From Trichlorobacter ammonificans (GTDB taxonomy: Bacteria; Desulfobacterota; Desulfuromonadia; Geobacterales; Pseudopelobacteraceae), in contig NZ_OW150024.1 in NCBI RefSeq assembly GCF_933509905.1, forward strand, positions 1,228,001-1,292,000: a stretch of DNA of 64,000 nucleotides, written 5' to 3'. The translations under genes and the position numbers were made by a program. Position 1 is the first letter of the stretch, and the number at the start of each line of letters is the position of its first letter. The notes beneath the pieces were generated by a model. That model was not told the origin of the DNA. It saw only the letters and a program-made list of their open reading frames with translations, and did not search any database. This document shows positions 1 through 64,000 of this stretch, one piece after another.

Positions 1-2
1 GT

Positions 3-1013
3 CATACCTCCCGGGATGTCATGGGGGACGGCTTTGCCTATCCCACCATGTACCAGCAGACCGAGATCCGCTGCGAGGACTGCCACGGCAGTCCGACGGA
101 GGTGCCGCGTTACCGCGAGATCACCCGGGAGAACGACGAGGTGCTGCGGGAATCCCGTCAGTACAAGCGTCCCATGCAGGCGGGGGACCGGATGATCCAG
201 ACCTCGAAAGGGCGTAGCTACGCCAACGTCTTTTACCGCGACGGCGTCATCTGGCTGCAGGGAAAACGCAGCGGCAAGCTGCATACCACCAAGGTCATCA
301 CCGGCACCCCGGCCCACCGGATCGCCGGCCACGAGCGGATGGAGTGCTACAGTTGCCATTCCCGCACCGTGGTGCAGTGCTACGGCTGCCATACCCGCTA
401 CGACAAGGGGTGGGCGGGGATGGATTTCATCAAGGGGGAGGAAACACCGGGCGCCTTTTCCGAAAGCGAGGATTACCGCATGCTCTCGCCGTTTCCGCTG
501 GCCCTGAACCAGCGGGGCAAGGTCTCGCCGGTCACCCCCGGCTGCCAGACCTTCATCACGGTGGCCGAAAAGGACGGCTCCTTCTCCCGGTTGGAGTATG
601 TGGCACGCTACCAGGGAAAACAGCAGTTGCGCTTTGCTCCCTTCTACTCCCACAATACCGGCAAAAAAGCGGTGGGCTGCAGCGAATGCCACGGTAACCC
701 GGCCTATCTCGGCTTCGGCCAGCACCTGGTCGAGGGGAACAGCATCAAGGCAACACTGCTGTGCGAACGTTCCGACACGAAACCGCTGGACGGTTTCCTG
801 ACCATGGAGCGCGGCAGGGTGGCGGCCTTTTCCGCCGTTACCCGGGAGAACGCCCGTCCCCTGAACGCTGCCGAGGTGAAGCGGGCCCTGTCGGTGAACC
901 TCTGCCTGCCGTGCCACACACGGCCTGAGGACCCCATCTATCGGAAAGGACTGGACTATCGTGCACTGGATGATCCTCTGCATCGTCGTCTGCTGTCTGT
1001 CGGCGGTCGCTGA
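3..1013 (+). CDS. extM: Multiheme c-type cytochrome, ExtM-like (5' end outside window)
   Basis: The reading frame is open to the left edge, so the N-terminus and signal peptide lie outside the window; the first internal ATG is only an apparent start. The visible C-terminal ~336 residues carry five CXXCH heme motifs (CEDCH, CYSCH, CYGCH, CSECH, CLPCH), so this is a periplasmic or outer-surface multiheme electron carrier. The 3' end overlaps the next cytochrome gene by about 53 bp. The downstream order (second multiheme cytochrome, Rieske, cytochrome b, cytochrome b C-terminal part, tetraheme cytochrome) matches my recollection of extMNOPQS of the Geobacter selenite/tellurite reduction operon. 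The symbol rests on that order, not on a database match. The heme motifs are seen directly; an electron-transfer role follows from family knowledge; the physiological substrate is inferred. Confidence 0.8.
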   Translation, partial: HTSRDVMGDGFAYPTMYQQTEIRCEDCHGSPTEVPRYREITRENDEVLRESRQYKRPMQAGDRMIQTSKGRSYANVFYRDGVIWLQGKRSGKLHTTKVITGTPAHRIAGHERMECYSCHSRTVVQCYGCHTRYDKGWAGMDFIKGEETPGAFSESEDYRMLSPFPLALNQRGKVSPVTPGCQTFITVAEKDGSFSRLEYVARYQGKQQLRFAPFYSHNTGKKAVGCSECHGNPAYLGFGQHLVEGNSIKATLLCERSDTKPLDGFLTMERGRVAAFSAVTRENARPLNAAEVKRALSVNLCLPCHTRPEDPIYRKGLDYRALDDPLHRRLLSVGGR

Positions 1014-2208
1014 TACCGCAATCGCCGGAAGCTGCTTCCGCTGCCACGCTGGCAGCGGGCGGACGGTGCACACGGTGTTCGCCTGCACCGTCTGCCATCT
1101 GGCCGATGGCCGGACGCTGGGAGCCCCGGACGAAGCGACCCGGCAGGCGGCCAGCTGCACTGCCTGCCATCCGGGGCGGGAGCGGATCTTCAGCCAGGCC
1201 ATGACCACCCGCCTGGCGGAACAGCGCTTTGTGGAGCGCAGCTACGCCATGGTGGATAGCGGCTTTTTCGGCAAGAACTGCGCCTCCTGCCATGTTTCCA
1301 GTTGTCGCGACTGCCACGGCACGCCGTGGGAGCTGAAAAAACCGTCCGTTGCCGACTGCCAGAACTGCCATCGCGGCTATTACACCGGCTGGGACTACAC
1401 CGGCCGTGCCCCCCGCGAGGACAACATGCGCTACCAGCGGGGGGGGGCGGAGAAAGGGGAGACCTGGCTGAAGATGCTGCCGGATGTCCATTACCAAGCC
1501 GGCATGACCTGCGGCAGTTGCCATGGTATGACCAGCCTCATGGAGGGAAAAAAATCGTCGAAAGGGTGCCGGGACTGCCATCGGCCGGACCCGACGGTGC
1601 TTGAGCACGGCATAGCGGCCCACATGGAGCGGCTGGAGTGTTACGCCTGCCACTCCGCCTGGGCGCCCCAGGAGTACGGCACCTTTTTCCTCAGGTTCCG
1701 CGACCGGTCGCAGAAAGAGGGGTTCGATCTCAAGCCCGGTCCAGATCCCGAGTACCTGCGCAGCGCCTACCTGAAAGCTCAGGATGCGCCGCCCCTGGGG
1801 ATCAACGGGGCAGGCAGGGTCAGTCCGATCAGACCCCAGTTCATCGCCTACTATACCGATATTCAGCAGGCCCGGCTCAGGGGGGGGGACAATCGGTTGC
1901 TGGTCGCCGAGTGGCGGGCCTTCTTCCCCCACACCGTACAGCGGGGGAGCGTCACCTGCGAGGGGTGCCACGACAATCCGCGCCGCTTCCTGCTGGAACC
2001 TGCCTCGCAGCGGATCTACCGGACGGCGCAAGACGGCCTGGGGCTTGAGTCATTCTGGCTGCAGGAGGGACAGCGGCTGGTGAACGGCAGTTTTTTTTCT
2101 GCCGGTCGTTACCGGCAGATGAGTAGCACCGCCAATCCGGTTTATGCACGGGACTCTGTTAAAAAATGGAAAGATATTCTCAAACGCGTCGACGCTTCCT
2201 CCAGGTAG
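961..2208 (+). CDS. extN: Decaheme c-type cytochrome, ExtN-like
   Basis: About 415 residues with a short hydrophobic signal sequence followed directly by ten CXXCH motifs: CFRCH, CTVCH, CTACH, CASCH, CRDCH, CQNCH, CGSCH, CRDCH, CYACH and CEGCH. It is therefore an exported decaheme electron carrier. The start used is a GTG; an ATG three codons downstream is an equally good choice and gives a similar signal peptide. The gene overlaps the preceding cytochrome by ~53 bp and the following Rieske gene by 43 bp, so the genes must be co-transcribed and probably translationally coupled. It probably passes electrons between the membrane Rieske/cytochrome b module and other periplasmic cytochromes. The assignment as ExtN is by gene order only. 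Confidence 0.8.
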   Translation: MHWMILCIVVCCLSAVADTAIAGSCFRCHAGSGRTVHTVFACTVCHLADGRTLGAPDEATRQAASCTACHPGRERIFSQAMTTRLAEQRFVERSYAMVDSGFFGKNCASCHVSSCRDCHGTPWELKKPSVADCQNCHRGYYTGWDYTGRAPREDNMRYQRGGAEKGETWLKMLPDVHYQAGMTCGSCHGMTSLMEGKKSSKGCRDCHRPDPTVLEHGIAAHMERLECYACHSAWAPQEYGTFFLRFRDRSQKEGFDLKPGPDPEYLRSAYLKAQDAPPLGINGAGRVSPIRPQFIAYYTDIQQARLRGGDNRLLVAEWRAFFPHTVQRGSVTCEGCHDNPRRFLLEPASQRIYRTAQDGLGLESFWLQEGQRLVNGSFFSAGRYRQMSSTANPVYARDSVKKWKDILKRVDASSR

Positions 2209-2561
2209 TGCTGGGGCTCGGCTCCCTGGAACTGCTGCGGCGGTATCTCACGCCCCGTAATCTTCCCGGACAGCGGGTACTGCTTACGGTGCGCCGTGAC
2301 GAGCTGCCGGCCGAAGGGGCCCTGGTGTTCCGCGACGCCCGCATAGCCCTGGTGCGCATCCAGGGGCGCTTGACAGCGCTGAGCCTGGTCTGTACCCATC
2401 TGGGCTGTACCGTGAACGTGCATGCCGACGGGCTTTCCTGTCCCTGTCACGGCAGCCGCTTCGACCGTGACGGCATGGTGCTGGAGGGGCCGGCGGTGCG
2501 GCCGCTGGCCCGCTACCGGCTGGAGGAACAGGGGGAGAAAATCATGGTGCTGGCGTCATGA
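2166..2561 (+). CDS. extO: Rieske [2Fe-2S] protein, ExtO-like
   Basis: A 131-residue Rieske protein. Box I is CTHLGC (Cys76, His78, disulfide Cys81) and box II is CPCHGS (Cys92, disulfide Cys94, His95), the complete ligand set for a high-potential [2Fe-2S] cluster. The N-terminus is TRRRFLQ followed by a hydrophobic stretch, consistent with Tat-dependent membrane anchoring. The gene sits between a decaheme cytochrome and cytochrome b, and its stop overlaps the start of the cytochrome b gene. It should receive electrons from quinol oxidation at cytochrome b and pass them to c-type hemes. This matches the ExtO position of the Geobacter selenite/tellurite reduction operon as I remember it. Confidence 0.85.
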   Translation: MERYSQTRRRFLQVVLGLGSLELLRRYLTPRNLPGQRVLLTVRRDELPAEGALVFRDARIALVRIQGRLTALSLVCTHLGCTVNVHADGLSCPCHGSRFDRDGMVLEGPAVRPLARYRLEEQGEKIMVLAS

Positions 2562-3178
2562 TGACCGATTTCCTGAAACATCTCTTCCCCCGTGTGGTGC
2601 TGGAGAAGAACCTGCGGCTCAGCTATACCTTCTGCCTGGGGGGGCTGGCCTTTACCGCCTTTTTGCTGCTGCTGCTGTCGGGTCTGTTGCTGGTGGTCTA
2701 CTACCAGCCCACGCCGGAGCGGGCCTTTGCCTCCATCCTCTTCCTGGAGGCATCGGTGCCGGGGGGCGCCTACCTGCGCAGCCTGCACCGGATGGCCTCC
2801 CATGCCCTGCTGGTACTGGTTTTCCTGCACACCCTGCGGGTGATCCTGACCGGTGCCTACCAGCGGCCCCGCCAACTCAACTGGGTCATCGGCTTTGCAC
2901 TGCTCTGCCTGTCGCTGTTCGAGGCGTACACCGGCTACCTGCTGCCCATGGATCAACTGGCCTACTGGGCCACCCAGACCGGTATGGAGCTTTTGGCCAC
3001 CCTGCCGCTGGGGGAGAGCCTGCGCCGCCTGCTGGTGCCGGACGGGGTGGGGCAGAACCTGTCGCTTTTGCGTTTTTACGCCCTGCATATCGTGATCCTG
3101 CCCCTGGCGGTGCTGCTGCTTTGCATGCTGCACTTCTACCGGATCAGGAAACAGAAAGGTCTGCTGCCCTACCTGTGA
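2558..3178 (+). CDS. extP: Cytochrome b (b6-like N-terminal part), ExtP-like
   Basis: A 206-residue integral membrane protein with four hydrophobic segments, corresponding in size to cytochrome b6. The second helix carries LHRMASH and a further His about 14 residues on, and the last helix has YALH and MLHFY, giving the two His pairs expected for two b hemes. The RPRQLNW loop and the AYTGYLLPMDQ stretch (the b6 pattern around the quinol site) are recognisable. The start overlaps the Rieske gene by 4 bp and the end overlaps the next membrane gene by 4 bp (GTGA). It forms the membrane core of a split bc-type quinol oxidoreductase. Confidence 0.87.
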   Translation: MMTDFLKHLFPRVVLEKNLRLSYTFCLGGLAFTAFLLLLLSGLLLVVYYQPTPERAFASILFLEASVPGGAYLRSLHRMASHALLVLVFLHTLRVILTGAYQRPRQLNWVIGFALLCLSLFEAYTGYLLPMDQLAYWATQTGMELLATLPLGESLRRLLVPDGVGQNLSLLRFYALHIVILPLAVLLLCMLHFYRIRKQKGLLPYL

Positions 3179-3591
3179 AAAACGGCTATGTGAAAAGCAG
3201 TCCCCACTTTTTCCGGCTGATCGGCCGGGCCATGCTGCTCTGCATCCTGGTGGTGTCGGCGCTGGCCGCCCTGGTCCCGGCGCCGCTGGAGCAGGCGGCC
3301 AATCCGGCCCAGACCCCCAACCCGGCCAAGTCGGCCTGGTTTCTGCTCTGGACCCAGGAGCTGGTCAGCCACTCCAACGGGCTGGCCTGGCTGATCCTGG
3401 CCGTGGCGTTCTTGTTTCTGCTGCTTCCCTGGCTGCCCGGCAGCGGTCACGTCTACCCGGCCCGCTGGTTTCCCCGTTCGCAGCGAGGGGTGAACCTGCT
3501 GACGGTACTGACGTTTCTCGCCATCGTGGCGCTGACGGTTGTTGCCCTGTTTTTCAGGGGGGCCAATTGGTCGTTCGTACCTTCCTTCTGA
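3175..3591 (+). CDS. extQ: Cytochrome b C-terminal-like membrane subunit, ExtQ-like
   Basis: A 138-residue membrane protein with about three hydrophobic helices. The segment NPAKSAWFLLWTQEL corresponds to the PEWYF-like quinol-site loop of subunit IV and of the C-terminal half of cytochrome b, so with the preceding gene it rebuilds a complete bc-type cytochrome b. I place the start at the GTG that overlaps the ExtP stop (GTGA); a second GTG five codons in is also possible. The reading frame stays open far upstream inside the Rieske and cytochrome b genes, but that part is only frame shadow. The 3' end overlaps the tetraheme cytochrome start by 25 bp. Confidence 0.75.
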   Translation: MKNGYVKSSPHFFRLIGRAMLLCILVVSALAALVPAPLEQAANPAQTPNPAKSAWFLLWTQELVSHSNGLAWLILAVAFLFLLLPWLPGSGHVYPARWFPRSQRGVNLLTVLTFLAIVALTVVALFFRGANWSFVPSF

Positions 3592-4385
3592 GTGTTGCCG
3601 TTCTGCTGGTCGCCGTCGCTGCCGGGGCGACTGCCCGGCCGCCCGACCGGTGTCTGGCCTGCCATCCTCCCCACTACCGGCAGCAGGGGAGCTGCAGCGA
3701 CTGCCATCGCGGCAACCCCGCTGCCGCGCGGAAGAGCATCGCCCATGCCGGCCTGCTGGCGGGACGGTACGCCGTGTTCACCCTGCCCGGTTCGCCGGTG
3801 GTCAAAAAAGGGGAGCGGCTCTTGGAGCAGTTCGCCTGCCGGCGCTGTCATGTGAGCGGCGGACGGGGAAACCGGCTGGCTGCGTCACTGGACGCGGTTG
3901 CGGCGGAGCGATCACCGGCGGAGATCGTGGCAGCCATCGGGAACCCTGCGGAAGGAATGCCCCGCTTTGCCATTGGTGACGCCCAGCTGACGGCGGTGGT
4001 AAACGGACTGTATTATGGCGGGACGCGGGGCAAAGGGGGGGAAGAACGGCCCCGGGTGGTCTTCTTTGAAAAAAGGGGCGCTGCCGACGACCTGTTTACC
4101 CGGAAGTGCGGCTCCTGTCACCGGCTGCTGTCGGAACGGCTGGGGGCACTGGGGCGCAGCGATGCGGGGCCGAACCTCTCGGGCCTGCTGACCCCTCATT
4201 ATCCCCGGAATGCCGGCCCAGGCGTCCCGTGGACCGAACAGCGACTGAAGGACTGGCTGTACAATCCAAGGACGGTACGACCCTGGTCGCTGATGCAACC
4301 GGTCCGGCTTTCCGATGGCGAGCTGCATGAGCTGATGCGGATACTGACGGTGACGCACCGGAAGGACCCAGCGTCCTTCCGGTAA
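3567..4385 (+). CDS. extS: Tetraheme c-type cytochrome, ExtS-like
   Basis: About 272 residues with an N-terminal signal sequence and four CXXCH motifs: CLACH and CSDCH close together near the N-terminus, CRRCH near residue 92, and CGSCH near residue 180. The last heme is followed by a monoheme cytochrome c-like fold with PNLSGL and a possible distal ligand in WSLMQPV. The start is a TTG just downstream of a poor ribosome site and inside the preceding gene, so the exact N-terminus is uncertain. Database names for ExtS call it a lipoprotein, but I see no lipobox cysteine here (AGATARPP), so this copy looks like a soluble or signal-peptide-anchored protein. It is the last gene of the cluster. 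Confidence 0.78.
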   Translation: MVVRTFLLSVAVLLVAVAAGATARPPDRCLACHPPHYRQQGSCSDCHRGNPAAARKSIAHAGLLAGRYAVFTLPGSPVVKKGERLLEQFACRRCHVSGGRGNRLAASLDAVAAERSPAEIVAAIGNPAEGMPRFAIGDAQLTAVVNGLYYGGTRGKGGEERPRVVFFEKRGAADDLFTRKCGSCHRLLSERLGALGRSDAGPNLSGLLTPHYPRNAGPGVPWTEQRLKDWLYNPRTVRPWSLMQPVRLSDGELHELMRILTVTHRKDPASFR

Positions 4386-4412
4386 AACGCCGCCGCAGCG
4401 GGCCGGAGATGC

Positions 4413-4853
4413 TCAGAACAGGGTCTCCCGGTTCATCAGGCGATCCATGGCTCCCGACCCTTGTGGCCCCTTGTAGTCAACGCATCTGGCCCAGGCCACC
4501 AGCGCCTGGTCAACATCCTTCTTTTGCTCGACGGTCAGCTTGTCGTAGCCGAATTCCGCCGCCGGTGTCAGCAGAATCTGCACAAACTGGCGGTAGTCTA
4601 CCGTGGCGGGCAGCGCTTCGCTTACGCAGGTACAGTAGGACTCCACCCCCACCACCTTCATGCACTGCTCCTTTTTGACCGGCAGCGTCTGCTTCTTCAG
4701 CTGCAGGCTCCGCAGCTCGGAAATCTGTTGTTCGAGCTCCTCAATTTTTTTCAGCAGCTGTTGCTGTTTCTGGGGGTCGGGGTCTGTCGCTCCCGCGATC
4801 ATACTGCCGAGGGAACACCAGATCAGGGTTACTGCGATAACGAGACGTTTCAC
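4413..4853 (-). CDS. Small exported protein with coiled coil and conserved cysteines
   Basis: A 146-residue protein I do not recognise. It begins with a clear signal peptide (cleavage predicted after ...MIAGA), followed by a charged coiled coil (residues ~28-55, heptad-like KIEELEQQISELRSL). The C-terminal part has Cys residues in KKEQCMK, SYCTCVSE and WARCVDY. The start is a GTG preceded by GGAGGTAG at good spacing. The gene is convergent with the Ext-like cluster, ending 27 bp from it. The four cysteines in an exported protein suggest disulfides or metal binding; CXXCH is absent, so it is not a c-type cytochrome. Confidence 0.7.
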   Translation of the reverse strand: MKRLVIAVTLIWCSLGSMIAGATDPDPQKQQQLLKKIEELEQQISELRSLQLKKQTLPVKKEQCMKVVGVESYCTCVSEALPATVDYRQFVQILLTPAAEFGYDKLTVEQKKDVDQALVAWARCVDYKGPQGSGAMDRLMNRETLF

Positions 4854-4915
4854 GAACTACCTCCTCCGGGCTGTGGGCTGGGTGCGGCAGGGCCCGCCGG
4901 GGCGGGCAGGGGAAC

Positions 4916-6022
4916 TCAGTTTTCGTCCAGCAGGAAGTCCGCACTGGCCTCCTGCTGGGCCAGCAGCAGGTCGAAGGGCGGCAGGTTATGCTCAAGCAGG
5001 ATGCGGGTCATCCGTGCCTTGAGGATATTCTGGCGATCCGCGGGAACGTTTCTGAGAAATACCTTGATCAGCGCTTCGATGACTTCCACCGGCTCACCTT
5101 TGATGTCCGTGACCGTACCGTCCTGCGACATGGCTACCAGTGCCGGGTAGCTGCCGTCGGGATCAAAGTAGCCCAGCACCTGTCGACTGGTCTCTTCGTC
5201 GCAGAGCTCCTTGAATACCACGACGATTTCGTTGGCAGCGCTGATTAGCATCGGAAACTTGTCCTCCAGGGAGGAGATGATGTCCAGTCCGACCTGCAGT
5301 TCTTCCATGCGCGACAGAAACTCGGGAATGAGTTCCCCCTGGATGATGCCGCCATGTTGCGGCGCCAGCATGAGGGGGGCCGGAGTCAGCTCCCTGATTT
5401 TCTGGACCGCCTTGCGGATCGCTTCGTTACTGGGCATGTACAGCTGGTGGAACGCCTTGATTCCCGGCCAGTTGTCTTCAGTGGCCATGAGGCCGAGCGC
5501 GGCAATGCCGCCCATGAAGTCACCGGTGAAGAGGATGCGTGATTCGAGGTCATAAAGCATGCAGGCGCCGCGGAAGTGGCAAAAAGGGGTGGGAATGAAC
5601 TGCAGGCGGTGACTCGGCTGCGTATTCAGGGATACCCGGAAGTTTTTGAAGCGCTCGACCGCCTTGAAGGTGACCTGGGGACTGTTCAGGCTGACCAAGC
5701 GCCAGGTGTCCTCGGTTGCCAGCACCACGTTGCGCGGGTTGATCTTGCACAGGTAGGGGAGGTTGCCCACCACATCCGGGTCCTGGTGGTTGATGAAGAG
5801 CATGTTGATCTTCGAGATATCCCCCAGTACCTGAGTCGTCTTGGTGATAAGATCGTTCAGGTCGCTTGAGGGGCCGGGATCGATCAGCATGTTGGCGACA
5901 TTGCCGCTGCCCTTGAAGATGCGCAGGTAACTGTTGCGGCTGAGGAACGACTTGCTGCCCGATCCGACCCAGTAAATATCGTTGCTGATTTCGACGGCCT
6001 GCTCCAGATCTGCATTCTGCAT
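4916..6022 (-). CDS. Diiron metallo-beta-lactamase-fold protein (FprA/ODP-like)
   Basis: A 368-residue protein. The N-terminal ~240 residues have the metallo-beta-lactamase fold with diiron-type ligands at the positions known from flavodiiron proteins: HQDPD (His79, Asp81, Asp83), His149, Asp168 in TGDFMGG and His223 in PQHGG. There is no flavodoxin domain behind it, so it resembles the oxygen-binding diiron protein (ODP) family rather than a complete NO/O2 reductase. The C-terminal ~130 residues are helical and unassigned. I chose the ATG with AAGGAG nine bases upstream; an ATG 11 codons earlier lacks a ribosome site. Its role may be O2 or NO sensing or scavenging; this is inferred. Confidence 0.82.
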   Translation of the reverse strand: MQNADLEQAVEISNDIYWVGSGSKSFLSRNSYLRIFKGSGNVANMLIDPGPSSDLNDLITKTTQVLGDISKINMLFINHQDPDVVGNLPYLCKINPRNVVLATEDTWRLVSLNSPQVTFKAVERFKNFRVSLNTQPSHRLQFIPTPFCHFRGACMLYDLESRILFTGDFMGGIAALGLMATEDNWPGIKAFHQLYMPSNEAIRKAVQKIRELTPAPLMLAPQHGGIIQGELIPEFLSRMEELQVGLDIISSLEDKFPMLISAANEIVVVFKELCDEETSRQVLGYFDPDGSYPALVAMSQDGTVTDIKGEPVEVIEALIKVFLRNVPADRQNILKARMTRILLEHNLPPFDLLLAQQEASADFLLDEN

Positions 6023-6115
6023 GTACCGGCACTCCTTCAGGTGCTTGGATTTCAATGCCTACAGCATACGTATCGGAAACATCATGCTGGTTTCTAAATA
6101 CATTCCGTCACGGGA

Positions 6116-8782
6116 TCACAGCGGCTTCTCCCGTCTGTCGATCAGCAGGAGCAGCGCGGGCAGAAACAGCAGGAAAGCCAGCACGATAGCGGTCATTCCC
6201 AGGGACATCACGGCACCGATGGAGAAGACCCCCTGGTGGCGGGCCACCATCAGGGCACCGAAACTGAACAGGATGGTCAGGGCGTTGAGAAAGACCCCCA
6301 CCCCGGCACTGCGCGTGACCACCTGCAGCGGGGTTTCCCCCTCGCGGCGGTAGCGGGCCAGGATATAGATGGCCGAGTCGATTCCCACCCCCAGGAGCAG
6401 CGGCATGACGATCACATTGGCCACGTTGAACTTGAGGCCGAAGAGTCCCATGCCGCCGATCATCAGCAATAGGCCCGTCGCCAGCGGCAGGATGCCGACC
6501 AGGGTCAGCTTCAGGCTGCGGAAGGTGATCAGCAGGATAACCACGATACCGGCAAAGGCGTACAGAAACGCTTTCAGATAGGAGTCCTGCAGGATGCGGA
6601 ACGACTCATACACACTGACCGGCTCGCCGGTGGCGTTGGGCACGACGCTTTTGATCTGGTTGACGAATTCGGCCAGGGGGGCTTTGTCAAAGATCTCGTG
6701 CTTGGGGACGATCTGCAGCAGCAGCCGGCCGTCCTTGGCAACGAAACGCTCCTTCAGGGAGGCGGGGACATCCGCCTCGGTGACGGGGCGGGCCTGCAGG
6801 CTTTCCATGAGCATGGTCAGCTTTTCCGGCAGGCCGGAGAACATGCTCCCCTGGAACTCCCGCAACATTCCCAGGGCATTGCCGTCCCGCTCTTTCTCCA
6901 GGCCGGCAAAGAACGTGTTCAGAGTGGTCAGGAATGCAGCCACCGGCTCTGCCTCCGGCAGGTGCTTCGCGGCAAGGTGCTGTTTCAGTTTTTCAACCCG
7001 CCCGTGGAATCCCTCGAAAACCGATGGCAGTTCCAGCGGACTCAAATTCTCCTCGTACGGCACCGGTTTTACCCCAGCCAGGGAGCGGCGCAGGGAGGCC
7101 AGCAGGGCCAGTTTCTCCTGCTGGTGCGTAGGGACCAGCGTCTGCAGGCTCACCACATGCGCAACCGATGAAAGCGCCTCCAGACGTCTGGTCAGGCTGG
7201 CAGCCTCATCCCGGTCCCGGGCGATGGCCACCCCGAAGTAGCCGGCGTTTTCCTTGCTTTTCATCAGCTTGTAGGCATACCGCACCGGCTCCAGCCCCTT
7301 AGCCTGCAGGTTCATCATGTTGAAGTCGAACTCCATGCGGGAAAGAGGGTACAGGCAGAGCAACGCCAGTGCGGCGGTGAACGTGGTCACCAGCAGGGGG
7401 CGTCGGAACAGGGCCTGCAGGATGGGGGAGTGGGAAAGTTCGCGACGAGGGGCGCTGACCGGCTTCTGATACCTGCTCAGCAGGACCAGCATGGCGGGCA
7501 GGACCGTGAAGGTGGACAGCACGCAGATGATGATGCCGCCGGTGGCGATGATCCCCAGTTCGGCAATCCCCTTGAAATCGGTGAAGGCAAAGGTGGCAAA
7601 GGCCAGGGCCACGGTGGCGGCGGCCATGGTCACGGCCCGCAGGTTGCCGCACAGCCCCCGTTCAATGGCGTCGAGCTGCGGTTTGCCGCTCCGTAACTCC
7701 TCCTGGTAGCGGAGCACCACCTGGATGCTGTATTCGATCCCCAGGCCGATCAACATGATGGCGAAGGCCATGGAGAGAATGTTCAGGTGTCCCACCGTCA
7801 GGGTGGCGAAGCCGAAGGAGACGCAGATGCCGACGATCAGCGATACCATGGCGGCCAGGGTGTTCAGCCAGCCCCGGAAGGCCACCAGGAGCAGGATCAC
7901 GGTCAGGGTGAGGGAGAGCAGGGTGGCTTTTTCCATGTCCTGCTGGCTGGTGGCCATCTCTTCGTATTCCAAAACCGGCACGCCGGTCAGGCCGGCGCTC
8001 ACTCCTTTGAACTCCGGCTTCTGGCGCAACGCCGCCAGCTCCTCCCGTACCTTTTTGATGGCCTGTTCCGCCGGTACGAAGCTGTCCTGCTCCTTCAGGG
8101 GGCGGATGGCGATGATCTGCTGCTTGCCGGCGTTTTCCAGCATCGACGGTTTGCCGTCGCCGGACCCTTTCAGGAACGAATCCAGGGAGAGGGCCGAGTT
8201 TTTGCCGTCAAAGCCGCTGAATCCCTTGTCCAGGGTGGTGAGCATGAAGGTGAGCCGCGCCAGCTTGCGCTGGTCCGGCGCGGCCAGGTAGTCGTCGATC
8301 TGGTTGGTGAGGGAGCTGAACAGGGTTTTCACCGAGGGCGCCGCCGCCAGATCCGTCAGCACCGGTGCAGCCATTTCCAGAGTGCGGGCCATGGCCTGCA
8401 GCTCCTCCAGCGGCATGAAGAGCAGGCCGTTCTGGCGGAAGTAGGGAAGACCGCCGGGGTAGAGCAGGTCGACGAACAGGCGCTTTTCCTTGGTGAGCCG
8501 GTCGTGAAGAGTGTCGCAGAAGCGGGTGACCAGGGCCGGGTCCTCCGCTTCCACCACCACCACGATTTCCTCCTGATCACCGAAGGCGGACCGGTATTCA
8601 CGGTAGGCCTGCTGGAACGGTGCGTTGCGGGGCATCAGATCGTCGCGGCCGGTCAGGAACTCCATACCGGTCAGTGTGTAGGCGACGGAAAGCGCGGACA
8701 GGAGCAGGGCCAGGGCCAGCACGGTCCAGGGACGGCGGGATACAAAGCGGAACAGACGACTGGAGGAAACGGGTGCGGACAT
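6116..8782 (-). CDS. RND/MMPL-family transporter, HpnN-like
   Basis: About 888 residues with the duplicated RND architecture: one N-terminal helix, a ~200-residue periplasmic domain, five or six helices, a second helix and periplasmic domain from about residue 480, and five or six C-terminal helices. The second half contains NVIVMPLLLGVGIDSAIYI, the counterpart of FAIMLIGLGIEYSIQV in the first half. Length and layout suit the hydrophobe exporters of the MMPL/HpnN type that move lipids such as hopanoids. The ATG used has AAGGAG ten bases upstream; a TTG seven codons earlier overlaps that ribosome site and is rejected. No hopanoid gene is nearby, so the substrate is inferred only. Confidence 0.82.
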   Translation of the reverse strand: MSAPVSSSRLFRFVSRRPWTVLALALLLSALSVAYTLTGMEFLTGRDDLMPRNAPFQQAYREYRSAFGDQEEIVVVVEAEDPALVTRFCDTLHDRLTKEKRLFVDLLYPGGLPYFRQNGLLFMPLEELQAMARTLEMAAPVLTDLAAAPSVKTLFSSLTNQIDDYLAAPDQRKLARLTFMLTTLDKGFSGFDGKNSALSLDSFLKGSGDGKPSMLENAGKQQIIAIRPLKEQDSFVPAEQAIKKVREELAALRQKPEFKGVSAGLTGVPVLEYEEMATSQQDMEKATLLSLTLTVILLLVAFRGWLNTLAAMVSLIVGICVSFGFATLTVGHLNILSMAFAIMLIGLGIEYSIQVVLRYQEELRSGKPQLDAIERGLCGNLRAVTMAAATVALAFATFAFTDFKGIAELGIIATGGIIICVLSTFTVLPAMLVLLSRYQKPVSAPRRELSHSPILQALFRRPLLVTTFTAALALLCLYPLSRMEFDFNMMNLQAKGLEPVRYAYKLMKSKENAGYFGVAIARDRDEAASLTRRLEALSSVAHVVSLQTLVPTHQQEKLALLASLRRSLAGVKPVPYEENLSPLELPSVFEGFHGRVEKLKQHLAAKHLPEAEPVAAFLTTLNTFFAGLEKERDGNALGMLREFQGSMFSGLPEKLTMLMESLQARPVTEADVPASLKERFVAKDGRLLLQIVPKHEIFDKAPLAEFVNQIKSVVPNATGEPVSVYESFRILQDSYLKAFLYAFAGIVVILLITFRSLKLTLVGILPLATGLLLMIGGMGLFGLKFNVANVIVMPLLLGVGIDSAIYILARYRREGETPLQVVTRSAGVGVFLNALTILFSFGALMVARHQGVFSIGAVMSLGMTAIVLAFLLFLPALLLLIDRREKPL

Positions 8783-8926
8783 TACCGGACAACTCCTTGA
8801 CAAAAGATTCAGCTGCTGTGCTTACCCTGTCACTCCGCAAAAGTCAATCGCACCGGGTGCTTCACAAAGTCCCGTCCTTGGGGTAAGCTGAAACCGCTGC
8901 CGCGGCTGGCTGCTGCGCGTCAGATT

Positions 8927-9042
8927 TTGAGAATCACTCTGAGACCTCAACGGATGCCAGGCGCATGGAACGGGGGCGACCGAGACCAGGCACAATCGGT
9001 AGACGGGAGTAGGAGCACCCCGTAGCGCTGCGGTTGGTCGCC
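8927..9042. other. Unassigned intergenic stretch with nested inverted repeats
   Basis: Between the RND gene and the small membrane protein gene there is no ORF but several complementary segments. TTGAG (8927) pairs with CTCAA (8946); ATGC/GCAT form a small hairpin at 8954-8966; GGCGACC (8975-8981) pairs exactly with GGTCGCC (9036-9042), enclosing ACGGG/CCCGT (9003/9019). This could be a small RNA, or on the minus strand a leader of the RND gene. I could not match it to a riboswitch class or to 6S, SRP or tmRNA. The strand is undetermined. Confidence 0.35.
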
Positions 9043-9052
9043 TTCATAGTTT

Positions 9053-9208
9053 TCAACGCTTCCAGGGTTTGACGAACAGGTAGACGATCACCAGAAAGGG
9101 AAAGGCGGAAAAGGCCGCTTCCAGATTGCCGTTGAAGAGCTGCCAGGTTGAATAGCCGATGATGCAGAGGACAAAGAGGACCAGGAGCAGGGCGGAGAAT
9201 TTATTCAT
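9053..9208 (-). CDS. Small membrane protein of unknown function
   Basis: A 51-residue protein with two hydrophobic helices (residues ~4-21 and ~32-47) ending in a basic tail KPWKR. I do not recognise a family. The frame is open for 35 more codons upstream but that part is not hydrophobic and lacks a start with a ribosome site, so I start at the ATG of MNKFSALL. The ribosome site there is also weak. The gene is divergent from the P-type ATPase gene and could share its promoter region. Two helices and a positive tail suggest an inner-membrane protein with both ends inside. Confidence 0.5.
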   Translation of the reverse strand: MNKFSALLLVLFVLCIIGYSTWQLFNGNLEAAFSAFPFLVIVYLFVKPWKR

Positions 9209-9292
9209 GGCCCGGATAGTAGCTGCTTTGCGTTCAAATGCAACGGAAAAAGGGGGATAACGCCCCCGATTCTGCAATGAGGGTACCGATCC

Positions 9293-11995
9293 GTGGAACA
9301 GGTGAATTGGCATGTCATAACCGTTGATGAGACCCTCGGACTGCTTGACGTTGATCCGGCGACCGGTCTTTCCGCCGCCGGGAGTGCCCGGCGACGGGCG
9401 CGATATGGCGCCAACGAACTACGGGAACAGGGAGGGCGTACGCCGCTCCGGATACTCGGGGAGCAGTTCACCTCCACCATGGCCCTGATCCTGACTGCTG
9501 CCGCGCTGGTGTCGGGAGCGGCGGGCTCCCTGAAGGACGCCGTTACCATTTTTGCCATCGTAATCCTGTTTGCCCTGCTTGGTTTTGTCCAGGACTACCG
9601 CGCGGAGCGGGCCATTGCCGCCTTGCGCCGGCTTGCCGTGCCGCTGGTGCGGGTACGTCGTGACGCTGCGGTACTGGATATTCCGGCATCGGAGCTGGTG
9701 CCGGGGGATATCGTGCTGCTGGAGGCCGGCAGTACCGTGCCGGCGGACTGCCGCCTGCTGGAGGCCCATGGCCTGCGGGTGCAGGAGTCGCTCCTCACCG
9801 GCGAGTCGGAGGCGGTGGAGAAACAGACCGATCCGCTGGTGGAGCGGAGCTTGCCGCTGGGAGACCGGCGCAACCTGCTGTACATGGGTACCCAGGTGGT
9901 GGCGGGGCGGGCCGTGGCCGTGGTGACCGCCACCGGCATGTCGACCGAGCTGGGCAGGATCGCCACGCTGCTGCAGCAGGTGGGGCAGGAATGGACACCG
10001 CTGCAGAAGCGGCTGGACCGGTTGGGTAAAGTGCTGGCGGTGGTGTCGGTGGTGATCGCGGCCCTGATCTTCGTCATCGGCCTGCTGCGGGGCGAAGGGG
10101 TGCGGGAGATGCTGCTGATGGCGGTCAGCGTGGCGGTGGCCGCCATTCCGGAGGGGCTGCCAGCGGTGGTGACCATCACCCTGGCCCTGGGGGCGCAGCG
10201 GATGCTCCGGCGCCATGCCCTGATCCGGCGCCTGCCGGCAGTGGAAACCCTGGGGTCGGTGACGGTGATCTGCAGCGACAAGACCGGTACCCTGACCGAA
10301 AACAGAATGACGGTGAGCAGGCTGGAGACGTTCACGGGGCCGTGCGACACTGACCGTGACGGGACCGAGCGGCTGTTGCTGGCTGTCGGTGCACTCTGTA
10401 ATGATGCGGTGCTGACGGTTGAGGAGGGGCGGGAGCAGGTGCTGGGTGATCCCACGGAAGGAGCCCTGGTAGTGGCGGCGGCGGAGCGGGGGCTGTTCCG
10501 CGAGGAGCTGGCCTGTTCCCTGCCACGTATCGCCGAGATTCCCTTTGACTCGGTAACCAAGCGGATGATTACCGTGCATCGGATCGCCGGCACGGTGGAT
10601 GGGCTCCGCTTTCCGGAGCCGTTGCCGCCGGAGGGAAAGCTGCTGGCGGCCAAAGGGGCGCTGGATGCGCTGTTTGCGCTCTGTGACCGTCTGCTGGTGG
10701 GAGAAACGCTCGAACCGCTGGATGAGCACCAGCGTGCCGTTCTGCAGCAGGCGGCCGACCGTTTTGCCGCCGACGGTCAGCGGGTGCTGGCCCTAGCTGC
10801 CCGTGTCCTGGGGCCCGGGGAGGATGACCGGCTTGAATCCCTGGATCATGGCTTTGTCTGTCTCGGACTGGCGGCTCTGGCCGACCCTCCCCGTTCCGAA
10901 GCGCGGGAGGCGGTGCTGCGCTGCCGCTCCGCCGGCATTCGGCCGGTGATGATCACCGGGGACCACCCCTTGACAGCGCTGGCCATTGCCCGCCGGGTAG
11001 GGATCGATCATTCGGCAGGTGCCCTGACCGGTCCGGAGCTGGACTCGCTATCCGATGCGGCGTTTGATGCTGCTGTGGGCAGCGTGTCGGTCTACGCCCG
11101 GGTGGCTCCGGAACACAAGCTGCGTATCGTGGCCTCGCTCCAGCACCAGGGCGCAGTGGTGGCCATGACCGGGGACGGGGTCAACGACGCGCCGGCCCTG
11201 AAACGGGCCGATGTGGGGGTGGCCATGGGCAGGGTGGGGACCGACGTGGCCCGGGAGGCCTCCGACATGGTGCTTCTGGACGACAACTTCGCCACTATCG
11301 TGGCGGCGGTGGAGGAGGGGCGCACCATCTACGACAATATCCGCAAGTTCGTGGTCTTCTCGGTGGCGGGCAACACCGGCAAGATTCTGGCGGTGCTCCT
11401 CCTGCCGTTTCTGGGCCTGCCGATGCCGCTCACGCCGCTGCAACTGCTCTGGCTCAATCTGCTCACCGACGGCCTGCTGGGGTTGGGCATGGGAGTGGAG
11501 CGGCCGGAACCGGATGTGATGCGGCGGCCTCCCATCGCCGGCGGCAGTCAGATATTCGACCGTGCCACGGTCCGTTACGTGCTGCTGACCGGAACGCTGA
11601 TCGGTGGCTCCTGCATGGCGGTTTCCTGGCTGGTATGGCGGAGTGGCGGTCCCTGGCAGACGGTGTTATTCGTCTCGCTGGCCCTGGCGCAGGTGGCCCA
11701 GGCCATGGCCCTGCGCTCCTTCCGCAGCTCCTTCTTCAACATGGGGCTGTTCAGCAATCCGTTGCTCCTGGCCATGGCCCTGGCTGTGGTGCTGTTGCAG
11801 GGGCTGGCGGTCTACCTTCCCGCCCTGCAGGTATTCTTCCGCACGGTTCCGCTTGTTTCGGCCGAGCTGGTGCTGATCCTGCTGCCCGCCGTGGCGGTGT
11901 TTCTGTTGCTTGAAGGTGAAAAATGGGCGGGACGGCGCACGCCGGTTCCAGCAAACGGTCCGGATGTTCCGGACACGACCAAGGAGAGACCATGA
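9293..11995 (+). CDS. Calcium-type P-type ATPase (P2 family)
   Basis: A 900-residue cation-pumping ATPase. The N-terminal cation-ATPase domain (residues ~5-70) is followed by the actuator TGES motif (~165), the ion-site helix with PEGLP, the phosphorylation motif CSDKTGTLT, a nucleotide-binding domain with KGA, the hinge TGDGVNDAPALK and NLLTDGLLGLGMG in the C-terminal helices. The PEGLP helix and overall length match the SERCA/PMCA-like Ca2+ pumps rather than heavy-metal (CPC) pumps. The GTG start has GAGGG upstream. The stop overlaps the malQ start (ATGA), so the two are probably co-transcribed, although no functional link is obvious. Confidence 0.88.
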   Translation: MEQVNWHVITVDETLGLLDVDPATGLSAAGSARRRARYGANELREQGGRTPLRILGEQFTSTMALILTAAALVSGAAGSLKDAVTIFAIVILFALLGFVQDYRAERAIAALRRLAVPLVRVRRDAAVLDIPASELVPGDIVLLEAGSTVPADCRLLEAHGLRVQESLLTGESEAVEKQTDPLVERSLPLGDRRNLLYMGTQVVAGRAVAVVTATGMSTELGRIATLLQQVGQEWTPLQKRLDRLGKVLAVVSVVIAALIFVIGLLRGEGVREMLLMAVSVAVAAIPEGLPAVVTITLALGAQRMLRRHALIRRLPAVETLGSVTVICSDKTGTLTENRMTVSRLETFTGPCDTDRDGTERLLLAVGALCNDAVLTVEEGREQVLGDPTEGALVVAAAERGLFREELACSLPRIAEIPFDSVTKRMITVHRIAGTVDGLRFPEPLPPEGKLLAAKGALDALFALCDRLLVGETLEPLDEHQRAVLQQAADRFAADGQRVLALAARVLGPGEDDRLESLDHGFVCLGLAALADPPRSEAREAVLRCRSAGIRPVMITGDHPLTALAIARRVGIDHSAGALTGPELDSLSDAAFDAAVGSVSVYARVAPEHKLRIVASLQHQGAVVAMTGDGVNDAPALKRADVGVAMGRVGTDVAREASDMVLLDDNFATIVAAVEEGRTIYDNIRKFVVFSVAGNTGKILAVLLLPFLGLPMPLTPLQLLWLNLLTDGLLGLGMGVERPEPDVMRRPPIAGGSQIFDRATVRYVLLTGTLIGGSCMAVSWLVWRSGGPWQTVLFVSLALAQVAQAMALRSFRSSFFNMGLFSNPLLLAMALAVVLLQGLAVYLPALQVFFRTVPLVSAELVLILLPAVAVFLLLEGEKWAGRRTPVPANGPDVPDTTKERP

Positions 11996-13485
11996 CCCGA
12001 CAACGGCGTGCGGGGGTGCTGCTTCATCCCACGTCACTTCCCGGCAGCAACGGTATCGGCACCCTAGGGGTCGAGTTGCGCGGTTTTCTGGAGTTCCTTG
12101 CCGCAGGCGGCTTTTCCCTCTGGCAGGTGCTGCCGCTGACACCGCCGGCTGCCGGCAACTCTCCCTATTCCGCCTACTCGGCTTTTGCCGGCAACCACCT
12201 GCTGATCGACCTTGAGCAGCTGGTGCGGGAGGGGGATCTGGCGGCGGAGCGGTTGCAGGGGGCTGATTTCCCGGCAGAGCGGGTCGATTTCGAGCGCGTG
12301 GTTCCCTGGAAGGAAGCCCTGCTGCAGGAGGCGGCCGAACGTTTTTTTGCCCGGAATGACTCCGAGCGTCTGGCCGAATTCTGGCAGTTCTGCGACAGTA
12401 CTTACTGGCTGCACGACTACGCGCTGTTTCGTGCCCTGAAAGTGCAGTACAAGGGGCGACCCTGGACCCGCTGGCCCACCGACCTGGCCCGCCGCGTGCC
12501 GGAAGCGCTGGAGTGCGCCTCCCGGAAGCTGGGACCGGCCATTGGGGCCGAGAAGTACCGGCAGTGGCAGTTCTTCCGGCAGTGGCGACAGGTGCGGGAG
12601 TGGGCGGAGGAGTTGAAGATCGGCATCGTGGGTGACCTGCCGATTTTTGTGGCCCATGATTCGGCGGACGTCTGGTGCAACCGGGAACAGTTTCTGCTGG
12701 ATGAGCGGGGCAAGCCGCTGGCGGTGGCCGGGGTTCCCCCGGACTATTTCAGTGCCACGGGGCAGTTGTGGGGCAACCCGCTCTACAACTGGCCAGTGAT
12801 GGAGCAGCGGGGGTTTGACTGGTGGGTCGCCCGCATCCGTCAGATGACCGACCTCTTTGACCTGGTGCGGATCGACCATTTTCGCGGTTTTGCCGCTGCC
12901 TGGCAGGTGGGGGCGCGGGAACGGACCGCGAAGAACGGTTCCTGGGTGGCTGGGCCGGGATTCAGCTTTTTTGAAGCAGTGCGCGCTGCCATAGGCAACC
13001 TGCCGTTCATCGCCGAGGACCTGGGAGTGATCACGCCGGACGTGGAGGCGCTGCGGGATGGTTTCGGGCTGCCCGGCATGAAGATTCTTCAGTTTGCCTT
13101 TGATTCCGATGCCGCCAACCCGTATCTGCCCCATAACCACCACCCCGCCACGGTGGTCTATACCGGCACCCACGACAACGATACCAGCCAGGGGTGGCTG
13201 GACAGCCTCGACAGCCGGATCGAACGGCGTATTCGTGACTACCTGGGCAAGGAACACCCGATCGTCATCGATGACCTGATCCGGATGACCCTGATGTCGG
13301 TGGCCGATATCGCGGTCATCCCGTTCCAGGATCTGTTCGGACTTTCGACGGGAGCCCGCATGAACCGGCCGGGGACGGCTTTTGGCAACTGGGAGTGGCG
13401 CTTTTCTGCGGACCTGCCGTTGCGGGAGCGGGTGCCGCTTGTCAGGGAGTATCTGGAACGGTACGGCAGGCTGAATACTGCTTGA
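11992..13485 (+). CDS. malQ: 4-alpha-glucanotransferase
   Basis: About 497 residues, the normal length for MalQ/amylomaltase (GH77). It begins with RRAGVLLHPTSLPG and contains the GH77 hallmarks: DLPIFVAHDSADVW, PPDYFSATGQLWGNPLYNW, the nucleophile stretch VRIDHFRGF, the acid/base stretch AEDLGVITPDV and TGTHDNDT near the end. It transfers alpha-1,4-glucan segments in glycogen or maltodextrin metabolism. The ATG used follows AAGGAGA and overlaps the ATPase stop by 4 bp; the longer frame upstream is shadow of the ATPase gene. No other glycogen gene is visible in the window. Confidence 0.93.
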   Translation: MTRQRRAGVLLHPTSLPGSNGIGTLGVELRGFLEFLAAGGFSLWQVLPLTPPAAGNSPYSAYSAFAGNHLLIDLEQLVREGDLAAERLQGADFPAERVDFERVVPWKEALLQEAAERFFARNDSERLAEFWQFCDSTYWLHDYALFRALKVQYKGRPWTRWPTDLARRVPEALECASRKLGPAIGAEKYRQWQFFRQWRQVREWAEELKIGIVGDLPIFVAHDSADVWCNREQFLLDERGKPLAVAGVPPDYFSATGQLWGNPLYNWPVMEQRGFDWWVARIRQMTDLFDLVRIDHFRGFAAAWQVGARERTAKNGSWVAGPGFSFFEAVRAAIGNLPFIAEDLGVITPDVEALRDGFGLPGMKILQFAFDSDAANPYLPHNHHPATVVYTGTHDNDTSQGWLDSLDSRIERRIRDYLGKEHPIVIDDLIRMTLMSVADIAVIPFQDLFGLSTGARMNRPGTAFGNWEWRFSADLPLRERVPLVREYLERYGRLNTA

Positions 13486-13510
13486 CAAAGCAGCAGTTTT
13501 CAGGATATTA
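13482..13510 (+). promoter_or_regulatory. Probable sigma-70 promoter of the yceD-rpmF-plsX-fab operon
   Basis: A perfect -35 TTGACA is followed after 17 bp by ATATTA as a -10-like hexamer, about 36 bp before the yceD start. The -35 element overlaps the malQ stop codon, so the fatty-acid/ribosomal operon seems to have its own promoter at the end of malQ. Confidence 0.55.
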
Positions 13511-13545
13511 CGTCATTCCTTTACCACTGTTGTCCGAGGCGCGGC

Positions 13546-14085
13546 ATGAAAGTCAAAACCGAACATATCAGGGAAACGGTTCGGCAGTTTGTCTTTCAGG
13601 AGGCTGCGGCCGCCTTTCCGATGCTGGCGGAGATGGAAGAGGCCGGCGAGTGTCGTTTTACCGGTCCGGTCAGTGTGGAGCTGACCGCCGGCCGGGAAAT
13701 GGATCACTATCGGGTGGAAGGAACGTTGTCGGTGCCGCTTTCCTTGACCTGTTCCCGCTGTCTGGCGGAGTTCGGGCAGGTCGTGTCCTCGCAGTTCACC
13801 ATTTTTTTTCGTGAGGGCCGGGGGGAGGAGCAGGCTGAAGAGCACGAGGTGGAACTGGCTGAACGGGACTTGGTTTCCGCCATCTTTCAGGGGGACGAGA
13901 TCGACCTGTTGCCGGAGATCGGCGAGCAGGTGGCCCTGACCGTACCGCTGAAGCCGCTCTGCAGCGAGTCCTGCAAGGGGTTGTGTCCTTCCTGCGGGGT
14001 TGATCGTAATACCACGGTCTGCACCTGCAGCCAGGAGCCGAAGCTTTCCAAGTTTTCCGCCTTGAAGGATTTCAAGGTGCGCTAG
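13546..14085 (+). CDS. yceD: YceD/DUF177 family protein
   Basis: A 179-residue protein of the YceD/DUF177 family, which in other bacteria affects 23S rRNA accumulation and is usually encoded directly before rpmF. The family pattern LTCSRCLAEF lies in the middle and a C-terminal cysteine cluster CSESCKGLCPSCG with a further CTC probably binds zinc. The gene is 42 bp upstream of rpmF, the conserved arrangement. Unlike E. coli YceD it has the zinc-type C-terminus common in Gram-positive and deltaproteobacterial members. Confidence 0.88.
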   Translation: MKVKTEHIRETVRQFVFQEAAAAFPMLAEMEEAGECRFTGPVSVELTAGREMDHYRVEGTLSVPLSLTCSRCLAEFGQVVSSQFTIFFREGRGEEQAEEHEVELAERDLVSAIFQGDEIDLLPEIGEQVALTVPLKPLCSESCKGLCPSCGVDRNTTVCTCSQEPKLSKFSALKDFKVR

Positions 14086-14127
14086 TATAATACCGGCCGC
14101 ACGCGGCCACAAAGGAGCAAACGAGCC

Positions 14128-14313
14128 ATGGCAGTACCCAAGAAGAAAACCTCCAAATCCCGCAAGAACATGCGGCGTGCCCATGATTTCATGACCGCCC
14201 CCAGTCTGTCCGTCTGCCCGCAGTGCAATGAGGCCAAAATGCCGCACCGCGCCTGCCCTTCCTGTGGAACCTACAAGGGCAAGCAGGTTGCCGGTGCTGA
14301 AAAGAAAGCCTGA
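14128..14313 (+). CDS. rpmF: 50S ribosomal protein L32
   Basis: A 61-residue protein starting [20 protein letters not shown], the typical L32 N-terminus. It has the zinc-binding version, with CPQC and CPSCG. AAAGGAG precedes the ATG. It lies between yceD and plsX, a very widespread arrangement linking ribosome and lipid synthesis. Confidence 0.97.
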
Positions 14314-14331
14314 CGGATTCCGATCCGATCG

Positions 14332-15372
14332 ATGAGAGTTGCCGTTGATGCAATGGGAGGAGACAATGCCCCGGCCGTAGAGGTTGAAGGGGCTGTTGCC
14401 GCTGCCCGCGAATTCGGCATTGCCGTTACGCTGGTGGGTGATGAGCTGCGGCTGCGCCAGTGCTTGGCCACGTATCCCACCGCAGGACTCGATATCGACA
14501 TCCACCATGCCAGCGAAGTGGTGGGAATGCACGATTCCGCCTCCGACGCAGTGCGCAGGAAACGCAATTCGTCGGTGCGGCTTGCCTTCGAGCTGGTCAG
14601 CGAGGGCAAGGCCTGTGCTGCGGTCAGTGCCGGCAACTCCGGCGCCACCATGGCGGCGGGGATGTTCGTGCTGAAGCGGATCAGCGGCATCGAACGCCCC
14701 GCCATCGCCCAGGTATTTCCCACCCTGCAGGGGAAAACCCTGGTGCTGGACGTGGGAGGGAACGTGGACTGCAAGCCGACCCACTTGGCCCAGTTCGCCA
14801 TCATGGGACAGGTGTACGCCAAGTATGCCATGGGGATCGACAACCCCCGTATCGGGCTCCTTTCCAATGGTGAAGAGGACTCCAAGGGGAACGATCTCAC
14901 CCGCGAGACCAACGCCATTCTGCGCCAGACCTCCCTCAACTATGCCGGTTACGTCGAAGGACGCGACATTTTCAAGGGAACGGTTGAGGTGGTGGTCTGC
15001 GACGGCTTTGTGGGGAACGTGGTGCTGAAGCTCTCCGAAGGGCTGGCCGAGGCCACCGGCACCATGCTCAAGCGGGAGATCATGGGTGACATGATCGCCA
15101 AGATGGGCTACCTTTTCATGCGCGGGGCCTTCAACCGTTTCAAGAAGACCGTGGATTACGCCGAATACGGCGGCGCCCCCCTGATCGGCATCAACGGGGT
15201 GGGGATGATCTGCCATGGCGGTTCCAATGCCAAGGCGATCAAGAACGCCATCCGCTTTGCCCACGAGTACGCCACCAGCGGTGTGACCCAGCGGATTGCG
15301 GAAACGCTGTCCGAAAACTACGGCGCCCTGTTCCTCCGCTCCGGTAACGGAGCCCCCACCGTTTCATCGTAA
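14332..15372 (+). CDS. plsX: Phosphate acyltransferase PlsX
   Basis: A 346-residue protein starting [14 protein letters not shown], the PlsX signature. It converts acyl-ACP to acyl-phosphate for phospholipid synthesis. The internal stretches [35 protein letters not shown] and [13 protein letters not shown] are characteristic. It follows rpmF by 18 bp. In most bacteria with this cluster fabH comes next, but here fabD follows after 91 non-coding bases. Confidence 0.95.
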
Positions 15373-15463
15373 TGTCCGCCGGTTTTCGACAACCGCTTCT
15401 CCCCGCTTATCACTGTTCCGTACCGTTCCAGATCGTCACGATGACTGTCAAGGAGTCGAACCT

Positions 15464-16393
15464 ATGAGTACAACCGCTTTTCTGTTTCCCGGCCAGGGGT
15501 CCCAGTATGCCGGTATGGGCAAGGAGCTGGCGGCTGAGTTTGCCGTGGCCCGCCAGACTTTTGAAGAGGCCGACGAGGCCTTGGGGTTCAAGCTGTCCGC
15601 TCTCTGCTTCAACGGCCCGGAAGAGGACCTGAAGCTGACCTTCAATACCCAGCCGGCCATTCTGGTGACCAGTATCGCGGCGCTCAGGGTGGTGAAGCAG
15701 GAAACCGGGCTGTCAGCAGCCTGCGTGGCGGGTCATTCCCTGGGGGAGTATTCGGCACTGGTCTGCAGCGGCGCATTGTCGCTGGCGGATGCCGCCCGGA
15801 CCGTACGCGCCCGGGGCACCTTCATGCAGGAGGCGGTACCGGTGGGGGTCGGCGCCATGGCCGCCATGCTCTCCATCGAGGCGGACGAGCTGGCCGCCAT
15901 TTGTGCCGAAGCAGCCCAGGGCGAGGTGGTGGCTCCGGCCAACTTCAACTCCCCCGGACAGATCGTGATTGCCGGTCATGCCACGGCAGTAAACCGCGCC
16001 ATTGAAATCGCCAAAGGAAAAGGGTATCGCAAGGCGATGCTGCTGCCGGTCAGCGCACCGTTCCATTGCTCCCTGATGCAGCCGGCCGCCGACCGCCTGA
16101 CAGCGGTGCTGGAGCAGGTGGCCGTGCAGGAACTGGCCGTACCGGTGATCACCAACGTGGAAGCAACGGCCAACCGGGATGCCGGACGGGTACGCCAACT
16201 GCTCGTGGCACAAGTCTGTGCACCGGTGCGCTGGGAACAGTCGGTTCAGGAAATGGGCCGCCTGGGGATTACCCGCTGTATCGAGATCGGCCCCGGCAAG
16301 GTGCTTTCGGGGTTGGTCAAGCGGATTTCCAAGGAGATCAGCACGGTATCGGTGGAAGATACGGCCACCCTGAAGGCCCTGACCGCCGCCTAG
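15464..16393 (+). CDS. fabD: Malonyl-CoA-ACP transacylase
   Basis: A 309-residue FabD. It has FLFPGQGSQYAGMG at the N-terminus, the nucleophile motif GHSLGEYSAL with Ser92, and the catalytic His in SAPFHCSLM. It loads malonyl groups on ACP for fatty-acid elongation. I start at the ATG that follows AAGGAG by eight bases. The frame is open 56 codons further upstream, across the plsX-fabD gap, but without a good start. The fabH gene usually found before fabD is absent here. Confidence 0.95.
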   Translation: MSTTAFLFPGQGSQYAGMGKELAAEFAVARQTFEEADEALGFKLSALCFNGPEEDLKLTFNTQPAILVTSIAALRVVKQETGLSAACVAGHSLGEYSALVCSGALSLADAARTVRARGTFMQEAVPVGVGAMAAMLSIEADELAAICAEAAQGEVVAPANFNSPGQIVIAGHATAVNRAIEIAKGKGYRKAMLLPVSAPFHCSLMQPAADRLTAVLEQVAVQELAVPVITNVEATANRDAGRVRQLLVAQVCAPVRWEQSVQEMGRLGITRCIEIGPGKVLSGLVKRISKEISTVSVEDTATLKALTAA

Positions 16394-16431
16394 TCGTCAT
16401 CTCTCCCGTTTTGTGAAAGGAGCTCGGAGCA

Positions 16432-16869
16432 ATGCTTGACATCAACCAGATCATGTCTATTCTCCCCCATCGTCATCCGTTCCTGCTGGTGGACCGCATC
16501 CTGGAGATCGAGATCGGCAAGCGGATCGTGGGGCTGAAAAACGTCACCGTCAACGAGCCGTTCTTTCCGGGCCACTTTCCGGGGCACCCGGTCATGCCGG
16601 GGGTGCTGATCATCGAAGCCATGGCCCAGGTTGCCGGCATTCTGGCGTACCAGTCCGACGAAAGCGTTCGGGACAAGGTTACCTACTTCGTCGGCATTGA
16701 CAATGCCAAGTTCCGGAAGCCGGTGGTGCCGGGTGACCAAATCCGTTTCGAGATCGAGGCCACCGGTTGCAAGCGGGGAATCTGGGTCTTTACCGCCAAG
16801 GCGTTCGTTGACGGCAAGCTGGTGACCGAAGCGGAGCTGAAGGCCACCTTTGCCGAGAGAAACAGCTGA
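16432..16869 (+). CDS. fabZ: 3-hydroxyacyl-ACP dehydratase FabZ
   Basis: A 145-residue hot-dog-fold dehydratase. The catalytic pair is His48 in [14 protein letters not shown] and Glu62 in IIEAMAQ. N-terminal [17 protein letters not shown] is the family signature. It removes water from 3-hydroxyacyl-ACP in fatty-acid elongation. AAAGGAG lies upstream. Its place between fabD and fabG is unusual; in many genomes fabZ sits with lpxA/lpxD instead. Confidence 0.95.
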
Positions 16870-16971
16870 TTCCGGTTCCGGAACAGGGCGTAGCTAGCGA
16901 TGGTTCCTCGCCGCCTTGATCTCATTCTTGATCCGGAATTGGAATAAAGCGACCTGAAAGGAGTGAATACC

Positions 16972-17709
16972 ATGTCCAAGGATAAAGTTGCCGTTATCAC
17001 CGGCGCCTCGCGGGGGATTGGCCGGAGCATCGCCCTGGCCCTTGCAGCCCAGGGTGCCACCATCGTTGCCGTTGATATGGATCAGGCTGCGACCGAAGCC
17101 GTTGTTGCCGAGCTGCAGGCTGCCGGCGCCAAGGCCCTGGCGGTTGTCGGCAATGTTACCGTGCCGGCCGACACCGAGCGGATGATCGATGCTGCCGTTG
17201 AGGCCTTCGGCCGGGTGGACATCCTGGTGAACAACGCCGGCATCACCCGCGACGGCCTGTTGATGCGGATGAAGGACGACGAGTGGGATGCGGTGCTGAA
17301 CGTGAACCTGAAAGGGGCGTTCCTCTGTACCCGCGCCGCCTGCAAGGTCATGAGCAAGCAGCGGTACGGCCGGATCATCAATATCGCTTCCATCGTGGGG
17401 CAGATGGGCAATGCCGGCCAGGCCAACTACTGTGCCAGCAAGGCCGGTCTGATCGGCCTCACCAAGTCCAACGCCCGGGAACTGGCCAAGCGTAACATCA
17501 CGGTGAATGCCGTGGCTCCGGGCTTCATCGCCACCGCCATGACCGATGCCCTGCCGGAGAAGGTGCGGGCCGAGCTGACGGCGCAGATTCCACTGGAGCG
17601 GCTGGGCAGTTCCGATGATATTGCCAATGCCGTGGTATTCCTGGCGTCCGAAGCATCGGGGTATATTACGGGGCACGTGCTGGCGGTAAATGGCGGCATG
17701 TATATGTAG
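16972..17709 (+). CDS. fabG: 3-oxoacyl-ACP reductase
   Basis: A 245-residue short-chain dehydrogenase. The cofactor motif is TGASRGIG (residues 10-17), NNAG lies at 87-90, the catalytic triad is Ser140, Tyr153 and Lys157 (YCASK), and the C-terminus is the FabG-like GHVLAVNGGMYM. It uses NADPH to reduce 3-oxoacyl-ACP. The ATG used is eight bases after AAAGGAG; a GTG three codons earlier overlaps that site. A 100-bp gap separates it from fabZ and a weak hairpin (CAGATC/GATCTG) lies just downstream. Confidence 0.95.
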   Translation: MSKDKVAVITGASRGIGRSIALALAAQGATIVAVDMDQAATEAVVAELQAAGAKALAVVGNVTVPADTERMIDAAVEAFGRVDILVNNAGITRDGLLMRMKDDEWDAVLNVNLKGAFLCTRAACKVMSKQRYGRIINIASIVGQMGNAGQANYCASKAGLIGLTKSNARELAKRNITVNAVAPGFIATAMTDALPEKVRAELTAQIPLERLGSSDDIANAVVFLASEASGYITGHVLAVNGGMYM

Positions 17710-17816
17710 TGGAGGTTGAACTGCAGATCCGGTTTGAGCCGATCTGTCCCTCTTGCTGGGGTTTGGTCTGCTAAATCAGGCAGTTATGGTAGTTGTCGCC
17801 GGGGTGAAAAATTGCT

Positions 17817-17846
17817 TTGACATTTGTCGCCGCGGTTTGCTAAGAA
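17817..17846 (+). promoter_or_regulatory. Probable promoter of acpP
   Basis: TTGACA is followed after 18 bp by TAAGAA, preceded by TG in the extended -10 position. It lies in the 195-bp gap between fabG and acpP, about 60 bp upstream of the acpP start, and would allow ACP to be made at a higher level than the surrounding enzymes. Confidence 0.45.
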
Positions 17847-17904
17847 GCATGAACGTTTTGCAAACACAAAACCTGGAACGGTTTATAACACACGGAGGTG
17901 TACG

Positions 17905-18138
17905 ATGTCCGACGTAGCAAAGAAGGTAAAAGAGATTGTTGCCGAGCAGCTTGGCGTTGACGAGGACAAGGTGGTGAACGAGGCTTCCTTCATGGATGAC
18001 CTGGGTGCCGACTCCTTGGACACCGTTGAGCTGGTTATGGCGCTCGAAGAGGAGTTCGATATCGAAATTCCCGACGAGGATGCCGAGAAAATCCAGACTG
18101 TTCAGGATGCCATCGACTACATCACCGAGCATACCTGA
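17905..18138 (+). CDS. acpP: Acyl carrier protein
   Basis: A 77-residue acidic protein with the phosphopantetheine attachment motif [12 protein letters not shown] (Ser37) and the [14 protein letters not shown] helix typical of fatty-acid ACP. A GGAGGTG ribosome site precedes the ATG. It lies between fabG and fabF and is followed by a strong hairpin, which should separate its high expression from that of fabF. Confidence 0.97.
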
Positions 18139-18168
18139 TATCACGTGCAGACGAGTACCGGTTGAGGC

Positions 18169-18198
18169 GGAAAAGGGGGGACTGGTCCCCTCTTTTCC
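18169..18198 (+). terminator. Hairpin between acpP and fabF (partial terminator or attenuator)
   Basis: A 30-nt near-perfect inverted repeat (GGAAAAG-GGGGAC pairing with GTCCCC-CTTTTCC), followed by TTTTC. It probably terminates part of the transcripts after acpP while letting some continue to fabF. Confidence 0.6.
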
Positions 18199-18233
18199 TT
18201 TTCACGGCAGGTAGCTGAAACGGAGTGATACAT

Positions 18234-19469
18234 ATGCGAAGAGTCGTTGTTACCGGAGTAGGGGTTGTTTCTCCGCTGGGTACGGGGAACCAGAAAAACT
18301 GGGACGCACTGATGAACGGTCGTTCGGGGATCGCGGCGATTACCAGATTTGACGCCAGTGCTCTGCCGGTGCGGATCGCCGGCGAAGTGGATGATTTCGA
18401 GGCCGAACAGTTCATCGACAAGAAAGAGATCAAGAAGATGGATCTCTTTATTCAGTACGCGATGGCAGCCGCGCAATTCGCCATGGAGGACTCGGGACTG
18501 CAGGTTACCGAGGAGAATGCGGAACGGGTCGGCGTGCTGGTGGGGGCCGGTCTCGGCGGTCTGCCGGCCATCGAGAAGTATCACGTGGCGCTGCTGGAAG
18601 GGGGATACAAGAAAATCTCTCCCTTCTTCATTCCGATGCTGATCATCAACCTTGCGCCGGGTCATATCTCCATCAAGTACGGTGCGAAGGGGCCCAACCT
18701 GTCCTCGGTGTCGGCCTGTGCCACCGGTACCCATTCCATTGGCGACGCCTTTCATATGATCGCCCGCGGCGATGCCGATGCCATGATTGCCGGCGGTGCC
18801 GAGGCAACGATTACCCCCTTGGGGATCGGCGGCTTTGCCGTGATGAAGGCGCTGTCCGACAGCAGGAACGACGACCCCCAACGGGCATCCCGTCCCTTTG
18901 ACAAGAGCCGTGACGGCTTCATCATGGGGGAGGGGGCCGGTATCGTGGTGCTGGAGGAGTACGAGGCTGCCAAGGCCCGTGGCGCCAAAATCTACGCTGA
19001 AGTGGTGGGCTACGGCCTGACCGGCGATGCCTACCATATGACCGCACCGGCGGAGGGGGGAGAAGGGGCTGCCCGCTGCATGAAGATGGCCCTGAAGAAC
19101 GCCGGGGTCGCTCCGGAGCAGGTAACCTATATCAATGCCCACGGCACTTCAACGCCGTTCAACGATCTGAACGAGACCCTGGCCATCAAATCGGTTTTCG
19201 GCGACCATGCCGCCAAGCTGATGGTTTCCTCCACCAAGTCCATGACCGGTCACCTGCTGGGTGCCGCCGGCGGGGTCGAGGCGGTTTACTGCTGCATGGC
19301 CATGGAGCGCAGTGTGGTGCCGCCCACCATCAACTACGAGGAACCGGACCCGGCCTGCGACCTGGACTACGTGCCCAATACGGCCCGTGATGCAGCCATC
19401 CAGTACGCCATGAGCAACTCCCTTGGCTTTGGCGGTACCAACGCCACCCTGCTGTTCAAGAAGATATGA
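18234..19469 (+). CDS. fabF: 3-oxoacyl-ACP synthase II
   Basis: A 411-residue condensing enzyme. The Cys-His-His triad is in [11 protein letters not shown] (Cys162), [11 protein letters not shown] and [11 protein letters not shown], which is the KASII/FabF set. It extends acyl-ACP with malonyl-ACP. I start at the ATG after CGGAG; a GTG three codons earlier overlaps the ribosome site. Its stop overlaps the rpiB start (ATGA). Confidence 0.96.
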
Positions 19470-19921
19470 CCATGAAGATAGCACTGGGAAGCGATCATGG
19501 CGGAGTTGCCCTCAAGCAGGTGCTGATCCAGTTCCTGCAGGAGCGGGACATTGAGGTTGCCGATGCCGGCACGAACAGCGACGAGTCGGTGGATTATCCC
19601 GATTTCGGCGAGCGGGTGGCCCTGCTGGTGGTGCACGGCGAGGCGGATGCCGGGATCGTGGTCTGCGGCACCGGTATCGGCATTTCCATTGCCGCCAACA
19701 AGGTGCCGGGAATCAGGGCAGCCCTGGTGACCTCTCCCGAGATGGCGCGGCTGGCCAAGGAGCATAACAATGCCAACGTGCTGGCCCTGGGGGGGCGCAT
19801 TCTTGATGATGCCACGGCAACGGCCTGCGTTGCTGCCTGGCTTGACGCCTCCTTCGAGGGGGGGCGCCATCAACGGCGTCTGGACAGGATAACCGCTCTG
19901 GAAGAGAAAAGCTGCCGTTAG
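19466..19921 (+). CDS. rpiB: Ribose 5-phosphate isomerase B
   Basis: A 151-residue RpiB/LacAB-type isomerase with [10 protein letters not shown] at the N-terminus, the active-site Cys in [15 protein letters not shown] and the [12 protein letters not shown] motif. It interconverts ribose 5-phosphate and ribulose 5-phosphate. The start overlaps the fabF stop; an ATG two codons later is also possible. A clear terminator follows, so it is the last gene of the fab transcript, although glyA starts only 92 bp downstream. Confidence 0.95.
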
Positions 19922-19945
19922 CGGACAAGAATGGTACGCTGTACA

Positions 19946-19978
19946 GCGGGACTTGCAACAAGTCCCGCTTTCTGTTTT
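19946..19978 (+). terminator. Rho-independent terminator after rpiB
   Basis: A 10-bp perfect stem (GCGGGACTTG/CAAGTCCCGC) with a three-base loop, followed by TTTCTGTTTT. It ends the yceD-to-rpiB transcript. Confidence 0.8.
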
Positions 19979-20013
19979 ATTAAGCGAATATTTTGCAGAC
20001 AAAGGAGCAGACC

Positions 20014-21261
20014 ATGTCAGTACTAGCTACGTTTGATCCGGAAATCGCCGCGGCGATCCGTCACGAAACCGAACGTCAGGAGTATAACCTCGAGCTGATT
20101 GCCTCCGAAAACTTCGTCTCCGAAGCGGTGCTGGAGGCCCAGGGATCGGTGATGACCAACAAGTATGCCGAAGGGTATCCGGGCAAGCGGTACTACGGCG
20201 GCTGTCACCATGTGGATGTGGCGGAGCAGTTGGCCATCGACCGGGCCAAGGAACTGTTCGGCGCCGAGCATGCCAACGTCCAGCCCCATTCCGGCTCCCA
20301 GGCCAACATGGCAGTATTCAACGCCGTCTGCCAGCCCGGCGATACGATTCTGGGGATGAATCTTTCCCACGGCGGCCACCTGACCCACGGCAGCCCGGTC
20401 AACTTCTCCGGCCGGTTCTACAAGGTGGTTCCCTACGGCGTCTCCCCGGATACCGAGACCATCGACTATGCCGAGGTGGAGCGCCTAGCGGAAGAGCACC
20501 GTCCCAAGATGATCATCGTAGGGGCCAGCGCCTATCCCCGGATTCTCGATTTCGCCGCATTCCGGGCCATTGCCGACAAGGTGGGGGCCGTGGTGATGGT
20601 GGATATGGCCCACATCGCCGGTCTGGTTGCCGCCGGGGTACATCCCAGCCCGATTCCCTACGCCGAGTTCGTGACCACCACCACCCACAAGACCCTGCGC
20701 GGGCCCCGGGGAGGGATGATTCTGTGCCGTGAGGAGTTTGCCAAGACCCTCAACTCGCAGATTTTCCCCGGTATCCAGGGGGGACCGCTGATGCATGTGA
20801 TCGCTGCCAAGGCGGTGGCGTTCAAGGAGGCGCTGCAGCCGGAATTCAAACAATATCAGCAGCAGATCGTGAAGAACGCCAAGGTGCTGTCGGAAGCCCT
20901 GATCAAGCGCGGCTTCAAGCTTACCTCCGGCGGTACCGACAACCACCTGATGCTGATCAACTTCACCGGCACCGAGATCACCGGCAAGGCAGCGGAAGAA
21001 GCGCTGGACAAGGCCGGTATCACGGTCAACAAAAACACGGTGCCGTTCGAAACCCGCTCACCCTTCGTTACTTCCGGTATCCGGATCGGTACGCCGGCCT
21101 GCACCACCCACGGCCTGAAAGAAGCGGAAATGGAGCAGGTCGCCGGTTTCATTGCCGACGCCGTCGCCAATATCGGCAATGACGGAAAACTGGGCGAGGT
21201 CAAGCAGCGGGTGAATGAGCTGATGAAGCGGTTTCCGCTCTACGCGGCGCGCCTGAAATAA
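20014..21261 (+). CDS. glyA: Serine hydroxymethyltransferase
   Basis: A 415-residue PLP enzyme with the SHMT signatures [23 protein letters not shown] and [15 protein letters not shown], where Lys226 forms the PLP Schiff base. It converts serine and tetrahydrofolate to glycine and methylene-THF. The ATG is preceded by AAAGGAG. A terminator before it and another after it suggest it is transcribed alone, but I see no clear -35/-10 pair in the short upstream gap. Confidence 0.97.
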
Positions 21262-21305
21262 CGTAGCCGGAACGCGAGGGCACGGTCACGTGCCTGTGCA
21301 GCAAA

Positions 21306-21353
21306 AAGGCGGCTGAACACCGGGACCATGCTCCCTGCTTGTTCAGCCGCCTT
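21306..21353. terminator. Bidirectional terminator between glyA and the isomerase gene
   Basis: A 13-bp perfect stem (AAGGCGGCTGAAC with GTTCAGCCGCCTT) with a 22-base loop. It has A-rich sequence on the left and T-containing sequence on the right, so it can work for both convergent genes. It overlaps the stop codon of the minus-strand gene. Confidence 0.7.
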
Positions 21354-22290
21354 GCATTTGGTCGGTTGCGTCCCCATCGCATGCTTCCCCGGGCACACCG
21401 TCGGGCAGCCGTTCGAAGGCCCGCATTGCTTCCGCCGGCAACTGGCCGGTCTCTATCCGGGCGTAGACCAGCAACTCCGTCAATCCTTGCAGGATCATCC
21501 GCTCGTTTTTGGGGAATTCATGGGGACTCATTTCAAAGGTAAGACAACCTTGATAATCGGTGTGCTGCAGGTGATTCAGAAAACGGGTGATCGGCAGGTA
21601 GCCACGTCCCGGCACCAGATGCTCCTGGCCGTAGCCGTAGTCGGAAAAGTGGATATTGCGAATACGACCTGAGTTGTAGAACTGGTAGAAGTCCTCGATG
21701 AAGTTGGCATGCCCCGATCCCATATGGGTAGTATCGAAGGTCAGGTAAAGGTTATGTTCCTGGATGAAGTTGATCATATCCTGGGTTGCCGACAGGATGT
21801 GGGGATTCATGCCAAAGGGGCCGACCCAGGGCATGTTTTCGATGGTGATCAATACCTGACCGTCCAGCCCGATCTCCTTCTGAAAGTCCTGAATCTTGTA
21901 CAGCCAGCGCCAGAAACCGATTTCGAGTCCCAGCCACGAGGGGGGATGGAAGTTGACCAGCGGAATCCCGGTTTCCGCTGCCAGTTCGACGCTGAGCCTG
22001 AGCGACTCAATGGGACCACCCCAGCCGTCGAGGGGCATGAATGGCGCATGAATGGAATTGATCGGCGCGATTGCCTGGAGAGAGCGTACCAAACGCTCCG
22101 GGTAGGCCCGCTGGAATTCCTGGTTGATGATCAATTCCACACCGTCGAATCCTGCCGCCACCGCAAGTTCGCAGGCTCGCTGCACCGGCAGGGTAAACAG
22201 CGAGCCGCTGGAGAGAGATATCTGCACTCCCGGCATCATGCCATCGGCCTGCGCAGGGTCACGGTGCGTCACCGGCATCGTGGACGTCAC
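21343..22290 (-). CDS. Sugar phosphate isomerase/epimerase-like TIM-barrel protein
   Basis: About 315 residues with the xylose-isomerase-like/AP-endonuclease-2 TIM-barrel pattern: AGFDGVELI near the N-terminus, HAPFMP, VNFHPP, ITIENMP, the metal-ligand-like LTFDTTHMG, IHFSDYG and CLTFEMSP. This family includes isomerases, epimerases and some endonucleases; the substrate cannot be told. The N-terminus is uncertain: the frame overlaps the symporter gene by 32 bp with a GTG start, and two ATGs (18 and 19 codons in) just after that overlap are also plausible. It is the last gene of the trmB-symporter operon. Confidence 0.75.
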   Translation of the reverse strand: MTSTMPVTHRDPAQADGMMPGVQISLSSGSLFTLPVQRACELAVAAGFDGVELIINQEFQRAYPERLVRSLQAIAPINSIHAPFMPLDGWGGPIESLRLSVELAAETGIPLVNFHPPSWLGLEIGFWRWLYKIQDFQKEIGLDGQVLITIENMPWVGPFGMNPHILSATQDMINFIQEHNLYLTFDTTHMGSGHANFIEDFYQFYNSGRIRNIHFSDYGYGQEHLVPGRGYLPITRFLNHLQHTDYQGCLTFEMSPHEFPKNERMILQGLTELLVYARIETGQLPAEAMRAFERLPDGVPGEACDGDATDQMQGG

Positions 22291-23794
22291 GGACCAGGAA
22301 GGTGACGATTTCCCGGGAAGGAGGGGGTGTCAGGCGGGAAACCACGATCATGGTGAGGATCACCAGCGGCGCTCCCAGAAAAGCCGATGAGGTAAGCGGA
22401 AAGAGTGTCCTCACGATCGGAAAAGTGTTTCCCAGAAACAGCGAGATGAAGGTGATGAAAACACCGAGTACCATGCCGGAAATGACACCGGCCGCATTGG
22501 TCCTGCTCCACCAGATTCCCAGCAGGAATGCCGGAAAGATGGTGTTGCCGGCAAGGGCAAAGGCCACGGCAGCGATTTCCGCAATCATCCCGACTTCATT
22601 CAGTGACAGCAGTAACACAATGACTGCCAGTAGCAGGAAAAACCCTTTGGCCACCATCAGTTTATCCTGCTCCGTAGCTGCAGGACGCAACAGACGGGGA
22701 TAGATGTCGTAGGCAAAGGCGGCCGAACCGCTCTGCAGCAGGCCGGAGACAGCGTAGAATGCCGCTGCCATCCCTCCCGCAACCAGCAGGCCTACCAGCC
22801 ATTCCGGCAGGCCGGTTTGAATGGCGGCATGGAGGATGACCAAGTCGGCGGTGGCGGGGTCGGCCGGTTTGAAAGGGGTGCCGGAGTAAGCATCCAGAAG
22901 GCGGGTCAACACACCGTAGGCCGGTGCGGACCAGTAGATCAGCGAAATGAAGAACAGTCCCCAGACAACTCCCCAGCGGGCGTCTCGCATGCGCGGAGCC
23001 AGATAAAAACGGGAAAGGACATGGGGAAGGCCGCAGGTACCAAACATCAGGGTGAAGCAGAGGGCGAGCCAATGATAGATGGAAACCGTAGTAAACGGCT
23101 CGGCCCAGAAGAAGCCGAAATGACTCTGCAGGTCAATCATAGCCTCGCCGTACCCGAACTGGGGAAGCAGCCAGAAATAGCCCAGTTGCCGGTTCAGGTA
23201 CATGAGCGGCAGGACGAAGGCGGTGATCAGAACGAAGTATTGCAGCTTCTGGTTGCGTACGACTCCCAGAGCACCGGAAATGACGATCAGGCCGACCACG
23301 ATGGCGGCGCCCAGCAGCAGGGCCGAACGATAGTCGATGCCGAAAATCCAGGAGACCAGCAGGGCAATTCCCCGGTACTGCGCTACGCAGTAAATTATTG
23401 AAATAACTATAGAAATTAGTGCAGCCACCGTGCGGGCGGTTTCTGATTCATAACGAAAACCGACGAAGTCGGGGGCGGTGAACTTGCCGAAACGGCGAAT
23501 CTGGTTGGCCATGAGCAGCAGCAGCAGAATGTAGCCGCCGGTCCAGCCGATAACGAAGGCCAGCGCGTAATAACCTTTCAGGTAGAAGATGCCGGCAAGC
23601 CCCATGATGCTTGCCGCGCTCATCCAGTTGCTGGCAATGGCAGCCCCGCTGCCCAGCCAGCCGGTGTAGCTGCCGCCGAATCCGTAGTTTTCCGGGTGCT
23701 GGCGCAGCTTATGCGTCAGGCCGCCCAGGATGAACAGCACGAACATGCCGATGACTATGGCGAGGGGAGTCGTATGAATATCCTGAGCGTGCAT
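22259..23794 (-). CDS. Sodium:solute symporter (SSS family), large subunit
   Basis: About 511 residues with 13 or so hydrophobic helices, as for SSS-family transporters. The stretch GLAGIFYLKGYYALAFVIGWTGGYI and the Na+-site region AAFYAVSGLLQSGSAAFAYDIYPRL fit the family. I start at the ATG with GGAGG upstream that overlaps the stop of the small upstream gene by one base (TGATG); the 47 upstream codons are shadow of that gene. With the small partner it resembles the two-part symporters for acetate or other small organic acids, but the substrate is not decided by sequence. Confidence 0.87.
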   Translation of the reverse strand: MHAQDIHTTPLAIVIGMFVLFILGGLTHKLRQHPENYGFGGSYTGWLGSGAAIASNWMSAASIMGLAGIFYLKGYYALAFVIGWTGGYILLLLLMANQIRRFGKFTAPDFVGFRYESETARTVAALISIVISIIYCVAQYRGIALLVSWIFGIDYRSALLLGAAIVVGLIVISGALGVVRNQKLQYFVLITAFVLPLMYLNRQLGYFWLLPQFGYGEAMIDLQSHFGFFWAEPFTTVSIYHWLALCFTLMFGTCGLPHVLSRFYLAPRMRDARWGVVWGLFFISLIYWSAPAYGVLTRLLDAYSGTPFKPADPATADLVILHAAIQTGLPEWLVGLLVAGGMAAAFYAVSGLLQSGSAAFAYDIYPRLLRPAATEQDKLMVAKGFFLLLAVIVLLLSLNEVGMIAEIAAVAFALAGNTIFPAFLLGIWWSRTNAAGVISGMVLGVFITFISLFLGNTFPIVRTLFPLTSSAFLGAPLVILTMIVVSRLTPPPSREIVTFLVRDVHDAGDAP

Positions 23795-24141
23795 CAGTTC
23801 ATCTCCTCCCTGCGGCGTCCTCTGGCACGGTAACGGATCGCTTCCATGTGGCGATCCTCGTTGCGGTCCACCCAGAGGTTGAAGCCGACGCCGACCAGAA
23901 TAAACCAGAGTGGCAGGAACTGTCCGGTCAGCCAATAGGGGATCGGCAGGTTGAATACGATGAACTCGTTCAGAAGACTCCCCCAGGCGGACTTTGCCAG
24001 CAACAGGATGCCGAACTGGCTGACGAATACCGCCAGCAGGCAGGGAGTCAACAGGATGGCAATCAGGCGTACCTCCCGGGCCATGACTCCCTTCAAGGGT
24101 CTGAAAAGGTTAACGGAACGCGACGAGTCCTGATCATTCAT
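23794..24141 (-). CDS. Symporter small subunit (DUF4212-like)
   Basis: A 115-residue protein with two hydrophobic helices (residues ~27-50 and ~68-88) followed by a basic cytosolic tail ([19 protein letters not shown]). The second helix with [20 protein letters not shown] resembles the small partner that precedes SSS-family acetate/solute symporters (DUF4212-type). It overlaps trmB upstream by 4 bp and the symporter downstream by 1 bp, so the three are translationally coupled. Confidence 0.7.
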
Positions 24142-24782
24142 GCAGGTTCCTTCCTTTCTGCCGGCAGTGCCCGGTAGTGGACGAAATAAATCTGTTTACC
24201 CTCTGCCATGAACTTGCGCATGTATTTACTGCGGGGATACCCGTCAAGATCGTGCCGCCACGGGTCAGGAGTCAGCATGTTTTCAAACTGCGGATGATCT
24301 GCCAGGATGCGGGCGACGTCGATACCGTAATCGTCGAAGTCGGTGGCGAAAAAGAAATCTGCACCGGGTTGGAGATAAGCGTTGATGAAATCGGGAAAGG
24401 CGTCATTGACCAGACGTCGTTTGCGCTGACGGCGTTTGGGCCAGGGATCGGGACAATTGATGAACAGGGCTCTGAGTGAAGCGGGAGCAATACAGCGCTG
24501 CACAAACGAGCGCGCTTCATCCCGTATAACCCTGATGTTGTTCAGGCCGAGCCGCTCTGCCCGGTTACAGGTTTTCAGGCACCCCTTGTTGTAAAAGTCA
24601 AGGGCCAGGTAATTCCACTGTGGATTGCGCTCAGCCATCTGCACGGCAAAATCGCCGACGCCGCAACCAATTTCCAGGACCAGCGGATTGTCGTTCCCGA
24701 AAAGTTGTTGCCAGGAAGGGGGACCTTCCAGGTGGGAACCGGATAGGAATAAGGGGGATGCAATAGGGATCATCTGGTGCAT
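24138..24782 (-). CDS. trmB: tRNA (guanine-N7-)-methyltransferase
   Basis: A 214-residue SAM-dependent methyltransferase. Motif I is [10 protein letters not shown], the TrmB-specific motif is [17 protein letters not shown], and FATDFDDYG is near the tRNA-binding region. It makes m7G46 in tRNAs. The ATG at the 5' end lacks a strong ribosome site; a second ATG lies three codons in. It is the first gene of an operon with the symporter pair, an arrangement without an evident functional reason. Confidence 0.92.
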
Positions 24783-24901
24783 GATTGCTTAGCTATAGCA
24801 TATTTTTTGCGGCATTTCCCATACATTTTGCTCGTTTGCCATTTGTGCTCAGGTGTGCTATAGGCACTGAAAATTCAACGGATACACAAGGGGGAGCTGC
24901 A

Positions 24902-25147
24902 GTGGAGGTTGCCGGTGGGCTCATGATCATGGGGGGGCTGTTGGGGGTGTTGTGCATGGCGGTCTGGCTGAGTCTGCCGATACTGCTGATATCCCTGCGC
25001 AACCGTCTGGCGGAGTCCAGGGTGATTCTGGAGGAGTTGTCGCAGCGTATTGCCGCGTTGGAGAAGCGTCTACACTGTTTGCCCCCTCCATCACCGTCGT
25101 CCGTCTCCTCTGAACAGACTGTTCCCAAATCGGACCAGGAGGGGTAG
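24902..25147 (+). CDS. Small membrane protein with coiled-coil tail
   Basis: An 81-residue protein I do not recognise. It has one long N-terminal hydrophobic helix (residues ~4-30) followed by a coiled coil (LRNRLAESRVILEELSQRI) and a low-complexity, proline/serine-rich tail. I start at a GTG preceded by AAGGGGGAG at good spacing; an open frame extends farther upstream but is not start-supported. The stop codon directly abuts the fabI ATG, so the two are co-transcribed. Confidence 0.6.
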   Translation: MEVAGGLMIMGGLLGVLCMAVWLSLPILLISLRNRLAESRVILEELSQRIAALEKRLHCLPPPSPSSVSSEQTVPKSDQEG

Positions 25148-25915
25148 ATGGGGCTGCTTGCGGGTAAAAAGGTGGTGGTGCTGGGAGTTGCGAACGAGAA
25201 GAGCATTGCGTGGGCGATCGCCCGGCTGTTTCATGCTGAAGGAGCCGAGCTGCTGTTGACCTATGCCGGGGAGGCCATTGAGAAACGGGTGAGACCCCTG
25301 GCTGAGTCGATCCGGGCGACCGTTGCACCCTGCAATGTGACCAGCGATGAAGAGATTGCCACTCTTATGTCCGCCATCGACGAGCGCTGGGGAGGGATCG
25401 ATATTCTGATCCACTCCGTGGCGTTTGCCGACAAGGAGGAGCTGAAGGGAAGCATTCTCTCCACGACCCGCCAGGGGTTCTCGATGGCACTTGATATCAG
25501 TGCCTACTCCTTCATCGCGCTCCTGAAGGAGGCGCAACCGCTTATGGCCGGACGGAACGCCGTCGCACTGGCCATGAGCTATTATGGCGCCGAAAAGGTG
25601 TTCCCCAATTATAATGTTATGGGTGTTGCCAAGGCTGCTCTTGAAGCGTCGGTGCGCTATCTGGCCGTCGGTATGGGTGAGGATGGTGTGCGGGTCAACG
25701 CTATATCGGCCGGGCCGATCAAGACGTTGGCAGCTGCCGGGGTTGCCGGTTTCAACCAGATACTGTCCACGGTGGAGGAGCGGGCACCCCTGCGTCGTAA
25801 CATTACCCAGGAAGAGGTGGCCAAGTCGGCCCTCTACCTCTGCAGTGATCTGGCATCCGGCGTGACCGGCGAGGTTCATTATGTCGATGCCGGGTATCAT
25901 GTGACGGGTATCTGA
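25148..25915 (+). CDS. fabI: Enoyl-ACP reductase (NADH)
   Basis: A 255-residue FabI-type short-chain dehydrogenase. It begins with the GKKVVVLGVANEKSIAWAIA cofactor region and has the FabI catalytic set Tyr145/146, Tyr155 and Lys162 (YxxxxxxK), plus AISAGPIKTLAAAG. It reduces trans-2-enoyl-ACP, the last step of elongation. It is unlinked from the main fab cluster, and its ATG directly follows the stop of the small membrane protein gene. Confidence 0.95.
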   Translation: MGLLAGKKVVVLGVANEKSIAWAIARLFHAEGAELLLTYAGEAIEKRVRPLAESIRATVAPCNVTSDEEIATLMSAIDERWGGIDILIHSVAFADKEELKGSILSTTRQGFSMALDISAYSFIALLKEAQPLMAGRNAVALAMSYYGAEKVFPNYNVMGVAKAALEASVRYLAVGMGEDGVRVNAISAGPIKTLAAAGVAGFNQILSTVEERAPLRRNITQEEVAKSALYLCSDLASGVTGEVHYVDAGYHVTGI

Positions 25916-25917
25916 AA

Positions 25918-26019
25918 AGAGAAGCCCGGGCCTGGAGGTGATGCGTTGTGGTGCTCGGGCAGTGAGTGGTGCCGTAGCGTGATGGGGCGGCAGTGATGCG
26001 CAACAGGAGTCGCTTCTCT
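25918..26019. repeat. Long-range inverted repeat with GTGRTGC repeats after fabI
   Basis: AGAGAAGC just after the fabI stop pairs exactly with GCTTCTCT 86 bases later. Between them the motif GTGRTG recurs five times (at 25938, 25948, 25966, 25979 and 25993), usually followed by C. On the minus strand the closing arm runs into TTTTC. No ORF is present. It may be a structured 3' UTR, a small RNA, or decayed sequence. Confidence 0.35.
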
Positions 26020-26053
26020 AGCCAAAACACAGCGGAAATCCTCGCTTTTCTTC

Positions 26054-26082
26054 TTGACGAATCATTTCGTTTTGACTAATTT
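26054..26082 (+). promoter_or_regulatory. Probable promoter of tRNA-Leu and tig
   Basis: TTGACG, 17 bp, TAATTT, ending about 20 bp before the tRNA gene, in an AT-rich stretch that contrasts with the surrounding DNA. Confidence 0.5.
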
Positions 26083-26102
26083 CAAAAATTCGATTTTTCT
26101 TG

Positions 26103-26185
26103 GCGAGAGTGGCGGAATTGGCAGACGCACCAGACTTAGGATCTGGCGGGCAACCGTAGGGGTTCAACTCCCCTCTCTCGCACCA
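26103..26185 (+). tRNA. tRNA-Leu (anticodon TAG)
   Basis: Acceptor stem GCGAGAG/CTCTCGC, D-arm with GGAATTGGCAGAC, anticodon stem CCAGA/TCTGG with loop CTTAGGA (anticodon TAG), a long variable arm of class II type, T-loop GTTCAAC and encoded CCA. The minus- and plus-strand ORFs over it are not real genes. Confidence 0.96.
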
Positions 26186-26226
26186 AGTTACAGCATAAAA
26201 AATTCCATTTTAGGTGAGGAGTACAG

Positions 26227-27546
26227 ATGCAGGTTCAGGTTGAAGAGATCAATGACGTCAAGCGCAAGATACATGTAGAGGTTCCTGCCGAGCGGGTTTC
26301 CGCCGCCATCGATCGCTCCTTTGCGAGCATCCAGAAGAAGGCTACTCTGTCCGGTTTTCGCAAGGGCAAGGCGCCGCTGGCCATGATCAAGAAATATTAT
26401 CGGGCCGCCATGCAGGACGAGGTCATGCGCCGCCTCTATGAAGAGACCCTCTTTCCGGCCCTCACCGACAACAAGCTTGAGCCGGTTGATGCACCGTTGA
26501 TCGAGGATATGTCCCTGATCGAAGAGGGCACGCCGTTCAAGTATTCGGCATTGATCGAAGTTATGCCCAAAATTCTCCTGAAAGATTACAAAGGGCTTGC
26601 GGTGAAGAAGGAACGCTATGCCGCCGATGCCGCCGCGGTTGACGCTGAAATTGAACGGATGCGCGAGAACATGGCGCAGTTGCTGCCGGTTGAAGAGGGG
26701 GTGGTCGAGGCCGGAATGGTGCTGACCGTTGACTACTCTTTTGCGGTACCGGGGCACCCGGATGAGGATTCCAGTGGTCAGGACGCGCAGGTCGAGGTGG
26801 GGAAAGGTACCCTGCTGCCCGGCCTTGAAGAAGGATTGACCGGTATGGCCCTTGGGGAGACCAAGGAGATTGCGGTGACTCTGCCGGACAGCCATGGTAA
26901 CCCGGAGCTTGCCGGTTCCGGAGCCGTCTTCACGGTGACGCTGAAGGAGATGAAGAAGAAGGAACTGTCCGCACTTGACGACGAGTTTGCCCAACAGTTC
27001 GGCGAATTCGAAACCCTGGCCGAGATGCGCGGCAAGCTGGCGGAAATCCGGGAGACCCAGATGAAGGAGCGGATCGAAAACGACCTTAAGGTCCGCATCA
27101 TTGATGCACTGATCGAGCAGAATCCGCTGGAGGTGCCCGATGCTCTGGTGCGCCGGCAGACTGACTTCATGCTGGAGAATATGAAGAACCGCCTGAAGGG
27201 ACAGAACATGTCCCTGGAGATGATGGGGCTTGACGAAGAAGGCTTCCGGGCGCGTTTCTGGCCGGAGGCAACCCAGAAGGTCAAGGGGGGCCTGCTGGTG
27301 ATGGCACTGGTGGAGCAGGAGAATATTGTCGTGGCCGACGATGATCTTGAGGCACGCTATGCCAAGATCGCCGCGGGAGACGAGACCCTGCTTGAGCGGG
27401 TACGCACCTTCTACGCAGCTCAGAAAAATGCCCACAACTCACTGATTGCGGAGATCAAGGAAGACAAGGCGATCGCCTTCCTTCTTGAACACGCGGTGAT
27501 TTCTGAAGTCGATGCCGCCGAGCTGAACGGGGCGGCGGAACAGTAA
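26227..27546 (+). CDS. tig: Trigger factor
   Basis: A 439-residue ribosome-associated chaperone and prolyl isomerase. The N-terminal ribosome-binding loop SGFRKGKAPLAMIKKYY (the GFRxGKxP signature) is present. A FKBP-type PPIase domain covers residues ~155-240 (VTVDYSFAVPG, GLEEGLTGMALGE), and a helical C-terminal chaperone region follows. It lies 42 bp after tRNA-Leu and directly before clpP, the usual tig-clpP-clpX order. Confidence 0.96.
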   Translation: MQVQVEEINDVKRKIHVEVPAERVSAAIDRSFASIQKKATLSGFRKGKAPLAMIKKYYRAAMQDEVMRRLYEETLFPALTDNKLEPVDAPLIEDMSLIEEGTPFKYSALIEVMPKILLKDYKGLAVKKERYAADAAAVDAEIERMRENMAQLLPVEEGVVEAGMVLTVDYSFAVPGHPDEDSSGQDAQVEVGKGTLLPGLEEGLTGMALGETKEIAVTLPDSHGNPELAGSGAVFTVTLKEMKKKELSALDDEFAQQFGEFETLAEMRGKLAEIRETQMKERIENDLKVRIIDALIEQNPLEVPDALVRRQTDFMLENMKNRLKGQNMSLEMMGLDEEGFRARFWPEATQKVKGGLLVMALVEQENIVVADDDLEARYAKIAAGDETLLERVRTFYAAQKNAHNSLIAEIKEDKAIAFLLEHAVISEVDAAELNGAAEQ

Positions 27547-27564
27547 CAGGAGCTGGCATAACCT

Positions 27565-28164
27565 ATGTATGTACCGATGGTGGTTGAACAAAGTGGACGG
27601 GGAGAACGGGCCTACGACATCTACTCCCGTCTTCTGAAGGAGCGGATCGTTTTTCTGGGCGGCGAGGTCAATGACCAGGTTGCAGACCTGATCATTGCGC
27701 AAATGCTGTTTCTCGAAGCGGAAGATCCGGACAAGGATATTCATCTCTATATCAACTCTCCCGGCGGTGTGGTGACCGCCGGTATGGCGATCTTCGATAC
27801 CATGAACTACATCAAGGCGCCGGTCTCCACCATCTGCATCGGTCAGGCCGCATCCATGGGAGCGGTGCTGCTGGCTGCCGGCCAGAAGGGGAAACGGTTC
27901 GCCTTGCCCCATGCCCGCATCATGATCCATCAGCCGTCCGGCGGTTCCCGGGGACAGGCGACGGATATCATGATCCAGGCAGAGGAAATCCTGCGGATGA
28001 AGCGAGAGCTGAACCGGATTCTCGGCGAGCTTTGCGGGCAGCCGGTGGAGCGGATCGAGCGGGATACGGAGCGGGATTACTTCATGTCGGCTGCCGAAGC
28101 GGCGGATTATGGACTGGTCGATGCTGTCATGATCCGGCGCCAGGAGAGTGGAGGTGACGAATGA
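27565..28164 (+). CDS. clpP: ATP-dependent Clp protease proteolytic subunit
   Basis: A 199-residue serine peptidase with Ser97 in [11 protein letters not shown], His122 in MIHQPSGG and Asp172 in ERDYFMSA as the catalytic triad. It assembles into the tetradecameric chamber that works with ClpX. Its stop overlaps the clpX start by 4 bp. Confidence 0.97.
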
Positions 28165-29420
28165 GTCGTCGTGATACCGGTCGTGATCACTTGACCTGCT
28201 CGTTCTGTGGTAAGAGCCAGGACGAGGTGAGGAAACTGATTGCCGGACCGGCGGTCTATATCTGCGATGAATGCATCGAACTCTGCAATGACATCATTGC
28301 AGAAGAGAATCGGATGGACGATACCCTGGGGCCCGATGTTGCCAAACTGCCCAAGCCCCATGAGATCAAGGAGTTTCTCGACGAGTACGTCATTGGTCAG
28401 GAGATGGCCAAAAAGGTGCTGTCTGTTGCGGTTTATAACCACTACAAGCGGATTGAGCATCCCGCCAAGCCCGGCGATGTTGAGATGCAGAAGAGTAACA
28501 TTTTGATCCTGGGACCTACCGGTTCCGGCAAGACGCTGCTGGCCCAGACCCTGGCCCGGATGCTGAAAGTTCCCTTTGCCATGGCCGATGCCACGAACCT
28601 GACAGAGGCAGGTTACGTGGGTGAGGATGTGGAGAACATCATTCTCAGCTTGCTCCAAGCTGCTGACTACGACGTGGAACGGGCGCAGAAAGGTATCGTC
28701 TACATCGATGAGATCGACAAGATTGCCCGCAAGGCTGAGTCTCCGTCGTTGACCCGTGATGTTTCCGGGGAGGGGGTGCAGCAGGCCCTGTTGAAGATCA
28801 TCGAAGGCACCGTCGCCAGCATTCCCCCTAAGGGTGGCCGGAAGCATCCCCAGCAGGAATTCCTGAAGGTGGATACCACCAACATCCTCTTTATCTGCGG
28901 TGGCGCCTTTGCCGGCCTTGACGCGGTTATTCAGCAGCGGATCGGCAAAAAGACCCTCGGCTTCGGGGCGGACGTCAAGAAAAAGACCGAAAAGAAGGCC
29001 GGGGAGCTGCTGTTGCAGGTGACGCCGGAAGACCTGCTGAAGTATGGCTATATTCCGGAATTTATCGGACGACTGCCGATGCTCGCCAGCCTGACGGAGC
29101 TTGACGAGGATGCCTTGGTCCAGATTCTTACCGAACCGAAGAACGCCTTGATCAAACAGTATCTGAAACTGCTGGAGATGGAGGGAGTGCGTCTGCGTTT
29201 TACCGACGGAGCGTTGGTCACCATAGCCAAGGAAGCGCTGAAGCGCAACACGGGGGCACGTGGACTGCGGGCCATTCTGGAAAGCGCCATGCTGGATGTC
29301 ATGTACGACATACCATCTCAAAATACGGTACGCGAGGTGGTGATCAGTGAAGAGGTGATCGCCCGAAAAGAGCGCCCATTGTTGGTGCATGAGTCTCAGC
29401 CTGTCCCTGCTGCCGCATAA
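28161..29420 (+). CDS. clpX: ATP-dependent Clp protease ATP-binding subunit ClpX
   Basis: A 419-residue AAA+ unfoldase. The N-terminal zinc finger uses Cys13, Cys16, Cys35 and Cys38; Walker A is GPTGSGKT (residues 118-125), Walker B is VYIDEIDKI, and the C-terminal D2 domain is complete, with the ClpP-binding IGF-type loop at [11 protein letters not shown]. It delivers substrates to ClpP. The lon gene that normally follows is absent; HU comes next. Confidence 0.97.
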
Positions 29421-29435
29421 TCACTGAATTAGTGC

Positions 29436-29465
29436 TTGACAGGTTCTGAGGTCATCTGGTAAACA
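29436..29465 (+). promoter_or_regulatory. Probable promoter of the HU gene
   Basis: TTGACA followed after 18 bp by TAAACA, with TGG in front of it in the extended -10 position. It lies ~57 bp upstream of the HU start, in the 101-bp clpX-HU gap. Confidence 0.45.
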
Positions 29466-29521
29466 CTTCTTCGCTTTTGAACAATCCAACCAACGTATCA
29501 ACAAATTAGAGGAGGTGTAAC

Positions 29522-29803
29522 GTGACAAAGGCAGAGCTGATTGCGGCTGTCGCCGAGAAGGCCGGACTGAAAAAGGTGGAGGCAGAAAAAGCAGTGGCAG
29601 GATTCATTGCTGCGGTTACCGGCGCTTTGAAAAAAGGTGACAAACTCAGCCTGGTTGGTTTCGGCACCTTCAGCACCAGCAAGCGCGCTGCCCGTAAGGG
29701 GCAGAATCCCCAGACCGGCCAGAAGATCACCATCCCCGCCGCTCTGGTGCCCAAGTTCAAGCCGGGCAAGGCCTTGAAAGACGCAGTTAACAGCAAGAAG
29801 TAA
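29522..29803 (+). CDS. HU-family DNA-binding protein
   Basis: A 93-residue HU/IHF-fold protein. It starts MTKAELIAAVAEKAGLKK and has VGFGTFSTSKRAARKGQNPQTGQKITIPA, the HU signature and DNA-binding arm. It bends and compacts DNA as a dimer. The GTG start follows GGAGGTG. It sits where hupB normally lies behind lon, even though lon is missing. Confidence 0.95.
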   Translation: MTKAELIAAVAEKAGLKKVEAEKAVAGFIAAVTGALKKGDKLSLVGFGTFSTSKRAARKGQNPQTGQKITIPAALVPKFKPGKALKDAVNSKK

Positions 29804-29832
29804 GCGGATTTTATACCAGATTTTTCTGTTCA

Positions 29833-29909
29833 GGGGTTGTAGCTCAGTCGGTTAGAGTGCCGGCCTGTCACGCCGGAGGTCGCGGGTTCGAGCCCCGTCA
29901 ACCCCGCCA
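29833..29909 (+). tRNA. tRNA-Asp (anticodon GTC), copy 1
   Basis: Acceptor stem GGGGTTG/CAACCCC, D-loop AGTCGGTTAGA, anticodon loop CTGTCAC (GTC), T-loop GTTCGAG, encoded CCA. It is followed 15 bp later by tRNA-Val. Its 77 bases are identical to the second copy 2.7 kb downstream. Confidence 0.97.
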
Positions 29910-29924
29910 TAGTTATGAAGTATC

Positions 29925-30000
29925 GGGTGAATAGCTCAGCTGGGAGAGCGCCAGCCTTACAAGCTGGATGTCGGGGGTTCGATCCCCTCTTCACCCACCA
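29925..30000 (+). tRNA. tRNA-Val (anticodon TAC)
   Basis: Acceptor stem GGGTGAA/TTCACCC, anticodon stem CCAGC/GCTGG with loop CTTACAA (TAC), T-loop GTTCGAT and encoded CCA. It is co-transcribed with tRNA-Asp copy 1 and followed by a terminator. Confidence 0.97.
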
Positions 30001-30035
30001 ATTTAATAGCCGCCGCTGTTTGGACAGCATTCAAG

Positions 30036-30066
30036 AGCCCCTGGATTTCAGGGGCTTTTGTTTTGT
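30036..30066 (+). terminator. Terminator of the tRNA-Asp/tRNA-Val transcript
   Basis: Stem AGCCCCTG/CAGGGGCT with a five-base loop, followed by TTTTGTTTTG. Confidence 0.85.
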
Positions 30067-30321
30067 GCTCCGGGTGTGGTGTCTACGCCCTGCCTGGCGC
30101 TGTCTGGTAGCCGGTGACTAGAACGTGCGCAAGTCCTCCACTGACCCAGATGGTGGGACCGTTATCCGATTCTGTTGTTCGGTGACGCCCCTGGTGATAT
30201 ATGTTTTCTTCCGCCGACAAAGTGAAGAGAAAGAGGAGTTGCAGATGTAGTCTTGCTTTTTGAGCTTTGAGATAGGTTGAATACTAACAAGTAGCTGATA
30301 ATCCAACCAAAGGGGAGGCCT

Positions 30322-32394
30322 ATGAGTGATCAAGGCAACGGACAAAAACGAGGCGGCGAGGTAACGCGGCGGGAATTTATCAAATACACTGCCGGGACAG
30401 CAGCCTGTATTTCCCTGGGAAGTTTCAGTTTCGGCTGTGGCAGTACCAGCAGCTTTCCCCAGGTGTCAGGCTACCCCATTGACTCAACGGTGGTTAAAAC
30501 CACGCAGCGCATGATCTCTTTTCCGTATACCGCGCCGACACCGGGCCTTTCTCCGGGTATGCCCCACACGCCCAATCCTCCCCAAAGCCCTAACGGCGGG
30601 ACAGCACTTAACTGGGATCAACTGTGCCAAGTTCAGGACTATGACCGGCTGGGCTATGGCACGTGGTCCTATGTGGACTCGCCGCTTCCGATAGTACAGC
30701 GGACCGATATTATGCAAACCGGCTACAGCGCTGCGTCAGTCGCCAAAAGAACGCGGCTGCTGAACTTCTTTGCCATGACCGATGTCCATCTTACCGACAA
30801 GGAAGCCCCGAACCAGTTTATCAACCTCCAGCAGACAAATAGCGATTATTCCGGGCAGAATAGTTCCATCTACTCGCCGGTCATGCTCTATACCCCCCAG
30901 GTGTTTGATGCTGCCATCCAGACGGCAAACGCCCTGCACAGGAACGATCCCTTTGATTTCTTCATCTCGCTGGGAGATGTCTGTAACTCTGGTATGTACA
31001 ATGAACTCAGGTGGTATATCGACATCATTGACGGCAAGGTGATTACTCCCAGTTCAGGCGATCATCGCGGTGCTGACAGTATTGCGTATCAGAAGCCGTT
31101 CAAGGCGGCCGGTCTGGACAAATCGATCCCGTTCTATCAGGCCCTTGGCAACCACGACCACTTCATGATCGGTTCATTTCCCGTCTATGAAAACGGTCTG
31201 GACGCGTCGTATACCAACACCACGATCTGGTCTGCACCCAATGAGGTGCTTATCCCCAATACCGCCACGTTTCCGGCCCTATTCAACTGCAATAACCTGA
31301 AAAGCCAGAGTTACCAGCAGTATTATCAGGGTGTTATTGATGGGGCAACCCCGTACGGCAGTATTCGTGGTGCAGGGGCTGTTCAAAGCTTCAGCACACC
31401 CCCGAAAGTTGCGGCCGACCCCAATCGCCGTTTTCTGCACCGGGTGGACTGGATGCAGGAATTCTACAAAACAACCACAACACCGGTTGGCCACGGTTTT
31501 AATCTTGTCGCATCCAACAAAAATATCGGCCTGATTCCAGTTGCTGACCGGGCCGGTTTTGCCTGCTACAGTTTTGTGCCCAAGTCCAGCGTACCGCTGA
31601 AAGTGATTGTGCTTGATGACACACAGCGGGAAGATGACGGTTCCCTCGATATCCATGGTCACGGTTTTCTGGATGCAGCCCGCTGGGCCTGGCTGCAGGC
31701 AGAGCTTGATGATGGCCAGGCGGCCAATCAGTTGATGATCATTGCTGCGCACATACCGATCGGTGTTTCCAATATCGGCACTGAAATGGAATGGTGGCTC
31801 GGCGATGCCAATGCGAAAACAGCAAATGCAGTGAACCTGACGGCGCTGGTCGCGAAGCTTCAGAGCTCTACGAACCTGCTGATGTGGATTGCAGGGCATC
31901 GTCATTTCAATACAGTCAAGGCTTTTGTGTCCCCTGATCCGGCTAGTGCGCCTGAAAAAGGATTCTGGCAGGTGGAAAGCTCGTCCTTGCGTGATTTTCC
32001 ACAGCAGTTCCGTACCTTTGAAATTTTTATCAACAGTGACTATTCCATTTCAATAGAAACGGTCAACGTTGATATCGCGGTGAAGGAAGGCACGCCCGCG
32101 GCAACTTCACGGAAGTATGCCATTGCCACGCAGCAGATACTGCACAATGATTTGAGGGCGAACTCGATCAACTATGCGCAATTAAGTCCTGGAGTTCCTT
32201 TGCCGACGATGGATCCAACCCGGCCGCAGGCTGGTGTGCAAACCTTGGAAACCGGAACTCCTGACCCGTCCATTCAGTTTGTCGATCTGACCTCAAAAGG
32301 GGTTCCCTACAATGCATCATACAACGCCCGGCTGTTCAAGCAGTTGAGCCCGGCCATGAAGGCCCATTTGCAGAAATTGTATCCAACGCTGTAA
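30322..32394 (+). CDS. Tat-exported metallophosphoesterase
   Basis: A 690-residue calcineurin-like phosphoesterase. The N-terminus has the Tat motif TRREFIK followed by a hydrophobic stretch and a possible lipobox cysteine (FSFGC). All metal-site motifs are present: TDVH, ISLGDV, LGNHDH, IAAHIP and AGHRH. Length and layout recall the TIGR03768-type family; I cannot verify this. AGGGGAGG precedes the ATG. The gene stands alone between two identical tRNA-Asp genes and is bordered on both sides by AT-richer non-coding DNA, which suggests horizontal acquisition. The substrate is unknown; it should act in the periplasm. Confidence 0.85.
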   Translation: MSDQGNGQKRGGEVTRREFIKYTAGTAACISLGSFSFGCGSTSSFPQVSGYPIDSTVVKTTQRMISFPYTAPTPGLSPGMPHTPNPPQSPNGGTALNWDQLCQVQDYDRLGYGTWSYVDSPLPIVQRTDIMQTGYSAASVAKRTRLLNFFAMTDVHLTDKEAPNQFINLQQTNSDYSGQNSSIYSPVMLYTPQVFDAAIQTANALHRNDPFDFFISLGDVCNSGMYNELRWYIDIIDGKVITPSSGDHRGADSIAYQKPFKAAGLDKSIPFYQALGNHDHFMIGSFPVYENGLDASYTNTTIWSAPNEVLIPNTATFPALFNCNNLKSQSYQQYYQGVIDGATPYGSIRGAGAVQSFSTPPKVAADPNRRFLHRVDWMQEFYKTTTTPVGHGFNLVASNKNIGLIPVADRAGFACYSFVPKSSVPLKVIVLDDTQREDDGSLDIHGHGFLDAARWAWLQAELDDGQAANQLMIIAAHIPIGVSNIGTEMEWWLGDANAKTANAVNLTALVAKLQSSTNLLMWIAGHRHFNTVKAFVSPDPASAPEKGFWQVESSSLRDFPQQFRTFEIFINSDYSISIETVNVDIAVKEGTPAATSRKYAIATQQILHNDLRANSINYAQLSPGVPLPTMDPTRPQAGVQTLETGTPDPSIQFVDLTSKGVPYNASYNARLFKQLSPAMKAHLQKLYPTL

Positions 32395-32646
32395 CCTGAT
32401 TCAGGGACAAGACCTCTGGTCTCAACCGACATCTTGCTGGCGTGATCGAGAACGCATCCTTGTTCACTACGGAGCAAATATTTTTCTTGCAAAGAAAACG
32501 ACAACCGTGTAAATAAACGGCTTCAACGATTTGATTTGAAGCTGCTGAAAATGTCGATAGAAGGCTGAGTTTCGTATAGCAGCGATGTAGCTACAAGTAG
32601 CTTTCTCGAGTTTTGTTCTTTTGTTCATGCATTCGATGTCTTCAAT

Positions 32647-32723
32647 GGGGTTGTAGCTCAGTCGGTTAGAGTGCCGGCCTGTCACGCCGGAGGTCGCGGG
32701 TTCGAGCCCCGTCAACCCCGCCA
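32647..32723 (+). tRNA. tRNA-Asp (anticodon GTC), copy 2
   Basis: Identical over all 77 bases to copy 1, including CCA. The flanking sequences differ on both sides, so the direct repeat is limited to the tRNA gene plus one base. It is followed directly by its own terminator. Confidence 0.97.
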
Positions 32724-32733
32724 TTTATTTTCA

Positions 32734-32759
32734 AAAAGGGCGCTTTCCAGCGCCCTTTT
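32734..32759 (+). terminator. Terminator of tRNA-Asp copy 2
   Basis: 11-bp perfect stem (AAAAGGGCGCT/AGCGCCCTTTT) with a four-base loop and a T run included in the stem. Confidence 0.85.
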
Positions 32760-32783
32760 GTTGTTGCATAGATCGGTCGGATT

Positions 32784-33515
32784 ATGCAAAACGCCTATGT
32801 GGTGATTCCCACCTATAACGAGCAGGACAACCTCCGCAGCCTGATCGACCAGATTCTCGTTCAGCATCCAGCCTTGCGGGTGCTGGTTGTTGACGACAAC
32901 TCCCCTGATGGTACCGGCAGACTTGCCGATGAGCTTGCCCGCTCAAACGAGCGCGTCAGGGTACTGCATCGACCAACCAAGATGGGGCTCGGCTCTGCGT
33001 ACCGTGACGGCTTCCGGTATGCCATGGGCCTCGGCGCCGACCTGCTGATCGAGATGGATGCCGATTTTTCCCACGACCCCACAATTCTTCCCCTGTTTCT
33101 CGAAAAAAGTGCCGACTTCGATTTGGTTATTGGTTCCCGCTACCTAAACGGTATCAGTGTGGTCAACTGGCCACTACGTCGCCTGATGCTCAGCTACGCT
33201 GCAAACGCCTATACGCGATTGATCACCGGCTTGCAAATCAGGGACTGCACCAGCGGATTCAAGTGTTTCAGGCGCTCCCTGATCCAGCGTATTGATCTCG
33301 ACAGGGTGCGTTCCGATGGCTACTCATTCCAGATTGAGATGAACTTTCACGCCCACTGCCTGGGAGCACGGATCTGTGAAGTCCCCATTATCTTCATCGA
33401 TCGCAGGGCCGGCCACTCAAAAATGTCGAAGCGAATCGTGCGGGAGGCAATCGTCATGGTCTGGAAGCTAAAACTGAAGCAGCTGCTGGGCATGGGAGTG
33501 TGTCGTGGGCGCTGA
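32784..33515 (+). CDS. Polyprenol-phosphate mannosyltransferase-like GT2 enzyme
   Basis: A 243-residue family-2 glycosyltransferase like dolichyl-phosphate mannosyltransferase (DPM1/Ppm1). It shows VVIPTYNEQDNL at the N-terminus, VVDDNSPDGTG, IEMDADFSHDP (the metal-binding DxD region), GSRYLNG and CTSGFKCFRR. It has no C-terminal membrane helices, so it is the soluble, membrane-associated type. It transfers a sugar from a nucleotide donor to a polyprenyl phosphate. It overlaps the small membrane protein downstream by 11 bp. Confidence 0.88.
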   Translation: MQNAYVVIPTYNEQDNLRSLIDQILVQHPALRVLVVDDNSPDGTGRLADELARSNERVRVLHRPTKMGLGSAYRDGFRYAMGLGADLLIEMDADFSHDPTILPLFLEKSADFDLVIGSRYLNGISVVNWPLRRLMLSYAANAYTRLITGLQIRDCTSGFKCFRRSLIQRIDLDRVRSDGYSFQIEMNFHAHCLGARICEVPIIFIDRRAGHSKMSKRIVREAIVMVWKLKLKQLLGMGVCRGR

Positions 33516-33693
33516 GCTCTGGGCCGTTGTTGGCACACTTTCCTTCTGGGGATGGGTCGGAGCTTTTTGGGTAGGAATTTTCAGCTCTTTTTCCGCACAA
33601 GGGGAGTTTCGATCAAAGCCGGCATTGCTGTGGGGGACCCTGGCCCTGGTAAGCGGAATCCTTACAGTACTGGCTCTGCTGAAAGCGCCGTGA
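33505..33693 (+). CDS. Small two-helix membrane protein
   Basis: A 62-residue protein with two hydrophobic helices (residues ~5-28 and ~40-60) and a short polar loop (AQGEFRSKP). The GTG start is preceded by GGGAG and lies inside the 3' end of the mannosyltransferase gene, which suggests translational coupling. I do not recognise a family; it might be a membrane partner of the sugar transferase. Confidence 0.55.
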   Translation: MGAELWAVVGTLSFWGWVGAFWVGIFSSFSAQGEFRSKPALLWGTLALVSGILTVLALLKAP

Positions 33694-33778
33694 GCATTTT
33701 GCAGCACGGTTTGCGTTTGTTCTTGAACCGGCTCTGTGATAGTAGTGAAGAACCTCATCTGAACGAGTGGTGACTGTA

Positions 33779-34468
33779 ATGATCCAGTTTCACAATGTTT
33801 CGCTGGCCTACCAGAAGGATGCGACGGCGCTCGATACGATCAGTTTCAGGGCTGCAAAGGGAGAGTTTCTCTTCCTCACGGGGCCGTCCGGGGCCGGCAA
33901 GACCACCCTGCTGAAACTCATCTACGGCGCACTGCGCCCCAGTCGCGGTCAGGTTATAGTGAACGGCCAGAATATCAGTCGACTCACGCCGGCCGAGGTG
34001 CCTTTCCTGCGCCGCACTATTGGCGTGGTGTTCCAGGATTTCAAGCTGCTCCCCCACCGGACGGTGTTCGAGAATGTCGCCATTACGCTGGAGGTTGCCG
34101 GCTGTTCCGGAAGTGATATCGGTAAACGGGTGATGCATATCCTGCGGCAGGTCGGCATGGAGGGTAAGCAGGGGCTGACGCCGTTGCGACTCTCCGGCGG
34201 TGAGCAGCAGCGAGTGGCCCTGGCCAGGGCGCTGGTCAATGAACCGCGAATCCTGCTGGCTGACGAACCGACCGGCAATCTCGATGAAGCCAACAAGATG
34301 CAGATTCTTTCCATTTTCAAGGAGGCGAACGTCAAGGGGACCACCGTCATTGTGGCTACCCACGACCGACGCCTGATCGAGCAGACGCATCAGCGGGTCA
34401 TCGTGTTGAGAAACGGCTGTCTGGTCGAAGCCGGAGAGGCGGGTCATGCAGAAGAAGCCAGTCGCTAA
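33779..34468 (+). CDS. ftsE: Cell division ATP-binding protein FtsE
   Basis: A ~229-residue ABC ATPase: Walker A GPSGAGKTT, Q-loop in VFQDFKLL, signature LSGGEQQR, Walker B LLADEPTGNLD, switch His in ATHDRR. FtsE and FtsX form the complex that activates septal peptidoglycan hydrolases, here the EnvC-like protein two genes on. I start at the ATG of MIQFHNVSLAY; a GTG four codons earlier has no better ribosome site. Its 3' end overlaps ftsX by 23 bp. Confidence 0.93.
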   Translation: MIQFHNVSLAYQKDATALDTISFRAAKGEFLFLTGPSGAGKTTLLKLIYGALRPSRGQVIVNGQNISRLTPAEVPFLRRTIGVVFQDFKLLPHRTVFENVAITLEVAGCSGSDIGKRVMHILRQVGMEGKQGLTPLRLSGGEQQRVALARALVNEPRILLADEPTGNLDEANKMQILSIFKEANVKGTTVIVATHDRRLIEQTHQRVIVLRNGCLVEAGEAGHAEEASR

Positions 34469-35402
34469 ACGTCCGGCCATGGCATCCACGGGAGCCGGGG
34501 GGCGGTTCTCTTATTTTGTGAAACGGGCCGTGGCGAACATGCGTCAGAACACGTTTGTCAACGCGGTAACGGTGGGAACCATCACCCTTGCCCTGCTGAT
34601 TGTTGCCCTGTTTCTCCTGGTGTTCGTCAACCTGGAGAGTGCTGCCGAAAGCTGGAGTGAGAAGGTACAGATAACGGTTTACTTCGACCGGGAACTGGCG
34701 CCGCAGGAACAGGGCGATTTGAAAAACAAGATCATGGGCCTTGGCGGAACTGCCCGTGTCGCATGGGTCGGCAAGGATGAAGCTCTGAAACGTTTCAAAG
34801 GGCGACTGCGCGGACAGGAAACCCTGCTGGAGGGGATACGTGCAGACATCCTGCCGGCATCGTTCGAGATAACCCTGAAAAAGAACAGCCGCAGCAGCGA
34901 GGCGGTTGAGGCATATGTAACCCGCTTGCGCGCCATCCCCGGTATGGGAGAGATCCAGTACGGCGAGGAGTGGGTTCGTCGTTTCAATACCTTTCTCACT
35001 TTCATGCGGGTGGTGGGGGCTTTGTTGGGAGCTTTTCTGGTGCTGGCAGTGGTTTTCATCGTTTCCAACACGATCCGCCTCACCATTTACGCCCGGAGAG
35101 ACGAGCTGGAAGTGATGTCCCTGGTGGGAGCCACCAGGATGTTCATTAAGATGCCGTTTCTGCTGGAGGGGCTGTTGCAAGGGATAGCGGGCGGCCTGAT
35201 GTCGCTGCTGCTGCTGTTTGTCACCTATGAGTTGTTTTTGCACAATTCGGGTAACTTTCTTACCTTTAATCCTGTTACCGCCGGCTTGGCTTTTTTACCG
35301 CCTGAATACTGCGTCGCCCTGCTTCTTTCCGGCGGCATGCTGGGGATCGTGGGCAGCCTGACGGCACTGCGTCGTTTTATCGGCGATCTCACCAACTGCT
35401 GA
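34446..35402 (+). CDS. ftsX: Cell division protein FtsX
   Basis: A 318-residue membrane protein with a short cytosolic N-terminus, one helix (~residues 40-62), a ~100-residue periplasmic loop, then three C-terminal helices with IRLTIYARRDELEVMSLVGAT, the FtsX/ABC-permease coupling motif. It relays ATP hydrolysis by FtsE to the periplasmic activator. Its last base is the first base of the envC ATG. Confidence 0.93.
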   Translation: MQKKPVAKRPAMASTGAGGRFSYFVKRAVANMRQNTFVNAVTVGTITLALLIVALFLLVFVNLESAAESWSEKVQITVYFDRELAPQEQGDLKNKIMGLGGTARVAWVGKDEALKRFKGRLRGQETLLEGIRADILPASFEITLKKNSRSSEAVEAYVTRLRAIPGMGEIQYGEEWVRRFNTFLTFMRVVGALLGAFLVLAVVFIVSNTIRLTIYARRDELEVMSLVGATRMFIKMPFLLEGLLQGIAGGLMSLLLLFVTYELFLHNSGNFLTFNPVTAGLAFLPPEYCVALLLSGGMLGIVGSLTALRRFIGDLTNC

Positions 35403-36601
35403 TGTTGATCTCCCGGCGGCTCATACTTGTGCTCTGGTGTCTTGCCCTGCTTGCGCCGGTGGCGTCGGTTGCCAATACGCCCCATGAAGAACTGCGCAGC
35501 GTCAAACGTGAGATCCGGAAAAAACAGTCACAGATCAACACCAGTCGCAAGGTTGAGGCTGCGGTTTCCAGTGAGCTGCAGGAAATCAGCCGCACCCTTT
35601 CCCGTAAGGAAGCAGAGCTGAAGCAGCTCGACCGGGAACTCTCCGATGTCGAGGGAGGAATTCATCGTACCGAGCAGGAGATCGGCCGGGTGACCGAGGA
35701 GGCGCAAGTCCGGCAACGCCAGATCGAGCGCCGGCTTGTTTCTCTGTACAAAGCCGGTGAACTGGGGGCGTTGCGCCTGTTCTTCTCCGCTGACAGCTTC
35801 CCCCAGATGGCCGAAAATGTCCGTTACATGGGGTCAATCCTCGAGAACGACAAGCGCGTTTTTCAGGAGTATCATAAAAAAATTGAAGAGCTGGGGCAGC
35901 TGAAGAAGCGCCTTGAAGCCGATGCTTCCCGCAAGGAGCGGATCAAGGACAACATCGCCTTAAAAAAACGGGAAATCGAGGCGGAAAAGAGCAGGAAGGC
36001 CAGCCATCTTTCCACTGTCCGCCAAGACCGACAGGCGCACGAAGCGTCGTTGCGGACGCTGCAGGCGAATGCGGCGCGTCTGCAGTCGATGCTTGAGCGG
36101 CTTGAGGCCCAGAGCCGCCGGCGCGCGGCCCAGAGACAGGACCGTACCGGCGTGCAGAAGGGGAAGCCGCTGCCGGAGTTGCCACCAGTACCCGATCGGG
36201 GATTCGCGTCCCAGAAGGGGCGGATGCGGATGCCGGTGAACGGAGAGGTCATCGAGACCTATGGCAAGCATAAGCACCCGGAATTCAACTCCTTTACGTT
36301 CAGTAAAGGGTTGCTCATCGCCGCGTCGCTGGGCAGTGATATCAGGTCGATCTATGACGGTTCCGTCATATTTGCCGATTACTTCAAGGGGTACGGCAAC
36401 ATGGTGATCATCGACCACGGTGGTGGCTATTTCAGCCTCTATGCCCATGCTTCGAAAATATCCCGTAAGGTGGGGGCAGAGGTGAACCGCGGTGATGTCA
36501 TCGGTTCCGTCGGGGATGTCGACTCCACCAGGGGAGCAGTGCTCTATTTTGAAATACGTCACCAGGGCAAGCCGGTGGACCCGGCGGGATGGGTGCGTTG
36601 A
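35402..36601 (+). CDS. envC: EnvC-like murein hydrolase activator
   Basis: A 399-residue exported protein: signal peptide (residues 1-23), a long coiled coil (~25-245), then a C-terminal LytM/M23 domain (~275-399). The LytM site is degenerate: the usual GxDxxA Asp position reads SKGLLIAA, and the HxH pair is LYFEIRH with Tyr in the first position. As in E. coli EnvC, it should therefore activate amidases rather than cut peptidoglycan itself. It directly follows ftsEX, its partners. Confidence 0.9.
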   Translation: MLISRRLILVLWCLALLAPVASVANTPHEELRSVKREIRKKQSQINTSRKVEAAVSSELQEISRTLSRKEAELKQLDRELSDVEGGIHRTEQEIGRVTEEAQVRQRQIERRLVSLYKAGELGALRLFFSADSFPQMAENVRYMGSILENDKRVFQEYHKKIEELGQLKKRLEADASRKERIKDNIALKKREIEAEKSRKASHLSTVRQDRQAHEASLRTLQANAARLQSMLERLEAQSRRRAAQRQDRTGVQKGKPLPELPPVPDRGFASQKGRMRMPVNGEVIETYGKHKHPEFNSFTFSKGLLIAASLGSDIRSIYDGSVIFADYFKGYGNMVIIDHGGGYFSLYAHASKISRKVGAEVNRGDVIGSVGDVDSTRGAVLYFEIRHQGKPVDPAGWVR

Positions 36602-36676
36602 GAATAAAAAAACCACTCGTTTCCGTTTTGATTTCAAGGTAAGATGAGGTTTCATTCCAGCGGAGGAAGAACCACA

Positions 36677-38029
36677 ATGCTGAAGTTCGGCAAAACAAGA
36701 AAAGTTGCAGCGGGATTTCTGGTAACGATCGTTGTTCTGGTTGCCTTTATCAGCATCAGCACCCAGCGCCGTTGCGATGCCCAAGGAGGGAAGGAGTACG
36801 AGTACATCGGACTTCTGACCGATGTGATGATGATCGTGAAGAAAAGCTACGTCGAGGAGGTTGACTCGAAAAAGCTGATCTACGGTGCCATCAATGGCAT
36901 GCTGACGGCCCTTGACCCTCACAGTTCCTTCATGAGCCCCGAGACGTTCAAGGAGATGAAGATCGATACCAAAGGGGCTTTCGGGGGATTGGGTATCGAG
37001 ATCAGTATCAAGGACGGTATTCTGACGGTCATTTCCCCTATTGAGGATACTCCGGCCCAGCGTGCCGGTATTAAAGCGGGGGATCAGATTCTGCGTATCG
37101 ACGAACGCTTTACCAAGGATTTGACCATTACCGATGCGGTCAAGCGTATGCGCGGTCCCAAGGGGACTGCGGTGATCCTGACCATCATGCGGGATGGGTT
37201 CGAGAAGCCGAAGGAGTTCAAGCTGGTCAGGGATATTATTCAGGTCAAGAGCGTCAAGTCGCGTCTTCTTGAGAGCGGGTACGGCTACGTACGGATCGCC
37301 CAGTTCCAGGAGCGTACGGACGAAGATCTTTCCAAAGCGCTGAAGACGCTGGTTGAGGAGAACAAGGGCAAGCAACTTGCCGGCCTGGTGCTTGATCTGC
37401 GGAACGATCCCGGCGGGCTGCTGGATCAGGCGGTACGGGTGTCCGATCATTTCGTAGAGAGCGGTAAAATGATCGTCTACACCGAGGGACGGGACAAGGA
37501 GTCCCGTATGCAGTTTACCTCCAGCAGCCGGACCAAGGAGCCGAATTATCCCCTGGTGGTACTGATCAACGGCGGCAGTGCCAGCGCTTCGGAGATCGTT
37601 GCCGGCGCCCTGCAGGATCACAAGCGTGCCATCGTTATGGGTACCCAGAGCTTCGGCAAGGGGTCGGTGCAGACCATCATCCCTCTTTCCGACGACTCCG
37701 GCTTGCGCCTGACCACGGCCCGCTACTACACCCCCAAGGGCCGCTCCATCCAGGCCAAGGGGATCACGCCCGATATCGTGGTCGAGCAGCTTGAATTGCC
37801 GAAGGAGTCTTCGCGTCGCGAGTCGATGATGATCCGGGAGAAGGACCTGGAAAACCATTTCGAAGGCGGTGAGGAGGAAAAGCCGGCAGAGCGGAAAGCT
37901 GACCCCAAGGACCAGAAGGGTGAGCGCAAGCCGGTTGACCCCCTCAAGGCCGACTACCAGGTCATGCGTGCCCTGGACCTGCTGAAGGGATGGGAAATCA
38001 TGAAACAGATGGGGCCGGGGAAACCCTGA
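36677..38029 (+). CDS. C-terminal processing peptidase (S41)
   Basis: A 450-residue CtpA-type protease: N-terminal signal anchor, a PDZ domain (~residues 85-170; GGLGIEISIKDG), and the S41 catalytic domain with Ser in NGGSASASEIVAG and Lys in SFGKGSVQT. The end is a charged, low-complexity region (GGEEEKPAERKADPKDQKGERK). Such peptidases trim C-termini of periplasmic proteins, often in cell-wall hydrolase control. The start is the ATG after GGAGGAAG. The next gene begins directly after its stop. Confidence 0.92.
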   Translation: MLKFGKTRKVAAGFLVTIVVLVAFISISTQRRCDAQGGKEYEYIGLLTDVMMIVKKSYVEEVDSKKLIYGAINGMLTALDPHSSFMSPETFKEMKIDTKGAFGGLGIEISIKDGILTVISPIEDTPAQRAGIKAGDQILRIDERFTKDLTITDAVKRMRGPKGTAVILTIMRDGFEKPKEFKLVRDIIQVKSVKSRLLESGYGYVRIAQFQERTDEDLSKALKTLVEENKGKQLAGLVLDLRNDPGGLLDQAVRVSDHFVESGKMIVYTEGRDKESRMQFTSSSRTKEPNYPLVVLINGGSASASEIVAGALQDHKRAIVMGTQSFGKGSVQTIIPLSDDSGLRLTTARYYTPKGRSIQAKGITPDIVVEQLELPKESSRRESMMIREKDLENHFEGGEEEKPAERKADPKDQKGERKPVDPLKADYQVMRALDLLKGWEIMKQMGPGKP

Positions 38030-39028
38030 ATGCCGTTTGTTCAGCAGCACCCCCGGAGAAGTAACCGGTATAGAAAAAAAGGCGGCAGGGGCGGCGGTTT
38101 CGTCCTCGCCGCCTTTCTTGTGCTGTGTGTGGCGCTGGTGATGGGCGGGTATTTTCTGCAGCGTTTTCTGGCTGGCGAGCCTCCGCAGCTGACGACGGCG
38201 GCACCCCCGCCGGTAACCATACCACCGGTGCGTCAGGAACCGGTGGTTCCCCAGGCGGTCTACTCAAGTGCCGCGGTGGGGAAGGGGGATGAACGGCAGG
38301 CGCCGGTCAGGCAGGACTACGATGCCGATACGCCGCAGGCACAGAGTCTGCCTCCTGCCGCCGGCAGGGGAAGGCTGGCCATTATCATTGACGATATGGG
38401 AAGTTCGCTGGCTGAGGCCCGTGCTCTTGCCGATATCGGCGTACCCCTGGTGTTTTCCATAATTCCGGGGTTGCGCCACGACCGGGATGTTGCCGCTTTT
38501 GCGGCAGACCGTGGTGTCGAGATCATGGTCCACATGCCGATGCAGTCCAAGGAGTATCCTCAGCGTCGACTGGAGGCGAACGGCCTGCTTTTATCCCATG
38601 ACACCGATGAGGTGAAGCGGCGTGTAGAGAGTTATCTGGAGGCGCTTCCCCAGGCCGTGGGGGCGAATAACCATACCGGATCGGCCTTTACCGAAGATGC
38701 CGGTAAAATGAGGGTGGTGCTCGGTCTTCTGAAACAGCGCGGTCTCTTTTTCGTGGACAGCATCACCACTCCCGCCACCACCGGCCTCAGGGTGGCGCAG
38801 GAGCTGGACATCCCGAACGGCCGGCGCGATGTGTTTCTGGATAACGAGCAGCAAGAGTCCTACATCAACGGCCAGCTTGCCAAGGCGGTGGCACGGGCGC
38901 GCAGGGCAGGCCGGGCAATCGCCATTGGTCATCCCCATCCTGCTACCATCACGGTGCTGAAACGACAGTTACCTCTGCTGAAAGAGCAGGGGGTCACCCT
39001 GGTGTCCGTTTCACAGTTGCTCAGATAG
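38030..39028 (+). CDS. Divergent polysaccharide deacetylase (YibQ-like)
   Basis: A 332-residue protein of the divergent polysaccharide deacetylase (DUF610/YibQ) family. It has a basic N-terminus, one membrane helix (~residues 23-45), a proline-rich linker and the deacetylase-like domain with IIIDDMGSS, HMPMQ, NNHTGSAFTED and AIGHPHP. Enzyme activity of the family is unproven. It closes the ftsE-ftsX-envC-ctpA block, the usual neighbourhood. It overlaps the convergent ParA-like gene by 18 bp. Confidence 0.88.
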   Translation: MPFVQQHPRRSNRYRKKGGRGGGFVLAAFLVLCVALVMGGYFLQRFLAGEPPQLTTAAPPPVTIPPVRQEPVVPQAVYSSAAVGKGDERQAPVRQDYDADTPQAQSLPPAAGRGRLAIIIDDMGSSLAEARALADIGVPLVFSIIPGLRHDRDVAAFAADRGVEIMVHMPMQSKEYPQRRLEANGLLLSHDTDEVKRRVESYLEALPQAVGANNHTGSAFTEDAGKMRVVLGLLKQRGLFFVDSITTPATTGLRVAQELDIPNGRRDVFLDNEQQESYINGQLAKAVARARRAGRAIAIGHPHPATITVLKRQLPLLKEQGVTLVSVSQLLR

Positions 39029-40408
39029 TGCCGTCGTCACCAGTCGATTGACCTCCTGGACACGACGGTAGGGGCCGTCCTGCAGAATCTGTTCGGGGTG
39101 TTCCTCGTCCACGGGATGGATGCTGAGCCAGGCTGTGCGCAGTGTTCCGTCGTACCCCAACAGCGTTTCATTCAGCAGCACGAACAGTCGGTCCCGAATA
39201 CCGTCCAGCATTCCTTCCGTAAATCCTTCGAGTGAAATGGTACGCTCCAGCAGTACGTTCCCGTCGTTATCGAGCTGCATGAAACGCAGGTGGCGGCAGT
39301 TTTCACCGCCGAATACCGGTACAATGACTGCTGTCGATGCACGGACAGTATCCCGGATAACCCGCAGCGACAGCGTAAATGCCTGACTGTCCGGCGTCAC
39401 GTTGTACAGGGCGCAGCAGAGCATGTCCGTTAGACAGTCGCTGTGCAGAAAGCCCCGTGATGCCCGGTCCGAAGTCTCGAAGTAAAATCCCCGTGCAGAG
39501 ATGTCATCATGCTTGGCGCCGCAAATGACACAATGGGGAGCAATACCCTCCAGCCGCGCCAGAAATGCCTCCTTCTTCTTTCCTTCTTGTTCGGTCAGCC
39601 ACTGGTGGTACAAATACGCTCTCGGTTCTGCGGTCTGGTGGTAGCCGGCCAGCACGTCGCGGCCCAGTTCGACGAACTGGTTATGCACCTCGGTTCCCCG
39701 CGCGTGGGTGAGGATCGGGTAGATTTTCCCCTCTGGGTTGGTGTTCAGGCTTTCTACTTTGGGGCTCTTCGAAATGTAGGTGTCCAGGCAGCGGTAGCCG
39801 CGGTTGATGGCAAAGGCCCGTAGCAGAGTGCGCTGATCCTTGAAGATGCCGTCATACTTGATCCGTGAGTCGATCAGGCAGGGGATCAGGGAAAGGGATT
39901 TCTTGTCGATTCCCCGTTGGTCGAACAGCGCAAAGATATTTTTGCAGTTTTCCAGGCTGGGCATGTCTTTGACCGGGATCAGCACCCGGTCGGCGGCATA
40001 GAGAGCGTTCTGGGTCAGAATGTTCAGGTCGGGGCGGGTGTCGAGCACCACGATGCCTGAGATTCCCGACTCAGCCATCATCCTGCACAGCGCCATCGGC
40101 CCCTTGAAGCCCTGGTAAAGTTCCGTCAGGTTATTGGAAGAGGGGATGTAGCGCACACCATACTGTCCCGGATGCAGCAGGTGCGAGCCCGGGGTGCCGG
40201 TCAGAAGCTCCCGCACCGTGCCGTTCATCGGCTGTCCTTTCAGCTCGAACATCCGGTCAATGGTGAAGTGATTGTCGAAGGACATGATGGTGACCGGCAG
40301 TTCATCATGCATGGCTTTCAAATAGATTGCCAGGTTGGTGGCAAGCGTGGTTTTGCCGACGCCCCCTTTTTCGGAGCAGATGGTTAGGATGTAGGGAAAA
40401 TTTTTCAT
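39011..40408 (-). CDS. ParA/MinD-like ATPase with an uncharacterised Cys-containing C-terminal half
   Basis: A 465-residue protein. The N-terminal ~255 residues form a ParA-type P-loop ATPase: deviant Walker A SEKGGVGKTTLATN near the start, switch I-like MSFDNHFTIDR, Walker B-like GIVVLDTRPD. The remaining ~200 residues match no family I know; they contain CVICGAKHDD, SDCLTDMLCC and several beta-rich stretches, so a metal site is possible. I start at the ATG of MKNFPYIL, although its ribosome site is weak. It is divergent from the hydrogenase operon with a 275-bp gap. Whether it serves the hydrogenase, plasmid-type partitioning or positioning is unknown. Confidence 0.8.
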   Translation of the reverse strand: MKNFPYILTICSEKGGVGKTTLATNLAIYLKAMHDELPVTIMSFDNHFTIDRMFELKGQPMNGTVRELLTGTPGSHLLHPGQYGVRYIPSSNNLTELYQGFKGPMALCRMMAESGISGIVVLDTRPDLNILTQNALYAADRVLIPVKDMPSLENCKNIFALFDQRGIDKKSLSLIPCLIDSRIKYDGIFKDQRTLLRAFAINRGYRCLDTYISKSPKVESLNTNPEGKIYPILTHARGTEVHNQFVELGRDVLAGYHQTAEPRAYLYHQWLTEQEGKKKEAFLARLEGIAPHCVICGAKHDDISARGFYFETSDRASRGFLHSDCLTDMLCCALYNVTPDSQAFTLSLRVIRDTVRASTAVIVPVFGGENCRHLRFMQLDNDGNVLLERTISLEGFTEGMLDGIRDRLFVLLNETLLGYDGTLRTAWLSIHPVDEEHPEQILQDGPYRRVQEVNRLVTTALSEQL

Positions 40409-40683
40409 GGGCCGGATGATACGGAAAGAGGCCCCTCCGGTCAACGGCGAACTGGCAATGAGCGGTGCTGGTATACTTTTGCACTCTGTCTGATGCGGTC
40501 ACAGACAGGTGTGGGTAAAAATACACAAACAGTATAAATTGGTTCTATTATTGTGTAATACGGAATAATCTGTCCATGTCTCACTTGCATGGTGCAGTGT
40601 GCTGTGGTAGAGAGAAGCAGTATACTATGTCCGGCTCCACAGTAAGCTCCATTGGTAAAAACAATGTTACACAGGAGGTGCTC

Positions 40684-41802
40684 ATGGACAGGAGGAATAA
40701 CGACGGTGAAAATCCGGGTGGGTTCTCCGTGGCCCGTCTGCTGCAGGAGCGGGGAGTCTCCCGTAGGGATTTTCTGGCATTTTGCTCGGCGATGACTGCC
40801 GCCATGGCCCTTCCCGCCACCATGGCGCCCAAGGTTGTCCACGCTCTGGACAAGGTGCAGCGGCCGACCTTGGTCTGGCTGAACTTCCAGGACTGCACCG
40901 GTGATACCGAGGCGCTCCTGCGGGCGGCGAACCCGACGGTCGGTGAGCTGGTGCTCGATATCCTCTCCATTGACTACCACGAGACCATCATGGCGGCCGC
41001 CGGGCATCAGGCGGAGGCGGCTCTGGAAAAGACCGTGAAGGAGTACAAGGGGAAGTATCTCTGCGTGGTGGAGGGGTCCATTCCGCTGAAGGATGGCGGT
41101 GTGTACGGTTGTATCGGCGGCAAGACCTTTCAGCAGATCGCCAGGCATGTCTGCGGCAATGCGGCGGCAACTATCGCGGTGGGTACCTGTGCCAGTTACG
41201 GCGGGATTGCCGCCGCCGTTCCCAACCCGTCCGGCGCCGTGGGGGTCAGGGAGGCGGTTCCCGGCGCCACGATACTCAATCTGCCCGGCTGCCCCTGCAA
41301 TGCCGATAACCTGACCGCGGTGGTGGTGCACTTTCTCACCTTCGGCAAGCTGCCGGCCATGGACAGCCACGGCAGACCTCTGTTTGCCCACGGCAAGCGG
41401 ATTCACGACAACTGTGAGCGACGTCCCCATTTCGATGCCGGCCAGTATGTTGAAAGCTGGGGTGACGATGCTCACCGCAAGGGATTCTGTCTCTACAAGA
41501 TGGGTTGCAAGGGACCGGCAACCTTCCATAACTGTCCCACCCAGCGGTTCAACGAGAAGGTCAGTTGGCCGGTGGCGGCCGGGCATGGCTGTGTTGGCTG
41601 CTCCGAACCGCAGTTCTGGGATACCTCACCGCTGTACCGTCGCCTGCCCAATGTGCCGGGCTTCGGTATCGAGAAGAGCGCCGACGCCATCGGCCTTGCC
41701 TTTGCAGCGGGCGTGGGCGGCGCCTTTGCCGTGCATGGCGTGGTGAGTGCGCTGCGTAAGGACAAGCCTGCCGCTGAAGAGACCAAGGAAGGGGAGGAAT
41801 AG
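40684..41802 (+). CDS. hyaS: [NiFe] hydrogenase small subunit (Geobacter Hya type)
   Basis: A 372-residue group-1 small subunit. The Tat motif SRRDFLAF lies at residues 26-33 and a C-terminal membrane helix at ~335-355. Medial and distal cluster ligands are present: His240, Cys243, Cys268 and Cys274, then Cys283, Cys302 and Cys305. The proximal motif reads CTGDTE: Cys71 is kept but the second ligand position is Asp74 instead of Cys; the other two are Cys168 (GTCASYGG) and Cys202 (NLPGCP). The codons are tgc acc ggt gat, so this is not a reading error of mine. AGGAGGTG precedes the ATG. The order hyaS-hyaL-hyaB-hyaP is that of the Geobacter uptake hydrogenase. Confidence 0.93.
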   Translation: MDRRNNDGENPGGFSVARLLQERGVSRRDFLAFCSAMTAAMALPATMAPKVVHALDKVQRPTLVWLNFQDCTGDTEALLRAANPTVGELVLDILSIDYHETIMAAAGHQAEAALEKTVKEYKGKYLCVVEGSIPLKDGGVYGCIGGKTFQQIARHVCGNAAATIAVGTCASYGGIAAAVPNPSGAVGVREAVPGATILNLPGCPCNADNLTAVVVHFLTFGKLPAMDSHGRPLFAHGKRIHDNCERRPHFDAGQYVESWGDDAHRKGFCLYKMGCKGPATFHNCPTQRFNEKVSWPVAAGHGCVGCSEPQFWDTSPLYRRLPNVPGFGIEKSADAIGLAFAAGVGGAFAVHGVVSALRKDKPAAEETKEGEE

Positions 41803-41805
41803 GCC

Positions 41806-43509
41806 ATGGCGAAGATTGTCGTTGACCCGATTACCCGCATCGAGGGACACCTGAGGATCGAAGCCGAGCTTGAGGGGGGTACAATCAAGGATGCCTGGAG
41901 CTCCAGCACCATGTACCGCGGTATCGAAAAGATCCTCAAAGGCCGCGATCCTCGTGACGCTTGGTACTGGACCCAGCGTTTCTGCGGCGTCTGTACCACG
42001 GTCCACTCCATCGCTTCGATCCGCGCCGTGGAAAACGCCCTGAAGCTCAAGGTTCCGCCCAATGCGGAACTGATTCGTAACATCATCATCGGCATCCAAA
42101 ACGTGCATGACCATGTTATCCATTTTTACCACCTCCATGCTTTGGACTGGGTGGACATCACCTCGGCTCTCCAGGCCGACCCGGGCAGGACTGCAGCTCT
42201 GGCCGCCTCAGTCTCTGACTGGCCCAAAAACTCTGCCACTCATTTCAAGGCGGTGCAGGAAAAACTGAAGGCCTTCGTCGGTACCGGCCGTCTCGGTCCC
42301 TTTGCCAATGCTTACTGGGGACACCCGGCCTACCGGTTGCCGCCTGAAGCCAACCTGATGGCCACCGCTCACTACCTGGAAGCGTTGGAATGGCAGAAGG
42401 AGATCATCAAGATCCACGCCATTCTGGGCAGCAAGAACCCCCATCCCCAGACCTTCCTGGTGGGGGGGATGTCCATTCCGGTGGACCCGGATTCCCAGAA
42501 CGCCCTGAACGCCGACAAGCTGATCACGGTGAAACGGCTGTTGGCCAAGGCGCAGCAGTTCGTGGAGCAGGTCTACATTCCCGATCTGCTGGCCGTGGCC
42601 TCCTTCTACAAGGACTGGGCCGCCATCGGCGCCGGTGTGGGCAACTACATGAGTTACGGCGACCTGCCCGACCCGGTCAGCGGCAACCTTTGGTTCCCGG
42701 CCGGTATTGTCAGGAACCGGGACCTGGCGAAGCTGCTGCCAGTTGAGCAGCAAAAGGTCGCAGAATTCGTCGATCATTCCTGGTACGAGTACCAGCAGGC
42801 AGGTGCCGGCAAGGGACTGCATCCCTGGGACGGCGAAACGGAAGCAAAGTACACCGGTCCCAAGCCGCCGTACGAATACCTTGATACCTCGGCCAAGTAC
42901 TCCTGGGTCAAGGCGCCGCGCTATGACGAGGCGCCGATGGAAGTGGGGCCCCTGGCCCGGGTGCTGGTGGCCTATGTCGCCGGTCACAAGGAAACCAAAG
43001 CAGCAGTTGAGATGGTGTTGGCCAAACTAGGGGTCGGCCCGGCAGCGCTGTTCTCGACCTTGGGACGTACAGCGGCCCGTGGTATTGATGCACTGTTGAA
43101 TGCCCGCCAAACGCCGGTCTATCTGGAGATGCTTATTGACAACATCGGCAAGGGGGACTACCGCATTCACGCCAACGAGAAGTGGGACCCGCGGGAGTGG
43201 CCCGCCGAGGCCAGTGGCTACGGCTGGCATGAGGCGCCGCGTGGTGCTCTGGGGCACTGGATCAGGATCAAGGACCAGAAAATCTACAACTACCAGGCGG
43301 TGGTTCCTACGACCTGGAACGCTTCACCCCGTGACGGCAAGGGACAACGCGGTCCCTACGAGGCGGCGCTGGTGGGCACACCGATCGCCAAGGCCGACCA
43401 GCCGCTGGAGATTCTGCGCACCATCCATTCCTTCGATCCCTGCCTGGCCTGCGCCGTCCACGTTACCGACGCCACCGGCAACGAACTGGTGCAGATCAGG
43501 GTCTCCTGA
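41806..43509 (+). CDS. hyaL: [NiFe] hydrogenase large subunit
   Basis: A 567-residue large subunit that carries the NiFe(CN)2CO site. The N-terminal ligand motif RFCGVCTTVH has Cys60 and Cys63, and the C-terminal motif DPCLACAVH has Cys546 and Cys549, followed by a 15-residue tail after His552 that the maturation protease must remove. The N-terminus DPITRIEGHLRIE is typical. It is exported with the small subunit through its Tat signal. It follows hyaS by 3 bp. Confidence 0.96.
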   Translation: MAKIVVDPITRIEGHLRIEAELEGGTIKDAWSSSTMYRGIEKILKGRDPRDAWYWTQRFCGVCTTVHSIASIRAVENALKLKVPPNAELIRNIIIGIQNVHDHVIHFYHLHALDWVDITSALQADPGRTAALAASVSDWPKNSATHFKAVQEKLKAFVGTGRLGPFANAYWGHPAYRLPPEANLMATAHYLEALEWQKEIIKIHAILGSKNPHPQTFLVGGMSIPVDPDSQNALNADKLITVKRLLAKAQQFVEQVYIPDLLAVASFYKDWAAIGAGVGNYMSYGDLPDPVSGNLWFPAGIVRNRDLAKLLPVEQQKVAEFVDHSWYEYQQAGAGKGLHPWDGETEAKYTGPKPPYEYLDTSAKYSWVKAPRYDEAPMEVGPLARVLVAYVAGHKETKAAVEMVLAKLGVGPAALFSTLGRTAARGIDALLNARQTPVYLEMLIDNIGKGDYRIHANEKWDPREWPAEASGYGWHEAPRGALGHWIRIKDQKIYNYQAVVPTTWNASPRDGKGQRGPYEAALVGTPIAKADQPLEILRTIHSFDPCLACAVHVTDATGNELVQIRVS

Positions 43510-43524
43510 CGAAAGGAGGCTGGT

Positions 43525-44244
43525 ATGAAAGAAAAAAAATATAAACAGTATATCTGGGAATTGCCGGTCAGGATAAGCCACTGGATCAATGTGATCAGCA
43601 TCGTGGTACTATCGGCAACCGGCATCCTGATCGGCAACCCGTCCTTCATTGACGTCTCGCCGAGCGCCTATCTGATGGGCTGGATCAGGTTCCTGCACTT
43701 CGTCTTCGGCTATGCCCTGGCCATCAGTGTCATTTCACGGATGATCTGGGCGTTTCGGGGGAACTGCTACGCCGGTTGGCGGGAGTATTTTCCCTTCCTC
43801 TGTCCGGTGGGACGCAAGGAGATGAAGGAGGTTTTTGCCTACTATACGTTCAGGAGCAAACATGTTCCCGAAATCACCGGGCATAATCCCATGGCCGCCA
43901 CCGCCTACTTCTTCGTGTTCCTGATCTACTGGTTCATGATCCTGACCGGGTTTGCCATGTATGCGGAGCATGCGCCGGGCGGCCCGATGCATGCCCTGCT
44001 CAAGCCGGTCTATCTGGTGTTGACGACCCAGCAGATGCATCTGTACCATCACGTGGCGATGTACCTGCTCATCGGTTTCGTGATCAACCACATCTACAGT
44101 GCCTGGTTGATGGATATCAAAGAAAAGGGTGGCGAGATTTCCAGTATTTTCAGTGGTTATAAGTTCACATCCAGCCCCTACGCCGTTTGTAAAAGCAGGA
44201 CGTGGGAGCTGTTCCCCTGGCGGAGCAGAAAAAGTAAAAGATAG
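43525..44244 (+). CDS. hyaB: Hydrogenase b-type cytochrome subunit
   Basis: A 239-residue membrane protein of the HupC/HyaC cytochrome b family with four helices. Likely heme ligands lie in VRISHWINV, FLHFVFGY and LYHHVAMY. It takes electrons from the hydrogenase small subunit into the quinone pool. It follows the large subunit by 15 bp. I use the Geobacter naming, where hyaB is the cytochrome (in E. coli this subunit is HyaC). Confidence 0.92.
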   Translation: MKEKKYKQYIWELPVRISHWINVISIVVLSATGILIGNPSFIDVSPSAYLMGWIRFLHFVFGYALAISVISRMIWAFRGNCYAGWREYFPFLCPVGRKEMKEVFAYYTFRSKHVPEITGHNPMAATAYFFVFLIYWFMILTGFAMYAEHAPGGPMHALLKPVYLVLTTQQMHLYHHVAMYLLIGFVINHIYSAWLMDIKEKGGEISSIFSGYKFTSSPYAVCKSRTWELFPWRSRKSKR

Positions 44245-44268
44245 ACAGAGCTATTCCGGTAAGTGCCA

Positions 44269-44300
44269 GCAACGGGGTGGGCGACCACCCCGTTGCTTTT
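44269..44300 (+). terminator. Strong hairpin between hyaB and hyaP
   Basis: A perfect 12-bp stem (GCAACGGGGTGG/CCACCCCGTTGC) with a four-base loop, followed by only four T. It sits directly in front of the hyaP ribosome site and may reduce expression of the protease relative to the structural genes, as an attenuator or mRNA-stability element. Confidence 0.55.
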
Positions 44301-44309
44301 GGAGGGCAG

Positions 44310-44786
44310 ATGAAAACGTTGATTCTGGGATTGGGCAATACGATTATGACCGATGACGGTGTCGGACCGAAGGTGATCGAACGGTTGCGGCACGATGGGG
44401 AGCTGCCGGTGGAGATATCCCTGCTGGATGGCGGAACCCTGGGACTTGACCTGCTGCCCCACCTTGAAGGGGTGGAGCGGTTAATCATCGTTGATGCCGT
44501 TGAAACCGGCAAGCAGCCGGGAAGCTTGGTGCGACTGGCCGGCGATGAGGTGCCGGCTGCCCTGGAAACCAAGCTGTCACCCCATCAGATGGGATTGAAG
44601 GATCTGCTGGCCGTGGCCCGATTGATGGACTGCCTGCCACCGGAGGTGGTGCTGGTCGGTGTCCAGCCCGACTGCCTGGAACTGGGAACCGAGCTGACAC
44701 CGGCGGTGGCGGCGCAGGTGCCGGAGCTTGCCCGGATGGTCTGTCGGGAGGTTAGAAATCCCCATGCTGCCACATCTCCGGGGTAA
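44310..44786 (+). CDS. hyaP: Hydrogenase maturation protease
   Basis: A 158-residue HyaD/HybD-type endopeptidase. It starts LILGLGNTIMTDDGVGPKV, with Asp in the nickel-sensing position, and has DGGTLGLDLLP, VDAVETG and LSPHQMGLKDLL with the conserved His. It cuts the C-terminal tail of the large subunit after nickel insertion. I start at the ATG after GGAGGG. The 3' end overlaps the convergent diguanylate cyclase gene by 35 bp. Confidence 0.93.
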   Translation: MKTLILGLGNTIMTDDGVGPKVIERLRHDGELPVEISLLDGGTLGLDLLPHLEGVERLIIVDAVETGKQPGSLVRLAGDEVPAALETKLSPHQMGLKDLLAVARLMDCLPPEVVLVGVQPDCLELGTELTPAVAAQVPELARMVCREVRNPHAATSPG

Positions 44787-46668
44787 AGCGTACCACCCGG
44801 TTGCGGCCGGTTTCCTTGGCCCGGTACAGGGCGACGTCGGCGAACTTGATCGCCTGCCAGAAACCATCGCTGTCGCCGGGAAACTCGCTGACGCCGATTG
44901 AGATACTCTTCTGCAGGATCGTATCCCCCACCCGTAGCTTGAACTGCTCCACTCTGACCCTGATCTTTTCGGCAACCTGCATTGCCATGCCCGGCTCACT
45001 GTCCAGCAACACCACCAGGAATTCCTCACCGCCGAAGCGGATGACCAGGTCAGCCTCTCGCACTGAACTCTTGAGGATGTTTGCGGTTTCTCTGAGCATC
45101 TGGTCACCGGTGTCATGACCGTGGGTATCGTTGACCTGTTTGAAATAGTCCAGGTCGCAGACCAGAAGACCGATCTGCTTGTTCCGGCGCAGCACACCGG
45201 CAATGATCTGCTTGGTGTGCTCCTGGAGAAAACGCCGGTTGTACAGACCGGTGAGCGGGTCTACCAGGGCTGACTCCTGCAGGGTCTGCATCAGCCGCTT
45301 AGCTTCGATGACCGATAGCGACTGGTTGATGTAGGTCTCGGCCTTGAACAGCCGCGTCGTGTCCTCAGCCGACAACGGTGCTGACTGACCGGTTGCGGGA
45401 AATCTGAATTGCACCACACCGCCCGTATTCCCCCCCAGCATCATCGGGATGCAGACATGGCCGACCCCCTCTTCGGGAAGAAAGAAGCGGCAGATGCCGC
45501 TAAACTCGAAGGAGGAGATGTTATGGCCGGTCTTAACGGCGCGGCAGAGAGTGCAGTCGCTTAAAATATCCTCCTGACAATGCAGCCGGATGTCTCCCAC
45601 CAGGGGAGGGTAGGCTGCCTTCATTTCCTTCTGGGGGGTGTTGACCTCATAGATGCAGTACTCCCGGAGGCCCAGGTCGTTTGAGAAGACCTCCCCCAGG
45701 CGGCGGTACACCTCCTCCAGGGACGAGTCTTCCTCGATCACCTTCTTGTAGATGGTCATGCTGTAGACCGATTCCATCAGGCTGTTGAATTTGCGAGAGA
45801 GGGTTCCGATCTCGTCCCGCGAAGGAATAGTCACCTTCTTGGCAAGATCGATGTCGCCGGTACTCAGGGATTCGATCTGGTTGGTGATGGTCTTGATCGG
45901 TTTATAAAAGGCAACGATGATCCAGTGGGTAAAGAGTGCCAGCAACAGCGAGGCGAAAAGCAGCAGCCCGAGCGTGGTGTGAATCGAATTCCTGATGTTC
46001 TTGTAGATATACTGGTCGATAGTGGTGTACTTTGCAGAAATCTGCTCCAGGTGTCGCTTTGAAAGCGCAATGGTGTCGGCAATCGCCCCTTGGGCTGCAG
46101 CGTAGGACCCGTCGGCCGTTGCCGTGTGCCGACTCTTCCCGGTCATCCGGGGGTGGTGTTCGAGGGAACGGTCGATCGTTTCCAGCTGTGCCAGAATTTC
46201 CTGCAGATAGCGTACCCCTTCCGGGTCTGCCTCTGCCATGTTCTGCAGAATCCGCTCGACAATGGTTCCCTCCGCGGGAGGACGTTTCTGGCGCAGGCTC
46301 AGCTCGTTGATCGACATCCGGATAGCTTCCAGTTGCCGGCGGATGACGGTGTGCGCGGCCATGCCGTCGCCGTTGCCGAGCGAGAGGTGCTGGTCGATGT
46401 ACTGCAGCCGGATCAGCACCGTTTCAATCACCTGGCGATAGGGAACAATCTGCTCCGCCACTTGGTGGTAGCGGTAGTGGAGTGCGGACATCGACACCAC
46501 GGTTACGAAGGTCATCAGGCAGAACCAGAGCAGGGTGCTGCCGGCAAAGAGCAAAAATTTCTTCTTGATCGGCAGATCAACGAACATCAGCAGCCCGCGC
46601 AGTCGCTGCGCCAGGGAGCCTGATGTCGTGGCCGCTTCGGGAGGGGGAACGGAAGAGTACTCTGGCAT
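44752..46668 (-). CDS. Membrane diguanylate cyclase with HAMP and Cys-containing sensor
   Basis: A 638-residue signalling protein: helix 1 (~residues 37-60), a ~170-residue periplasmic helical domain, helix 2 (~235-258), a HAMP domain (~258-312), a GAF-like region (~320-460) and a C-terminal GGDEF domain (~480-630). The active site is GGEEF and the inhibitory RxxD site (READ) lies five residues before it, so it should make c-di-GMP with product feedback. The GAF-like region holds C-x7-C-x2-C-x17-C, a possible metal or Fe-S site. AGGAG precedes the ATG. Its position next to the hydrogenase operon may be coincidence. Confidence 0.88.
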   Translation of the reverse strand: MPEYSSVPPPEAATTSGSLAQRLRGLLMFVDLPIKKKFLLFAGSTLLWFCLMTFVTVVSMSALHYRYHQVAEQIVPYRQVIETVLIRLQYIDQHLSLGNGDGMAAHTVIRRQLEAIRMSINELSLRQKRPPAEGTIVERILQNMAEADPEGVRYLQEILAQLETIDRSLEHHPRMTGKSRHTATADGSYAAAQGAIADTIALSKRHLEQISAKYTTIDQYIYKNIRNSIHTTLGLLLFASLLLALFTHWIIVAFYKPIKTITNQIESLSTGDIDLAKKVTIPSRDEIGTLSRKFNSLMESVYSMTIYKKVIEEDSSLEEVYRRLGEVFSNDLGLREYCIYEVNTPQKEMKAAYPPLVGDIRLHCQEDILSDCTLCRAVKTGHNISSFEFSGICRFFLPEEGVGHVCIPMMLGGNTGGVVQFRFPATGQSAPLSAEDTTRLFKAETYINQSLSVIEAKRLMQTLQESALVDPLTGLYNRRFLQEHTKQIIAGVLRRNKQIGLLVCDLDYFKQVNDTHGHDTGDQMLRETANILKSSVREADLVIRFGGEEFLVVLLDSEPGMAMQVAEKIRVRVEQFKLRVGDTILQKSISIGVSEFPGDSDGFWQAIKFADVALYRAKETGRNRVVRFTPEMWQHGDF

Positions 46669-46788
46669 GCCGGATCTCCTGGCACCCGTCGACAGGTGCC
46701 GTACTATTCATCATCTGCACGTACGTATCTACCATACCCAGCTCCCAATTGGAACACGGATGAAACCAGGATTGCCACCTACAGCCCC

Positions 46789-47913
46789 ATGAATGCCCGT
46801 CTCCTGAAAGTTTTGGATGCCACCGTCGGCAGGGTGCTGGCCGGCCGGCTGCCGGTAGCATCGCAAGCAACGCTACTTGGTGACGTTGACTCCATTCTGG
46901 TGATCAGGCCCGGGGGGATTGGCGATGCCCTGCTGCTGGCGGCGATGCTGCGGCGTCTTACGGAGCGCTTTCCCGCAGCCAGAATCGAGCTGCTGGCCGA
47001 AGGCAGAAACGCTGCCGCCTTCACCATGCTGCCGATGGTTGCCGCGGTCCGGCGCTATGACCGCTTCCGTGAGCTCTTCGGACTGTGGGGACGGCGTTAT
47101 GACCTGATCATCGACACGGAGCAATGGTATTGCCTGCCGGCCGTGCTGGCCCGGCTGTTGCGCGCCGGGCGTCATATCGGCTTTACCGGCAACAATCGGG
47201 AGCGATTGCGGACCGATCCGGTTGTCTACGATTCGGCAGACTGGGAGCGCGAGCAGTTTTTGAGGCTGCTTGAGCCGCTGGGGTGTGATGCCGCAACGGA
47301 GGGTGCCGGGGAGCTGCTGCGCCTGCCGGACCAGGCGCGGCAGCGGGCTGACAGTCTGCTGGAGCCGCTGGGGGGCGGGCGGATCGTCGCACTCTTTCCC
47401 GGTGCCAGCGTGCCGGAGAAATCCTGGCCAGCCGAGCGTTTTGCGGCGGTGGTCCGCGCCCTTGCCGTGCAGGGGTGGCAGCCGGTGGTGGTGGGCGGAG
47501 CGGCGGAGGCGGCGGCGGGCGAGCGGATCGTGCGGGAGGCCGGCGGCATGACCTGCGCCGGTATGACCACGCTGGCAGAAAGCCTTGCCGTCATTGCCCG
47601 CAGCTCCCTGTTTATCAGCGGCGATTCCGGTCTGCTGCACGGGGCCGCCCTGCTGGGGGTGCCGACGGTGGCGCTGTTCGGTCCCAGTGATCCCCGGAAA
47701 TGGGCTCCCCGTGGTCCCGGTAGTGTGGTGGTGTGTTGCCGGCTCCCCTGTTCCCCCTGCTCCCGGTACGGCACCATTCCTCCCTGTTCCCAGGGCTGTC
47801 GCTGCATGGAGGAGATCGGCGTTCGGGAGGTGCTGGCGGCGGCAGAGTGTCTGTTACGGCCAGATGGAGAGGGTGAGCAGGAGCGGGAAAAGGTTGAGGG
47901 TCGCGAAGAGTAG
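46789..47913 (+). CDS. Glycosyltransferase family 9 (heptosyltransferase-like)
   Basis: About 374 residues with the two Rossmann-like halves of GT9 enzymes: ILVIRPGGIGDALLL near the N-terminus, then FPGASVPEKSWPAERFA and SGDSGLLHGAALLGVPTVALFGPSDPRKWAP near the C-terminus. These transfer heptose or related sugars to the lipopolysaccharide core. A Cys-rich segment (CCRLPCSPCS...CSQGCRC) near the end is common in this family. I start at the ATG of MNARLLKVL; an open frame extends 31 codons upstream. The 3' end overlaps the convergent heme farnesyltransferase gene by 60 bp. Confidence 0.85.
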   Translation: MNARLLKVLDATVGRVLAGRLPVASQATLLGDVDSILVIRPGGIGDALLLAAMLRRLTERFPAARIELLAEGRNAAAFTMLPMVAAVRRYDRFRELFGLWGRRYDLIIDTEQWYCLPAVLARLLRAGRHIGFTGNNRERLRTDPVVYDSADWEREQFLRLLEPLGCDAATEGAGELLRLPDQARQRADSLLEPLGGGRIVALFPGASVPEKSWPAERFAAVVRALAVQGWQPVVVGGAAEAAAGERIVREAGGMTCAGMTTLAESLAVIARSSLFISGDSGLLHGAALLGVPTVALFGPSDPRKWAPRGPGSVVVCCRLPCSPCSRYGTIPPCSQGCRCMEEIGVREVLAAAECLLRPDGEGEQEREKVEGREE

Positions 47914-48666
47914 CCGGTCTGAACGCAGGGCGGTCAGTACCGGCAGCAGCAGGACCAGCGGCATGAACCAGAGGGCGCGGCTCGGTGAAATGACGCTGAA
48001 AAGCGGCAGGAACAGCGCCGCCGCAGCCAGGGCCGTGACCCAGAGCGGCAGCAGTGGGGCATGGCGGGCTTGCCGGGAGATGTCGCAGATAGGGAGGCGG
48101 GCGGTGCGGTATTCATCCCGGTAACGTTGTTGCAGCAGCCAGAAGTGGGGGATCTGCCAGAGGAACATCACGCCGGCCACCAGCAGAATCCGGTGATCGG
48201 TGGCGGCGCCGCCGGCCAGGCACCAGCCGATGAGCGGCGGCAGCGCGCCGCAGAGGGCACCCAGGGGGAGTGCCAGGGAGGTCCGTCCTTTGAGGGGAGT
48301 GTAGACCGCCAGATACCAGACAAGGGCGCCACCGGCAAGCAGCAGTGGAACAGCGCTGTCCAGGCAACCCAGCCAGAGCAGGCCGGCGCAGATTAGCAGA
48401 CCGCCGGCTCCGGCCGCCGTGCCGGGGGAGAGATCGCCGCCGGCAACGGGACGCCGGCGCGTCCGTTCCATCAGGCGGTCCCGTTCCCGCTCCATGACTT
48501 GGTTCAGCGCGGAACCGCCGGCGGCCAGGAGAGCGGTGCCGCCGAAGGCAGTCCAGGCCGCTGCCGCTTCAACGGCGGCGGGGTAGAGCAGGTACCCCCC
48601 CAGGGCGGCCACCCCGTTCATCAATGCCAGCCGCCAACGCAGCAAGAGCAGGAACGACGTCGTCAC
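47854..48666 (-). CDS. ctaB: Protoheme IX farnesyltransferase (heme O synthase)
   Basis: A 270-residue UbiA-type prenyltransferase with about eight helices. The prenyl-diphosphate motif NQVMERERDRLMERTRRRP and the second motif RYRDEYRTARLP are present. It makes heme O for the terminal oxidase encoded upstream. The GTG start overlaps the coxB stop (GTGA). It is the last gene of the oxidase operon. Confidence 0.9.
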   Translation of the reverse strand: MTTSFLLLLRWRLALMNGVAALGGYLLYPAAVEAAAAWTAFGGTALLAAGGSALNQVMERERDRLMERTRRRPVAGGDLSPGTAAGAGGLLICAGLLWLGCLDSAVPLLLAGGALVWYLAVYTPLKGRTSLALPLGALCGALPPLIGWCLAGGAATDHRILLVAGVMFLWQIPHFWLLQQRYRDEYRTARLPICDISRQARHAPLLPLWVTALAAAALFLPLFSVISPSRALWFMPLVLLLPVLTALRSDRLLFATLNLFPLLLTLSIWP

Positions 48667-49868
48667 TTCAGTCCCTCTATCCAGGTTATCAGTGCATTCA
48701 GTTCAGCTTCGGAGAGATCGGGGTAGGCCGGCATCACCGGCTGGAACCCGTCCACAACGGTGGCGCCGGGCTCCTTGATCGACTCCTTCAGAAAAGCGGC
48801 GTCCGCCGTCACGCGCACTGTTTTTCCGCCCTTGTGTACCGTGACCTGGGAGCCGGACAATCCCTTCAGCGTCGGTCCGACCCCGGGGCTGCCGTCAAGG
48901 GAGTGGCAACCCAGGCACCCCTTTTCCTGCGCCAGCGCCGCGGCATCGATCGCCTGCGGTGCGGCACCTCCGCGCCGCAGGTAGTCAATAATCTGCTTCA
49001 GTTCTTCTTCAGGCAGTTGGTAGGGAGGCATGGCGGGAGCGAAGCCCTTGACCACGTCGGTGTTGGGGGCACTGATTGATGTTCGCAGGTACGCTTCGTC
49101 CACAATAATGTTCCGTTCAATGCCGTTGCTCAGTACCGCCGTCGTTCTGCCCCAGATCCCCTTGAAACTGGGGCCGATCTTGGGGGAACCGTCGGTGGAG
49201 TGACAGCCGAGACAGCCGTGTTGCTCCAGCAGCGCCAGACCGGGATGGGGGCCGCCTCCCTTGGTTCCTTCCTTCAGCCAGGCGGCAAACTCGGCTTCCG
49301 GCAGCGCTTCCACGGTGGTGATCATGGCAGAATGGCCGGTACCGCAGTAGGAGGAACAGAAAATATCGTAGGAGCCGGGCTTGGGGGCGGAAAACCAGAC
49401 ATGGTTGGTCATGCCCGGCACGATATCACGCTTGACCCGGAAGGCCGGGATGTAGAAGCCGTGCAACACGTCCACGGAGGTCAGGTTGACCTTCACCGGC
49501 CGTCCCACCGGCACGTAGAGCTTGGCACTGCTGCGGCCGCCGGTGTAGGCGAAATTCCAGGACCACATCCGGGCCGTGGCGTTCACCTCCAGCGCCCCCG
49601 GCGGTACGTTGCGCAGGGCCAGGTAGCCGGCCCAGCCGTAGTAGAACATGGCCAGCACCAGCAGGGTGGGCAGCAGGGTCCAGACGATCTCCAGCCAGAG
49701 ATTGCCGTCGGCATCGGAGGTGGGCTGCGGCGCGCGGGAGCGGCGGTAGCGGACCACGAACCAGACCATGACCGCGGTAATCCCCAGCAGCAGGACCAGG
49801 CTGGCGCCGAAAATGAAGATGAAGACCGGATCGATCGCCTCGTTGGTTGTCAGGTAGGTGGTTTTCAC
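48663..49868 (-). CDS. coxB: Cytochrome c oxidase subunit II with two cytochrome c domains
   Basis: A 401-residue subunit II: one or two N-terminal helices, the cupredoxin domain with the CuA ligands (His in VLHGFYIPA, then CSSYCGTGHSAM), and two C-terminal cytochrome c domains, each with CLGCH and a Met further on. It is thus a caa3-like subunit with a second fused heme domain. It takes electrons from periplasmic cytochromes to subunit I. The GTG start is preceded by GGAG. Confidence 0.93.
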   Translation of the reverse strand: MKTTYLTTNEAIDPVFIFIFGASLVLLLGITAVMVWFVVRYRRSRAPQPTSDADGNLWLEIVWTLLPTLLVLAMFYYGWAGYLALRNVPPGALEVNATARMWSWNFAYTGGRSSAKLYVPVGRPVKVNLTSVDVLHGFYIPAFRVKRDIVPGMTNHVWFSAPKPGSYDIFCSSYCGTGHSAMITTVEALPEAEFAAWLKEGTKGGGPHPGLALLEQHGCLGCHSTDGSPKIGPSFKGIWGRTTAVLSNGIERNIIVDEAYLRTSISAPNTDVVKGFAPAMPPYQLPEEELKQIIDYLRRGGAAPQAIDAAALAQEKGCLGCHSLDGSPGVGPTLKGLSGSQVTVHKGGKTVRVTADAAFLKESIKEPGATVVDGFQPVMPAYPDLSEAELNALITWIEGLK

Positions 49869-49877
49869 GGCAACTCC

Positions 49878-50171
49878 TCAGCGATAGAGCACGTCGAAAA
49901 AGGTAAGACCGATGAAGACCGCCAGGGTGAGCAGGGCAACGAACAGCAGAATCTTCAGCAGACGGTTTTCATACTTCATGTGCATGAAGACGGCGATGAC
50001 CAGTCCTGCCTTGATACAGGCCACCGTCAGCGCCCCCACAACCTTGAAGCCGCCCAGGTCAATGCGGGTGATCAGGACGGTGACGGCGGTGAGCAGCAAC
50101 AGCAGCACCCAGATGATGGTCAGGGTCCGGTAGCTGACGGGATGATGGTGGTCGGAAGCGTGTGCGTTCAT
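49878..50171 (-). CDS. Cytochrome c oxidase subunit IV
   Basis: A 97-residue protein with three helices, matching the caa3/quinol oxidase subunit IV family. A His-rich N-terminus (MNAHASDHHHPVSYR) precedes the first helix. It stabilises the oxidase complex. It lies between coxC (10 bp) and coxB (9 bp). Confidence 0.85.
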   Translation of the reverse strand: MNAHASDHHHPVSYRTLTIIWVLLLLLTAVTVLITRIDLGGFKVVGALTVACIKAGLVIAVFMHMKYENRLLKILLFVALLTLAVFIGLTFFDVLYR

Positions 50172-50180
50172 GGCCGTTTC

Positions 50181-50783
50181 CTAGAGCATGAGATAGTAGA
50201 GCGGAAAGATGAAAATCCAGATCAGATCCACCAGGTGCCAATACAGGGCGCCGTTTTCCAGCAGCACGTAGTCGCTGCCGGTGACCTCACCCTTTTTGAC
50301 CTGCAGGGCCACCCAGGCCAGCAGGGCGGCGCCGATCAGCACGTGCAGGCCGTGGATGCCGGTGCTCATGTAGTAGAGGCTGAAGAAGACCGATTCACCC
50401 GGCGGTCCCTGCGTCAGTTTGGCCGATCCGGGGTAGATGCCGTGATGGATCTTGGCACTCCACTCGAAGTACTTGATCACCATGAAACCGGCGGCGCAGA
50501 GGATGGTGCCGCCCAGCAGCCGCAGGGTCAGGGGGCGGTTGTCCTGTTGGATGGCCGTCACCGCCATGGCGGCGAACAGGCTGCTGGTCAGCAGGATCAG
50601 GGTGTTGATGCAGCCCAGCACCACGTTGAGCTGGTGGCCGCCGGTTGAAAACTCCTGGGGATAGCGGGCCAGGTAGACGGCGTAGAGGACGAACAGTCCG
50701 CCGAATAGCAGCAGTTCCGTGAACAAAAACAACCACATGCCGAGTTTCGCGCCGGCATAGTCCTTATGCACTGGATGGTTCAT
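50181..50783 (-). CDS. coxC: Cytochrome c oxidase subunit III
   Basis: A 200-residue membrane protein with five helices, the shorter subunit III type found in bacterial caa3 and bo3 oxidases. Typical patterns are KLGMWLFLFTELLLFGGLF and TGIHGLHVLIGA and the C-terminal YWHLVDLIWIFIFPLYYL. It overlaps the coxA stop by 4 bp. Confidence 0.93.
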   Translation of the reverse strand: MNHPVHKDYAGAKLGMWLFLFTELLLFGGLFVLYAVYLARYPQEFSTGGHQLNVVLGCINTLILLTSSLFAAMAVTAIQQDNRPLTLRLLGGTILCAAGFMVIKYFEWSAKIHHGIYPGSAKLTQGPPGESVFFSLYYMSTGIHGLHVLIGAALLAWVALQVKKGEVTGSDYVLLENGALYWHLVDLIWIFIFPLYYLML

Positions 50784-52438
50784 GGTGAGGTCCCGTTGGT
50801 GTCGCCTGCAATACGGTGCTGCAGTGCCTTGAAGTCATAGGGGCCATGGGTTACCACCGGTTCGCCGGTGAAGTTCAGGGTCGGCGGCGGGGTGGGGGTG
50901 GTCCATTCCAGGGTGGCGCCGCCCCAGGGGTTGCCGGTGAACGGCGCGCCCCGGAAAAGCCCTTGGAAGAGGTTCACCAGCATGATGACCAGGCCCAGTG
51001 CCAGAATCCAGCTGCCCACGGTGGCCACCAGGTTCAGGTTGGCGAACTCCGGCAGATAGTCGTAGTAGCGCCGCGGCATCCCCTGCATCCCCAGCACCTT
51101 CATGGAAAAATAGAGCAGGTTGAAACCGACGAACAGGAATCCCCAGGCGATCACCGCCGGACGGACGGCGTAGGTGCGGCCGTAAAACTTGGGCAGCCAG
51201 TAGTGCATGGCGGCGAAGAAGGCGAAACCGGTGCCGCCGAACATGACGTAGTGGAAGTGTCCCACCACGAAGTGGGTGTCGTGCACATGCACGTCGGTGG
51301 CGGCGGCACCGAGGATCAGGCCGGTGAGGCCGCCGATGGAGAAGAGCAGGATGAAGGTGAGCGCGAACAACATCGGCGGATCAAGGGAAATGGAACCTTT
51401 GTAGAGGGTGGAAACCCAGTTGAATACCTTGATGGCCGAGGGAATGGCCACGATGAAGGTCAGGAAGGAGAAGACCAGCACGGCGGTGTCGCTCATGCCG
51501 CTGGTGAACATATGGTGCCCCCAGACCAGCGATCCGGCGGCGGCAATGGCCAGGCTGGAGAAGGCGATCATCTTGTAGCCGAAGATCGGCTTGCGGGAAA
51601 AGACCGGAATGATCTCCGAGATCACCCCCATGGCCGGCAGGATCATGATGTAGACCGCGGGATGGGAGTAGATCCAGAAGAGGTGCTGGAACATGATCGG
51701 ATCCCCCCCCCGGGCGGCGTCGAAGAGGCCGGTGCCCAGCATCCGCTCCGCGATCACCAGCACCAGGGTGATCCCCAGCACCGGGGTGGCCAGAATCTGC
51801 ACCCAGGCGGTGGCGTACAGGGACCAGGTGAACAGGGGGATGCGGCTCCAGGTCATCCCTTCTGCCCGCAGGCGATGGATGGTGGTGACGAAGTTGATGC
51901 CGGTGAGGATGGAGGAGAAGCCCAGGATGAAGACGCCGAACAGGGCCAGGGAAACGTTGGTGCCGGTACGGGCGCTGAAGGGAACGTAGAAGGTCCAGCC
52001 GGTGTCCGGTGCCCCGCCGCCGGTAAAGAGGGAGAGCAGCACCAGGACGGTGCCGATGACGTAGAGCCACCAGGAGAAGAGGTTCAGGCGGGGGAAGGAG
52101 ACGTCCGCCGCGCCGATCTGGATCGGCATGACCATGTTGCCGAAGGCGCCGGGAATGCCGGGAATGATGAAGAGGAAGATCATCACCACGCCATGTACCG
52201 TGAAGACGGCATTGTAGGTCTGGGCCGACATGATATCCCGGCCGGGAGCCATCAGTTCCAGCCGCAGCGCAAGCCCCAGCAGAACCCCCACCAGGAAGAA
52301 GGCCAGCACGGAATAGAAATACAGAAGACCGATCCGCTTGTGGTCGGTGGAGAATATCCAGGAACCGATGCCGGTTGCGCCGGTATCGGTCCAGAACCCC
52401 CGCTCGGTCGTCATCTGGGCCTGTTCCGTCATGCTCAT
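50780..52438 (-). CDS. coxA: Cytochrome c oxidase subunit I (A2-type haem-copper oxidase)
   Basis: A 552-residue subunit I with 12 helices. Heme and CuB ligands are in FTVHGVVM, IYSHPAVYIMILP, GHHMFTSG and HDTHFVVGHFHYVMFGG. The proton-channel motif is YSHPxV instead of the GHPEV form with glutamate, so it belongs to the A2 class, like Thermus caa3. It reduces O2 to water and pumps protons. It overlaps the SCO gene upstream and coxC downstream by 4 bp each. Confidence 0.95.
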   Translation of the reverse strand: MSMTEQAQMTTERGFWTDTGATGIGSWIFSTDHKRIGLLYFYSVLAFFLVGVLLGLALRLELMAPGRDIMSAQTYNAVFTVHGVVMIFLFIIPGIPGAFGNMVMPIQIGAADVSFPRLNLFSWWLYVIGTVLVLLSLFTGGGAPDTGWTFYVPFSARTGTNVSLALFGVFILGFSSILTGINFVTTIHRLRAEGMTWSRIPLFTWSLYATAWVQILATPVLGITLVLVIAERMLGTGLFDAARGGDPIMFQHLFWIYSHPAVYIMILPAMGVISEIIPVFSRKPIFGYKMIAFSSLAIAAAGSLVWGHHMFTSGMSDTAVLVFSFLTFIVAIPSAIKVFNWVSTLYKGSISLDPPMLFALTFILLFSIGGLTGLILGAAATDVHVHDTHFVVGHFHYVMFGGTGFAFFAAMHYWLPKFYGRTYAVRPAVIAWGFLFVGFNLLYFSMKVLGMQGMPRRYYDYLPEFANLNLVATVGSWILALGLVIMLVNLFQGLFRGAPFTGNPWGGATLEWTTPTPPPTLNFTGEPVVTHGPYDFKALQHRIAGDTNGTSP

Positions 52439-53307
52439 GGTTCCTCCGGAGTGCGACTGCGGCGCCGTGTGCCGGTCAGCAGCAGAAACAGCAGAAAGCC
52501 GCCGGCGGAGAGGATCACCACCGTGGCGCTCACCTTAAGTATGTTGAAGACGTAGGTTTTACCCTGCGGATCGAAGGTGAAGCAGAAATCGACCACCTTG
52601 CGGATGGTGGTGCCCACCTTTCCCTCCCGGGCCTCCAGCAGGGCCAGGCTGATATCCTTGCTCAGAAAGGAGGTGCCGTAGAGGTAGCGGACAATGGTGC
52701 CGTCACCGCTGACGATCAGGCTGGCCACCGGATGCACGAAGTCCCGCCCCTGCTGCTTGAAGCGGTAGCCGATGGAGGTGGTGAAGCGGCGGATATCCTC
52801 CGGCTCGCCGGTCAGAAACCGCCAGCCGTTCTCCGGGAACGGCGCGTTGATGGCGGTCAGGTACATCTTCCGCGTCCGGGTCGCCTGTTCCGGTGTTTCG
52901 GAGGGATCGAAGCTGATGGAGATGACGCGGTAGTCGCTGCCGGCCGCGGCCTTGAGTGCCGGCAGCACCCGGGCCAGCCCCCCCTGCAGGTAGTTGCAGA
53001 CGTTGGTGCAGGTGTAGTAGACCGGCAGGATGATGGTGGGGCCGGAGATCAGGTCTCCCAGCCGCACCACGGTACCGTTTTCGTCGCGGAAACGGGCATC
53101 CAGGTCAAGCTTTGACCCCAGACGCTCATCGAGCCCCACGTCCGCGCTCGGTTGCGGGGGCGGGGCGGCATGGTGCCGGTGATCGGGGGACGGCTCCGTC
53201 TCCTTTCCGGCGGCACCTGCCGGCAGAGCCGTCAGCAGCAGCACCGTCGCCAGGGCGCAGAGCAGGCGCAGGTGGTTCAAGATGGACAGGCGGCACCTAG
53301 CGGTCAT
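52435..53307 (-). CDS. SCO1/SenC-family copper chaperone
   Basis: About 290 residues: signal peptide, a His-rich linker (PSPDHRHHAAPPPQP), a thioredoxin-like SCO domain with the copper motif CTNVC (in VYYTCTNVCNY) and the third ligand His in RDFVHPVAS, then an unusual C-terminal membrane helix (~residues 255-280). It should deliver copper to the CuA site of coxB. I start at the ATG overlapping the pentaheme cytochrome gene by 11 bp; longer frames are shadow. Confidence 0.88.
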   Translation of the reverse strand: MTARCRLSILNHLRLLCALATVLLLTALPAGAAGKETEPSPDHRHHAAPPPQPSADVGLDERLGSKLDLDARFRDENGTVVRLGDLISGPTIILPVYYTCTNVCNYLQGGLARVLPALKAAAGSDYRVISISFDPSETPEQATRTRKMYLTAINAPFPENGWRFLTGEPEDIRRFTTSIGYRFKQQGRDFVHPVASLIVSGDGTIVRYLYGTSFLSKDISLALLEAREGKVGTTIRKVVDFCFTFDPQGKTYVFNILKVSATVVILSAGGFLLFLLLTGTRRRSRTPEEP

Positions 53308-54100
53308 GGTAGGTCCTGCCCAGCAGGTGGAAGAGCAGGGCGGCAGCCAGGGCTGCCGCAACGGCCACGGCACCGGCGACTTTCCGCTGCTGCCGGGTCG
53401 TATCCATCTCCGTCACCGCTGCTTCCAGCTTTTTCAATTCGGTGGTGATCTGTGCCGACTCTTTCTTGACCTTCTCCACATCAACCGAATGGAACAGACT
53501 GTGGAAACGGTTGCGCAGGGAGAAGAGCCCTTTTTCCAGCCGGTCGACGTCGCCGCCGATCTTCTTGTAGCCGATGATCCTGGCGTCGAGGGAGGAAATC
53601 AGCCGTTCGGTTTCCTGCATGGCCGATTTGATCTCTCGGGCCCGTTCGAAGCCGTGGCAGCGGGAGCAGGATTTCTCGTTGATCAGGTCCGGTGTCGCCT
53701 TCAGCACCTGGTGGTTGCCGTGGCAGGTGACGCAGGTGGGGCCGCCGTTGCCCAGCGCCCTGCCGTGACCGCTGGCCTGGAAGTCTTTCATCACCCCCAG
53801 GTGGCAGCGGCCGCAGAAGGCCGGTATATCCTTGGCCTTGGGTACCCCCAGGAAGCCGCGCTCCGGGCTCATGGCGTTGGCCGCATCCTTGGGATCGCCG
53901 CCGTGGCAGCCGTTGCAGGATATGCCGTTTTCGGCATGGATGCTGCCGCGCCAGAGCTTGACCGGCTCGCCGGTTCTGCCGGTCATGGCGCCGTGGCACT
54001 GGAGACAGACGTTTTCAGGTGTTTCCGCCGATCGGGCCGCAACCGGCTGAAACAGGACGATGAAGATGAGAAGCAGGTGGCCGAGCATCCCCGCATGCAT
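53297..54100 (-). CDS. Pentaheme c-type cytochrome with membrane tail
   Basis: About 267 residues: signal peptide, five CXXCH motifs (CLQCH, CNGCH, CGRCH, CVTCH, CSRCH), then a long coiled-coil helix (~residues 150-230) and a C-terminal membrane helix (VAGAVAVAAALAAALLFH). It occupies the place of cytochrome c1 in the bc complex formed with the Rieske and cytochrome b genes upstream, and probably passes electrons to the coxB hemes. The ATG is chosen because AAGGGGGA lies at correct distance; an ATG 11 codons earlier is also possible. Confidence 0.88.
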   Translation of the reverse strand: MHAGMLGHLLLIFIVLFQPVAARSAETPENVCLQCHGAMTGRTGEPVKLWRGSIHAENGISCNGCHGGDPKDAANAMSPERGFLGVPKAKDIPAFCGRCHLGVMKDFQASGHGRALGNGGPTCVTCHGNHQVLKATPDLINEKSCSRCHGFERAREIKSAMQETERLISSLDARIIGYKKIGGDVDRLEKGLFSLRNRFHSLFHSVDVEKVKKESAQITTELKKLEAAVTEMDTTRQQRKVAGAVAVAAALAAALLFHLLGRTYHDR

Positions 54101-54129
54101 GGTTATCCCCCTTGACGTAGGTCCGTTGC

Positions 54130-55233
54130 TCATGAGTAGTGCCCCCAGACGGTCAGGCCCAGCCAGACCAGCAATCCGCCGATGGCGCAGGCAAGAAAGA
54201 GGGGGCGCTTCAGGGGATGGCGCTCCCTGCCCCGGTCGATGAACGGCAAGAGCGCCAGGAAGGTCATGGCGGCGCCTTGGACGGCAAGTCCGATCAGTTC
54301 GTTGGGAAAGATTTTCAGAATCTGGTAGTTGGCCAGGAAATACCATTCCGGCTTGATGTGGGCCGGTGTGACGAAGGGGTTGGCCGGTTCAAAGGCCGAC
54401 GAAGGAAAGAAAAGGTACGGGTTGAAGAACACCACAGCCAGGAACAGGGCCAGGTAGATGGCTATGGAACGCAGGTCCTCCAGCATGAAGTTGGGGAAGA
54501 ACGGGATGCCGCCCGGATGGCTTTCATAGCGGTAGCCATCCCCCTGCCACTGGTTGACGGTTTCCTTCTGTCCGAAGGGAGGCGCGGAGATGCCGGTGCG
54601 CTTGAGGAAGAAAAGATGGGCGCCGATCAGGCCGGCAATGGCTACCGGAATCACCGCCACATGCAGGGCAAAGAACCGTCCCAGGGTGTGGGGTCCCACC
54701 AGTTTCCCCCCCCGCAGGAACTCCACCAGGTGCGGACCGATGACCGGAATGGCGTTGGCGCTGTTGGTGGCAACAGTGGTGGCCCAGAAGGAGAGCTGGC
54801 TCCAGGGGAGCAGGTAGCCGGTCAGGGAGACCCCCTGCACCAGGGTGAACAGGATGAAGCCGGTCAGCCAGTTCAGTTCGCGGGGGCTTTTGTAGCTTCC
54901 CATGAACAGTACCGACAGCATGTGCAGCATCAGCACCAGCACCATCATGTTGGAACCCACGGCATGGCACATCCGGATCAGCCAGCCGAAGGGAACGTTG
55001 TTCATGATCTGGTTCACGCTGGCGAATGCCTTGTCGGCATCGGGTACGTAGTAGATCAGCAGCAAAATGCCGGTGACCACCTGGATCACGAAGATGAACA
55101 GCAGCACGCTGCCCAGGGAGTACCAGACGTTGATGGTGCGCGGCAGCAGGTAACCGGTCAGTTGCTTGTCCGCCACCTCGCGGATGCCGACGCGGACGTC
55201 GACCCAGTCGATCAGTTTCTTGAGCAGATTCAT
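54130..55233 (-). CDS. Cytochrome b of a bc complex (fused b6 and subunit IV)
   Basis: A 367-residue cytochrome b with about eight helices. The first heme-ligand helix has MCHAVGSNMMVLVLMLHML, the second FFALHVAVIPVAIAGLIGAH. TGYLLPWSQLSFWATTV and PEWYFLANYQIL are the quinol-site motifs, so the b6 and subunit IV parts are in one chain, unlike the split version at the left end of the window. GGAGG precedes the ATG. Confidence 0.94.
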   Translation of the reverse strand: MNLLKKLIDWVDVRVGIREVADKQLTGYLLPRTINVWYSLGSVLLFIFVIQVVTGILLLIYYVPDADKAFASVNQIMNNVPFGWLIRMCHAVGSNMMVLVLMLHMLSVLFMGSYKSPRELNWLTGFILFTLVQGVSLTGYLLPWSQLSFWATTVATNSANAIPVIGPHLVEFLRGGKLVGPHTLGRFFALHVAVIPVAIAGLIGAHLFFLKRTGISAPPFGQKETVNQWQGDGYRYESHPGGIPFFPNFMLEDLRSIAIYLALFLAVVFFNPYLFFPSSAFEPANPFVTPAHIKPEWYFLANYQILKIFPNELIGLAVQGAAMTFLALLPFIDRGRERHPLKRPLFLACAIGGLLVWLGLTVWGHYS

Positions 55234-55264
55234 GGAGCCTCCTCTGCAGGTCTCGCAGTGACCG

Positions 55265-55684
55265 TCAGCCGACGGTGATGACGCCGTCGGCAATCCGTAC
55301 CGGCAGCTTCTTGAGCGGCCGGGGAGGGGGGCCGGAGATGACGTCGCCGTTGGCGGTATAGTAGCCGGCATGGCAGGGACAGACAAATCCCTGCTTGTCT
55401 TTTTCCCATTGCACGATGCAGCCCAGGTGGGTACAGACGGCGGAGAGGGCGATCAGGTCGCCGTTTTTTGTTCTGACCACCACCGCGGCCGAACCGGCGA
55501 ATTCAAGAAACTTGGCCTCGCCCGGAGGAAGCTCCTTCTCCGGTATGGTGACCGTGCCGGCGGTGGCGTCAGCCCCCCGCGGCGCAAGGTAGCGGTAGAC
55601 CGGGTAGGCTACCGCTGCCGTGGCACCGGCAGCCAGTCCCCCCAGGCACAGCCCGAGAAATTTTCTTCTGCCGTTGTTCTCCAT
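55265..55684 (-). CDS. Rieske [2Fe-2S] protein of the bc complex
   Basis: A 139-residue Rieske protein. The N-terminus [12 protein letters not shown] is a Tat-type anchor; the ligand boxes are CTHLGC and CPCHAG. It oxidises quinol at cytochrome b together with the gene downstream. GGAGG precedes the ATG used. It is the first gene of the nine-gene respiratory operon that runs to ctaB. Confidence 0.93.
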
Positions 55685-56170
55685 GGATCCTCCCTCCTGC
55701 ATGGATATCAGCTTCTTCGAGTCATCGTACGGTTGGATTGCGGCGAATAATGTCCGGATACAGCCGGCGGAACCGCTTGCGGAAAACTGGATCCCGTCGG
55801 GTTTCCCCGTTGCTGCGGCACAGCGGAACTGCCGGTCGAAAGAGCGTATGTGAAAACGGGGAACAAAAGGAAAGCGGCAACAGATGGCTGGTGGCAGGTC
55901 GTCACGGTAAACTCCTGTGCTGGATGCCGGACGGCGGAAACGATACGCTGCTGTTCAATGCTGCCCTGTATACGGCATATCGCCGGTTTTTTCCACGAAA
56001 AAATTGTTCCGTTTCCCTTCAATATTCCGGGGCAGGCTCACCCCACACAACGCCGTTGCCGGAACAGGTCTGGTATATCTTGGGACTAAATTTCCATGAT
56101 ACGGGGGGGACAGTACCACTCCGGCCGTGACAAGGCAATCAGGTGAAAACCGTAGTCATTGGAATTGTAC
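55685..56170. other. Intergenic region upstream of the bc-oxidase and fur operons
   Basis: No ORF here has a credible start or family. The region separates two divergent operons and should hold the promoter of the Rieske-to-ctaB operon on the minus strand, but I could not identify a convincing -35/-10 pair, riboswitch or regulator palindrome in it. Only its fur-proximal end has recognisable signals, listed separately. Confidence 0.6.
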
Positions 56171-56199
56171 TTGACGGTTGCGGTACAAGCACGTAATTT
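56171..56199 (+). promoter_or_regulatory. Probable fur operon promoter
   Basis: TTGACG, 17 bp, TAATTT, about 30 bp before the fur start. The -10 abuts the Fur box, so Fur binding would block transcription initiation. Confidence 0.6.
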
Positions 56200-56213
56200 G
56201 AAAATTAATATCA
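56199..56213 (+). promoter_or_regulatory. Fur box (7-1-7 inverted repeat)
   Basis: TGAAAATTAATATCA matches the 7-1-7 Fur consensus TGATAATnATTATCA at 12 of 14 fixed positions. It lies right at the expected transcription start of fur-feoB, which points to iron-dependent autoregulation. Confidence 0.7.
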
Positions 56214-56227
56214 TTTAGGGGGCGGGC

Positions 56228-56671
56228 ATGATCCTGGAAAAAAAGAAGGCATTCAACGCCTACGCAGCCAAGCAGGGGTTACGTTCAACCCGCCAGCGGG
56301 ACGTCATACTGGACGTGTTCCTGGCCACCCGGCAGCACCTGAGCGTGGAAGAGCTGTACCTGAAGGTAAAGGCGTCCCATCCCGGCATCGGCTTTGCCAC
56401 GGTCTACCGCACCATGAAGCTGTTGGCCGAGGCCGGCATTGCCCGGGAGCTGACCCTGAAAAACGGACAGGCCCGCTACGAACACCAGTTGGCGGGGGAG
56501 CACCACGATCACCTGATCTGCACCGGCTGCGGCGCCATTGTCGAGTTCGAGGACGAAACCATCGAGCAGTTGCAGCGTGAGATTGCCGAGCGCCACGGCT
56601 TCACCATCACCAGCCACCGCATGGACCTGTTCGGGCTCTGTCCCGGCTGTCGCGGTACCACTGCCGGCTAG
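56228..56671 (+). CDS. fur: Fur-family iron uptake regulator
   Basis: A 147-residue Fur protein: winged-helix domain (residues 1-85, STRQRDVILDVFL and GFATVYRTMKLL), then the metal-binding dimerisation domain with GEHHDHLICTGCG and a C-terminal CPGC. It represses iron uptake genes when Fe2+ is plentiful. The Fur box just upstream suggests self-control and control of the feoB operon. It lies 55 bp before feoB. Confidence 0.93.
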   Translation: MILEKKKAFNAYAAKQGLRSTRQRDVILDVFLATRQHLSVEELYLKVKASHPGIGFATVYRTMKLLAEAGIARELTLKNGQARYEHQLAGEHHDHLICTGCGAIVEFEDETIEQLQREIAERHGFTITSHRMDLFGLCPGCRGTTAG

Positions 56672-56726
56672 CCGGGCACCATCCCATGGGCGTGAGAATG
56701 ACTATCAACAAGAAGGGGCAGGCTGT

Positions 56727-58694
56727 ATGAGTTCAGAAAGCACCATCGCAGAACAGCCTTCCGCACGGCGCGTTGCCCTGGTGGGCAACCCCAATGTGGG
56801 GAAGAGCGTGCTTTTCAACGCACTGACCGGCAGTTACGTGACGGTTTCCAATTATCCCGGCACCTCGGTGGAGGTGTCGCGGGGCAAGGCGGTGATTCGC
56901 AACGAGACCTGGGAGGTGGTGGACACTCCCGGCATGTACACCCTGCATACCATCACCGAGGAAGAGCGGGTGGCTCGCGAGATTCTGCTGAATGAGCGTC
57001 CCGACCTGGTGCTGCATGTGCTGGACGCCCGTAACCTGGAGCGGATGCTGGCCATGACCGTGCAGTTGATCGAGGCGGGGCTGCCGGTGGTGCTGGTGGT
57101 GAACATCATGGACGAGGCGGAGCGGATGGGGCTCTCCTTCGATCTGCCGCTCCTGCAGCAGCGGCTGGGAATTCCGGTGATCGCGGCAGCCATGGCCCGC
57201 AAGCGGGGGCTGGAGGAAATCCGCGCCGCCATTGCCGGTGTTGGTCAGAGCTGCGGCATGCCGGTGACTTACAGCCGTCTGCTGGAACATGACATCAGCC
57301 AATTGACGGACCTTCTGCAGGAAGAGTACGTACTGACCCGCCGGGCCCTGGCCCTGCTGATGCTGCAGGGGGACGAGGAAGTGGTGGAGCTGGTGCTGGC
57401 CCGGGAGGGGGAGCGTGCGGATGCCATCAAACAAAAGGTGCGCGAGATCGCCTTCGAGCGTCGCGAATCGTTCCACCTGGACCTTTCCATGGAGCGTAAG
57501 GAAGTGGTCAGGCGCTTGGTGCAGGGGGTGATCACCCTCCCGCACCGGCAACGGGAAAGCATGGGCGAGCGGTTCTCCCGCCTGACAGTGCGGCCGCTGA
57601 CCGGGGTGCCGCTGCTGCTGATCACGCTCTACTTCGGTCTGTACAAGTTCGTGGGAGAGTTCGGCGCCGGCACGGTGGTGGATTTTCTGGAGGGGACGCT
57701 GTTCGAGGAACTGTTCAACCCCTGGATTACCGGCCTGGTCAAGGGGCTGATCCCCTGGTGGATGCTCCAGGAGCTGCTGGTGGGGGAGTACGGGGTGATT
57801 ACCCTGGGATTGCGCTATGCCGTGGGGATCATCCTGCCGATCGTGGCCACCTTCTTTCTCTTCTTCTCGCTGCTGGAGGATACCGGCTATTTTCCGCGCC
57901 TGGCGCTCCTGGTTGACCGGGTATTCAAACTGTTCGGCCTCACCGGCCGGGCGGTGATCCCGATGGTACTGGGCTTCGGCTGCAGCACCATGGCCACCAT
58001 GGTGACCCGTACGCTTGAAACGGTGCGGGAACGGGTGCTGGCCACTCTTCTGCTGGCGCTGGCCATTCCCTGTTCCGCCCAACTGGGGGTGATCATGGCG
58101 CTGTTGTCCAAAACGCCGGGGGGACTGCTGGTCTGGGCCGGCATGATGACCCTGCTCTTCCTGTTGGTGGGGATGATTGCGGCCCGGGTCATGCCGGGGG
58201 AAACCTCCATGTTCTACATGGAGCTGCCGCCGATGCGAATGCCGCAGCTCTCCAACGTGCTGACCAAGACCTATACCCGGATGCAGTGGTATTTCCTGGA
58301 GATACTGCCGCTCTTCATCCTGGCATCGGTGGTGCTCTGGCTGGGCAAGATCACCAATACCTTCGAAAAGCTGGTAAGTGCCATGACGCCGGTTATGACT
58401 GCCCTGGGGTTGCCGGGCGACGCGGCCACGGCCTTTATCTTCGGATTTTTCCGTCGTGACTACGGCGCAGCCGGACTGTACGACCTGCAGACCAAAGGAC
58501 TTCTGGATGGCCGGCAACTGACCGTGGCGGCGGTGACGCTTACGCTGTTCGTTCCCTGCGTGGCCCAGTTTCTGATGATGAAGAAGGAGCGGGGCTGGAA
58601 GGTTTCCCTGGGAATTTTCCTACTGGTCAGCCTGTTGGCCTTCGGCACCGGGTTTACGTTGAACAGGGTGCTGCTGGCAACCGGGCTGCTGTGA
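56727..58694 (+). CDS. feoB: Ferrous iron transporter B
   Basis: A 655-residue FeoB. The G-protein domain has G1 GNPNVGKS (residues 20-27), G2 in YPGTSVE, G3 DTPGMYTL and G4 NIMDE; after a ~90-residue helical GDI region come two Gate repeats with Fe-site cysteines in LGFGCSTMAT and IPCSAQL, and the C-terminal FVPCVAQF. It imports Fe2+ in a GTP-dependent way. FeoA is not a separate gene here; a FeoA domain is fused to the regulator two genes on. Confidence 0.94.
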   Translation: MSSESTIAEQPSARRVALVGNPNVGKSVLFNALTGSYVTVSNYPGTSVEVSRGKAVIRNETWEVVDTPGMYTLHTITEEERVAREILLNERPDLVLHVLDARNLERMLAMTVQLIEAGLPVVLVVNIMDEAERMGLSFDLPLLQQRLGIPVIAAAMARKRGLEEIRAAIAGVGQSCGMPVTYSRLLEHDISQLTDLLQEEYVLTRRALALLMLQGDEEVVELVLAREGERADAIKQKVREIAFERRESFHLDLSMERKEVVRRLVQGVITLPHRQRESMGERFSRLTVRPLTGVPLLLITLYFGLYKFVGEFGAGTVVDFLEGTLFEELFNPWITGLVKGLIPWWMLQELLVGEYGVITLGLRYAVGIILPIVATFFLFFSLLEDTGYFPRLALLVDRVFKLFGLTGRAVIPMVLGFGCSTMATMVTRTLETVRERVLATLLLALAIPCSAQLGVIMALLSKTPGGLLVWAGMMTLLFLLVGMIAARVMPGETSMFYMELPPMRMPQLSNVLTKTYTRMQWYFLEILPLFILASVVLWLGKITNTFEKLVSAMTPVMTALGLPGDAATAFIFGFFRRDYGAAGLYDLQTKGLLDGRQLTVAAVTLTLFVPCVAQFLMMKKERGWKVSLGIFLLVSLLAFGTGFTLNRVLLATGLL

Positions 58695-58709
58695 GACAGG
58701 AGGAATGCG

Positions 58710-58895
58710 ATGCGCTGTACGTTCTGCGGCCATGAGTTCGATGAGTCGGAAGGAACCCGGCCGGGATGCGGTGCCTGCGGCGGCGGCGGTTGTCGCGGCA
58801 TCCATTGTCCCCGTTGCGGCTACAAGAACATTCCGGAGCCGGAGCTGTTGAAACGACTGAAACGTTTGGTATCAAAGAGTGATAAAGGAGCTTGA
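58710..58895 (+). CDS. Zinc-ribbon protein of the feo operon
   Basis: A 61-residue protein with CTFCGHEF, CGACGGGGC and CPRCGY, so probably a zinc-ribbon or other metal-binding fold, and a basic helix at the C-terminus (LLKRLKRLVSKSDK). It lies between feoB and the DtxR-like regulator with 15 bp and 3 bp gaps. Its function is unknown; Fe delivery, FeoB binding or regulation are possible. Confidence 0.8.
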   Translation: MRCTFCGHEFDESEGTRPGCGACGGGGCRGIHCPRCGYKNIPEPELLKRLKRLVSKSDKGA

Positions 58896-58898
58896 ACC

Positions 58899-59549
58899 AT
58901 GAAACTTTCTGAGCGGGCGGAAGAAATACTGGAGGCGATGTGGGTTTCCGTGGAAGAGGAGGGTGGGGCCTTCTATGATCCCGAGAAAATGAAGATAACC
59001 ATTGATGATCCCGCCTGCCGCGAACTGACCTCCCACGCCCTGGTGGAAATCCGGCAGGGGATGCTCTATTTTCGCCCGGAGGGACGGGAGGAGGGGCGTA
59101 AGACCATCCGTCGCCACCGGCTGGCGGAGCGGCTGATGATGGACGTGTTCAACATCAAGGGGGAAGAGGGTGACAGCAAGGCCTGCGAGTTCGAGCACCT
59201 GCTGAACGAAGGGGTGGATGTCAAGCTGTGCACCATGCTGAACCATCCGGAGACCTGCCCCCACGGCAAGCCGATTCCACCGGGGGAGTGCTGTTCCGCG
59301 GCACGTCATGCCGGCGACCGGGGAGTGGTGGCACTGACCGAATGCGCCTCCGGTCAGGAGGGTGAGATCGCCTACATCCAGACCGGCGACAGTACCAAGA
59401 TGCAGAAGCTGATGGCCATGGGGGTGCTGCCCGGCAACCGGATCAAGCTGGTGCAGTCCTTCCCGTCGTACATCTTCCGGGTCGGTTTTTCTGAGTTTGC
59501 CATTGACGGCGCCTTGGCCCGGGAGATATTCGTGCGGCCGCTTCCCTGA
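58899..59549 (+). CDS. DtxR-family metal regulator fused to a FeoA domain
   Basis: A 216-residue protein: N-terminal winged helix and dimerisation region of the DtxR/MntR type (RRHRLAERLMMDVF, ACEFEHLLNEGVD, LNHPETCPHGKPIPPG, which carry the metal ligands) and a C-terminal SH3-like FeoA domain (~residues 140-216; GEIAYIQTGDSTKMQKLMAMGVLPGN). The winged helix is shorter and more divergent than in DtxR, so DNA binding is not certain. FeoA activates FeoB; here this function and the metal sensing are in one chain in the same operon as feoB and fur. Confidence 0.88.
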   Translation: MKLSERAEEILEAMWVSVEEEGGAFYDPEKMKITIDDPACRELTSHALVEIRQGMLYFRPEGREEGRKTIRRHRLAERLMMDVFNIKGEEGDSKACEFEHLLNEGVDVKLCTMLNHPETCPHGKPIPPGECCSAARHAGDRGVVALTECASGQEGEIAYIQTGDSTKMQKLMAMGVLPGNRIKLVQSFPSYIFRVGFSEFAIDGALAREIFVRPLP

Positions 59550-59580
59550 TCAGAAGCCTGCATGCAATAGGGCAACAAAC

Positions 59581-59610
59581 GAAGGCCACCGTCATCTGAC
59601 GGTGGCCTTC
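59581..59610 (-). terminator. Terminator of rpsT
   Basis: A 14-bp perfect inverted repeat (GAAGGCCACCGTCA/TGACGGTGGCCTTC) with a two-base centre. On the minus strand it is followed by GTTTGTT; on the plus strand it can also end the feo operon. Confidence 0.7.
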
Positions 59611-59639
59611 GGTATGAAGACGGTCCCGCTTTGGTTTGT

Positions 59640-59903
59640 TCAGGCCAGGGTGTTGACCAGCTTGGTCAGGCGGGAAACGTTGCGGGATGCGGTTGCCTTG
59701 TGGATGACCCCTTTGGAAGCAGTCTTGTCGATGACCGGAATGGCTGCCGCAAGCGCTTCCAGTGCGGCGGTCTTGTCCTTGTTTTCTACAGCTTCACGGA
59801 CCCGCTTGATATAGGTCTTGAGGGTCGATTTGCGATGACGGTTGCGGGCATTGCGCTTTTCGTTCTGCTTGATACGCTTGATTGCCGACTTGTGATGGGC
59901 CAC
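59640..59903 (-). CDS. rpsT: 30S ribosomal protein S20
   Basis: An 87-residue basic protein starting [22 protein letters not shown], the S20 signature, and ending in the helical RNA-binding region ([17 protein letters not shown]). GGAGG lies before the ATG. It is transcribed alone. Confidence 0.97.
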
Positions 59904-59988
59904 GTGCTACCTCCGTATGATTCCAGCAAGAAATGCTGATACATGATGAAATTGAAGCAAGATTCTTAGCATGGCGAAATTTAGACTG

Positions 59989-60621
59989 TCAAGGAGAAAG
60001 TGCCGGGGTGACGATCACCCGGCGGCCCGTAACCTGCAACCGTCCGGTGCAGAACAGGCCAACCGCCTCGGGGTAGATGCGGTGTTCCTCGCCGTGAATC
60101 CGCTCCGAGAGCGATTCCACCGTGTCCCCGGCCAGTACCGGTACCACGGCTTGCAAGATGATCGGTCCGGTGTCGGTACCGCAGTCGACGAAATGGACCG
60201 TACAGCCGGTGTAGCGCACGCCGTAGTCCAGTGCCTGCTTCTGGGCGTCCAGTCCGGGAAAGGAGGGAAGCAGGGCAGGGTGGATGTTCATGATGGCGTT
60301 GGGGAACGCCTCTATCATTACCGGCGACAGAATGCGCATGAAACCGGCCAGGACCACCAGTTGGACATTGTGCTCGCGCAGCAGGGCCACCAGGGCGGTG
60401 TCGTACTCCCGGCGGTTGGCGAAGCCGGTATGTTCCAGCACCAGGGCGGGAATGCCGTGCTGCCGTGCCCGTTCCAGGGCGAAGGCGTCCGGCCGGTTGC
60501 TGATCAGGCAGGCGATCCGTCCCTTTGTTATCCGTCCTGCTTCCAAGGCATCGACGATGGCTTGGAAATTGGTGCCGTTCCCTGAAACGAGGACGGCTAT
60601 ATTGACCGGCGGTGCCGTCAT
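59989..60621 (-). CDS. purN: Phosphoribosylglycinamide formyltransferase
   Basis: A 210-residue formyl-THF-dependent GAR transformylase. VLVSGNGTNFQAI at the N-terminus, MNIHPALLPSFPG with the catalytic Asn and His, and HFVDCGTDTGPII with the catalytic Asp. It makes the third step of purine synthesis. Its ATG overlaps the purM stop (ATGA). Confidence 0.96.
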   Translation of the reverse strand: MTAPPVNIAVLVSGNGTNFQAIVDALEAGRITKGRIACLISNRPDAFALERARQHGIPALVLEHTGFANRREYDTALVALLREHNVQLVVLAGFMRILSPVMIEAFPNAIMNIHPALLPSFPGLDAQKQALDYGVRYTGCTVHFVDCGTDTGPIILQAVVPVLAGDTVESLSERIHGEEHRIYPEAVGLFCTGRLQVTGRRVIVTPALSP

Positions 60622-61667
60622 CAGACCAGCTCCACGCAGGGCTCGACATCGCCGCTGCCGCCGATTTCGCCGATCAGCCAGGCGCTTTCCCCCAGGCCGT
60701 GCAGCCGGGAGATGAGGTCGTCCACATCCTTCGGTGGTACCACCAGCACCATGCCGACCCCCATGTTGAAGGTGCGGTACATCTCGTTTTGCTCAACATT
60801 TCCGGCCTTCTGCAGCAGCGGGAAGACAGGAGGCATTTCCCAGGAGCCGAGCTTGATTTTGGCGGTACAACCCTTGGGCAGGACCCGGGGGATGTTCTCC
60901 AGCAGGCCGCCGCCGGTGATGTGGGCAATGCCGTTGATGGTGAAATCCTTGAGCAAGTTCATGATCGACCGAACATAAATGCGGGTGGGGGCAAGCAGGG
61001 CATCGGCCACGGTACCGCCCAGTTCGGGCAGGGGGGCGTTGACGGAAAGCTTCATCCGGTCGAAGATAATTCTGCGGGCCAGGGAATAGCCGTTGCTGTG
61101 CAGGCCGCTGGAGCCGATACCGATGAGCAGGTTGTCGTTCTTGATCGACGTGCCGTCGATGATCTTGTCCTTTTCCACCACACCAACGGTAAAACCGGCA
61201 ATATCATACTCGCCGTCGGCGTAGAAACCGGGCATCTCCGCGGTTTCGCCGCCGATCAGGGCACAGCCCGCCTGGCGGCATCCTTCGGCGATTCCGGCCA
61301 CCACCTGGGCGGCCTTTTCCGGTTCGAGCCTGCCGGTTGCCAGATAGTCAAGAAAGAAGAGCGGTTCGGCCCCCTGTACGACGATGTCGTTGACGCACAT
61401 CGCCACCAGATCTATTCCCACCGTATCGTGGCGGTCGGCCATGAAGGCAAGTTTCAGCTTGGTGCCGACACCGTCGGTGCCGGAGACCAGGACCGGGTTC
61501 TTGTACTTGCTTGTATTCAGGGAGAAGAGCCCGCCGAAGCCGCCGATGTCGGTCATGACCTCCGGACGGAAGGTTGACTTGACCAGTGGCTTGATCATCC
61601 GGACGAAACTGTTGCCGGCCTCGATATCAACGCCGGCTTCCTTGTAGGTTGCGCGGGACTCTGTCAC
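60621..61667 (-). CDS. purM: Phosphoribosylformylglycinamidine cyclo-ligase
   Basis: A 348-residue AIR synthetase with [52 protein letters not shown] and [14 protein letters not shown], the family motifs. It makes AIR in the fifth step of purine synthesis. The GTG start is preceded by AAGGAG at nine bases. It forms the usual purM-purN pair. Confidence 0.97.
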
Positions 61668-61841
61668 GGCTGTGCGCTCCTTGGGTTTGGGGGATCGTTA
61701 CACCACTGCTCCGACATGAATGAAACAGCGAATTACCCTTCTAGCCAATCACCGGATAAATGTCAATCCGCACGTCGGCGGGGAGCGCGTGAGAAGTACT
61801 TTCCACTTGACATTTCCGGGGTTTTTCAGCTTATTGAAGCC

Positions 61842-62471
61842 ATGGTTTCGTTGCATCGCATACCTGACGTGGTCCTTGGTTCTGCGTTGGCTGTTGTTCT
61901 GCTGATGCTCTGCGCCCTCTTGTTCGCCCCCGGGATAGCTGCCGCCGACATTTACCGCTATGAGGATGCCGACGGTGTGGTGCATTTTACCGATACTCCC
62001 ACCGACAAAAAGTTCAAAATTTTCCTGAAGGATCTGCGCAAAGACCGTCAATTGCGGACCCGCTTCCGGCTTGCCGCCGGCGGTGACCCGCGGGAGTACG
62101 AACACCTGATCAACGCCAGCGCGGCGAAGTACGGCGTCAGTCCCGCCTTGGTCAAGGCGGTCATCCGGGCCGAGTCCGGCTACAATCCCAATGCCGTGTC
62201 CCGCGCCGGGGCAACCGGTCTGATGCAACTGATGCCCGGCACCGCCAGGAGCCTGAACGTGACCAATACTTTTGATCCGAAGCAGAACGTTGACGGCGGT
62301 GTCCGCTATTTGCGCTTCCTGCTGGACACCTTCAAGGGAGATATATCACTGGCCCTGGCCGCCTATAACGCCGGCATGTCCAAGGTGGCACGCTATGGCG
62401 GCATCCCCCCCTATCAGGAGACCCGTACCTACGTGAATCGTGTTCTTGCCGGCATGCAGCAGGCCAATTAA
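61842..62471 (+). CDS. Lytic transglycosylase (SLT domain) with DUF4124-like N-terminus
   Basis: A 209-residue exported protein: signal peptide to about residue 30, a DUF4124-like segment (DIYRYEDADGVVHFTDTP), then an SLT/MltC-type lytic transglycosylase domain with the catalytic Glu in AVIRAESGYNPNAVS and the ATGLMQLMPGTA and AYNAGMSKV motifs. It cleaves peptidoglycan strands. Longer frames exist but lack a better start; the ribosome site for this ATG is weak. Confidence 0.87.
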   Translation: MVSLHRIPDVVLGSALAVVLLMLCALLFAPGIAAADIYRYEDADGVVHFTDTPTDKKFKIFLKDLRKDRQLRTRFRLAAGGDPREYEHLINASAAKYGVSPALVKAVIRAESGYNPNAVSRAGATGLMQLMPGTARSLNVTNTFDPKQNVDGGVRYLRFLLDTFKGDISLALAAYNAGMSKVARYGGIPPYQETRTYVNRVLAGMQQAN

Positions 62472-62482
62472 AATAGCACGCC

Positions 62483-63070
62483 ATGTCGAATTCGCCGTCT
62501 ATCCTCAATCTTCCCAATATCGTGACCCTGTTCAGGATCGCCTGCATCCCGCTCTTGGTGGTTCTGCTGCTGTCTCCATCCCGGGAGGCCGGGTTCTGGG
62601 CTGCCGCAGTGTTTGCCCTGGCCTCGGCCAGCGACTGGCTGGACGGGTACCTGGCCCGCCGCATGAAGATCGTCACCGTGTTCGGCAAGTTCCTGGACCC
62701 GATCGCAGACAAGCTGATCGTGACGGCGGCGCTGGTGATGATCCTGCCCTATAACCGGGTACCGGCCTGGATCGTGCTGGTCATTCTGGCCCGTGAAATC
62801 ATCATCACCGGCCTGCGCAGCATCGCCTCCAGCGAGGGGATCGTGATTCAGGCCTCCGATCTCGGCAAATACAAGACCATCTTCCAGATTACCGCCATCA
62901 TCGGGCTCTTGCTGCACTACGAGTACCGCTGGTTCTTTGGACTGGATCACCCGCTGTTAACCGTTTCCATGCATAATACCGGCATCTTTTTTCTCTGGAT
63001 CGCCTTGGCGCTCACCGTCTGGTCGGGGGTCGACTACTTGGTCAAGTTCATCAAGGTCATTGCCCGCTGA
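62483..63070 (+). CDS. pgsA: CDP-diacylglycerol-glycerol-3-phosphate 3-phosphatidyltransferase
   Basis: A 195-residue membrane enzyme. The CDP-alcohol phosphotransferase motif DG-x2-AR-x8-G-x3-D-x3-D is present as DGYLARRMKIVTVFGKFLDPIAD. It makes phosphatidylglycerol phosphate. It follows the transglycosylase gene by 11 bp. Confidence 0.94.
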   Translation: MSNSPSILNLPNIVTLFRIACIPLLVVLLLSPSREAGFWAAAVFALASASDWLDGYLARRMKIVTVFGKFLDPIADKLIVTAALVMILPYNRVPAWIVLVILAREIIITGLRSIASSEGIVIQASDLGKYKTIFQITAIIGLLLHYEYRWFFGLDHPLLTVSMHNTGIFFLWIALALTVWSGVDYLVKFIKVIAR

Positions 63071-63075
63071 AGCCC

Positions 63076-64000
63076 ATGTCGGAATCCCCATCCCCCTGCG
63101 TATCCCTTGAGGAGATCCTTTCCTCGTTCAAGGTGGAATCCGCCGCCCTGCAGCAGGTGGCCGCCCGCTTTCCCTTCCGCCTGTCCCGCTATTACGCGGG
63201 GTTGATCCGGCGACCGGACGACCCGGTCTGGAGACAGGCGATTCCGTCGCTGCAGGAACTCTCGGACAGTGACCAGTCTCCCGATCCCCTTGATGAAGAA
63301 CGCCTGAGCCCCGTGCCCGGCCTGATTCACCGCTACCCCGACCGGGCGGTGCTGCTGGCGGGAAGGCAGTGCGCCGTTTTCTGCCGGTTCTGTATGCGTA
63401 AGCGTTCCATCGGCTGCACCGGCGATGCCGTCGACCTGGAGCGGGCCGTTGACTATATCGCCGTCACGCCGACGCTGCGCGATATCCTGATCTCCGGTGG
63501 CGATCCCCTGCTGCTGCCGCTGGAAATGCTCGACACCCTGCTGAGCCGGCTGCGTGCCATTTCCCATGTGGAGATCATCCGCATCGGCAGCCGCCTGCCG
63601 GTGACCGATCCGGCGCGGATAACCCCGGAGCTCTGCCGGATGCTGGCGTGCCATCACCCCCTGTACCTGAATACCCATTTCAACCATCCCCTGGAGCTGA
63701 CACCCCAGGCGGCACGAGCCTGCGATTTGCTGAGCGGGGCCGGAATACCGCTGGGCAACCAAACGGTGCTGCTGAAGGGGGTAAATGACGATCCGGCCGT
63801 GCTGGAGGAGCTGTTCAGGGGGCTCTTGCGGATGCGGGTAAAGCCCTACTACCTGCACCAGATGGATCTGGTCCAGGGGACGGCCCATTTCCGGACGCCG
63901 CTTGCGCGGGGGATGGAGGTGGTGGAGGCGCTACGGGGGCGGGTGTCCGGCATGGCCATCCCGCATTTCGTGGTGGATCTGCCGGGGGGCAGGGGCAAGG
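63076..64000 (+). CDS. KamA-family radical SAM protein (cut by window edge)
   Basis: The open frame starts five bases after pgsA and runs past the right edge, giving 308 visible codons. It has the radical SAM cluster motif CAVFCRFC followed by the family-typical MRKR, plus ISGGDPLLLP, IRIGSRLPVTDP, LNTHFNHPLELT and PYYLHQMDLVQGT, which are lysine 2,3-aminomutase/EpmB-like. It could be a lysine 2,3-aminomutase-type enzyme or the EF-P modification enzyme EpmB; the visible part does not decide. The C-terminus is missing. Confidence 0.88.
   Translation, partial: MSESPSPCVSLEEILSSFKVESAALQQVAARFPFRLSRYYAGLIRRPDDPVWRQAIPSLQELSDSDQSPDPLDEERLSPVPGLIHRYPDRAVLLAGRQCAVFCRFCMRKRSIGCTGDAVDLERAVDYIAVTPTLRDILISGGDPLLLPLEMLDTLLSRLRAISHVEIIRIGSRLPVTDPARITPELCRMLACHHPLYLNTHFNHPLELTPQAARACDLLSGAGIPLGNQTVLLKGVNDDPAVLEELFRGLLRMRVKPYYLHQMDLVQGTAHFRTPLARGMEVVEALRGRVSGMAIPHFVVDLPGGRGK

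Follow-up and report, generated by a model that had tools for sequence, protein, structure and literature searches.

Replacement of the second Cys ligand of the proximal cluster has been described in several [NiFe] hydrogenases and is already known for Geobacter at the family level (PMC4070099, PMC5364354). Table 1 of the first of these papers (2014) gives a Cys-to-Asp change at proximal position 2 for a G. metalloreducens protein that may or may not be Hya, together with a Cys-to-Asn change for an N. punctiforme protein, and the same paper reports that an engineered Alteromonas enzyme was active in H2 evolution with either C81D or C81N at this position (PMC4070099). In the second paper (2016), group 1f of Roseiflexus, Geobacter and Frankia is described as having Asn or Asp in place of this Cys, group 2a as having Asn, and group 1h as using Asp as the fourth ligand (PMC5364354). 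The proximal cluster of group 1h is described as a [4Fe-4S] cluster held by three Cys and one Asp (PMC5364354, PMC7174314). The matches listed in our literature search included no spectroscopic study of a group 1f enzyme.

The DNA analysed here is a 64,000-nucleotide stretch of the Trichlorobacter ammonificans genome (the window), which contains a hya cluster of four genes on the forward strand, all with intact ORFs. The first gene, hyaS (40684-41802), encodes a [NiFe] hydrogenase small subunit of 372 aa with no stop inside, the translation of which contains ...WLNFQDCTGDTEALL.... The product matches the group 1 small-subunit family TIGR00391 with 452.9 bits (curated cut-off, 179.5), as well as PF14720 and PF01058, and is predicted to be Tat-exported (TAT_signal_seq, 24.1 versus 16.7); its twin-arginine signal region, with the motif SRRDF, lies at residues 25-54 (40756-40845; TIGR01409). 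The following genes are hyaL (41806-43509), encoding the large subunit (PF00374, 784.9 bits; both nickel motifs have their CxxC pairs), hyaB (43525-44244), encoding a b-type cytochrome membrane subunit (TIGR02125, 141.9 bits; cut-off, 121.5), and hyaP (44277-44786), encoding a large-subunit maturation protease (TIGR00072, 163.8 bits versus 47.45; PF01750). The first nickel motif of HyaL reads RFCGVC, and RICGVC is found in both E. coli enzymes and in HoxG. A Tat signal, a large subunit, a b-type cytochrome and a protease in one cluster, arranged in the hya order, are typical of group 1f, and all of them are present here.

The S-L-b-protease order matches that of named Geobacter loci, as a sequence-only reading of this DNA had stated. 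The S-L-b order was found in all of the 12 loci checked and the protease in 10 of them (12 of 80 loci, from the best 80 of 320 relatives). Among these best 80, the closest named isolate is Trichlorobacter thiogenes, with 86% identity. The T. ammonificans genome (3.06 Mb, single contig) encodes two further group-1 small subunits, both with the motif CTGC; thus, the substitution described below is confined to the Hya enzyme in this organism.

Codons 71-76 of hyaS read TGC ACC GGT GAT ACC GAG and give C71-T-G-D74. The phmmer alignment places residues 60-362 of HyaS on residues 6-308 of Ralstonia HoxK without a gap, with Cys71 (40894-40896) on Cys17 and Asp74 (GAT, 40903-40905) on Cys20, where the second proximal Cys ligand stands. 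The sequence-only reading had claimed an Asp at this ligand position, and the check for a misalignment came out in favour of the claim. Its numbering was right for Cys71 and Asp74; the two remaining ligands, given as Cys168 and Cys202, were each numbered one too low and are Cys169 (41188-41190; HoxK Cys115) and Cys203 (41290-41292; HoxK Cys149). Cys71 is invariant in the 113 close relatives defined below and in 100 Cys-type rows, and Cys169 and Cys203 are also invariant. The distal ligands His241, Cys244, Cys269 and Cys275 and the medial ligands Cys284, Cys303 and Cys306, all assigned by the HoxK alignment, are conserved in each of the 113 relatives, and the medial Pro296 in 112. An AlphaFold model of HyaS, built from 41 sequences and of moderate confidence (mean pLDDT 74.5, pTM 0.72; without metals), matched solved hydrogenase small subunits in a Foldseek search with E values down to 2.8e-27.

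We gathered 220 distinct small subunits, 218 of which cover the motif; the other two are a cut hybO (L247) and a fragment (L163; short ORF of 133 aa). This collection is not a census: it is weighted to the close relatives of HyaS, of which the best 80 of 320 were kept, and only part of the listed places from the phylum sample, in which 190 of 296 genomes had a match, entered it. Residue 74 is Asp in 106 rows, Asn in 11 and Cys in 101. The rows scoring above 440 bits against HyaS number 113 and carry Asp (104) or Asn (9) without exception, the top Cys row reaching 439.0 bits. In a quick tree of the 218 rows, the 113 form one group with a branch support of 83 and no Cys row inside, and the same 113 rows are obtained whether they are picked by residue 74, by score alone or by this tree; their comparison with 100 Cys-type rows leaves out four distant Asp/Asn rows (L113, L161, L244 and L249) and one Cys row (L162). 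A more careful tree, built with the motif columns masked from 101 of the 218 rows that remained after thinning (62 of 106 Asp, 11 of 11 Asn and 28 of 101 Cys), recovered the matching Hya clade as 69 rows (60 Asp and 9 Asn) with a support of 99/98, and it warns of meeting long branches, including those of Sulfobacillus and a group 1h pair. The replacement of Cys by Asp goes far back in the Hya clade and is not peculiar to this genome. A reading of the Asp as a special feature of this enzyme is not supported, as Asp or Asn is common to all 113 close relatives and the substitution was published in 2014 and 2016 (PMC4070099, PMC5364354). A sequencing error, a private mutation or a decayed gene is practically excluded: every one of the 113 close relatives has Asp or Asn here, these relatives come from many assemblies, some of them of isolates, and all four hya ORFs are intact.

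Outside the Hya clade, Asp occurs at this position as CDGD in the group 1h small subunits of Cupriavidus necator (HofK), Methylocystis and Streptomyces and in the 1h-like gene L161, and the remark in the sequence-only reading that group 1h of Ralstonia has the same Asp agrees with the HofK sequence. Asn is found in Sulfobacillus (CDGN), Sulfurimonas (CAGN) and Huc (PDB 7UTD; CSGN), as well as in four plasmid-borne 2a-like proteins (CSGN or CNGN) from Runella, Sulfobacillus (a second protein), Mesorhizobium and Roseovarius; 2a-like here means that, among solved structures, the Runella protein matches Huc best and that the other three are grouped with it by motif. Sulfobacillus and Sulfurimonas lie on long branches of the careful tree, and their places are unsure. 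A homologue from an A. macleodii plasmid has CTGC at this position. Several loci in the collection are of note in their own right. One genome of the same family as T. ammonificans (G028; L160 and L161) has five small-subunit matches, including the 1h-like CDGD gene and an Asn-type Hya, and another genome (G022; L073/L109 and L159) has a pair of hyaS-like genes, each of which encodes Asp at the motif and the starts of which are separated by about 4 kb. Group 1h small subunits are named 'hydrogenase expression protein HypE' in the plasmid records L113 (4963-6018), L258 and L259, a misleading label: the protein of L113 has the same sequence as HofK in PDB 5AA5.

Within the Hya clade, Asp and Asn have replaced each other at least seven times (seven changes on 197 of 200 bootstrap trees and eight on the other three). 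All 117 Asp/Asn rows have a GAY or AAY codon at position 74, and a single G/A step is therefore enough for the swap. Asn is present in the isolate Pelotalea chapellei (L059), which indicates that it is not merely an assembly effect, and for seven of the nine Asn rows there is an Asp row with 79-89% identity (60% and 70% for the remaining two). Because the exchange has been repeated, the fourth corner of the cluster seems, as far as sequence comparison can tell, to require a side chain with a carboxylate or carboxamide group but not a negative charge.

Two further positions stand out in the comparison. At position 205 (41296-41298), two residues past the ligand Cys203, HyaS has Cys; Pro stands there in 86 of the 101 Cys rows and in none of the 117 Asp/Asn rows, 15 Cys rows being without Pro; Huc has Ala there, and the aligned group 1h proteins have Val or Ile. 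A tree-aware test of positions 205 and 74, on a quick tree without a mixture model, yielded only three independent pairs (on average, 1.3 changing in the same way, 0.0 in opposite ways and 1.7 with no difference; median p = 1), and the apparent pairing of the two positions is thus a pattern and not proof. One protein (L185, from G101) has Cys at 74 and Val at 205 and takes a weakly supported position (95/65) as the sister of the Hya clade; it may represent an intermediate that lost Pro205 earlier than Cys. The second position, His282 (41527-41529), lies two residues ahead of the medial ligand Cys284 and is a mark of the Hya clade: among the rows above 440 bits, 111 of 113 have it, compared with 0 of 105 among the lower-scoring rows. 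Sulfobacillus and Sulfurimonas have Asn at position 282, and the aligned group 1h rows have Cys. The repeated Asp/Asn exchange in one clade and the patterns at Pro205 and His282 are absent from the passages of the above papers that deal with residue 74 (PMC4070099, PMC5364354), and they would be a modest addition to what is in print.

From these sequence comparisons, we propose, with a probability of roughly 60%, that HyaSLBP is a Tat-exported, membrane-anchored H2/quinone enzyme of the 1f type, the proximal [4Fe-4S] cluster of which would be bound by three Cys and one Asp as an old trait of the clade. The enzyme would act as a periplasmic, membrane-bound H2:quinone oxidoreductase, passing electrons between H2 and the quinone pool via the b-type cytochrome; we infer both that quinone is the partner and which way the electrons flow. 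Three corners of its proximal cluster would be bound by Cys71, Cys169 and Cys203. Asp74 would occupy the remaining corner and most likely contribute an oxygen ligand to a [4Fe-4S] cluster, an arrangement also reported for group 1h. We infer this cluster type and ligation from the gap-free placement of Asp74 on HoxK Cys20, the presence of Asp or Asn in all 113 close relatives and the retention of the other ligand positions. The same reading is favoured because HofK, a member of a family reported to have 3Cys/1Asp ligation (PMC5364354, PMC7174314), has CDGD at the same place, and because the C81D and C81N variants of the Alteromonas enzyme were both active (PMC4070099). The conservation of the S-L-b order and, for the most part, of the protease across the loci checked also speaks for the proposed enzyme. 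The AlphaFold model counts for little as regards an Asp-ligated cluster, because it is of moderate confidence and contains no metals.

Asn is a poor iron ligand, and its repeated exchange with Asp in the Hya clade weakens the case for an Asp-ligated [4Fe-4S] cluster, since it suggests that the negative charge is not needed. The Asn-bearing Huc weakens it further, for its proximal cluster is of the [3Fe-4S] type, as are its two others, by cryo-EM and EPR (PMC10017518). The proximal cluster of Hya may therefore be a [3Fe-4S] cluster with an empty fourth corner, where Asp74 or Asn only fills the gap or hydrogen-bonds across it. Neither Huc nor Hya has Pro205. In other proteins, a cluster with an Asp ligand can contain a labile iron, and substitution of a Cys in PsaC can give a 3Fe cluster (PMC4070099). 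However, Asp has been kept in 104 of the 113 Hya rows, the Asp-bearing group 1h is described with a [4Fe-4S] proximal cluster (PMC5364354, PMC7174314), and Huc belongs to a different group, in which the surroundings of the cluster differ. On balance, we regard a [3Fe-4S] cluster in Hya as unlikely, but as an explanation to be taken seriously. If it were present, the potential of the cluster would be higher and the enzyme would be biased to H2 oxidation, as proposed for Huc.

Another Cys could in principle serve as the fourth ligand and make the cluster all-Cys. Cys205 lies two residues away from Cys203, itself a ligand, and Cys157 is far more frequent in the Hya clade (107 of the 113 rows) than among the Cys-type rows (8 of 100). 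However, Cys205 is found in 43 and Cys143 in 88 of the 113 rows, so that none of the three extra Cys residues is invariant, whereas Asp or Asn occurs in all; furthermore, Cys157 in the model ends a helix ahead of the strand leading to Cys169 and is probably far from the cluster. We consider a surrogate Cys ligand very improbable.

The preferred 3Cys/1Asp reading and the [3Fe-4S] alternative might both apply within the clade. The Hya enzymes would then be a natural allelic series, in which Asp goes with a [4Fe-4S] cluster having a labile Asp-bound iron and Asn with a [3Fe-4S] cluster, the two states being swapped by one G/A codon change with a shift in potential, and in which His282 and the loss of Pro205 belong to the same retuning. 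This idea is speculative, and the chance that it is right is small. If true, the potential of the first electron acceptor would shift by approximately 250 mV between the cluster types, a value that comes from work on Huc (PMC10017518). The alternation of Asp and Asn among Hya enzymes means that a comparison of pairs could show how the residue at the fourth corner sets the cluster type, the potential and the response to oxygen, although such pairs differ at other residues too.

The sequence-only reading had also pointed to an aerobic oxidase in this organism, and a haem-copper oxidase operon (COX1, COX2 with cytochrome c domains, COX3 and COX4) with a UbiA-family gene, which perhaps has a role in haem synthesis, is indeed located near hya (47854-52438, reverse strand). 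Beyond this operon, up to 55386, there are a multihaem cytochrome gene and a cytochrome b gene. Hya is reportedly tied to oxidative stress in the title of Tremblay and Lovley 2012. Asp at this position has been linked with O2 tolerance in group 1h (PMC7174314, PMC5364354), and groups 1f and 2a are said to mediate aerobic H2 oxidation, in the case of 1f to sub-atmospheric levels in Acidobacterium ailaaui (PMC6776052). Asp74 itself might be the device for O2 tolerance, and Hya an O2-tolerant enzyme of H2 uptake that is coupled to the oxidase encoded nearby. Against this, the tolerance of group 1h is also put down to a narrow gas tunnel, and the isolated 1h enzyme of Methylacidiphilum seems to be impeded by O2 when H2 is not present (PMC7174314). 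In G. sulfurreducens, Hya is not regarded as the uptake hydrogenase in two proteomics studies, one of which suggests a role in H2 formation (PMC7894505, PMC8691401). In addition, the oxidase genes (48663-52438) lie on the opposite strand to hya, and their proximity is known from this window alone. We consider this combined explanation doubtful; oxygen tolerance of Hya as such is plausible, a fair hypothesis rather than a finding.

Among the known systems, the O2-tolerant group 1d enzymes (MBH and E. coli Hyd-1) share with Hya the fold, the overall chain and a b-type cytochrome partner. They differ in having CTCC and an additional Cys120, and HyaS is not of their Cys6 [4Fe-3S] type, because the extra Cys residues at HoxK positions 19 and 120 are replaced by Gly73 and Gly174. 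As for group 2a, Huc of Mycobacterium smegmatis (PDB 7UTD) resembles HyaS in having a residue other than Cys at position 74 and has Ala at 205. To our knowledge, enzymes of the Huc type have no Tat signal, and HyaS has both a Tat signal and Asp74 rather than Asn. Huc further differs in its three [3Fe-4S] clusters and in its partner proteins (PMC10017518). HofK/HofG of Cupriavidus necator (group 1h; PDB 5AA5) shares with HyaS the Asp of CDGD and a non-Pro residue at 205. However, HofK is only 26% identical to HyaS, has Cys at the medial Pro position (GGCPN versus SWPVA in HyaS) and lies with L161 on a separate long branch, and the Methylacidiphilum 1h enzyme has neither the Tat signal found in HyaS nor a membrane anchor (PMC5364354). 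Membership in group 1h was rejected on the basis of the Tat signal, Pro296, the low identity to HofK and the placement of the latter. In contrast, group 1f as described for Geobacter, Roseiflexus and Frankia has Asp or Asn at the second proximal position and keeps the three Cys ligands (PMC5364354), as does HyaS (C71-T-G-D74, C169 and C203). With its class taken from the Geobacter label in these papers and no difference from it detected, HyaS appears to be one more group 1f orthologue.
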